Shown piece after piece: positions 1 to 37,817 of a stretch of 37,817 bases of DNA (its first letter is position 1; each line of letters begins with the position of its first letter). Location: positions 1 to 37,817 of the forward strand of contig CAJWEV010000018.1 in assembly GCA_913031575.1 (NCBI GenBank), read 5' to 3'. Position numbers and translations under genes: made by a program. The DNA is from an uncultured Halieaceae bacterium (GTDB taxonomy: Bacteria > Pseudomonadota > Gammaproteobacteria > Pseudomonadales > Halieaceae). Below the pieces are notes generated by a model. It was given only the letters and a program-made list of their open reading frames with translations, did no database searches and had not been told where the DNA came from.

Positions 1-673
1 GGTTGTCGCCACTCTTTGCAAGCGACAACACACCCCCGGTCACCGTCAACTTGACAACGTCACTCCCGTCCTTATACCGCTGTCTTACCGCTTTATAGGC
101 ATCATCAGGCCCGTTGATGACACCATCTTTTGGTCCGGGATCGCCACGCAAATCGGACCTGACACCGTTCGTCGGATCAGCATGTCCACCGGTAGTTGCC
201 ATTGACTTGCCCGCCGCGAAAATACGAGGACCCGGCACAATATTTTTTGCGATAGCATCTCGCAGTGCAAAAATGGCTTGGATGTCACCTGCACCGAGAT
301 CTCGAACGGTGGTGAATCCTGCATCCAAGGTTCGTCGCGCAAATACGGTTGACCGAAGCGCAATGTCGGCAGAGTTCATGAAGAACTGTTCAGAATAACT
401 GGCAGGCGGATCAAGCTCACCATCGAGATGGACGTGCATATCCATAAAGCCAGGAGACACGTAAGCACTGCTAAGGTCGATCACATTATTGCCTTCTGGT
501 GTAAGGAAACCGTCATCAACCGAGACAACCCGCCCACCTTCTATGGTTATTGTTTGCCTCTCTAATAGATCACCCCTCTTCGTATCAAATAGGAATCCCG
601 CATGTATCACGGTAACGGCTAGCGCGGATTGCGTGCCAAGCATTGTTAAGAAAGCGAGCGTTGTTCTAATCAT
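1..673 (-). CDS. Secreted amidohydrolase (imidazolonepropionase-like / Xaa-Pro dipeptidase-like), 5' part only
   Basis: Reading the minus strand from the ATG at 673 gives an uninterrupted 224-codon frame that runs off the left edge. Residues 1-19 are a signal peptide ([19 protein letters not shown], cut before VTVIHAG), so the enzyme is exported. The start of the metal-dependent amidohydrolase barrel follows. It shows the usual beta-sandwich opening, then [13 protein letters not shown] with the metal-binding HxH at H80 and H82, then [11 protein letters not shown], and near the edge VVKLTVTGG, whose Lys is the likely carboxylated metal bridge. This layout fits the COG1228 family, whose members hydrolyse cyclic amides or Xaa-Pro dipeptides. 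The substrate cannot be told from this half. A GGAA sits six bases before the start. It diverges from mutS across 182 bases in which I see no convincing promoter. Confidence 0.87.
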
Positions 674-855
674 AAAAATTCCATACGTTTTTACGGTTTT
701 GACCTGACGATAGCGGCTAATACGGGTGTCGACCAGTACCCAGTAGCAAACACCTGAGATTAATTCAGGCGTAACCGGATACAGCAGAGTTTATGCCCCG
801 ACCGGGATTTAAACGAGGCCACTTTTGACCTATCCTCGACGTTTCGAATTTCATC

Positions 856-3432
856 ATGCCGCAGTTCATGCCGACGACCCCGGACACAAGTCAGCACACG
901 CCGATGATGCGCCAGTTTCTGGCCATAAAAGAGGCGCACCCAGACGAGTTGCTGTTCTACCGTATGGGCGATTTCTACGAGCTCTTCTACCGCGACGCGG
1001 AGATTGCAGCACCCGTGCTAGATATCACTTTGACATCACGTGGGAAGTCAGCTGGCGAAGCTATCCCGATGGCAGGCGTGCCCTTCCACGCCGCGGAGAG
1101 CTACCTAGCAAAGCTCGTCCGCGCCGGATTTTCGGTCGCTATTGCTGAGCAAATCGGCGACCCAAGCGAATCGAAAGGACCGGTCGAGAGAAGGGTGGTT
1201 CGAGTTATTACGCCCGGTACGCTTACCGACGAATCCTTGCTCGATGCCAGTGGTGATGTGCTGATCGTATCCGTATTCCGGCGTCAGCTTAGTTCAGGTA
1301 TTGCCTGGATGGATCTGAGTAGCGGGCGATTTCTGGTTACCGAAGTTGAGGGTGATGAAGCCCTCAGTGCGGAATTGCAACGCCTGTCTCCCGCTGAGTT
1401 ACTTCTTCCTGAGGATGCGAGCATCCCGGTACTGGCAGATCATGTTGCAATCAGACGTCTCGCGTCCTGGCAATTCGATGAAGACAGCGCCCGCACCCAG
1501 CTGAATCAGCATTTTCAGACCCGCGACCTGAGCGGATTTGGTTGCGGTGATCTGTCGCTGGCCATATCGGCAGCAGGCTGTCTGCTCGACTACGTTAAAG
1601 ACACGCAACGCAATGAGTTGCCGCATCTCACCTCAATCCATCACGAACGCCAAAGCGACGCAGTTATTCTTGATGCGGCGACACGTCGGAATCTCGAAAT
1701 TGATATCAATTTACATGGCGGCGAGGACAGCACACTGTTCTCGGTTTACAACTCGACCGTAACGGCCATGGGTACGCGCCACCTTAAACGCTGGCTGCAT
1801 CGGCCCGTAACGGTCCTTTCTGTTCTCGAGGATCGCCTTGATGCCGTCTCGGGCCTCGCTCAGAACTATGGATTTGAGATCACACGACAGGCACTCAAGC
1901 CCATCTCTGATCTCGAGCGCATATTGGCTAGAGTCGCATTGCGGTCTTCTCGCCCTCGAGACCTTACCCGTCTGCGGGACAGCCTCTGCGCATTGCCAGC
2001 GCTAAGGGCAGCCACCCCCCAAGACAGCAACCTACTTCAGGCACTGCAGAGTGATATCGGTCAGTACCCTGAGCTTTGCGAGCTTCTTAACAGAGCACTG
2101 GTTGAGTCGCCCCCTGTAGTCATTAGGGATGGTGGCGTGCTCGCTGAAGGCTATGACGAAGAGCTTGATAATCTGCGCGGTATTAGTGAGAACGCAGGCG
2201 AATACCTTCTTGATATTGAGGGCCGTGAGCGGGAGGCTACCGGGCTCTCTACACTCAAAGTCGGATATAACAGAGTTCATGGATATTACATAGAAATCAG
2301 CCGACAGCAGTCGGATCAAGCCCCTGATACTTACCAGCGCAGGCAGACGCTCAAAAACGTGGAACGATTTATCACGCCCGAGCTTAAGCAATTCGAGGAT
2401 AAAGCCCTATCCAGCCGAAGCCGCGCTTTGGCACGAGAAAAATTTCTGTATGAGGCGTTGGTGGAACGAATCGCAGAGGATCTAGGGCCTCTACAGACAA
2501 CATCGCGAGCCATCTGCAATCTTGATGTTCTCGCCTGTTTCGCCGAGCGCGCTGATGCTCTGTCACTGAGCCGTCCGTCGTTTTGCGAGGAAGCACAGCT
2601 CGATATCTCAAACGGACGACACCCCGTTGTTGAGCAACTCAGTGATAAGCCTTTTATTGCCAACAATACCCTGCTCAACCAACACAGGCGCATGCTGCTT
2701 ATCACGGGGCCCAACATGGGCGGGAAATCAACATATATGCGCCAAAATGCGCTCATTGTCCTCTTAGCGCATTGTGGCGCTTTTGTGCCAGCTGACAGTG
2801 TTTCCTTGTCATTGGTTGACCGAATTTTCACGCGTATCGGATCTTCGGATGATCTGGCAAGCGGTTTATCAACCTTTATGGTCGAAATGACCGAGACCGC
2901 CAACATCCTCCATAACGCCACGGAAAAAAGTCTGGTTCTCATGGATGAAGTTGGTCGCGGTACAAGTACATTTGATGGTTTGAGCATCGCTTGGGCATCG
3001 GCGGTTGCACTTGCGGAAAGGGTCCGCGCACTTACCTTTTTTGCAACCCACTATTTTGAGCTGACGGCCCTGCCCGAAGATCACGCCTCGATGGCTAACG
3101 TTCACTTGGACGCTACAGAATACGAAGACCAAGTTGTGTTCATGCATCACATACAAGAGGGACCTGCAAATCGCAGTTTTGGACTAGAAGTTGCCAAACT
3201 AGCGGGTGTTCCGATGGAAGTATTACTGCACGCTCGACAGAAACTTGACGAACTAGAAAGTCAACAGGTGATAGAGCGGCCATCGGACCCAGTTGGACAA
3301 GAAGACCTTTTCAGTACAACCACCGTAAACAGCCCCGTTCTAACCGTCTTGTCAAAAATCGATCCTGACCATATGTCGCCCAAAGAGGCGTTGGACGCGC
3401 TGTACACATTGAAAACTTTACTGGACACTTAG
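856..3432 (+). CDS. mutS: DNA mismatch repair protein MutS
   Basis: This 858-residue protein recognises mispaired bases and small loops and starts methyl-directed repair with MutL. The N-terminal mismatch-binding segment begins [20 protein letters not shown] and contains the Phe-x-Glu wedge as F40 and E42 in GDFYELF. The ATPase domain has Walker [11 protein letters not shown] with K624, and Walker [16 protein letters not shown]. The C-terminus ends [14 protein letters not shown], the usual tetramer-forming tail. Length matches E. coli MutS (853). The start at 856 has no clear ribosome-binding site; Met5 at 868 is an alternative. It is followed after 67 bases by fdxA, a neighbour also seen in pseudomonads. 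Confidence 0.98.
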
Positions 3433-3499
3433 TTCGTCTTAATATTTTGACGCTCCCCGCGGTAGATCACCAAATAAAGCGGGTATTGGGGGAAACACT

Positions 3500-3823
3500 A
3501 TGGCATTCGTCGTTGGCGAAGACTGTATCAAATGTAAACACACGGACTGCGTGGAAGTATGTCCAGTGGACTGTTTTTATGAGGGTCCAAACTTTTTGGT
3601 GATCCACCCGGATGAGTGTATCGATTGCGCCTTGTGCGAACCCGAGTGCCCAATAGATGCAATATATTCAGAAGACGAGCTGCCGGCAGATCAGGAGAAT
3701 TTTCGCGAGCTTAACGCCGAACTCGCTGAGGTCTGGCCCAACATTACGGAGAAAAAAGATGCCATGCCAGACCACGAGGATTGGCAAGGAGAGCCTGGCA
3801 AGCTTGCGCTCCTAGAACGCTGA
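3500..3823 (+). CDS. fdxA: 7Fe ferredoxin (3Fe-4S plus 4Fe-4S), FdxA
   Basis: The 107-residue protein is nearly collinear with Azotobacter ferredoxin I, a low-potential cytoplasmic electron carrier. By comparison with that protein, C9, C17 and C50 hold the 3Fe-4S cluster, C21, C40, C43 and C46 hold the 4Fe-4S cluster, and C25 is the free Cys near it. The tail [17 protein letters not shown] is typical. A strong GGGGGAAACACT precedes the ATG. The stop lies three bases from the rpoS stop, which converges on it, so there is no room for a separate terminator between them. Confidence 0.97.
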
Positions 3824-3826
3824 GCG

Positions 3827-4768
3827 TCAAACAAGTAAGTCGTCTACACAGAGACCATCTCGAAGCGCTGCGCGCTTGAGCCTTGCTAATGCGTCAATTT
3901 GAATCTGCCTCACCCGCTCGCGGGTGAGGCCAACTTCTTCGCCTACAGCCTCCAAGGTTGAAGCTTCGTAGCCCATCAGTCCGAATCGTCTAGCCAGTAT
4001 CTCGCGCTGACGATCTGGAAGGCTATCCAGCCAAGCCTCTAGACAACCTCCGACCTTCTCGTCATCGACAAGCGAAAGTGGGTTGTCTTCCGCGTGTGAA
4101 GCGACGGTATCAATAAGACTTCTTTGATTGTCATCGGAAAGTTGGTTGTCAACGGAGGTAATTTTTTCGGAAAGCTTAAGGAGCTTACTCACCTCTCCAG
4201 GATCACGATCGAGCATCTTTGCGATTTCGCTTGTTGACGGCTCGCGGCGCAATGAACTCCTTAACTCACGCGTGCATCGCAAGATCGTATTGATGTCTTT
4301 CTGAATATGAATGGGTAGCCTTATCGTCCTACCCTGATTCATTAACGCGCGGTCTATACTTTGACGAATCCACCACGTTGCGTAGGTTGAGAATCTGAAC
4401 CCACGTTCTGGATCGAATTTTTCAACAGCTCGCATTAACCCAAGATTTCCCTCCTCAATCAGGTCGAGGAGTGGTAATCCACGATTCGAGTACCGCTTCG
4501 CAATCATCACAACTAAGCGCAAATTACTATTGATCATCTGGTGCCGCGCGGCCTCATCACCGGATATAGAGGCCCTTGCAACATGAACCTCTTCAGTGGC
4601 TGTTAGGAGCGGTGTTGAACCAATTTCATTCAGATACAGCTGAACCGGATCACTCTCGCCAGGCCCATCCGAAAACGCCAGTGAATAGCCCGTTCCGGTC
4701 ATTTCAGTTTTAAAATTTAATGCAGCCTCGTTGGCTGCAGGTGCTTCAAGTGTTTCCAGATCTGCCAT
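3827..4768 (-). CDS. rpoS: RNA polymerase sigma factor RpoS (sigma-38)
   Basis: This 313-residue sigma-70-family factor directs RNA polymerase to stationary-phase and general stress promoters. Region 1.2 reads [20 protein letters not shown]. Region 2 includes [31 protein letters not shown] and [17 protein letters not shown]. Region 3 starts at TIRLPIHI. The region 4.2 helix-turn-helix is [20 protein letters not shown]. Its length (E. coli 330) and place directly after nlpD distinguish it from RpoD and RpoH. An unusually G-rich leader (AGAGGGGGGG) lies just before the ATG and probably serves as ribosome-binding site. In relatives the main rpoS promoter lies inside nlpD; I cannot place it here. 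Confidence 0.97.
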
Positions 4769-4801
4769 GAGAGTGCCCCCCCTCTTTGGCGACCCACACT
4801 C

Positions 4802-5656
4802 CTAACGGCGTCTGGGAAGCATTGTCAGTGGGTCTATAGGCTGCCCACGCCTACGCAACTCAAAGTGAAGTTTTACTGTATCTGTTCCACTACTGCCCAT
4901 AGTCGCGATCTGCTGCCCTGCCTTTATGTTCATGTTTTCCAGGACTAATAACCGCTCGTTATGGCCGTAGGCACTCAAGTACGTATCATTGTGTTTAATG
5001 ATGAGTAGCGAGCCGTAACCCGTTACGCCCGTTCCGGCATAAACTACCTTACCTGCCGCCACAGCCTTTACCGGGTCGCCCCGCTTACCGGCAATATCGA
5101 TGCCTTTATGGCGATTGCTCGAGAAAGATCGGACAACCTTTCCTGCCGAGGGCCATCGCCAGCGCGACACAGGCTGCATGTTTTCAACGTTATCACTTGA
5201 AGCCTGGGACTTTGATGACGATTTGGTTACTGGTGTCACTTTTGACTGCTTCGGAGCAGTTTTATTAGTTTTTCTCGACGGTGAAGAGGGTTTGACAGCC
5301 ACTTTAGGAGCTTTTGGCGCAGGTTTAGGCACTGCCTTTACTGGCTTTGCTGTCTTAAGCCTTTGCCCTACTTTGATGATATAGGGCGACTGAATTCCAT
5401 TTCGCGCGGCTAACTCACGGAAATCGATCCCTAACCGAAAGGCGATGGAATAAAGCGTGTCGCCTCTCACCACTACATAGGGCTTACCCTCTTCAAGCTT
5501 GGAAACGTAATCCTGAGTGCGGATGGCATTGCCATCGCTCCGGGTTGTCTTTTCCCAGGGCCGTAAGTTATCGGGGTCTGTTCCGTAGCACCCAGCGAGC
5601 CATATCATTGACACTTGGGAGACAAAGAGCACGCGCATGACAGATGCATTTGCCAA
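4802..5656 (-). CDS. nlpD: LysM/M23-domain lipoprotein NlpD, amidase activator
   Basis: This outer-membrane-type lipoprotein helps activate periplasmic cell-wall amidases during division. A short signal ends in the lipobox LAGC. A LysM domain (YVVVRGDTLYSIAFRLG to VGQRL) binds peptidoglycan, a Lys/Pro/Ser-rich linker follows, and the C-terminus is an M23 (LytM) domain. HKGIDIAGKRG keeps the first metal ligands, but the later HxH motif reads KLHFEL with Lys replacing the first His. As in E. coli NlpD, it is therefore probably non-catalytic. The open frame starts with TTG at 5656, three bases after the DUF368 stop. ATG at 5638 (MRVLFVSQ) is a good alternative that still leaves an intact lipoprotein signal. 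Confidence 0.94.
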   Translation of the reverse strand: MANASVMRVLFVSQVSMIWLAGCYGTDPDNLRPWEKTTRSDGNAIRTQDYVSKLEEGKPYVVVRGDTLYSIAFRLGIDFRELAARNGIQSPYIIKVGQRLKTAKPVKAVPKPAPKAPKVAVKPSSPSRKTNKTAPKQSKVTPVTKSSSKSQASSDNVENMQPVSRWRWPSAGKVVRSFSSNRHKGIDIAGKRGDPVKAVAAGKVVYAGTGVTGYGSLLIIKHNDTYLSAYGHNERLLVLENMNIKAGQQIATMGSSGTDTVKLHFELRRRGQPIDPLTMLPRRR

Positions 5657-5659
5657 GAC

Positions 5660-6592
5660 CTAGCGCTCGACAGACTCGAATGACGACAGGAGCGAAACGA
5701 GCCCAACACCTAAAGTGAAAGTGACAAGACACAGCCACAGCATGGGCTCACCTACCAGCTCCTGGTAGGTTTGAGGCAACACTGGCACACTCTGAACGAC
5801 ACGGTTTTCGCCATGTCGATCAATCACCGACAAGACCGGTTGCTGCCAGGGCCATAACATAATGACTGACCCCAATAGAAAGCCATACAGAATTGCCATA
5901 GTGGCCCGCTGAGCGCGCGCTAGCAGTGCTTTTAGCAGCCGTGAAAAAGCTAGCAGCCCACAAAGACAACCCAGTGCGAAAATACCGACAGTAACAAAAT
6001 CAAGATTCACGAGTGCACTGATCACAGGTTGGTACATACCCAGAATGAGCAACAGAAAACTACCCGAAACACCAGGTAATAGCATGGCGGACACGGCGAC
6101 AGCACCGGCGAAGAAGACGCTGGCTGGGCCAACCTGCAGCTGAGTCGCCTGCGTTAATCCAATCAATGTAGCTACGCCAACACCTGTGAGCCAGAGCGTG
6201 TATTCACGTCCCGTCCAACCGACACGACTATGATAAAAAAGATGTATCGCGCTGGCCAAAACCAAGCCACAAAACAACGACCACAACGGTAGCGGGTAAT
6301 TCAGAATTAACCAGTTAAGGATGGAGGCTAGCGCGATGACAGAGGACGAGATTCCCGCACCTACGGCAACCAAAAAGTTTCCATCGACACACGCCCATGC
6401 GTCTTTGATTTTTCCTGCGAGCACCATACGTAGTGCGTCTATGCCGACACTGGCAATAGCCTCGATAAAACGGGCGTAGATACCGGTAATGAGTGCAATC
6501 GTTCCGCCAGACACACCAGGCACAAGGTCTGCCGCACCCATTGCCACTCCGCGAAGATACAGCCCCAGCCAATGATAACGACCCAGACTCAT
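5660..6592 (-). CDS. DUF368 membrane protein, PopT-like undecaprenyl-phosphate translocase
   Basis: This 310-residue inner-membrane protein has about nine hydrophobic segments. It carries the DUF368 signature twice: GAADLVPGVSGGT near residues 19-31 and LLPGVSGSFLLLILGMY around 171-187. That indicates an internal duplication with two related half-domains. Recent work on DUF368 (PopT) showed that such proteins return undecaprenyl phosphate across the membrane for reuse in wall and envelope synthesis; assigning that role here is by family. The ATG overlaps the pcm stop by four bases (ATGA), and nlpD starts three bases after its stop, so it is embedded in the pcm-nlpD-rpoS operon. That position is unusual. 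Confidence 0.88.
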   Translation of the reverse strand: MSLGRYHWLGLYLRGVAMGAADLVPGVSGGTIALITGIYARFIEAIASVGIDALRMVLAGKIKDAWACVDGNFLVAVGAGISSSVIALASILNWLILNYPLPLWSLFCGLVLASAIHLFYHSRVGWTGREYTLWLTGVGVATLIGLTQATQLQVGPASVFFAGAVAVSAMLLPGVSGSFLLLILGMYQPVISALVNLDFVTVGIFALGCLCGLLAFSRLLKALLARAQRATMAILYGFLLGSVIMLWPWQQPVLSVIDRHGENRVVQSVPVLPQTYQELVGEPMLWLCLVTFTLGVGLVSLLSSFESVER

Positions 6593-7245
6593 CGTTGAAG
6601 CCCTTCCCGCATAGGTACGAAGAAAACGTCTTCAATAATCGTTTCTTCGAAACCCTCTTCGGTTAGCTGAATCCTTACAAGCTTCTGTGAATCGCCACCC
6701 ACAGGCAATAGTAGTTGACCGCCCGTTGCAAGCTGAGAGAGTAATTTCTCTGGGACTGTTTCGGGTGCAGCGGCGCCCAGAATGACATCAAAGGGAGCAA
6801 ACTCCTCCCAACCCTCAAAGCCATCACCATGCTTACAGCGCACATTTCTAGCCTTGAGCTTACGAAGCCGCACCCGCGCCTTGTCTAACAGAGGCTTGAT
6901 TCGCTCAACCGAGTAAATTTCATCAGCCACCTTCGACAAGACAGCACTTTGATAGCCGGAGCCCGTGCCTAATTCTAACACCCGTTTTGGCCGACTCGCC
7001 TGTAGAGCCAATTCCGTCATCCTCGCTACGATGTACGGCTGACTTAGCGTTTGATTGAATCCAATCGGTAATGCAGTGTCCTCGTAAGCTCTATGGGACA
7101 AAGCTTCATCAACAAATAAGTGCCGAGGTGTCTCAGTCATTGCGCCGAGCACACGATCATCAACAATGCCTTGTGCCTTCAATCGCTCAATGAGTCTCAG
7201 ACGCGTTCGTTGCGACGTCATACCGATACCGCGAAGGTCAGTCAC
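6589..7245 (-). CDS. pcm: Protein-L-isoaspartate O-methyltransferase
   Basis: This enzyme uses S-adenosylmethionine to methylate isoaspartyl residues in ageing proteins and so starts their repair. The 218-residue sequence has the family signature [18 protein letters not shown], with the active-site Ser at S68, and the SAM-binding motif [15 protein letters not shown] with G93, G95 and G97. PVGG near the C-terminus also fits. The frame opens with GTG at 7245, which overlaps the ispF stop by four bases (GTGA). An ATG at 7221 (MTSQRTR) is a possible later start. surE, commonly just upstream of pcm, is missing. Confidence 0.96.
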
Positions 7246-7724
7246 TGGGATGGACTCTCCTCTAGCAAGACGACCGCGTGCACTGCAATCCCTTCCTCTC
7301 GCCCAACAAAACCCAGCTTTTCCGTTGTTGTCGCTTTAACGTTGATTTGATCCATGTTGCAGCCGAGATCCTCAGCAAGGTTCTGACGCATTGCGTCAAT
7401 GTATGATGCAAGTTTAGGTGCTTGAGCAATAATCGTAAGGTCGGCATTACCCAACGCGAAACGTCGCTCAGATGCCAGCGCCACCACCTGCCGCAGTAGT
7501 CGCCGACTGTCAGCGCCCTCAAAGCTTGGATCATCATCAGGAAAATGATGCCCTATATCTCCGAGTGCGAGCGCACCCAGCAAAGCGTCAGTGAGCGCGT
7601 GAAGGGCTACGTCACCATCCGAATGTGCCATCAAGCCAGTTTGGTGCGAGATACGCACCCCACAGAGCATGATGTGATCACCGTCACCAAACGCGTGCAC
7701 ATCGTAACCATGACCAATTCTCAT
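7242..7724 (-). CDS. ispF: 2-C-methyl-D-erythritol 2,4-cyclodiphosphate synthase
   Basis: This cytoplasmic trimeric enzyme closes 4-diphosphocytidyl-methylerythritol 2-phosphate into the cyclic diphosphate in the non-mevalonate isoprenoid pathway. The N-terminus [13 protein letters not shown] supplies metal ligands D8 and H10, and [11 protein letters not shown] supplies H42, at the same numbers as in E. coli Isp[13 protein letters not shown] and [17 protein letters not shown] are further family signatures. At 160 residues the length is standard. It overlaps ispD by four bases (ATGA) and pcm by four, so the three are likely translated in series. Confidence 0.98.
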
Positions 7725-8431
7725 GAGCCGACCTCCTCCGCCATGCGCCGCAAAATGATCTCTGCAAACTCCAAATCGACGGGTAACGTTACTTTAATAT
7801 TGGTTGAGGGTCCCTCAAGAATCGAGACGGGAAAGCCTGATAATTCCATAGCCATAGACTCATCAGTTATTGGTAATTGCCCACTGAGTGCGGACGATAA
7901 GGCCGTGTCAAGCTCAGAAAACCGAAATATTTGAGGAGTTTGGGCACGCCACACAACGCGTCGATCCAAGGACTCATCTACCCTCATGCTGGAAGACACA
8001 CGTTTCAATGTATCGGTGGAAGCTTGAGCAAGTACGGTACCCACCCCGCCGTCGAGCGTATGATCGATCAACCGCTGGAGCACTGAGACCGAAATACAGG
8101 GGCGCGCCGCGTCGTGGACGAGGACCCAGTCATCAGAACTCGCATAGGGCGCGATAGCCTTAAGGCCAGATAGCACGGAGTCTGCTCGCTCATTGCCTCC
8201 CGCTGCCTTTGATACCCGCGGATCTGAGAGGCTATCGATAGAATCGGCGTGTCGATCACTGGGGTCCAAAACGACCACCAAACCGCGTATGTCGGGACAG
8301 GCCAATAAGGCACTCAAAGTATGCTCGAGAATCGGTACACCGTTGATCAAAAGGTATTGCTTTGGAACTTCGGCCGCCATTCGCCTCCCGCTTCCGGCGG
8401 CCGGTACGATCGCCCAGATGCTACTACTCAC
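7721..8431 (-). CDS. ispD: 2-C-methyl-D-erythritol 4-phosphate cytidylyltransferase
   Basis: This enzyme adds CMP to methylerythritol phosphate, two steps before IspF in the isoprenoid pathway. The nucleotide-binding start [10 protein letters not shown] followed by [17 protein letters not shown] is characteristic, as are [10 protein letters not shown] and [11 protein letters not shown]. The C-terminal [14 protein letters not shown] carries the conserved Lys that binds substrate. Length is 236 residues, as in E. coli. The GTG start at 8431 overlaps the ftsB stop by four bases (GTGA). Confidence 0.97.
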
Positions 8432-8721
8432 GGCGACTTCTCTTTGGTGTCATCATCAACAAAAAGGATAAACTCCTCACCTTGCCGAACCAAACCGAGT
8501 TCTTCACGCGCGACTGCCTCAAGCATCTCATCACCCTCTTGCAGCTCAAGCACCTGGCGCGCTAGCGCATCGTTCCGCTCTCTGAGTAGTTGGTTACCCT
8601 CTTCACCCACTCGAACCTGTGTTTCAAGCCCTTGTCGCTCGCGAATACCTCCTTCACCTAACCAAAGTCGGTATTGTAATAGGAGCAGTAGCCCTACGAG
8701 CCCTAGCAGCAGGGGCCGCAC
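8428..8721 (-). CDS. ftsB: Cell division protein FtsB
   Basis: This 97-residue bitopic membrane protein of the divisome forms a complex with FtsL and FtsQ and helps switch on septal wall synthesis. One hydrophobic helix at residues 3-16 (LLLGLVGLLLLLQYRLW) is followed by a long coiled coil rich in Glu, Gln and Leu (about 20-70), then AREELGLVRQGEEFILFV, the usual end of the family. The start is GTG at 8721, four bases after the eno stop. Its position between eno and ispD is the normal gammaproteobacterial one. Confidence 0.93.
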   Translation of the reverse strand: MRPLLLGLVGLLLLLQYRLWLGEGGIRERQGLETQVRVGEEGNQLLRERNDALARQVLELQEGDEMLEAVAREELGLVRQGEEFILFVDDDTKEKSP

Positions 8722-8725
8722 TGGA

Positions 8726-10021
<1,296 letters not shown>

Positions 10022-10036
10022 TTACTCCACTTAGTG

Positions 10037-12591
<2,555 letters not shown>

Positions 12592-12613
12592 TTACCAAAG
12601 AGTCTCCATTCGC

Positions 12614-13909
12614 TCAATTTGGAAAGGTTATTTTTGGAGGCATCCAGACCGGTACTAATCCTCCTTTGCAGAGGTTCAAATTTGAGCAAGCTGATGTCAG
12701 CCCGACATCAGGAATTGAAATGATTTCATCGCCGGCTTGCACTAGCGGATAACACCCTCGCAAATAAGGCGGGACGCCCGCTTCTTGGAGCCATTGCCCT
12801 ATTGAGCGCCGGGGCCGCTTAAGAAGCGGCACAGCCTCTCCCGGGCGCGGTGCTCTGACCTTAATGGGAATACCTGCGGGCAATCCCGTATCGGCCTCTT
12901 GCCAAGCGATAGAGCCCCATGTGCCTGACAGCGCATCACCCACCTCACACGAAATATCAAAGTCGCGATCAATATTTGAAGGATAGAGATGGATACCCTG
13001 ACGCCATCGCTGCAAGAGATAAAGCCCTACTCTAAGCTCAGGCAGTTTATCTCCCTCTGCCTGCCTACACTGGCGAGCAAATTCCTCTAACGCGGCGAAC
13101 TCAGGTAGGGGAGCATTCAGCTCTTTCAGCCATCCGTAAAGTGCTCGATGTAACCCTTTGGTATCGCACATTTCAATTGGCAAATAGGGTCCGCCAAATC
13201 TCGTAAATTCGGTTTGATTGTGGATAGAATCGGACGCGGCCAGTTCACCGCTCAAAGCTGCGGAACGGGCAAACCCGGAGCGATAGCCGGGCCATCGAGA
13301 CTCGATGAGCGGCAAGACGTCGTGTCGCAGGAAATTGCGATCGTAGCGCGTATCATCGTTACTACTGTCGTTCAGGTAATCGAGTTCATGGGAGACCGCG
13401 TATTCCTCAATCTGGGAACGGGTGATCCCAAGAAACAGCCTCACTAATGAGCCAATACCCAACGACCGTTTTTCTGGTATTCCGGCGAGCCCCGACGGAC
13501 CAGCTCCCCGTATGAGACGGAATAGCACGGTCTCAACCTGATCATCGAGGTGATGACCGAGTAAAAGGACATCTCCGGCATCCAGGAAAGATTCAAACAC
13601 AGCGTATCTCGCATCGCGGGCTTGTGCCTCGGGGGATGCTCCCACATCAACGGATGCAACTCGTTCATGAAATTCAACGCCGAGGTCAGAAGCCACGGCC
13701 GCGCAGTGTGTAGCCCATGCACTGGCATCCTCATGAAGTCCATGATTGACGTGCAGCGCAATGATGGGAGGTAGGGCTTCTCGTAGGGAGAGTTCGACTA
13801 GGGCGTGGAGGAGGCAATGACTGTCTATACCACCTGAATAGCCGACACAGAGTCGACTCGCTGTTTTCAGTGAGGTGAGTTGCGCAATCAGTGCTGGGAG
13901 CAGCGCCAT
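12614..13909 (-). CDS. tilS: tRNA(Ile)-lysidine synthase TilS
   Basis: TilS attaches lysine to C34 of the CAU-anticodon isoleucine tRNA, changing its codon and amino-acid specificity; the reaction is essential. The ATP-pyrophosphatase P-loop is SGGIDS at residues 25-30. LHVNHGLHEDA, LLLGHHLDDQVETVLFRLIRG and LRHDVLPLI complete the N-terminal catalytic domain. The C-terminal part (KVRAPRPGEAVPL, GQWLQEAGVPPYLR) is the substrate-binding TilS_C region. Length is 431 residues, as in E. coli. It starts seven bases after the accA stop. Confidence 0.96.
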   Translation of the reverse strand: MALLPALIAQLTSLKTASRLCVGYSGGIDSHCLLHALVELSLREALPPIIALHVNHGLHEDASAWATHCAAVASDLGVEFHERVASVDVGASPEAQARDARYAVFESFLDAGDVLLLGHHLDDQVETVLFRLIRGAGPSGLAGIPEKRSLGIGSLVRLFLGITRSQIEEYAVSHELDYLNDSSNDDTRYDRNFLRHDVLPLIESRWPGYRSGFARSAALSGELAASDSIHNQTEFTRFGGPYLPIEMCDTKGLHRALYGWLKELNAPLPEFAALEEFARQCRQAEGDKLPELRVGLYLLQRWRQGIHLYPSNIDRDFDISCEVGDALSGTWGSIAWQEADTGLPAGIPIKVRAPRPGEAVPLLKRPRRSIGQWLQEAGVPPYLRGCYPLVQAGDEIISIPDVGLTSACSNLNLCKGGLVPVWMPPKITFPN

Positions 13910-13916
13910 GACCTGA

Positions 13917-14867
13917 TCATGCGCTGCCGTAGGCCATCAACCGCTGATACCGAGACTCAACCAAGCTACCCACATCAGTGGTACACAAACGGTCGAGCTG
14001 ACCCGAAACGTGCTCTCGGATGCGACTTGCCATCTCTTCGACATCACGATGTGCGCCGCCCAGCGGTTCTTTGATGGTCGCGTCAACAATACCAAGCTCC
14101 TCGAGTGTCGATGAAGTCACACCCATCGCTTCGGCCGCTTCGGGCGCGAATTCACTGCTCTTCCATATAATGTTGGCACAACCCTCTGGCGAAATAACGA
14201 AATAGGTTGAGTACTGAAGCATTGCCAAGTGATCTCCCACACCAATGCCAAGGGCACCACCGGAGGATCCCTCACCGATCACCACACACACGATGGGAGT
14301 TCTAAGGCGCGACATAACAGCAAGGTTCTGCGCAATCGCCTCAGAGATACCGCGCTCTTCCGAGTCAATGCCGGGGTACGCTCCTGGCGTATCAATCAGA
14401 GTCACTAACGGCATCTTAAAACGCTCGGCCATCTCCATAAGGCGCAATGCTTTGCGATAGCCCTCCGGCTTCGGCATACCAAAGTTACGGTATACCTTAT
14501 CTTTGACGGATCTACCCTTCTCCTGGCCAACGACCATAACGGGACGGTCGTTGAGACGTGCGACGCCCCCGACGATGGCCTTATCGTCACCAAAATGACG
14601 GTCACCATGGAGTTCATCAAAGTCATCGAAGACTAGCGGAATGTAATCGAGTGTATAAGGCCGCAACGGATGACGAGCAACTCGGACGATATCCCAAGGA
14701 CTCAGATCAGAATAAATCGAATGTGTCAGCTTGTGACTCTTGGACTTGAGACGATCTATCTCGTCGCTGATATTAATCTCGGAATCATCGACAACTGACT
14801 TTAGTTCCTCGATTTTCATTTCAAGCTCTGCGATAGGCTGCTCGAAATCAAGATAATTGGGATTCAT
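13917..14867 (-). CDS. accA: Acetyl-CoA carboxylase carboxyltransferase subunit alpha
   Basis: AccA pairs with AccD to move the carboxyl group from carboxybiotin to acetyl-CoA, making malonyl-CoA, the first committed step of fatty-acid synthesis. The 316 residues have the coiled N-terminus ([18 protein letters not shown]), [53 protein letters not shown] and [15 protein letters not shown]. The gene heads the minus-strand cluster and diverges from dusC across 118 bases. Its product is also the substrate of the malonyl-CoA reductase encoded at 36085 in this window; a functional link is inference. Confidence 0.98.
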
Positions 14868-14985
14868 TGTGACTTGCCCTGTAACAAACGGCTAATATTG
14901 CGACCAAACACACAGTCTACAAACGCAGAACGATCGCGTCATCTGTAAGATTTACGCTACGAGGTTCCCTACTTTCAAAGATCTT

Positions 14986-15984
14986 ATGAACAAATCCCTA
15001 AACCAAACGCCGCGCCTTCTGCTTGCTCCAATGGAAGGGGTCATGGATTCAGTTATGCGCGAGATGCTGACAGCAATCGGTGGCTACGAGCGATGTGTCA
15101 CCGAGTTTGTTCGTGTTTCTCGTACTGTGCTCCCTCCAAAAGTTTTCCATCGCGTCTGTCCGGAACTCAAAAACGAGGGAAGAACGGCGTCTGGTACTCC
15201 GGTTTACGTCCAGTTGCTAGGTTCAGATCCTGCTTTGATGGCAGCAAATGCTAAAATAGTCGCCAAACTGGGCGCGCCAGGCATCGACCTCAACTTTGGC
15301 TGTCCCGCGAAAACGGTCAATAAGTCTCGGGGTGGCGCAACTTTGCTGAAAAACCCCGAGCTTATTTTCGATATCTGCAAGGCCGTCAGAGACGCCGCGC
15401 CGGCAGATACGCCTGTGACCGCAAAGGTTAGACTCGGCTTCGATGACGATTCTCAGTTCTACAGCATTGCGCACTTTGCCATTAGTAGTGGTATTGACGA
15501 GTTAACGGTCCATGCGAGAACAAAAGTACAGGCCTACCGTCCTCCAGCACATTGGTCGCAACTAGGCATCATCTCCAATCCCCGCAGGATTCCCATCATT
15601 GCAAACGGTGAGATTTGGACGCCCAGTGACCTCGCCCGCTGTAGCGAGCAAAGTGGCTGCGACGCATTTATGTTGGCAAGGGGCGCGCTATGTCGACCTG
15701 ACCTTGGTCGCGCCATTAAGGCTAATGCTGAGAACGTTCCGGTCACACCCATGACCTGGCCGGAAGTGGCAGAGCTACTCATCCATTTCTGTGAAGTCAA
15801 CGGCACGCACTACGATAAAAAATATTCGATCAATCCAGTAAAACAATGGTTGGTTTATCTTCAGTACTGCTACCCGCAGGCTGCCGCATTATTTGCACAA
15901 GTTAAACGAATCCGCGATCCTGATGACATGATGTGTATGCTACTGGGAGCCTCACAGAAACGGGCCATATCAGCAGCAGCCTGA
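14986..15984 (+). CDS. dusC: tRNA-dihydrouridine(16) synthase DusC
   Basis: This flavoenzyme reduces uridine in the tRNA D-loop. The FMN-barrel start LLLAPMEGVMDSVMREML and TEFVRVSRTVLPPKVFHRVCPEL match DusC better than DusA or DusB. The catalytic Cys is C106 in NFGCPAKTVN. VKVRLGF-type and HARTKVQAYRPP segments bind FMN and tRNA, and IPIIANGEIW closes the barrel. The C-terminal helical domain ends near KRIRDPDD. Length is 332 residues, slightly longer than E. coli DusC (315). It is the first gene of a plus-strand pair with the peptide transporter 44 bases downstream. Confidence 0.94.
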   Translation: MNKSLNQTPRLLLAPMEGVMDSVMREMLTAIGGYERCVTEFVRVSRTVLPPKVFHRVCPELKNEGRTASGTPVYVQLLGSDPALMAANAKIVAKLGAPGIDLNFGCPAKTVNKSRGGATLLKNPELIFDICKAVRDAAPADTPVTAKVRLGFDDDSQFYSIAHFAISSGIDELTVHARTKVQAYRPPAHWSQLGIISNPRRIPIIANGEIWTPSDLARCSEQSGCDAFMLARGALCRPDLGRAIKANAENVPVTPMTWPEVAELLIHFCEVNGTHYDKKYSINPVKQWLVYLQYCYPQAAALFAQVKRIRDPDDMMCMLLGASQKRAISAAA

Positions 15985-16028
15985 AACACAGTCCGCTTAA
16001 CCGTTAGTAATTAAAAATAAGGGACATC

Positions 16029-17570
16029 ATGACGACACCGGCAATGCCAGCAGGCCCTGAGTGGCTCGGACACCCGCGCGGGTTATTCGTTTGCTTCGCC
16101 ACCGAAATGTGGGAGCGCTTTTCGTTCTATGGCATGAAGTACCTACTGGTGCTTTTTTTGGTTCAACATCACCTGTTCAGTGATGGTGAAGCGCTCCGTA
16201 TCCTAGGAGCTTATGCGGCACTTGTTTATGCCATGCCCCTGCTGGGTGGCATTGTATCGGACCGCTATCTTGGTCAAACAAAAGCGGTCAAGTTGGGTGG
16301 GATCCTGCTGGTTTTAGGGCATTGCGCCATGGCGTTTGAGGGTGTGCCCGCTACGCAAGGCATCACTGGCGAGGTGGTCAGAGATGATCAGGCCATAACT
16401 GTATTCTATTTTGCGCTGGCATTAATTGTTGTTGGTGTTGGCTTACTAAAGCCAAATATTTCCACCGTAGTCGGTCGACTATACGGGCAGAATGACCCAC
16501 GGCGAGACGGCGGCTTCACGATCTTTTACATGGGCATCAATATCGGAGCCGCAAGCGCGTCATTACTCTGTGGTTGGTTAGCTAGTGCCTACGGCTGGGC
16601 TTATGGGTTTGGTGCCGCCGGCATAGGCATGCTCATTGGCTTAATCGTTTTTTCCCTCGGGCAGGACTGGCTGGAGGGTCATGGCGACCCATCAGATCCA
16701 GCCGTTTTAAAGCAACCTGCGAGCGCATCCCTTGGTCTACTTAACGTAGAAAATACCATCGGTGCGTACAGCATCTTATCCGTCTTTGCTATTTGGGTCG
16801 TGTTGCAACAACCCAATGGTGTCGGGTTCATGCTGCCAGTCGTCGCCGCACTCTTTTTAGTATGGTTTTTTTGGCTACTGGTGACACAGTGCGACTCAGA
16901 GGAACGCGGGAAAATGAGCGCCCTCTTCTTTCTAATAGTCATCAGCACTGTCTTCTGGTCGATGTTTGAGCAATCGGGCGGATCGATGACCTTGTTTGCG
17001 GACAGAGCGACGGACCTGACACTGTTCGGGATGGAACTGACTGCAGCACAATTTGGTTCAGCGAATGCCATCTTCATTATCCTACTGTCGCCCCTCTTTG
17101 CCCTGATGTGGCCCGCACTCCTGTCTAACAATATTGAGCCCTCTACACCTGCTAAGTTTGGCCTTGGAATTTTTCAGGTAGGTCTTGGATTCGGTGCCTT
17201 GCTTATTGGACTCAACAATCCAGACTCAGCAGGTTTGGTGTCAGCCTGGTGGCTTGTGCTCGCGTATTTCCTTCACACTTCAGCCGAGCTCTGTTTAAGC
17301 CCAATTGGGCTATCTGCTGTTACAAAACTCTCGATCGCCCGCTACGTTGGTGTGATGATGGGCGCGTGGTTTTTGGCTAGTGCGTACGGCTCCTATTTGG
17401 CATCGGAACTAGCTATTTTCTTCTCAAGCATTGGCGGTGAAGACGGGAGACTCGACAACAGCGGATTCAACGCTTTGTTCACTGAACTCCTTATATACGG
17501 CGTCGGCGTTGGTATCGCCGTGCTGCTGGTTTCGCCACTGGTAAGGCGGCTCATGAAAGATGTGCGTTGA
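16029..17570 (+). CDS. Proton-dependent peptide transporter (POT/PTR2 family, DtpA-like)
   Basis: This 513-residue major-facilitator protein imports di- and tripeptides with protons across the inner membrane. The proton-coupling ExxERF motif is in TM1 as EMWERFSFYGMKYLLVLFL. Further family marks are GGIVSDRYLGQ, GLLKPNISTVVGRLYGQND with FTIFYMGINIGA, and later ELCLSPIGLSAVTKL. About fourteen hydrophobic helices are visible, matching the bacterial POT fold. AAGGGACATC before the ATG gives a good ribosome-binding site. It converges with the RND pump gene; a possible terminator lies in the 38 bases between. Confidence 0.94.
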   Translation: MTTPAMPAGPEWLGHPRGLFVCFATEMWERFSFYGMKYLLVLFLVQHHLFSDGEALRILGAYAALVYAMPLLGGIVSDRYLGQTKAVKLGGILLVLGHCAMAFEGVPATQGITGEVVRDDQAITVFYFALALIVVGVGLLKPNISTVVGRLYGQNDPRRDGGFTIFYMGINIGAASASLLCGWLASAYGWAYGFGAAGIGMLIGLIVFSLGQDWLEGHGDPSDPAVLKQPASASLGLLNVENTIGAYSILSVFAIWVVLQQPNGVGFMLPVVAALFLVWFFWLLVTQCDSEERGKMSALFFLIVISTVFWSMFEQSGGSMTLFADRATDLTLFGMELTAAQFGSANAIFIILLSPLFALMWPALLSNNIEPSTPAKFGLGIFQVGLGFGALLIGLNNPDSAGLVSAWWLVLAYFLHTSAELCLSPIGLSAVTKLSIARYVGVMMGAWFLASAYGSYLASELAIFFSSIGGEDGRLDNSGFNALFTELLIYGVGVGIAVLLVSPLVRRLMKDVR

Positions 17571-17572
17571 GC

Positions 17573-17595
17573 CACCACGCTTTTTCCGTGAGGTG
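17573..17595. terminator. Possible bidirectional terminator between converging genes
   Basis: CACCACG pairs with CGT and GGTG to form a seven-pair stem with a two-base bulge and a CTTTTTC loop. It lies between the converging peptide transporter and RND pump stops. No strong U-run follows on either strand, so it is a weak candidate. Confidence 0.3.
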
Positions 17596-17608
17596 CGCTC
17601 GTTTGGTC

Positions 17609-20600
17609 TTACGCTGCTCTCCTTTTAGCAAATCGCGGGAAAAATCTTGATAACCCAGACCTTGCCTCTCGCCAATCGTCTCCAATCAAATAGAGTGCTG
17701 GAACCAGGAATAAGCTTACAAAGAAGGCGAAGAACACGCCGAAAGCAAGTGATATTACCGACGGCTTTAGGAATGCAGCTGCCTGAGACGTCTCGGCAAT
17801 GATAGGCATGAGCCCAACAAAGGTAGTGAGTGTGGTCAACAGAATCGGCCTGAAACGATTCTTGGCCGCGTTGATAATGGCTCTAAAACGATCGTCACCC
17901 TGCTGCTCTCGCTTTAGGATGTAGTCAATTAGGACCAGGTTGTCATTCACAACAACCCCAGCAGCTGCGCCCATTCCGAAGAGCGAGAACATGTCGAGTG
18001 GGATACCAATCAGGTAGTGACCAAAAATGGCTCCCATGTACGCAAAAGGAATCGCTGACATAATAATGGTGGGTAAGGTATACGAGCGAAATGCAACGGC
18101 GAGCAGGGCGTAGATCGTCAACATGGCAATGATGAACAGCTGGGTCGCGTCGGTCTCAAACTCTTCCTGCTGTTGCTCCCATCCACCTTTGATTACTTGC
18201 AATGCGGGGTAGCGCTTTTTAAGGCCAGGAATAAAGTCCTGCTGGACCTTGTCGTTAATATCGCGTATCGAGTCCGCGTTCAATCGAGCGAAAACCTCAA
18301 AGATACGCTTTCCATCTCTTCTAACAATACGTTGCGACGCCTTACGAACTTCAATGTCAGCAACTGTGGCTAGAGGGATAAGGAAGCCATCATTGGTTCG
18401 CACCTTCAGGTCCCGGAGCGACGTTAGTGTCTCGCGCGCATCCCCTGGGTAACGCAACATGACGCGAACGTCACCATACTGCCGAGGCAATCGTTGAACC
18501 TCTTCTCCATAGTATGATTGCCGAACTTGCCGAGAAACATCCGCCAGTGTAACGCCTAGGGTCTGAGCGCCTGGCTTTAAGCGAATATTGAGCTCGTCGA
18601 TCTCACCGCGCTGGTTATCGCGAACAAAAAAGACGTCTTCAAATGTCACTAGGTGATCTCGCAGTTCAGCGGCCGCTTGCTTCAGTCTATCCCCATTCGA
18701 GTGCGCAAAAACATAGGTCAACACCGCCTCCGCTTGATTGGCCGTGTACTGGACATTTATGTTTTCTGCATCGGGGATGTCGCCCATTGTCTCGAGATAG
18801 GTCTCAGCAACCTCCCGCATACTAATGTTGGTCTCATCGGGTGGTGGCAGTTGTACATACTGTTCAAGCTCATTGCCATAAGCAAATGTAAAAGCGCCTA
18901 TCACCGGGTACTGAGTTTTCAAGCCATCGCTAGTCCGATCCAACTGGTCCATCACCGCTTCCGTGCGTGAGAAAGGTACTCCAGTTGGCAGCCCCACATT
19001 AACAACCAAGGTCTCACTCTCAAGCTGAGGCAAGAAATAGAATTTCACCCAGCCAGTATTGGCAAGCGTCAGAGCAACGACAAAACCAGCGACGAATACA
19101 GCACTGAGCGTGTACCGTACCTCCAGCAGTTTAGCTAACAGCGGCGCATATTTTTTCTCGGCGAAAGCCGTAATGCCGCTGGCAATGCGGCGCTGGATTG
19201 CAAAGCCGTGCTCTTTGTCGCCGCGATTTGACAAGTTCCGTAAATGCGCAGGCAAAATGCAAAAAGCCTCAATTAAGGAAAAAGCGAGCGCGAATGCGAT
19301 AACAAGTGAAAGCTGACGAAGAAATTCACTCTGCGGTCCTGATAAAAATGCCCAGGGTGCGAAGGCAACCATCGTCGTCAAAACTGCAAAAATAACCGGT
19401 CTTGCAACAGAAGACGCCCCGACAATAGCAGCATCCTCTGCTGTCATACCAAGGTCCTCTCGGTGGTGATGAATACTCTCCCCCACAACGATGGCATCGT
19501 CCACAACAATACCGAGTACCAATAAGAATGCGAATGTCGATAGGAAATTAATAGAGACATCTGCGACTGGAAGAAAAATAAAGGCGCCAACGAAGGAGAT
19601 TGCGATGCCAACCGTTACCCAAAGCGCAACGGTAAATCGTAGCGTCAACAATAGGATCAGTAACACAAGTGCCAAGCCCATCCATGCTGCATCAAAGATC
19701 AGTGACATGCGTGAGTCATAGGCGTCAGCCATATCGGCTAGACTCAACAACTCAACACCTTCAGGCAAGTCAGCCTGCTTTGAATCAATCCATGCGTTTA
19801 CCTGTTTTGATGTCTTCGTAATAAAAAGACGTTCTGAGGGCTCAATCTGAAGCATGACTGCAGGCACGCCATCGGCGGACGCGCTGACTTCAAAATCCTC
19901 AAAACCATCAATTACTCGCGCGACATCACCAAGTCGCAATCTGGCGCCCGATGGTAATTCACGAACGACGATGCTTTCAAAATCCGTCTGCGAATCAGCT
20001 AGATTCTCGGCACGCAGCTGAATATTACCCGTCGCAGTCCGCAATTCTCCCGAGGACAAGTTGATGGAAGATGCTCTTACAGCCGTCGCTAATTCATTAA
20101 AACTGAGCTGGTAACGCTGTAGCGCTTCCTCGGAGATCTCAATGGTGACTTCTTCCCCTCTGGTGCCGCCAATTCTAACGTCACTCACATGACTCAGAGA
20201 GATCAACTCATCCCTCAGCTCCTCAGCCAAGCGTCCAAGTGCGCGCTCACCCACGTCACCACGAACAGTCAGGTAGTGAATGGTTTCCTTCCACTCGATT
20301 ATTCTTACGCGGGGAGGCTCCAAATCTCGAGGAAATGATGAAATACCATCGAGCGCATCGCGAATATCCTCTTTAAACTCAGTCAGGTCAGTACGTGGCT
20401 GCGCCTCTAACTGAACATTCCCGTACCCCTCTTGGGAATTAGAACTGTAACGACGTAAGTTATCGATGTTCTTCACTGCAGCTTCAACGCGCTGCACCAC
20501 TTGCTGCTCGATCTCTTTGGGAGACGCGCCTGGCCAGGTCAGTGAGACATACACCATCGGCAGCTTAACTATCGGCGTCACCTCTCTCTCAATCGCGGTC

Positions 20601-20689
20601 CAAGCGATTAACCCTGACACGATGACAAACACCATCAGCAGGTTTGCGGCAACTGCATTGCGAACCCACCATGAGATCATACCTCCCAT
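17609..20689 (-). CDS. RND efflux transporter permease subunit (AcrB/HAE-like)
   Basis: This 1026-residue inner-membrane proton antiporter is the pump of a tripartite efflux system. It begins with a TM helix (NAVAANLLMVFVIVSGLIAW) and has a large periplasmic porter domain (WPGASPKEIEQQVVQRVE). A TM bundle with the proton-relay pair D397-D398 in GIVVDDAIVVGES follows. The second half repeats the pattern, with the late TM segment GAAAGVVVNDNLVLIDY and FRPILLTTLTTFVGLMP. The pump type looks like multidrug/hydrophobic export rather than heavy metal, but the substrate is unknown. Met4 at 20680 is an alternative start. Its adaptor is encoded immediately upstream. No outer-membrane channel gene is in the window. 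Confidence 0.94.
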   Translation of the reverse strand: MGGMISWWVRNAVAANLLMVFVIVSGLIAWTAIEREVTPIVKLPMVYVSLTWPGASPKEIEQQVVQRVEAAVKNIDNLRRYSSNSQEGYGNVQLEAQPRTDLTEFKEDIRDALDGISSFPRDLEPPRVRIIEWKETIHYLTVRGDVGERALGRLAEELRDELISLSHVSDVRIGGTRGEEVTIEISEEALQRYQLSFNELATAVRASSINLSSGELRTATGNIQLRAENLADSQTDFESIVVRELPSGARLRLGDVARVIDGFEDFEVSASADGVPAVMLQIEPSERLFITKTSKQVNAWIDSKQADLPEGVELLSLADMADAYDSRMSLIFDAAWMGLALVLLILLLTLRFTVALWVTVGIAISFVGAFIFLPVADVSINFLSTFAFLLVLGIVVDDAIVVGESIHHHREDLGMTAEDAAIVGASSVARPVIFAVLTTMVAFAPWAFLSGPQSEFLRQLSLVIAFALAFSLIEAFCILPAHLRNLSNRGDKEHGFAIQRRIASGITAFAEKKYAPLLAKLLEVRYTLSAVFVAGFVVALTLANTGWVKFYFLPQLESETLVVNVGLPTGVPFSRTEAVMDQLDRTSDGLKTQYPVIGAFTFAYGNELEQYVQLPPPDETNISMREVAETYLETMGDIPDAENINVQYTANQAEAVLTYVFAHSNGDRLKQAAAELRDHLVTFEDVFFVRDNQRGEIDELNIRLKPGAQTLGVTLADVSRQVRQSYYGEEVQRLPRQYGDVRVMLRYPGDARETLTSLRDLKVRTNDGFLIPLATVADIEVRKASQRIVRRDGKRIFEVFARLNADSIRDINDKVQQDFIPGLKKRYPALQVIKGGWEQQQEEFETDATQLFIIAMLTIYALLAVAFRSYTLPTIIMSAIPFAYMGAIFGHYLIGIPLDMFSLFGMGAAAGVVVNDNLVLIDYILKREQQGDDRFRAIINAAKNRFRPILLTTLTTFVGLMPIIAETSQAAAFLKPSVISLAFGVFFAFFVSLFLVPALYLIGDDWREARSGLSRFFPRFAKRRAA

Positions 20690-20692
20690 AAA

Positions 20693-21859
20693 TTACCCCG
20701 CGCTCAACTGAACGGGCTCGGCTGTCACTTCAATCGCCGACAGAGCCATACCTGCTACAGGGTTACGTATAGGCGAAACGATAATCCGATCCCCCTCATT
20801 AACTCCGCTGCTTAGATAAGCTACTTTCGCTGTCGCGTGTTCGACGATCACGCTTCTGATCTCCAACAAATCGTCATCGTTCATAATAAAAATGCGTCCA
20901 CCGGCGCGTAAACCCGCTGCAGGAATCGCCATTACGTCAACCAAATTCCGACCCTCTATGTTGGCTGCAACAAACAAACCGGGCGCCATAGGCATATCGC
21001 CATCGGCGACCTCGAAAGGATTTGCGACTTCAGCAGTACCGAAGGTGGATCGTGTTCGTGGATCAAGCGCCGCATCAAGGCGCACCAAGTGTCCGGCCCA
21101 GGTGCGAGTGGCGCCCGCGATATCAGTTGACAGCTGAACCCGCAAACCGGCGCCATCTCCAGCGTCGTAGCCAATAGGCACACCCAATGCCGCAATATCA
21201 GCGTCCGACAACGGCAGACGTACCTCTGCGATATCAGTCGAAAATACGGAGGCTACTGCCCTCCCTGCCCCAACGTATTGACCTTCATCGACCATGGTCT
21301 CAGTAATTCGAACGTCAAAGGGAAGCGAAATTTGTGTTCGAGAAAAATCAGACTCTGCACGCGATAGCGAGAGTTCAGCGGCCTGAAGACCCGCACGCGC
21401 CTGGGCTATTTGGGGCTTTTTGAGTGCCAAATTAGACGGGTTAGCTTCTCCGGCAAGTTGCTTTTTCGCAACGTCAGCATCGGCAAGCGCCTGCTCTAGT
21501 TCGAGCCGACGAGCGGCTAACCGAGCACGAGCCTCAGAAACCGCAACGACATAATCTCGGTCTTCGATCGTCAGCAATGCGTCCCCCGCAGGAACGCTGC
21601 CACCTTCAATGAATTGCGGAGATACGCTCGTCACCCGCCCTGACACTTCACTGATGACATCGATTTGAACGCGAGGCCTCACTTCGCCGTAGACTGTGAC
21701 TTCCGCTCGCGCATCAGTTCGTATAGCACGCTCAACATATACGCCAATGCGATTAACTGACGCCTCCCCCACCTCGGGTTCGGGCTTATTTGAGATCAGG
21801 GCACCGGTAATAAGTGAGGTAATCACGATGACCACCAAAGGACCAATCAAGCGCTTCAT
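20693..21859 (-). CDS. RND efflux periplasmic adaptor (membrane fusion protein)
   Basis: This 388-residue adaptor links the RND pump to an outer-membrane channel. An N-terminal membrane anchor (residues about 5-24) leads to a beta-barrel/lipoyl segment (SGRVTSVSPQFIEGGSVPAGDALLTIEDRDY). A helical hairpin rich in Ala, Arg and Glu follows (about residues 115-175), then the second lipoyl half (SLPFDVRITETMVDEGQYVGAG) and C-terminal barrel domains. The RND gene starts three bases after its stop, so they form one operon. I see no good ribosome-binding site for the ATG at 21859. No lipobox Cys is present. It diverges from the oxidoreductase gene over 188 bases. Confidence 0.92.
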   Translation of the reverse strand: MKRLIGPLVVIVITSLITGALISNKPEPEVGEASVNRIGVYVERAIRTDARAEVTVYGEVRPRVQIDVISEVSGRVTSVSPQFIEGGSVPAGDALLTIEDRDYVVAVSEARARLAARRLELEQALADADVAKKQLAGEANPSNLALKKPQIAQARAGLQAAELSLSRAESDFSRTQISLPFDVRITETMVDEGQYVGAGRAVASVFSTDIAEVRLPLSDADIAALGVPIGYDAGDGAGLRVQLSTDIAGATRTWAGHLVRLDAALDPRTRSTFGTAEVANPFEVADGDMPMAPGLFVAANIEGRNLVDVMAIPAAGLRAGGRIFIMNDDDLLEIRSVIVEHATAKVAYLSSGVNEGDRIIVSPIRNPVAGMALSAIEVTAEPVQLSAG

Positions 21860-22047
21860 ATTGGCATCGCATTAAAAATAACTGACGCCAACGCTGACAT
21901 TCCCGCCATCCAAAACCCCCGTTTAGTGGTACTAGCAGGGAAAAAAGAGTAACACATAGGCTCCAACAGGCGCGATTTTCGAGGCGTATTTTTCAGCACA
22001 TTGCTAGAATGTGACAAACATCGGGTGACGGAAATGGGAAGCGGGAC

Positions 22048-23265
22048 GTGGAGACAGGAAAGCACAGAGAATTCGATATCGTCGTCTACGGCGCCACCGG
22101 TTTTACCGGCGCGCTGGTAGCAGAGTACTTACATAAAGCATATGGCGACATTAACTGGGCCATCGCGGGTCGATCACAAACCAAGCTCGATGCGATCAAA
22201 AAAGCACTTAATGCTCCTGATCTTGCCACCATCGTTGCCAATAGCGACGACGTGGAAGACATGACCCGTCTCGCCGCTCAAAGTCGAGTCATTATTAGCA
22301 CGGTTGGCCCCTACGCGCGCTATGGAACGATCCTGATAGAGACATGTGCGTCAGAGGGGACGCACTATTGTGACTTAACTGGCGAGCCACAATGGATGGC
22401 TTCACTCTTCGAGCGTGTTAGTGATGCCGCGGAGGAGTCAGGAGCTCGTCTGATTCATTGCTGCGGCTTCGACAGTATTCCCTCTGACTTAGGGGTCTAC
22501 GTCGCACAGAAAACCATGATGGAAAAACATGGTCTTTATGCGCGCTCTGTGAGCGGCCGAATGGGTCAGTCCAAAGGGGCAGTCAGCGGCGGAACCGTTG
22601 CTAGTATCTTACTCGCCATGGAGCAAGGTATTAACGATCCGATTGCCAGACAAGCGCTGAATGACCCCTACGCGCTCTACCCTGCGGAGCTTGAGCCGGG
22701 AGACGATGGACCCGATCAGCGAGGCGCTCATTGGGACGACAGCTTTCAAAGCTGGACCGGGCCTTTCGTAATGGCGGCCATCAATTCAAAGGTCGTTCGC
22801 CGCTCAAACGCTTTGGCAAGTCTGATTTATGGCGCTGATTTTTCGTACAACGAGGCAATGCTGATGCCCAGCCGTAGCGCCGCATTGTTACTCGCTGGCG
22901 GAAGTATCATTGGTATGGCAGCTCTCGCAATTGGTCCACTTCGACGGTTAATCGCTTCGCGGCTTCCTCAGCCCGGTGACGGTCCCTCCCTCAGTGAGCG
23001 CGAGAACGGATTCTTCGAATTCTTTGTTCAAGCCCACCATCCGGAAGGTGCCTCCAAGGACGTTAGGATTAAAGTGAAAGGAAAACGTGATCCGGGGTAC
23101 GGTGCGACATCAAGGATGCTGGCGCAGGCAGGATTAAGCCTCGCTTTTGATGATCTGAGTGTTGAAGGCGGCATTTGGACACCCGCCTCAGGGTTAGGTG
23201 ACTATTTGGTTGAACGATTGGCGACCGTCGATATTACCTTCGAGGAGGTCGCCCTCTCACGTTAA
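22048..23265 (+). CDS. Saccharopine dehydrogenase-like oxidoreductase (trans-acting enoyl reductase family)
   Basis: The 405-residue protein opens with an NAD(P)-binding Rossmann fold (DIVVYGATGFTGALVAEYL, glycine motif at residues 15-21; WAIAGRSQTKLDAI follows). ISTVGPYARYGTILIETCA, HYCDLTGEPQWM and HCCGFDSIPSDLGV are signatures of the SCCPDH/Rv2953-type group rather than true lysine-pathway saccharopine dehydrogenases. Mycobacterial relatives act as trans enoyl reductases in lipid synthesis; the substrate here is unknown. A hydrophobic stretch near residues 285-305 suggests membrane association. The start is GTG at 22048, preceded by GGGAAGCGGGAC. Its stop overlaps that of the converging SYLF gene. 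Confidence 0.87.
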   Translation: METGKHREFDIVVYGATGFTGALVAEYLHKAYGDINWAIAGRSQTKLDAIKKALNAPDLATIVANSDDVEDMTRLAAQSRVIISTVGPYARYGTILIETCASEGTHYCDLTGEPQWMASLFERVSDAAEESGARLIHCCGFDSIPSDLGVYVAQKTMMEKHGLYARSVSGRMGQSKGAVSGGTVASILLAMEQGINDPIARQALNDPYALYPAELEPGDDGPDQRGAHWDDSFQSWTGPFVMAAINSKVVRRSNALASLIYGADFSYNEAMLMPSRSAALLLAGGSIIGMAALAIGPLRRLIASRLPQPGDGPSLSERENGFFEFFVQAHHPEGASKDVRIKVKGKRDPGYGATSRMLAQAGLSLAFDDLSVEGGIWTPASGLGDYLVERLATVDITFEEVALSR

Positions 23266-23828
23266 AGCGGTTCGTAGCTGAACCGCTGCCCACCCAAAGA
23301 CACCTCCACCATGAACCCCCCCTGAGACAGGGTGAAAACGGCCATGCCATTATAAAATCCTGAGCTATCGACCTCAGTAATTTCACCGTTTGCGGCGGTC
23401 ACCGACGTTCGACCACCACCGCCCGTGCTAAGCTCCGCGCTAGCCCCCGAATTGAGCGCGATGGCTGCAGCATGACCGCTGAATTCAAAATTACCCGAGG
23501 TGAACTCACGCATCGACCGAGCGTCCTCGAAAAAGATGATTTGCTTGTAGACCTGCCCACCAAACTGGAAGCCGAGGCTGACCTGCGTCATTGTTGCCTC
23601 ACCTATGGGCTTGCCTTCTTTGTAGACCATTCCCTTACCTTGAGCACCACCCACCAGCAAGCCGATTTTTCCTATGCTGGGAAAAATGGCATAACCGTAG
23701 GACGCATCAATATAAGAACCTGCACCTGCCTCGCGAAACGCCTCAATGGCGATTTCATTTTTATCTGCCCAGGCTGAATTTGAAACGAAAAAAACCAGCG
23801 CAAGCATCAAAGAAAAACGGTTTAACAT
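23262..23828 (-). CDS. Secreted SYLF (YSC84-like) domain protein
   Basis: The 188-residue product starts with a signal peptide (MLNRFSLMLALVFFVSNSAWA, cut before DKNE). The rest is a SYLF/YSC84 domain: YGYAIFPSIGKIGLLVGGAQGKGMVY, SLGFQFGGQVYKQIIFFED, then a Gly-rich segment and FYNGMAVFTLSQGGFMVEVSLGGQRF. Eukaryotic relatives bind phosphoinositides; bacterial ones are exported proteins of uncertain lipid-binding function. I chose the ATG at 23828 because it begins the signal peptide and has AAGGG just upstream. The frame extends 31 codons further, but that part looks non-coding. The stop (TTAA palindrome) is shared with the converging neighbour. Confidence 0.9.
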   Translation of the reverse strand: MLNRFSLMLALVFFVSNSAWADKNEIAIEAFREAGAGSYIDASYGYAIFPSIGKIGLLVGGAQGKGMVYKEGKPIGEATMTQVSLGFQFGGQVYKQIIFFEDARSMREFTSGNFEFSGHAAAIALNSGASAELSTGGGGRTSVTAANGEITEVDSSGFYNGMAVFTLSQGGFMVEVSLGGQRFSYEPL

Positions 23829-23928
23829 ACCCTTATACCTATGCAAAACATCTACAAATACGGACATTTCGATCATCGCCATTTCACGATGACATCCGCG
23901 ACCAAAACACTGACGTACCAAGTTTACA

Positions 23929-23940
23929 CCTTAATTAAGG
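23929..23940. repeat. 12-bp perfect palindrome overlapping the folE ribosome-binding site
   Basis: CCTTAATTAAGG reads the same on both strands. Its right end forms the AAGG of the folE ribosome-binding site, ten bases before the ATG. It could be an operator or chance; no protein binding can be claimed. Confidence 0.4.
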
Positions 23941-23950
23941 ACAACGTACG

Positions 23951-24634
23951 ATGCGCCAAGTTCAAAGTACCGCAACACCTACTTCACTTCCTAGCGCGAT
24001 TTCCGACGAGGCGATGGCTGTGCGCGGCGCATTATTAGATCGCGGCCTCGAAACACCGATGGTAGCCAACCACCTCTCACGAGATCAGCGCTACGATCGC
24101 ATTCGCGATGCGTTTACCACCGTCATGGAAACCCTAGGGCTCGATCTTAATGATGACAGCTTAGAAGAAACACCACATCGTATCGCCAAGATGTATGTAG
24201 ATGAAATTTTTTCTGGCCTGGACTACAGCCGATTTCCAAAAATAACGGTCATCGACAACAAGATGAACGTGGAAGAGATGGTGTGCGTTGATCAGATCGA
24301 CCTTACAAGCACCTGTGAACACCACTTTGTCACCATCGACGGTTTCGCCAAGGTTGCTTATATCCCTAAGGAAAAAGTCATTGGTTTATCAAAAATCAAT
24401 CGTCTCGTGGGGTTTTTCGCGCAACGACCGCAGGTTCAAGAGCGACTAACACAGCAGGTTTTGGTGGCACTACAAACGCTACTGGGGACCGATAACGTCG
24501 CAGTGACCATGACCGCCGTTCACTATTGTGTTAAGGCTCGGGGCGTAAAGGATGGCAACTCGACCACACGCACGACGTCATTGGGTGGTGTCTTCAAATC
24601 GGACCCTGCATCAAGAGCAGAGTTCCTGAGCTAG
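23951..24634 (+). CDS. folE: GTP cyclohydrolase I (FolE)
   Basis: FolE converts GTP to 7,8-dihydroneopterin triphosphate, the first step of tetrahydrofolate synthesis. The 227-residue sequence has a variable N-terminus (1-45), then [19 protein letters not shown]. The zinc and catalytic site CEHHF follows in [15 protein letters not shown], then [24 protein letters not shown], and the last zinc Cys is in [20 protein letters not shown] is the substrate-binding end. AAGGACAACGTACG precedes the ATG. It diverges from the SYLF gene and converges with the short-chain dehydrogenase gene. Confidence 0.97.
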
Positions 24635-24670
24635 CGCCTCATCCTTAAAATCCGCACCGCAACACGGGCG

Positions 24671-25393
24671 TTACCAGGGAATCGATTCCCCTGCCCAGTC
24701 AACATAGACGAGCTCTCCGTCTGATTCCGCGCTATCGAGAATATCGATTAGCTTCGCTGCTGAAAATTCAGGGGTGAATAAGTTCCCTTCGGGAACAGAG
24801 CGCTGAAACGGCTTCGACAACGGCGAGTCCACGGTCCCGGGGTGATAGGCAACCAGCTTTGCCCGCTTATTTAATCTGCGGATCTCAATAGCCGCACATT
24901 TCATCATCATATTGAGAGCGGCTTTACTCGCTCTATAGCTATACCAGCCGCCAAGCTCGTTATCCCCGACACTTCCGACGCGTGCGGACAGCACAGCAAC
25001 CCGTGGAGCCCCAGATTTGCGGATCAACGACCAAAAGGCGGCGAGCGAGCGCATTGGGAGTAATGCATTAACAGACATGATCATACCAAATGCCTCTTCA
25101 CTTAGATCGCTCACTTTTCTTTCCGGCCGGATCGCATCATTCGAGAGCATGCCGTTGGTTACGACTAGCCGTGACAAAGGCAACCCTGCCGCTTCAATTT
25201 GGGCGACAATACAGGCAAGCGATGCATCACTGTAATCCGTTTCCAAGGTGTGGACATTGGATAGCTCCAATTCAGATCGGCTGAGTAAATAGACCGACAA
25301 CCCTGGATCATCCGCTAACTGTTCAGCAAGTGCTCTGGCGATCGCACCACCACCGACAATGACCGCAACTGATTTCTGATCAGTAACCGACAA
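24671..25393 (-). CDS. SDR-family NAD(P)-dependent oxidoreductase (C-factor-like)
   Basis: A short-chain dehydrogenase of about 240 residues. The Rossmann start is SVAVIVGGGAIARALAEQL, with Gly-Gly-Gly in place of the usual TGxxxGxG. VTNGML replaces the common NNAG, and the catalytic Tyr-Lys pair is YRASK in WYSYRASKAALNMMMKCAA. YHPGTVDSPLSKPFQ follows, as in the C-factor/CsgA-like group. The substrate is unknown. The frame opens at GTG 25423, inside the gamma-glutamyltransferase gene. I prefer TTG 25393 because AAGGA lies eight bases upstream and the N-terminus is then of normal length. Either start overlaps the previous gene, so the two are probably co-transcribed. Confidence 0.85.
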   Translation of the reverse strand: MSVTDQKSVAVIVGGGAIARALAEQLADDPGLSVYLLSRSELELSNVHTLETDYSDASLACIVAQIEAAGLPLSRLVVTNGMLSNDAIRPERKVSDLSEEAFGMIMSVNALLPMRSLAAFWSLIRKSGAPRVAVLSARVGSVGDNELGGWYSYRASKAALNMMMKCAAIEIRRLNKRAKLVAYHPGTVDSPLSKPFQRSVPEGNLFTPEFSAAKLIDILDSAESDGELVYVDWAGESIPW

Positions 25394-27176
25394 CTGTGCC
25401 GTCCTTGCGCATTTCGGTCGCACCCGTCAGTACACCCGTTTTTGGGTCACGGCTGATTGCTTGATAACCACCAAATTTACCTGCGGTATCGTCAACCTTA
25501 ACCCTGTGTCCGATTGCACGCAGTGCTTCGACCGTCTCAACCGAAACACCCGGCTCTACAAACAACGTCCCGTAGTCCGAGGCCACGCCCTCATCAGGGC
25601 TAGATCCCCCATCGTGCAAAAAACGCGCTGCATCACCCGCTTCCTGCAGATTCATGCCAAAGTCTGCAATATTTACCAAGACCTGAACATGGCCCTGGGG
25701 CTGCATACCACCCCCCATGAGGCCATAACTCATGAACGGTTGATCACCCCTTTTCAGAAATGCTGGGATGATGGTGTGGAATGGCCGCTTACCCGGCGCG
25801 TAGATGTTAGGGTGCCCATCCTCAAGCGAAAATAGCTCCCCTCGGTCCTGCAACATAAAGCCCAGACCCGTGGGAACGAGTCCACTACCCATGCCGCGGT
25901 AGTTGGATTGAATGAGAGAGACCATCATGCCGTCGCCATCCACTACAGTGAGGTAGGTTGTGTCGCCCTCGCCCTCAAGTGGAACGGCGAGATAGTCTGG
26001 CTCAATGACAGTATCGGGCTGAATGCGCGCGAACTGCCGCTTTGCGTAGCCCTCGCTAAGAAGCTCATCGGTCGGGATCTTGGCAAAGTCTGGATCAGCG
26101 AATGTGCCCGCCATACTCTCAAAAGCAAGGCGCTTTGCTTCGACCATGTAGTGGAAAATATCGGCGGATCCGCGCTCGAACTGTCGCAAATCGATTTGCT
26201 TGAGAATATTGAGCATCATCAACGCGGCAAAACCCTGGCCGTTGGGCGGCAACTCGTAAAGGGTATAGCCGTGATACTCAACACCACGTGGCTCTACCCA
26301 CTCGCCTCTGTGAGCTTTCAAATCATCGAGCGTCAGATCAGCGCCAATGGCTTTGAAGTAATCAGCCATTGCCTGTGCTATCGATCCCTCATAAAACGCA
26401 CTGCGTCCCTGAGTTGCGAGTGCGCCGAGTGTGCTCGCCAAATCCGGATTTTTGAAAATATCGCCCGCCTTCGGTGCTACGTCGCCGGGGAAGTAGGTTT
26501 TTGTCGCGTTTTCCTGCTCTTCAATCATGGCAGCAACTGATTGAAACCGTTTTCGGTTGCCTTCAAATCCCGCCGCGATCACTGGACTGAGTGGGAAACC
26601 GTCACGCGCGTAGTCTATAGAGGCCGCCAAAACATCGCTCATTGGCAGACGGCCCCATCGCTCATGCAGAGCAAACCATCCATCTACTGCGCCCGGTACG
26701 GTAACCGACAGTGAGCCGTGCGAAGGGATACCCACATAGTCCTCGGGAAGTTTGCCCTGGACTTTCATTGCCGCAATGGCTTTTCTGAGCTCATCGAGTG
26801 AGCGACTCATTGGCGCGCGTCCAGAGCCGTTATATCCATACAACTGCTTGGTCTTCGGATCCCACACAATCGCGAACAGATCTCCGCCGATGCCGTTGCC
26901 TGTCGGCTCCATCAGCCCTAAGGCTGCGTTCGCCGCTACAGCCGCGTCAACAGCCGATCCGCCCGCCTGCAGCACATCAATCGCAATGTTAGATGCGAGG
27001 GGCTGAGCGGTAGCGGCCATGCCGTTGAGCGACATAACGGGGCTTCGTGACCAGTCCGCACCTACGGGTCGGGCGCCCGGCCCTAAGTCCTGTGCCATGA
27101 CTATTCCGGCAAACATCATGCCGGAAAAAAGTGTGGTCGATATCGTGGCCAACCATCGCGTTAATCTGTTTTTCAT
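25380..27176 (-). CDS. ggt: Gamma-glutamyltransferase (periplasmic, self-processing)
   Basis: This enzyme hydrolyses or transfers the gamma-glutamyl group of glutathione and related peptides in the periplasm. A signal peptide ends near VMA|QD (residues 1-28). The large-subunit region carries NGIGGDLFAIVWDP and NGSGRAP. Self-cleavage should occur before the catalytic Thr, T406 in GEGDTTYLTVVDGDG, where the small subunit begins. The later YGLMGGGMQPQGHVQVL and GGSSPDEG are typical. At 598 residues it is slightly longer than E. coli Ggt (580). It diverges over 55 bases from a gene whose product has a GFA-type glutathione-related domain. Confidence 0.94.
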   Translation of the reverse strand: MKNRLTRWLATISTTLFSGMMFAGIVMAQDLGPGARPVGADWSRSPVMSLNGMAATAQPLASNIAIDVLQAGGSAVDAAVAANAALGLMEPTGNGIGGDLFAIVWDPKTKQLYGYNGSGRAPMSRSLDELRKAIAAMKVQGKLPEDYVGIPSHGSLSVTVPGAVDGWFALHERWGRLPMSDVLAASIDYARDGFPLSPVIAAGFEGNRKRFQSVAAMIEEQENATKTYFPGDVAPKAGDIFKNPDLASTLGALATQGRSAFYEGSIAQAMADYFKAIGADLTLDDLKAHRGEWVEPRGVEYHGYTLYELPPNGQGFAALMMLNILKQIDLRQFERGSADIFHYMVEAKRLAFESMAGTFADPDFAKIPTDELLSEGYAKRQFARIQPDTVIEPDYLAVPLEGEGDTTYLTVVDGDGMMVSLIQSNYRGMGSGLVPTGLGFMLQDRGELFSLEDGHPNIYAPGKRPFHTIIPAFLKRGDQPFMSYGLMGGGMQPQGHVQVLVNIADFGMNLQEAGDAARFLHDGGSSPDEGVASDYGTLFVEPGVSVETVEALRAIGHRVKVDDTAGKFGGYQAISRDPKTGVLTGATEMRKDGTVVGY

Positions 27177-27231
27177 GGTGAACTCTTTTACCTTTTAATC
27201 CCGTCGAAATATTTGCAGTAGGACACCTCAC

Positions 27232-28530
27232 ATGTCGAGCATTAGCAAGGTCGCATTTATAGGGCTGGGCGCCATGGGCTACCCAATGGCGGGCCATCTT
27301 AAGCGGAGTGGCTTAGACGTCTGTGTCTATAACCGAACCGAGACCAAGGCATTTGCCTGGGCGGACGAGCACGATGGCCTCTCTGCACCCACCCCTGCAC
27401 AAGCGGCTGTGGATGCCCAAATTGTCTTCCTCTGCGTAGGCAATGATAGCGATGTAAGATCGGTTACGGTCGAGGCTGAAGGTGTTTTGTCCACCATGAC
27501 GGCTGGCACACTTCTGGTTGACCACACCACCACGTCCAAAGCGCTGGCGGAGGAGTTACACGCTGCCTGCGGTGAGTTGGGCATCTCGTTTATCGACGCC
27601 CCCGTATCCGGTGGGCAAGCAGGGGCGGAAAACGGCGTGCTTACCGTCATGGCTGGTGGAGAGGCGTCAGCCTTCGAGGTAATGGAACCCGTCATCGCAG
27701 CTTACGCGAAACACACACAGCTAATGGGCGATGTGGGCAGCGGTCAAGTCACCAAGATGGTAAATCAGCTTTGTATCGCCGGAGTCCTTGGGGGTCTATC
27801 TGAGGCATTCCACTTTGCCGAGTGTGCGGGTCTGGATATCGATGAGGTGACGCGAGCCATTCAGGGCGGTGCCGCTCAGTCGTGGCAAATGAATAACCGT
27901 GCAGGGACCATCGCTCAACGGAAATATGACTTCGGGTTTGCCATTGACTGGATGCGTAAGGATCTGGGTTTTGCTCTCGATGTAGCTCAGCAGCTGGGGC
28001 TCCACCTCCCTATTGCCGCTATGGTTGATGACCATTACGCCAATGTTCAGTCCAGCGGCGGCGGTCGGTGGGATACCTCCGGGCTCATCGAGCAGATCCG
28101 AGGGCGAACTGAGAAGACGCAAGCGGCAAAGACAGCGGAGCGGGTGACGCACTCAGGGGGCTGCCATTGCGGAAGTGTTCAATGGACTGTTGAAGCCCCT
28201 AGGATTCTAGACACACACACCTGTAACTGCTCGATTTGTGAGATCCATCACTACCAACATCTATTGGTTCCTGAGAGCCGATTCAAACTGATAAAGGGTG
28301 AAGAATCGCTCTCGCTCTACACCTTCGGTAGTCAAAAAGCGAAGCATTATTTTTGTAAGTACTGTGGCGTTAAATCCTTCTATGTCCCACGATCGAACCC
28401 GGACGGTGTCAGTGTTAATGCCCGCTGCCTTGAGATGGACACCGTGGAGGTCATCTACGACAAGCCGTTTGATGGTCGAAACTGGGAAAAGAACGCGGGC
28501 TCACTGGCCCACCTTTCGAAAGAAAGTTAA
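27232..28530 (+). CDS. Fusion: 3-hydroxyisobutyrate dehydrogenase-family enzyme plus GFA/CENP-V zinc domain
   Basis: Residues 1 to about 295 are a beta-hydroxyacid dehydrogenase. They have the dinucleotide site FIGLGAMGYPMAGHL (G11, G13, G16), the substrate loop DAPVSGGQAGAENG, and the catalytic Lys K175 in SGQVTKMVNQ. Such enzymes oxidise 3-hydroxyisobutyrate, tartronate or 3-hydroxypropionate, or reduce the matching semialdehydes. Residues about 305-432 form a complete GFA domain. C311, C313, C375 and C378 are the probable structural zinc site, and C331, C333 and C336 the second site. The reading frame is continuous across the join, and a GTG codon at 28144 may be a relic of a separate start. 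A good AGGA precedes the ATG. A cysteine-cluster gene follows after three bases. Confidence 0.9.
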   Translation: MSSISKVAFIGLGAMGYPMAGHLKRSGLDVCVYNRTETKAFAWADEHDGLSAPTPAQAAVDAQIVFLCVGNDSDVRSVTVEAEGVLSTMTAGTLLVDHTTTSKALAEELHAACGELGISFIDAPVSGGQAGAENGVLTVMAGGEASAFEVMEPVIAAYAKHTQLMGDVGSGQVTKMVNQLCIAGVLGGLSEAFHFAECAGLDIDEVTRAIQGGAAQSWQMNNRAGTIAQRKYDFGFAIDWMRKDLGFALDVAQQLGLHLPIAAMVDDHYANVQSSGGGRWDTSGLIEQIRGRTEKTQAAKTAERVTHSGGCHCGSVQWTVEAPRILDTHTCNCSICEIHHYQHLLVPESRFKLIKGEESLSLYTFGSQKAKHYFCKYCGVKSFYVPRSNPDGVSVNARCLEMDTVEVIYDKPFDGRNWEKNAGSLAHLSKES

Positions 28531-28533
28531 AAC

Positions 28534-28983
28534 ATGAATCGCACCGCCACTTATTGGAATACAACCCCGCTCGAGCAGTTGAGTGCTGAGGAGTGGGAAT
28601 CTTTGTGCGATGGCTGCGGTAAGTGTTGCCTCCATAAGTTACAGGATGAGGAGGCTGATGAGGTTTTCTATACACGCGTCGCTTGTCGACTTCTGGATAT
28701 GAAGTCTGGCAGTTGCTCAGACTACGTTCACCGATTCTCCAGAGTGCCGGACTGCATGGACGTCAGGAAAATGACTTCAGCGGAAATGAAGTGGCTACCC
28801 GCGAGTTGCGCCTATCGGCTTCGTGCGCAATCAAAACCCTTACCTGAATGGCATCCCCTGATTAGTGGGCATGTTTCGACAGGATTCAAAGACCCCTACC
28901 GTATTCGCGGCCGGATTGTCTCAGAAACTGACGTGCCAGAGGCAGATCTCGAGGACTACATTATCCGATGGATCGACGCCTAA
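28534..28983 (+). CDS. ycgN: YcgN-type Cys-cluster protein (UPF0260, YkgJ family)
   Basis: The 149-residue protein has the conserved CxxCxxCC cluster as C25, C28, C31 and C32 in LCDGCGKCCLHKL. Further Cys residues occur in VACRLLD, GSCSDY and PDCMDV. These match the UPF0260/YcgN group, which probably binds a metal or iron-sulfur centre; its function is not established. The region LPASCAYRLRAQSKPLPEWHPLISG is characteristic. It starts three bases after the fusion gene and is likely translated with it. Confidence 0.92.
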   Translation: MNRTATYWNTTPLEQLSAEEWESLCDGCGKCCLHKLQDEEADEVFYTRVACRLLDMKSGSCSDYVHRFSRVPDCMDVRKMTSAEMKWLPASCAYRLRAQSKPLPEWHPLISGHVSTGFKDPYRIRGRIVSETDVPEADLEDYIIRWIDA

Positions 28984-29002
28984 CTCAATTATGGCTGCCT
29001 CG

Positions 29003-29464
29003 CTAAGCCGCTGGTGGAGAGTAGTAGCCTAACAGTCGCGGGTAGCCGCTCTTGGTTCTTCGACTGAAGCGAGAATCCCACGCATCCCACACCGTGCCTT
29101 TACGGATGGCCATCACATGCCGGGGTATGACCGCTATAAAGTGGCCGTCTCGCGGGATATCAGGAAGGTATGCATTTTTGGTGATAGTCAGCTCCCAACC
29201 TTTTCCTGTGAGGTAAAGATAGTGAACCGGCGTCATCACACCATCCGCGATTGAAGGATACAGACCGCCGGTCATCTTTTTTTGCAGATAGGACAGGTCC
29301 TGCCTAACGTGATTATAAGACTGACCAGTTATCAGGCATATCGCACGGACGACGCAGTCCGCGCGGCCACGAAACCCAGCTTCTTCTCGCCCCCCATCGT
29401 GTTGTACAAATTCCAACACTGTGCGCGCCCCACCCTGTGTATTAGTGTTATTTCGAAATATCAT
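29003..29464 (-). CDS. Small hypothetical protein, possible papain-like fold
   Basis: I do not recognise a named family. The 153-residue product has the pattern DCVVRAICLITGQSY (C37), then GHFIAVIPRHVMAI (H116), then a Gly and WDAWDS (D127/D130). This Cys-His-Asp order resembles small phage and bacterial proteins with a papain/C39-like fold; a peptidase function is inference. The frame is open up to 29710, but that part overlaps the dehydratase gene antisense and looks non-coding. I use the ATG at 29464; a GTG at 29422 with GGTGGGG upstream is also plausible. It diverges from the dehydratase over only 28 bases. Confidence 0.68.
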   Translation of the reverse strand: MIFRNNTNTQGGARTVLEFVQHDGGREEAGFRGRADCVVRAICLITGQSYNHVRQDLSYLQKKMTGGLYPSIADGVMTPVHYLYLTGKGWELTITKNAYLPDIPRDGHFIAVIPRHVMAIRKGTVWDAWDSRFSRRTKSGYPRLLGYYSPPAA

Positions 29465-29492
29465 GGTGGCTGGATCAATTTGAGGTGCTCTT

Positions 29493-30467
29493 GTGACAGT
29501 AAATTTTACCGATATTGAGCGCGCCCATGAGCGGATCGCACACCTCATCACTAAAACACCGCTGTTGAACTCGCCTCGACTAGATGCGATTGCGGGTCGG
29601 CGTCTCTGGCTAAAAGCAGAGCCCTTGCAAGTCACGGGTAGTTTTAAATTTCGCGGCGCTTGCAGCGCAATCAGTGCGCTGTCGAGTGAATCTTTAAGCA
29701 GGGGGGTCATCGCTTACTCTTCGGGGAACCATGCGCAAGGGATAGCCCTCGCTGCAAAGCTGTTCAAGACCCGCGCAACGATCATCATGCCTCATGACGC
29801 ACCTGCGAACAAAGTTGCAAATACACGCACTTATGGTGCTGACATAGTTCACTATGAACGAGGCGTCGAGAGTCGCGAAGACATCGGAGCGGACCTCGCC
29901 CAGAGGCAAGGTCTAACACTCGTAAAACCCTATGATGATCCTGCGGTCATTGCCGGTCAGGGCACCGTGGGTCTTGAACTCGCCGAACAAATATCCGAGC
30001 GGCAGCTCAATGTATCTGCAATCTTATGTTGCTGCGGAGGTGGGGGTTTAAGTGCGGGAATTGCAACGGCTATGGCAGTAACGAATCCCGCAGTGACACT
30101 TCACACGGCTGAGCCTCTCGGATTCGATGACACCGCTCGCTCCCTGTCTCTGGGAAAGCGGGTGGCCAACAAAACGGAGCAAGGGTCGATTTGTGATGCT
30201 ATCGTGACACCGACACCGGGTGAGATTACTTTCCCGATCCTCAAGGCTCTGGCAGGACGAGGATTCACCGTCAGTGATGATCAAACTCTGCGCGCGATGC
30301 GCTGCGCTTTTGATACCTTGAAACTGGTGATCGAACCCGGCGGCGCCGTCGCACTTGCGGCCGCCTTATTCGCTGAAAATCTGCCCTCATCTGATGATCT
30401 TGTTGTCATCGTTTCTGGCGGCAATGTAGATGAGAAAATTTTTGCTAGAGCGCTAACTATTAGCTGA
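29493..30467 (+). CDS. PLP-dependent threonine/serine dehydratase-like enzyme
   Basis: This fold-type II pyridoxal-phosphate enzyme has 324 residues and no C-terminal ACT regulatory domain, so it resembles catabolic threonine/serine ammonia-lyase or serine racemase rather than biosynthetic IlvA. The PLP Lys is K52 in VTGSFKFRGA. SSGNHAQGIALAAK, DDPAVIAGQGTVGLE and the phosphate-binding CCCGGGGLSAGI are clear. EPGGAVALAA and VIVSGGNVD close the fold. The start is GTG at 29493, preceded by GAGGT. If it deaminates threonine, the 2-oxobutyrate could also lead to propionyl-CoA, the product of the next gene; that link is speculative. Confidence 0.88.
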   Translation: MTVNFTDIERAHERIAHLITKTPLLNSPRLDAIAGRRLWLKAEPLQVTGSFKFRGACSAISALSSESLSRGVIAYSSGNHAQGIALAAKLFKTRATIIMPHDAPANKVANTRTYGADIVHYERGVESREDIGADLAQRQGLTLVKPYDDPAVIAGQGTVGLELAEQISERQLNVSAILCCCGGGGLSAGIATAMAVTNPAVTLHTAEPLGFDDTARSLSLGKRVANKTEQGSICDAIVTPTPGEITFPILKALAGRGFTVSDDQTLRAMRCAFDTLKLVIEPGGAVALAAALFAENLPSSDDLVVIVSGGNVDEKIFARALTIS

Positions 30468-30676
30468 GTAAATACCAGCAATTACCCCTGTGACAAATTA
30501 CCAAATTCGGTGATCTGCGCGATCTCATCCGCCGTATCTTCAGTGTAATCAAGCGGTGGGGAGAACCGGTGCGCCGGAGCTTGATTCGAGAGTGTAGGTG
30601 CGGATACAAGGACAACCGTATCGGCGCCATCTCAACTAGCCCCCTCCGCTGGCGATTTTTCGAGAGGGAGAAAACC
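30468..30676 (+). promoter_or_regulatory. Leader region of the pcs-mcr operon
   Basis: These 209 bases separate the dehydratase stop from the pcs start and probably hold the operon promoter. A weak candidate is TTGATT (30581) with GATACA 16 bases on (30603); it fits the consensus poorly. CGCCA at 30625-30629 can pair with TGGCG at 30650-30654, followed by A and five T, a weak terminator-like element. CCCTC at 30642-30646 can instead pair with GAGGG at 30664-30668, which is the ribosome-binding site. The two pairings cannot easily coexist. These are hand-drawn structures with short stems. Confidence 0.3.
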
Positions 30677-33600
30677 ATGAGCGATGACCGTACCTGGGGC
30701 GTACTTGCGTCTCAGTCAGATGAGGATGCGCTTAGAAATCACATCACTGAATCAGCGGATGAATTTCACGCCGCAGTAGCGGCGCGCGAGATCCATTGGC
30801 AGCACCCTTCCTGCGGTGCGTGGCTCGCCCGCGAAAACGAAGATGGCTGGATCGGCTGGGATTCCCGCGGTAAATCTACTGGCATAGAGGGTGACTGCTG
30901 GACGCCTTGGAAGTCTGTTTTAGACGAGTCTGCAGCGCCCTACTACAGGTGGTTTACCGGTGGTCAAACAAACGCTTGCTTCAATCTTGTCGATCGCCAT
31001 CTACTCTCAGACAGGGCCGAAAAAACGGCGATTATTTTTGAGGGTGATCGGTGGGATCCTTCCAAAAATAATGGAAGAGGCGGTCCGGTTACCGAGCAGC
31101 ATTTCACCTACCGCCAGGTCTTTGAAGAAATCATTGCGCGCATGCAGGTACTCCGAGATTTGGGCTTGACCAAGGGAGATCGCATTGCCTTCAACCTTCC
31201 CAATATCCCAGAGCAAATTTTTTACATGCTGGCGGCGCAGCGCATGGGTGTGGTCTATACACCTGTATTTGGCGGTTTCTCGGCAAAAACCCTGTCAGAT
31301 CGTATCCACGACGCGGGCGCAAAGCTCGTAATAACCGCTGATGGTGGCTACCGAAACGCGGAAGTTGTCGGCTACAAAGGCACTTACGCCGACCCGGCAC
31401 TGGATAATTACATCCCTCGAGAGACCGCGCTCGCCACATTGAAAGCAGTCTTAGCAACGTATGACCTCGGTGCTTTGGCTGACACGCTGTACAGCGACGT
31501 TAGTGACGCGCTGGCAAGTGAAATAACGCTTGAAAGATCGGACGTCATGCGCGAACTCGGCGCTTCATTGGCGAGCCAGAACTTGATTGCACCGGAAATG
31601 GCCGCAGAGTTGCGCACTGCAGTAGCCCGACAGCTCGCGGACGCTAAGCACAACGTAGAGAATGTGATTGTTGTCGAGTACACCGGTCAAGAGGTGGTAG
31701 AACATGCACGAGATCGCTGGTCGAGCGATCTTGTTGCCTCCGCGAAAGCGACGATCGCAAAGCATCTCGGAGTCTCAGATTTTAAGGCTCTGGGTTCGGA
31801 AGAGCCAGCGGCCTTTTGGGCCAAGCTCAATGCAGTCCTGCCTGTCGAGAGCGTCGACTCAAACTTTCCCTTGTTCATCATTTACACATCTGGATCAACC
31901 GGTAAACCCAAGGGCGTAGTTCACACTCATGGCAGCTGGCTGAGTGGCGTTAGCCACACTATGCGCATGGTCTTCAACGCGACTGAAGATGACACGCTTT
32001 ACGTCATTGGTGATCCGGGCTGGATTACGGGTCAAAGCTATTTGATTGCTGCGCCCTTGGTACAAGGCATGACTACAGTGATTGCTGAGGGCTCTCCTCT
32101 CTTTCCTCATGCAGGCCGTTTCTCATCGATTATCGAACGCTACAAGGTCACTCTCTTTAAAGCGGGCTCAACCTTCCTTAAAGCGGTAATGACAGACCCG
32201 GCAAGCGCTCGGGAAATGGCCGACTTCGACATGTCCACGCTGCGTGCCGGCACCTTCTGCGCTGAGCCAGTTTCACCGGCCGTTCAGCAATTTGCTATGG
32301 ACAATATTTGCAAGCACTACATCAACTCATACTGGGCGACTGAGCACGGCGGCATCGTATTCAGTTGCCCGTGGGGCGGTTACAAGTCACTCGCAGCTGA
32401 TGCAAAGACATGGCCACTCCCCTGGATTCAAGCTGAAGTACGTGTAGCTGGAGCGACAGCTGATGATGGCAGGGTGACGACATGGCGCACCGCGGAATCG
32501 GGCGAAAAAGGCGAGCTGGTCATTACACAGCCCTATCCTTATTTGGCACGCACTCTGTGGGGCGATGCAGAAAACCTATTTGAAGATAGCTGGCGCGGAG
32601 ATATTGAGCGCTTTAGTGAGGTCTACTTCAATCGGTGGAACGGTGAACTTACCTACACGCAAGGAGATTATGCGCGTCAGCACGATGATGGAGCATACAC
32701 ACTGCACGGTCGTTCTGACGACGTGATAAACGTTTCAGGTCACCGAATTGGTACCGAAGAAATCGAAGGCGCCATCTTACGCGACAAGACACTTCGTGAA
32801 GACTCCCCCGTGGGTAACGTTGTGGTCGTGGGTGCGCCACACGATGAAAAGGGCGAGACACCGGTAGCATTTTTGGTAGCAGCTGCGGGCCGAAAGCTCT
32901 CAGATGATGACCTAGCGCGATTGCAGTCTTTGGTCCGATCTGAGAAAGGCGCTACCGCCGTGCCTTCCGATTTTCTCGTTGTATCGGCATTCCCGGAAAC
33001 ACGCTCCGGCAAGTACATGCGTCGAACACTTCGCTCTATCCTGCTCGATCAACCTCTAGGTGACATCTCCACACTCAAGAATCCGGAGTCAGTTGAGGAG
33101 ATCCGGACAGCCGTAGCACAATGGAAGGACTTCGGTCGTTTGACTGAAGCGAGACGCGTCGTTCAGACGTGGCGCTACCTGCGTGTCGAAACCCACGAGG
33201 TCGCGCCCGGTTACTTGGTGGCACTGGTTGTGATCAGCAGCCCGCCAGTGAACGCACTGAGCGAGCGAACACTAGACGAGCTTCACACTGCACTGACACA
33301 GCTAGCTCACCAGGACGACCTATCGGCCATGATTGTGACTGGTGCCCGAAACACCTTTGTTGCGGGTGCGGACGTCAAAGAGTTACTCAAAATTGGTGAA
33401 AAAGGCGACTTGGAGTCCGCTCAAACACTGCCAAATGCGGCGCAGACGGCTTTCGCAACACTTGAAAACCTTGATATCCCGATTATTGCGGCCGTTAACG
33501 GTCCCGCCCTAGGTGGCGGTAACGAATTGGTACTTGCCTGTTCACACGTTATTGCAGCTAAGCACGCCGAATTCGGACAACCAGAAATCAATCTGAACCT

Positions 33601-36088
33601 GCTACCTGGTTACGGTGGTACTCAGCGTCTGACTCGTAAGCTCTTTGACGCAGATGGTGTTGACGGTGCAGCTCAGGCACTACGTATGATGCTCGACGGT
33701 CGTACAATCGACGCCGATACGGCACTTGAGATTGGCCTCATTGATGACATCGTGACCACTGAAGGACTCTCAACCGTCGAAGCAGCCATGGCGGCTCTCC
33801 GAGACCATTTTGCCGGTGGCGACGCCCTGAAAGTCACTATGGCGCGGCGTAAAAAGCTGAAAGACCAACGAGAGCAGTCCCTTGCTATCGACGAATCACT
33901 GCTGAATCACCCGGACGTAGCCCCAGCGCTACAGCAGATTCGCGCGAGTGGCCGAACCAAGCCGGTCAACTTCATCATTGACGCAATGCTCACCGGTGCA
34001 CGGGATGGTCAGGCAGCGGGTCTGCGACGCGAAGCCGACTTATTTGCGCAAGGTGTCTGCGACCCTGAATGCGGTCCGGATGGCATCTCTGCATTCCTGG
34101 AAAAGCGCAGCGCACCACTGCCACCTAAACCAAAGGCCGTGCAACCTGATGCCTCTGCGGAGGAGCGTGCAGTGCTGATCGAAGATGGCAAGTTACTTCC
34201 TATGGGAGCAAGCTTCTTCCCCGGCATTACACCAATACCCGAGTACCAGCTTGGCTACGGTGTGATGCGATCACACGAGGACGGCAGACCGCTGCATGGT
34301 GATCCCGCGGTTGCGGAAAAAGAGCTGGTCTTGCCTACGCCGACACCGGGTCCCAATGAAGCGTTAGTCTATATTTTAGCTTCTGAAATGAACTTCAATG
34401 ATATCTGGGCGATCACAGGCATCCCTGTCTCTCCTTTTGATGCGCGTGATGCCGATGTACAAGTAACTGGCTCGGGTGGAGTAGGTATGGTGGCCCAGTT
34501 AGGTCAAGATCTCGTCCGTGAGGGTCGTCTGTCCGTAGGCGATATTGTTAGTATCTACTCGGGTCAGAGTGAATTAATGGCGCCTGATCAGGGATTGGAT
34601 CCCATGGCGGCGGATTTCCGTATCCAGGGCTATGAGCGAAACGACGGTAGTCACGCTCAGTTCCTGACAGTCCAAGGACCGCAGTTGCACGCCAAATTGC
34701 CGGGCCTAAGTATTGAAGAAGCGGGTTCGTACGGCCTAACAATGGGTACGATTCATCGCGCGCTATACAACACGCTTGCAATCGAGCCAGGAAAGCGCTT
34801 GTTTGTCGAAGGTGCGTCAACAGGCACCGGCTATGACTGTCTGCGAAGCGCACTGTCCTCCAGCTGTGCCGCGTTGGGTATGGTCTCTAGTGACAGCCGA
34901 GGCGAGCGTGTCGAGGCGGTTGGCGGGCATGCAATAAATCGAAAAGACGATCGATGGGTTGATATCTTCACCGCAGTTCCTGATGACCCTAGCGAGTGGG
35001 ACGCATGGGAAGCAGCAGGCGAGACATTTGTCGCCGAGGCTCAGAAGAAAGTGGGCGGACAAATCGACTACTCGGTCTCTCACGCCGGTGAGACCGCCTT
35101 CCCCCGATCATTCCAGCTACTAGGTGCAGGCGGTGTGCTCACCTTTTACGGTGCCTCGTCTGGATATCGTTTCACCTTCATGGGTAAAGCCGGCGCCTCT
35201 ACGCCGGCCGCGCAGTTCTCCAAAGCTGGATTACGAGCGGGTCAGTCATTGCTTGTCGTCTATGGTCCCGGTGCCGAGGACGGTATCGTCGACCCGGTTG
35301 CTATTGAAGCTATCGAAGTCGGTTGTCAGCGTGGTGCACAGGTAGCTGTTCTGGTAGATACCGTCTCTCAGCGCGAGTTTGTTACTTCCCTCGGATTTGG
35401 CGCACAGATGAAAGGTGTGGTCAGTATCGAGGAAATTGAGCGTCGTCTCGGTGATGAGTTCGATCCACCCGGACCATTCCAACAGATGCCAAATCCCTTC
35501 ACGGAATCTGCGGCATTTAAGGAATCTGTTCGGGCCTTCTCTGACCGAACACTCAAGCCTATTGGCTCAGCGATTGCGCCCTTGTTGCGCAATACGCTTG
35601 ACAAGCGCGGCCTCCCCGACGTCGTATTTGAACGCGCAGGACGTGACGGTCTGGCACTTGCCACATCGCTGGTTAAACCAAATGTGGGCAAAATTGTCTA
35701 TTCAGAGGACCTTAAGGGCTCACGCTTCAGCTTCTACGCTCCTCAAGTATGGATGCGCCAGCGTCGAATTTTAATGCCGACCGCAGAAATTCGCGGCACG
35801 CACCTCAACACTTCACGCGAATTTGCAGAGATGCAAGAGCGTATTGCCGCAGGTCATATCAATATTCTTCCTCCAACAATTATCTCCATGGAAGACGTGC
35901 CAGAGGCACACCAAGCTATGTGGGAAAACCGGCATGCAGGCGCCAACTACGTCGCCATGCACGCGTTACCAAGGACTAATCTAAAGTCACGGGACGAGTT
36001 GTACCGCGCTTGGGCTATCCGCGACGCAATGGAGCGCGGCGAGACACTTACGAAGGTTGAAACAGGATCAGCAGGAGCACTCCGATGA
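30677..36088 (+). CDS. pcs: Trifunctional propionyl-CoA synthase (3-hydroxypropionate to propionyl-CoA)
   Basis: One 1803-residue chain holds three enzymes, as in Chloroflexus Pcs (about 1820). Residues 1 to about 830 are an AMP-forming acyl-CoA synthetase, with YTSGSTGKPKG at 403-413, RSDDVINVSGHRIGTEEIE and the adenylation Lys K779 in SGKYMRR. They activate 3-hydroxypropionate. Residues about 835-1095 are an enoyl-CoA hydratase with both catalytic Glu, E950 and E970, dehydrating to acrylyl-CoA. Residues about 1190-1803 are a zinc-independent MDR enoyl-CoA reductase of the crotonyl-CoA carboxylase/reductase type, with the nucleotide motif EGASTGTG near 1380. I chose the ATG at 30677 because GAGGGAG lies seven bases upstream; the frame is open from 30569. 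The stop overlaps the mcr start by four bases. Confidence 0.94.
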   Translation: MSDDRTWGVLASQSDEDALRNHITESADEFHAAVAAREIHWQHPSCGAWLARENEDGWIGWDSRGKSTGIEGDCWTPWKSVLDESAAPYYRWFTGGQTNACFNLVDRHLLSDRAEKTAIIFEGDRWDPSKNNGRGGPVTEQHFTYRQVFEEIIARMQVLRDLGLTKGDRIAFNLPNIPEQIFYMLAAQRMGVVYTPVFGGFSAKTLSDRIHDAGAKLVITADGGYRNAEVVGYKGTYADPALDNYIPRETALATLKAVLATYDLGALADTLYSDVSDALASEITLERSDVMRELGASLASQNLIAPEMAAELRTAVARQLADAKHNVENVIVVEYTGQEVVEHARDRWSSDLVASAKATIAKHLGVSDFKALGSEEPAAFWAKLNAVLPVESVDSNFPLFIIYTSGSTGKPKGVVHTHGSWLSGVSHTMRMVFNATEDDTLYVIGDPGWITGQSYLIAAPLVQGMTTVIAEGSPLFPHAGRFSSIIERYKVTLFKAGSTFLKAVMTDPASAREMADFDMSTLRAGTFCAEPVSPAVQQFAMDNICKHYINSYWATEHGGIVFSCPWGGYKSLAADAKTWPLPWIQAEVRVAGATADDGRVTTWRTAESGEKGELVITQPYPYLARTLWGDAENLFEDSWRGDIERFSEVYFNRWNGELTYTQGDYARQHDDGAYTLHGRSDDVINVSGHRIGTEEIEGAILRDKTLREDSPVGNVVVVGAPHDEKGETPVAFLVAAAGRKLSDDDLARLQSLVRSEKGATAVPSDFLVVSAFPETRSGKYMRRTLRSILLDQPLGDISTLKNPESVEEIRTAVAQWKDFGRLTEARRVVQTWRYLRVETHEVAPGYLVALVVISSPPVNALSERTLDELHTALTQLAHQDDLSAMIVTGARNTFVAGADVKELLKIGEKGDLESAQTLPNAAQTAFATLENLDIPIIAAVNGPALGGGNELVLACSHVIAAKHAEFGQPEINLNLLPGYGGTQRLTRKLFDADGVDGAAQALRMMLDGRTIDADTALEIGLIDDIVTTEGLSTVEAAMAALRDHFAGGDALKVTMARRKKLKDQREQSLAIDESLLNHPDVAPALQQIRASGRTKPVNFIIDAMLTGARDGQAAGLRREADLFAQGVCDPECGPDGISAFLEKRSAPLPPKPKAVQPDASAEERAVLIEDGKLLPMGASFFPGITPIPEYQLGYGVMRSHEDGRPLHGDPAVAEKELVLPTPTPGPNEALVYILASEMNFNDIWAITGIPVSPFDARDADVQVTGSGGVGMVAQLGQDLVREGRLSVGDIVSIYSGQSELMAPDQGLDPMAADFRIQGYERNDGSHAQFLTVQGPQLHAKLPGLSIEEAGSYGLTMGTIHRALYNTLAIEPGKRLFVEGASTGTGYDCLRSALSSSCAALGMVSSDSRGERVEAVGGHAINRKDDRWVDIFTAVPDDPSEWDAWEAAGETFVAEAQKKVGGQIDYSVSHAGETAFPRSFQLLGAGGVLTFYGASSGYRFTFMGKAGASTPAAQFSKAGLRAGQSLLVVYGPGAEDGIVDPVAIEAIEVGCQRGAQVAVLVDTVSQREFVTSLGFGAQMKGVVSIEEIERRLGDEFDPPGPFQQMPNPFTESAAFKESVRAFSDRTLKPIGSAIAPLLRNTLDKRGLPDVVFERAGRDGLALATSLVKPNVGKIVYSEDLKGSRFSFYAPQVWMRQRRILMPTAEIRGTHLNTSREFAEMQERIAAGHINILPPTIISMEDVPEAHQAMWENRHAGANYVAMHALPRTNLKSRDELYRAWAIRDAMERGETLTKVETGSAGALR

Positions 36089-37817
36089 ATGATATGAGCG
36101 ATATCCCCCAGGACCTGCTTACGCAGTCCATCGCTGGGCGTCGACTCGACAACAAATGCATCATCTTGACCGGTGCCGCGGGCTCTATTGGCAGCTACAT
36201 CACCAGGCATTTACTGCGCGAAGGCGCAAGGGTCATGCTGACGGGTCGTGATCAGGGCAAACTTAATGACTTCATGAGCGACTTAGTCGATGAAGGCTTT
36301 GAGGAGACCTTCATGGTTAGCGCGACTGGTGATTGCGCTGATCCGGAAGTCTGCCGACAGATTGTGGCAAAAACAATTGCCGCCTTTGGCCCAATCGATG
36401 TGTTGGTCAATAACGCGGGTGCTGCAGGTCCTAAGTTCACGCTTCGCGACATCCCATTTACAGAAGCGGAGCAACGCGCGGCTGATTCCGATCAGACGAT
36501 GTTCGACTCGGCGATGAATCTGTTGGGTGCGCCTTGGAATATGGCGCGTGCAGCGGCTCCGCATATGTCTGCAGGTGGCAGCATCATTAACGTGTCAACC
36601 ATTTTCTCGAGAACGCATTACTACGGCCGTATTCCGTACGTGGTACCGAAGTCGGGACTTAATGCTCTGGGCAAGGGTCTCGCGCTCGAGCTGGGCGAGA
36701 AGCAAGGTATCCGAGTAAATACCCTCTTCCCTGGCCCCATCGAGTCAGAGCGCATTGAGAGCGTATTCGCGCGCATGGATGAGCTTCAGGGCGTCGAGCC
36801 AGGCAGTACGGGTAAAGAGTTCCGTGACCTGATGATTACAACCCGAACATCGGACGGCGGACTGGAGTATAAGTACCCTACACCTACAGACGTAGCATCA
36901 GGCATTGTCTGGCTTGCATCTGACGAGTCGTCCGCCCTCTCAGGGCACCACATCGAGGTCACTAATGGCATGCAGGTACCTGCGCAAAGCCGTTCTCAGC
37001 TTGTATCGTGGCCCGACAAGCGACTCGAGGATCTCTCGGGACAGGTTGTACTTATTCTTGGCGGCGATGACTACCAAGAAGCAGTTACATTCGCGGAACG
37101 CCAGATTCAAAGTGGTGCCCGAGTCATGCTGGCGTTCCGAAATCTAAAAACGGTCGGTCACGCCCGTTCACTGCTGCAAGCACGAAATCTGGACGACGTC
37201 CAGCTATCACACCTGGACCCCTTGCGGAGAGAATCGGTGGATCGCTCGATGCAGTTGATGTCGGATCATTTTGGCCGTTTGGACGGCGTAATTCTTCTGC
37301 CACAAAAGCCAAATGGTGAGTATGGGTATTCCCTGTGTACTGCAAACGATGAAGACGTTGCAAACTTCGTGCGGGACGAAGTGGTAGCACCTGTGGCCTT
37401 TGCATCGAGCTTCGCTCGCAACATGGATCGCCTATTTGCAGAAGACGAGCCACCAGCAATCGTCTACGTAACAAATCCGTCTGATCGTCACGGCAATTTG
37501 ATGAACGAAATCATCCGCGCCTCAGTCGAAGCGTTGATTCGCGGCTGGCGTCATGAAGACGAGACATTGGCGAACACAGGTGATCTCACGTGGGCTGTTC
37601 AGCCCAACCAGATGGTACGCTACGACACGGAAGACGAGGAGGCGTTGACCTTCGCTGCCGATTGGGCAGCGACACTGACGAATCGGGTCCGTAAGATGGA
37701 TTCGATCAATTTGTGGTTGCCACGCAGCATCAAGCGTTCAACGGGCAAGAGCGCAATGCCCTCCTCGATCTCGCGCGTACTGCCGGGATTGCATAAAGGT
37801 CGCACGGCCGTAATTAC
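36085..37817 (+). CDS. mcr: Malonyl-CoA reductase, N-terminal half (cut by window end)
   Basis: The frame is open for 577 codons to the right edge and aligns by eye with the first half of Chloroflexus bifunctional malonyl-CoA reductase (about 1220 residues). The first SDR domain has TGAAGSIG at residues 29-36, VNNAGAAGP, Ser171 in INVSTIFSR and the catalytic Y185/K189 in YVVPK. NTLFPGPIESERI is nearly as in Chloroflexus. In that enzyme this half reduces malonate semialdehyde to 3-hydroxypropionate, and the C-terminal half, outside this window, makes the semialdehyde from malonyl-CoA. A second, degenerate Rossmann repeat (VVLILGGDDYQEAV) begins near residue 320. The ATG overlaps the pcs stop (ATGA), so the two enzymes are made together. 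Confidence 0.93.
   Translation, partial: MNDMSDIPQDLLTQSIAGRRLDNKCIILTGAAGSIGSYITRHLLREGARVMLTGRDQGKLNDFMSDLVDEGFEETFMVSATGDCADPEVCRQIVAKTIAAFGPIDVLVNNAGAAGPKFTLRDIPFTEAEQRAADSDQTMFDSAMNLLGAPWNMARAAAPHMSAGGSIINVSTIFSRTHYYGRIPYVVPKSGLNALGKGLALELGEKQGIRVNTLFPGPIESERIESVFARMDELQGVEPGSTGKEFRDLMITTRTSDGGLEYKYPTPTDVASGIVWLASDESSALSGHHIEVTNGMQVPAQSRSQLVSWPDKRLEDLSGQVVLILGGDDYQEAVTFAERQIQSGARVMLAFRNLKTVGHARSLLQARNLDDVQLSHLDPLRRESVDRSMQLMSDHFGRLDGVILLPQKPNGEYGYSLCTANDEDVANFVRDEVVAPVAFASSFARNMDRLFAEDEPPAIVYVTNPSDRHGNLMNEIIRASVEALIRGWRHEDETLANTGDLTWAVQPNQMVRYDTEDEEALTFAADWAATLTNRVRKMDSINLWLPRSIKRSTGKSAMPSSISRVLPGLHKGRTAVI

What the first reader, a model, noticed from the sequence alone, without database searches (positions are those of the whole stretch)
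30677..37817. Propionyl-CoA synthase and malonyl-CoA reductase as a coupled two-gene operon in a gammaproteobacterial background
Pcs and Mcr are the signature enzymes of the reductive arm of the 3-hydroxypropionate bicycle, known best from Chloroflexus. Here they overlap by four bases (ATGA) in a genome with standard gammaproteobacterial gene order. Together they would turn malonyl-CoA into propionyl-CoA using NADPH and ATP. No malyl-CoA lyase, mesaconyl-CoA enzyme or propionyl-CoA carboxylase is in the window. The module may therefore serve as a reductant sink, a propionyl-CoA source or a 3-hydroxypropionate/acrylate assimilation route rather than carbon fixation. From memory, homologues have been noted in strain HTCC2080 and Erythrobacter NAP1, so presence alone may not be new; its role is unsettled.
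Basis: partly seen in the sequence, partly recalled or inferred. Interest (0 to 1): 0.85.

Follow-up and report, generated by a model that had tools for sequence, protein, structure and literature searches.

The report
Light-linked CO2-assimilating operon in marine bacterium
A marine light-using bacterium carries a two-gene operon whose enzymes should turn malonyl-CoA into propionyl-CoA, and because such genes turn up mostly in bacteria with a light-harvesting reaction centre, it probably lets them build extra CO2 into biomass using light energy; the enzymes themselves are known, the tight link to light use is the interesting part.

Summary
Confirmed. The window is contig C18 of a 79%-complete Luminiphilus (Halieaceae) genome. 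pcs (30677-36088) is intact; mcr starts in an ATGA overlap and is cut only by the contig end. Its second half opens contig C4, 82 codons unseen between. The genome has pufL/M. Pcs follows the type-II reaction centre: Halieaceae at least 90% complete: 22 both, 1 Pcs only, 3 puf only, 52 neither; 397 Sphingomonadaceae: 38/3/38/318; of 40 other Pcs genomes 34 have it. Relatives carry a propionyl-CoA-to-succinyl-CoA operon; elsewhere the pair sits beside accA, a fused carboxylase or DabA. Best reading: an open acetyl-CoA + 2 HCO3- to succinyl-CoA arm, driven by light-derived ATP and storing reductant. The published HP/HB reading of Luminiphilus does not explain the module generally: outside that genus the 4-hydroxybutyryl-CoA dehydratase gene does not follow it, though family-wide the two are associated. 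The bicycle's second cycle could not be tested (my probe failed its control). Earlier papers already place 3HP genes in some phototrophs, so the kind is known; the breadth and selectivity of the link look under-described.

The parts
30677..36088 (+). pcs, propionyl-CoA synthase, 1803 aa, intact three-domain fusion
   Evidence: 1836 bits to 6eqo; 56 of 140 Halieaceae genomes have a match at E <= 1e-100 (some partial, two divergent)
31091..32533 (+). AMP-binding (3-hydroxypropionate-CoA ligase) core domain of Pcs
   Evidence: PF00501, 7.1e-60, residues 175-655 of P0001 (P0001 starts at 30569)
33218..33910 (+). Crotonase (3-hydroxypropionyl-CoA dehydratase) domain of Pcs
   Evidence: PF00378, 3.5e-38, residues 884-1114 of P0001; Glu950 and Glu970 (numbering of the 1803-aa protein) invariant in the 8 sequences
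34295..35179 (+). Acrylyl-CoA reductase (crotonyl-CoA carboxylase/reductase-like) region of Pcs
   Evidence: TIGR01751, 5.4e-54, 183 bits (below its cut-off of 379), residues 1243-1537 of P0001; continuous alignment to 6eqo
36085..36088 (+). ATGA overlap of pcs stop and mcr start
   Evidence: the same 4-bp overlap in ten Halieaceae loci (L042, L044, L047, L048, L049, L050, L052, L053, L054, L056)
36085..37815 (+). mcr, N-terminal 577 codons of malonyl-CoA reductase, cut by the contig end; the C-half is on G000:C4:1-1674 (L009)

Best explanation
pcs-mcr is a probably translationally coupled operon that runs the reductive arm of the 3-hydroxypropionate route as an open pathway in an aerobic anoxygenic phototroph. 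Acetyl-CoA carboxylase makes malonyl-CoA (inferred). Mcr reduces it with 2 NADPH to 3-hydroxypropionate, and Pcs takes that with ATP and 1 NADPH to propionyl-CoA (from family membership and recalled biochemistry, not assayed). Propionyl-CoA carboxylase, epimerase and B12 mutase carry it to succinyl-CoA (operon seen in relatives). Net, by recalled stoichiometry: acetyl-CoA + 2 HCO3- + 3 NADPH + about 4 ATP equivalents to succinyl-CoA. In the light, photophosphorylation pays the ATP, and the arm refills the TCA cycle, adds CO2 carbon to acetyl-CoA-yielding food and stores surplus reductant. It is CO2 co-assimilation, not proven autotrophy.
For: Pcs full length; Mcr seen but for 82 codons. Own genome has pufL and pufM above NCBIfam cut-offs. 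Pcs and reaction centre co-occur in Halieaceae (>=90% complete: 22/1/3/52, p 3.5e-15) and, separately, in Sphingomonadaceae (38/3/38/318, p 3e-28). Mcr: 19 of 19 Mcr+ Halieaceae >=90% complete are puf+, against 6 of 59 Mcr-. Of 40 Pcs+ genomes that I took as outside Halieaceae, 34 are puf+: Chloroflexota 10/10, Gemmatimonadota 5/5, Pseudomonadota 18/21, Myxococcota 1/2, Bacillota 0/2 (groups from the record titles). Flanks change between genera while the pair stays. Pcs and Mcr trees show the same two main groups, which suggests joint transfer. Input: accA beside mcr in 4 of 5 sphingomonad loci with room and in a Roseiflexus; fused acyl-CoA carboxylase before pcs in two Rhodopila and a Phenylobacterium; DabA beside the set in two Rhodopila and a Sphingomonas (clusters; Pfam on one or two members each). 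Carboxylase subunits, epimerase, mutase and MeaB in a row in G058, the same row in sister G098. Published: in the phototroph Porphyrobacter ULC335 the 3HP genes are up by day (PMC10674011, passages).
Against: Own genome gave no mutase hit (79% complete, sister has it). It has an isocitrate lyase, so the arm need not be its only anaplerotic route. No PpsR-like TGT-N12-ACA enrichment upstream of pcs: 3 of 91 loci against 4.6 by shuffling. Exceptions: G012 (99% complete, one contig) has Pcs and puf but no Mcr; G086, G037, G038 (>=90% complete) have puf without Pcs; half of the puf+ Sphingomonadaceae (38 of 76) lack Pcs; 9 of 28 Mcr+ Halieaceae under 90% complete lack puf where incompleteness alone would give about 5; within Luminiphilus alone the Pcs-puf association is not significant (37/10/6/4, p 0.24). 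Fisher tests ignore shared ancestry. The 40 outside genomes come from the best 80 of 179 relatives, so more distant Pcs were not examined. The dehydratase of the rival HP/HB cycle is also associated with Pcs over the whole family (see rival 1).
Confidence: 0.6

Rival explanations
1. [quoted passage not shown]
For: A true relative of 4-hydroxybutyryl-CoA dehydratase exists in Luminiphilus G058: 727 bits to 6vjr and 557 to 1u8v. HpaB_N (E <= 1e-10) is in 36 of 57 genomes of the genus and goes with Pcs within the genus (33/14/3/7, p 0.028), over all 140 genomes (36/20/17/67, p 1.8e-7) and over those >=90% complete (15/8/12/43, p 5e-4). The paper reports all enzymes in 8 Luminiphilus MAGs (section read).
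Against: Outside Luminiphilus at >=90% completeness the gene is unlinked to Pcs: 1 of 7 Pcs+ against 11 of 54 Pcs- (p 1.0). Six genomes >=90% complete with Pcs, Mcr and puf have no HpaB_N hit: G112 (one contig), G069, G011, G013, G137, G138. Own genome has no hit (79% complete). In G058 the gene is 1.3 Mb from pcs, beside an FAD monooxygenase and an acyl-CoA carboxyltransferase. The same paper says this dehydratase serves other pathways in Bacteria.
Confidence: 0.12
2. A complete 3-hydroxypropionate bicycle, with the glyoxylate-assimilating second cycle elsewhere in the genome.
For: In Rhodopila L124 genes that look like mch, mct and mcl lie just beyond mcr, and a betaproteobacterial locus L121 has relatives of mcl and mch just before pcs (best model hits below curated cut-offs). 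PMC9802188 reports bicycle genes in photosynthetic Burkholderiales MAGs and in Gemmatimonadota (section 7).
Against: None of the Halieaceae loci clustered has a relative of those L124/L121 genes, and I saw none by eye among the ORFs of the window and L009. The MC_hydratase search in Halieaceae mostly gave half-length hits, but that model also missed the Chloroflexus genomes, so it says nothing. One paper reports no complete canonical CO2 fixation pathway in six Halieaceae strains (PMC10100682, section 12 read). The rest of the own genome was not searched for these genes.
Confidence: 0.12
3. 3-hydroxypropionate, acrylate or DMSP-carbon assimilation: Pcs takes up external 3-hydroxypropionate and Mcr acts as a side or reverse enzyme.
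For: Luminiphilus is named among predicted DMSP degraders (PMC13310141, passages). G012 keeps Pcs without Mcr. A separate set, Pcs beside Fe-alcohol dehydrogenase without an adjacent Mcr, would fit such a role (L045, L129, L133, L134).
Against: Mcr is beside Pcs in 43 of 45 loci of this Pcs type, and its substrate is malonyl-CoA. There is no evident reason for such a role to follow the photosynthetic reaction centre; the four Fe-ADH loci lie in genomes without a hit for it.
Confidence: 0.1
4. Propionyl-CoA is made as a building block (odd-chain lipids, polyhydroxyalkanoate), or the genes are passengers of phototrophy without a light-related role.
For: pcs-mcr and pufLM lie on different contigs in the own genome and some 0.2 Mb apart in G058; no shared regulator site was found.
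Against: Association in two families and among several phyla, with different gene neighbours, argues for a functional tie.
Confidence: 0.06

Closest known systems
Reductive arm of the 3-hydroxypropionate bicycle of Chloroflexus aurantiacus (mcr Caur_2614, pcs Caur_0613; PMC3150298, passage)
   Same: Same two signature enzymes, same domain order
   Different: In C. aurantiacus the two genes are apart, and no Mcr lies in the flanks of three Chloroflexus-type loci (L105, L106, L109); in Roseiflexus L126 and Chloroflexaceae L114 mcr precedes pcs; here pcs precedes mcr with a 4-bp overlap, in an aerobic marine gammaproteobacterium whose Pcs and Mcr form a separate clade
3HP genes of the aerobic phototrophs Erythrobacter NAP1 and Porphyrobacter ULC335 (PMC10674011)
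   Same: Phototroph, key 3HP enzymes, no full fixation pathway reported, CO2 co-assimilation proposed
   Different: Sphingomonad Pcs is about 50% identical and in another group; accA follows mcr in 4 of 5 sphingomonad loci with room, in none of the Halieaceae loci clustered
HP/HB cycle proposed for Luminiphilus (PMC9802188)
   Same: Same genus, same propionyl-CoA-forming arm, bacteriochlorophyll genes noted there
   Different: The dehydratase that defines the second half is not linked to the pair outside the genus and is missing from six well-covered genomes with the pair and pufLM
Partial bicycle of Ca. Kentron (PMC6593406)
   Same: Incomplete bicycle in Gammaproteobacteria, assigned to assimilation
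   Different: Mirror image: Kentron lacks Mcr and Pcs and has most of the rest (passages)
Pcs beside iron alcohol dehydrogenase (Halieaceae G025, Cellvibrionales L129, Sulfobacillus L133, Bacillota L134)
   Same: Pcs relative, 46-49% identical
   Different: No adjacent Mcr, no reaction-centre hit, other branches of the tree

Membership tests
Propionyl-CoA synthase (Pcs) | Single chain with AMP-ligase, crotonase and MDR enoyl-CoA reductase domains in that order, about 1800 aa | tested here: met
Propionyl-CoA synthase (Pcs) | Conserved catalytic motifs (roles recalled): ligase lysine, two crotonase glutamates | tested here: met
   K779, E950 and E970 invariant in 8 sequences; aligned to 6eqo
Propionyl-CoA synthase (Pcs) | Converts 3-hydroxypropionate to propionyl-CoA | not testable with these tools
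   Needs an enzyme assay
Malonyl-CoA reductase (bacterial, bifunctional SDR type) | About 1220 aa of SDR-like units matching solved Mcr end to end (architecture recalled) | tested here: met
   N-half in window, C-half on C4, 82 codons unseen between contigs; complete 1216 aa in sister G098
Malonyl-CoA reductase (bacterial, bifunctional SDR type) | YxxxK active-site motif in both halves (motif recalled) | tested here: met
   YVVPK in the N-half, YAVSK in the C-half
3-hydroxypropionate bicycle (complete) | Mcr and Pcs | tested here: met
   As above
3-hydroxypropionate bicycle (complete) | Propionyl-CoA carboxylase, epimerase, methylmalonyl-CoA mutase | tested here: inconclusive
   Mutase not found in own 79%-complete genome, found in 132 of 140 family genomes; row of genes in G058 and sister G098
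3-hydroxypropionate bicycle (complete) | Mcl, Mch, Mct, Meh second cycle | tested here: inconclusive
   PF19315 probe failed its positive control in Chloroflexus genomes G152, G153, G156
HP/HB cycle | 4-hydroxybutyryl-CoA dehydratase in this genome | tested here: inconclusive
   No HpaB_N hit in the own genome, which is 79% complete; sister G098 has a partial one at a contig end
HP/HB cycle | Dehydratase accompanies pcs-mcr wherever the pair is found in the family | tested here: not met
   Absent from G112, G069, G011, G013, G137, G138 (>=90% complete, pair and pufLM present); unlinked outside Luminiphilus
Calvin cycle phototroph | RuBisCO and phosphoribulokinase | not tested
   PMC9802188 says the genus lacks them; not searched here
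Anoxygenic phototroph with type-II reaction centre | pufL and pufM | tested here: met
   L166 (G000:C8): TIGR01157 429 bits and TIGR01115 495 bits, above cut-offs

The most novel reading that the evidence does not exclude
pcs-mcr is a horizontally moving add-on to type-II reaction-centre phototrophy in several phyla: a light-powered, RuBisCO-free CO2-fixing electron sink (acetyl-CoA to succinyl-CoA) that gives aerobic anoxygenic phototrophs the redox-balancing system they were said to lack (PMC3666943), with two parallel clades, one of them (marine Gammaproteobacteria, Longimicrobiales, Myxococcota) little described.
Probability: 0.4. Interest if true: 0.75.

Novelty: new member of a known kind. 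Interest (0 to 1): 0.55.

Why it matters
Halieaceae such as Luminiphilus are described as abundant in coastal seawater and as photo- or chemoheterotrophs (abstract and passages of PMC10100682). If the arm runs in light, half of the carbon of the succinyl-CoA that it makes would come from bicarbonate, so their inorganic carbon uptake is underestimated and pcs/mcr marks it. It turns an open question, how aerobic phototrophs without a CO2-based redox valve dispose of excess reductant, into a gene-deletion and 13C test in cultured strains that carry the pair (Pseudohaliea rubra DSM 19751, locus L097; Chromatocurvus halotolerans DSM 23344, locus L099), and it calls for a second look at the published HP/HB assignment.

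Tried and rejected
Tried without result. (1) Isocitrate lyase as a counterpart of Pcs: the hits lie between 1e-23 and the chosen limit of 1e-20, so absences mean little; the own protein is an isocitrate lyase relative along most of its length (819 bits to 6g1o), which ended the idea that the arm simply replaces the glyoxylate shunt. (2) MC_hydratase PF19315 as a probe for the second cycle: no hit in Chloroflexus, dropped as evidence. (3) PpsR-like site upstream of pcs: not above chance. (4) NCBIfam names for Pcs and Mcr: only sub-cut-off matches to single domains among the 25 shown for each. (5) Papers: the search with HTCC2080 gave nothing; the 2011 co-assimilation paper is not held.

Rejected: disrupted or half Mcr; chance ORFs.

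Rows chosen or dropped. The association tables were typed in from the listings; completeness. The 40 'outside' genomes are 40 of the 80 loci, chosen by title and identity; the other 40 are titled Halieaceae or Luminiphilus or are 69% or more identical; L120, counted as outside, falls among Halieaceae in the tree. The upstream scan left out loci with under 250 bases upstream and duplicates; its adjacency counts are loci, some from one genome fetched by two tools. The Pcs tree used 65 hand-chosen loci; the Mcr tree 38 of 41 asked for (3 too short), without L117 and L122, whose mcr matches in pieces. Fe-ADH cluster 2 has a fifth member, in L091, on the other strand beyond mcr, in a puf+ genome.


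Full report
What is there. The window is the whole of contig C18 of a 2.14-Mb, 88-contig, 79%-complete genome. Same-genus genome G087 matches, by contig number and coordinates, a record titled Luminiphilus sp. (L061), so the genus is Luminiphilus, family Halieaceae. Pcs runs from 30677 to 36088 (1803 aa); the mechanical ORF is 36 codons longer at the 5' end. Its best solved relative is 6eqo (1836 bits, residues 48-1826 of the longer ORF), and the domains come in the order ligase, crotonase, reductase. mcr begins at 36085 in an ATGA overlap and is open to the contig end.

The missing half. The own-genome search with the N-half also hit the first bases of contig C4. C4:1-1674 encodes 557 aa that match residues 672-1229 of chain 8hi4. 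In sister genome G098 the complete Mcr has 1216 aa; the two own pieces cover 1-577 and 660-1216 at 98% identity, leaving 82 codons unseen between contigs. The genes left of pcs in the window and right of mcr on C4 are in the same order in G098. So the operon is whole as far as can be seen.

Conservation. Pcs (E <= 1e-100) is in 56 of 140 Halieaceae and Mcr (E <= 1e-70) in 47 of 140, 46 of them Pcs+. Between genera the flanking genes change and the pair stays; ten Halieaceae loci show the same 4-bp overlap. Of loci with a complete Pcs end and at least 3 kb beyond it, 43 of 45 of the window's type (over 60% identity) carry Mcr, the exceptions being L043 and L120. Of the 25 more distant ones 14 do: 13 downstream, mostly with a short gap and no 4-bp overlap, and Roseiflexus L126 upstream. 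Chloroflexaceae L114 also has Mcr before Pcs; three Chloroflexus-type loci have no Mcr in the flanks.

Trees. The quick Pcs tree (65 rows, midpoint root) has one clade with support 100 that holds Halieaceae, Woeseiaceae, Lysobacterales, Longimicrobiales (Gemmatimonadota) and Myxococcota with the window's protein, and a second part with Chloroflexota, Alphaproteobacteria, a betaproteobacterium, Gemmatimonadaceae, some Gammaproteobacteria and the Fe-ADH group. The Mcr tree (38 rows) splits the same way. Phyla are mixed in both, which suggests transfer of the pair. Some placements rest on long branches (L116, L045), as the program warned. MAG taxonomy is as deposited.

Link to light. The own genome has pufL and pufM on contig C8, above curated cut-offs, beside ORFs that look to me like bacteriochlorophyll genes (not tested). 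Tables are both / Pcs only / puf only / neither. Halieaceae: 43/13/9/75 for all 140 and 22/1/3/52 for the 78 at least 90% complete (p 3.5e-15). Outside Luminiphilus at that completeness: 6/1/2/52 (p 3e-6). Within Luminiphilus, where most genomes have both, the association is not significant (37/10/6/4, p 0.24). Sphingomonadaceae, 397 sampled: 38/3/38/318 (p 3e-28), so Pcs is nearly confined to phototrophs there but half of the phototrophs lack it. Of 40 Pcs+ genomes that I took as outside Halieaceae, 34 have the reaction centre. Mcr is stricter: 19 of 19 Mcr+ Halieaceae at least 90% complete are puf+, against 6 of 59 Mcr-. These p values ignore shared ancestry; repetition across families and phyla carries the weight.

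Exceptions. G025 (99% complete) has a divergent Pcs, no Mcr hit and no puf; its Pcs sits beside an iron alcohol dehydrogenase, as do those of L129, L133 and L134, all three puf-. These look like another use of Pcs. A fifth member of that dehydrogenase cluster lies beyond mcr, on the other strand, in puf+ L091. G012 has Pcs and puf but no Mcr; G086, G037 and G038 have puf without Pcs. L092 has the pair without a reaction-centre hit; L116 has a distant Mcr and L120 none in the flank, both puf-; L135 is puf+ without Mcr in the flank. Among 28 Mcr+ Halieaceae under 90% complete, 9 lack puf, about 5 expected from incompleteness, so some loss of phototrophy with the pair kept is likely.

Pathway context. 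In Luminiphilus G058 a carboxyltransferase, a 924-aa biotin-carboxylase-type protein, methylmalonyl-CoA epimerase, methylmalonyl-CoA mutase and MeaB lie in a row; the last three pass curated cut-offs, the two carboxylase subunits are named by family only. In sister G098 the same row of ORFs is seen; I scanned its carboxyltransferase, biotin-carboxylase-type protein and mutase. Mutase is in 132 of 140 family genomes; the own genome gave no hit, most simply from incompleteness. Elsewhere the pair's neighbours point to carbon input: accA beside mcr in L110, L117, L125, L128 (not in L119) and in Roseiflexus L126 (one cluster, Pfam run on L110 and L126); a fused biotin carboxylase/carboxyltransferase before pcs in L101, L124 and L132 (Pfam run on L101); DabA (inorganic carbon transporter family) in L101, L124 and, fused to a DabB-like part, L117 (Pfam run on L101 and L117). 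Rhodopila L124 also has genes resembling mch, mct and mcl (best model hits below cut-offs). The Halieaceae loci have no member of these clusters.

Rival cycles. A survey (PMC9802188, section 10 read) assigns a full HP/HB cycle to eight Luminiphilus MAGs. The dehydratase family is really there (6vjr 727 bits, 1u8v 557 bits), and over the whole family it is associated with Pcs (36/20/17/67, p 1.8e-7; at >=90% completeness 15/8/12/43, p 5e-4), as also within the genus (p 0.028). But outside the genus it is unlinked (1 of 7 Pcs+ against 11 of 54 Pcs-), and it is absent from six genomes of at least 90% completeness that have the pair and pufLM: G112, G069, G011, G013, G137, G138. So HP/HB cannot be the general role. 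It stays possible in some Luminiphilus. The second cycle of the bicycle was not testable: my probe failed in Chloroflexus itself. The own genome also has isocitrate lyase.

Literature. PMC3666943 (passages) says that aerobic phototrophs of this clade appear to lack a redox-balancing system based on CO2 or nitrogen fixation; PMC10100682 (section 12 read) finds no canonical pathway complete in six Halieaceae. PMC10674011 (passages) reports 3HP key genes in Porphyrobacter ULC335 and NAP1, proposes CO2 co-assimilation and finds the genes up by day. PMC11089705 (passage) says phototrophs of Microcystis blooms appear to use the 3HP bicycle, but calls it incomplete. PMC9802188 (section 7 read) reports bicycle genes in two Burkholderiales families with predicted photosynthesis and in Gemmatimonadota. 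I found no paper stating the cross-phylum link of pcs-mcr with the reaction centre in searches of an open-licence library; of the 32 papers, 30 were listed and I opened four, passages only. Subscription papers are not covered.

Verdict. The best explanation is an open, light-supported acetyl-CoA-to-succinyl-CoA carboxylation arm (shown: genes, gene order, reaction-centre genes, association; inferred: co-transcription, flux, direction, light dependence). The enzymes are a known kind and the idea has been voiced for sphingomonad phototrophs; what is added is the strength and breadth of the link, a second clade, and a case against the general HP/HB reading.

Noticed in passing
27232-28530 (+): 3-hydroxyisobutyrate-dehydrogenase-type protein (PF03446, PF14833) fused to a C-terminal GFA domain (PF04828); found in loci of close relatives only among those compared.
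   Followed up: partly
29003-29710 (-): 235-aa ORF with no Pfam family, overlapping the start of the PLP enzyme gene upstream of pcs; shorter relatives in three close loci.
   Followed up: no
L124 (Rhodopila MAG) 3-23572: Cluster of DabB-like, DabA, fused biotin carboxylase/carboxyltransferase, pcs, mcr and genes resembling mch, mct and mcl: looks like much of a 3HP bicycle with bicarbonate uptake in one place.
   Followed up: partly
L045 14617-15828, L129 1829-3004, L133 8776-9918, L134: Pcs beside an iron alcohol dehydrogenase without an adjacent Mcr, in genomes without a reaction-centre hit: a possible second use of Pcs.
   Followed up: partly
L161 5273-10438 (G058): 4-hydroxybutyryl-CoA dehydratase/vinylacetyl-CoA isomerase relative next to an FAD monooxygenase and an acyl-CoA carboxyltransferase; reads like a catabolic cluster.
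   Followed up: partly
L043 (G012): 99%-complete Halieaceae genome with Pcs and pufLM but no Mcr hit.
   Followed up: no
L087, L090, L102: Pcs-Mcr pairs in MAGs labelled Myxococcota and Longimicrobiales that also have a reaction centre, in the same Pcs clade as the marine Gammaproteobacteria; MAG labels and binning not checked.
   Followed up: no
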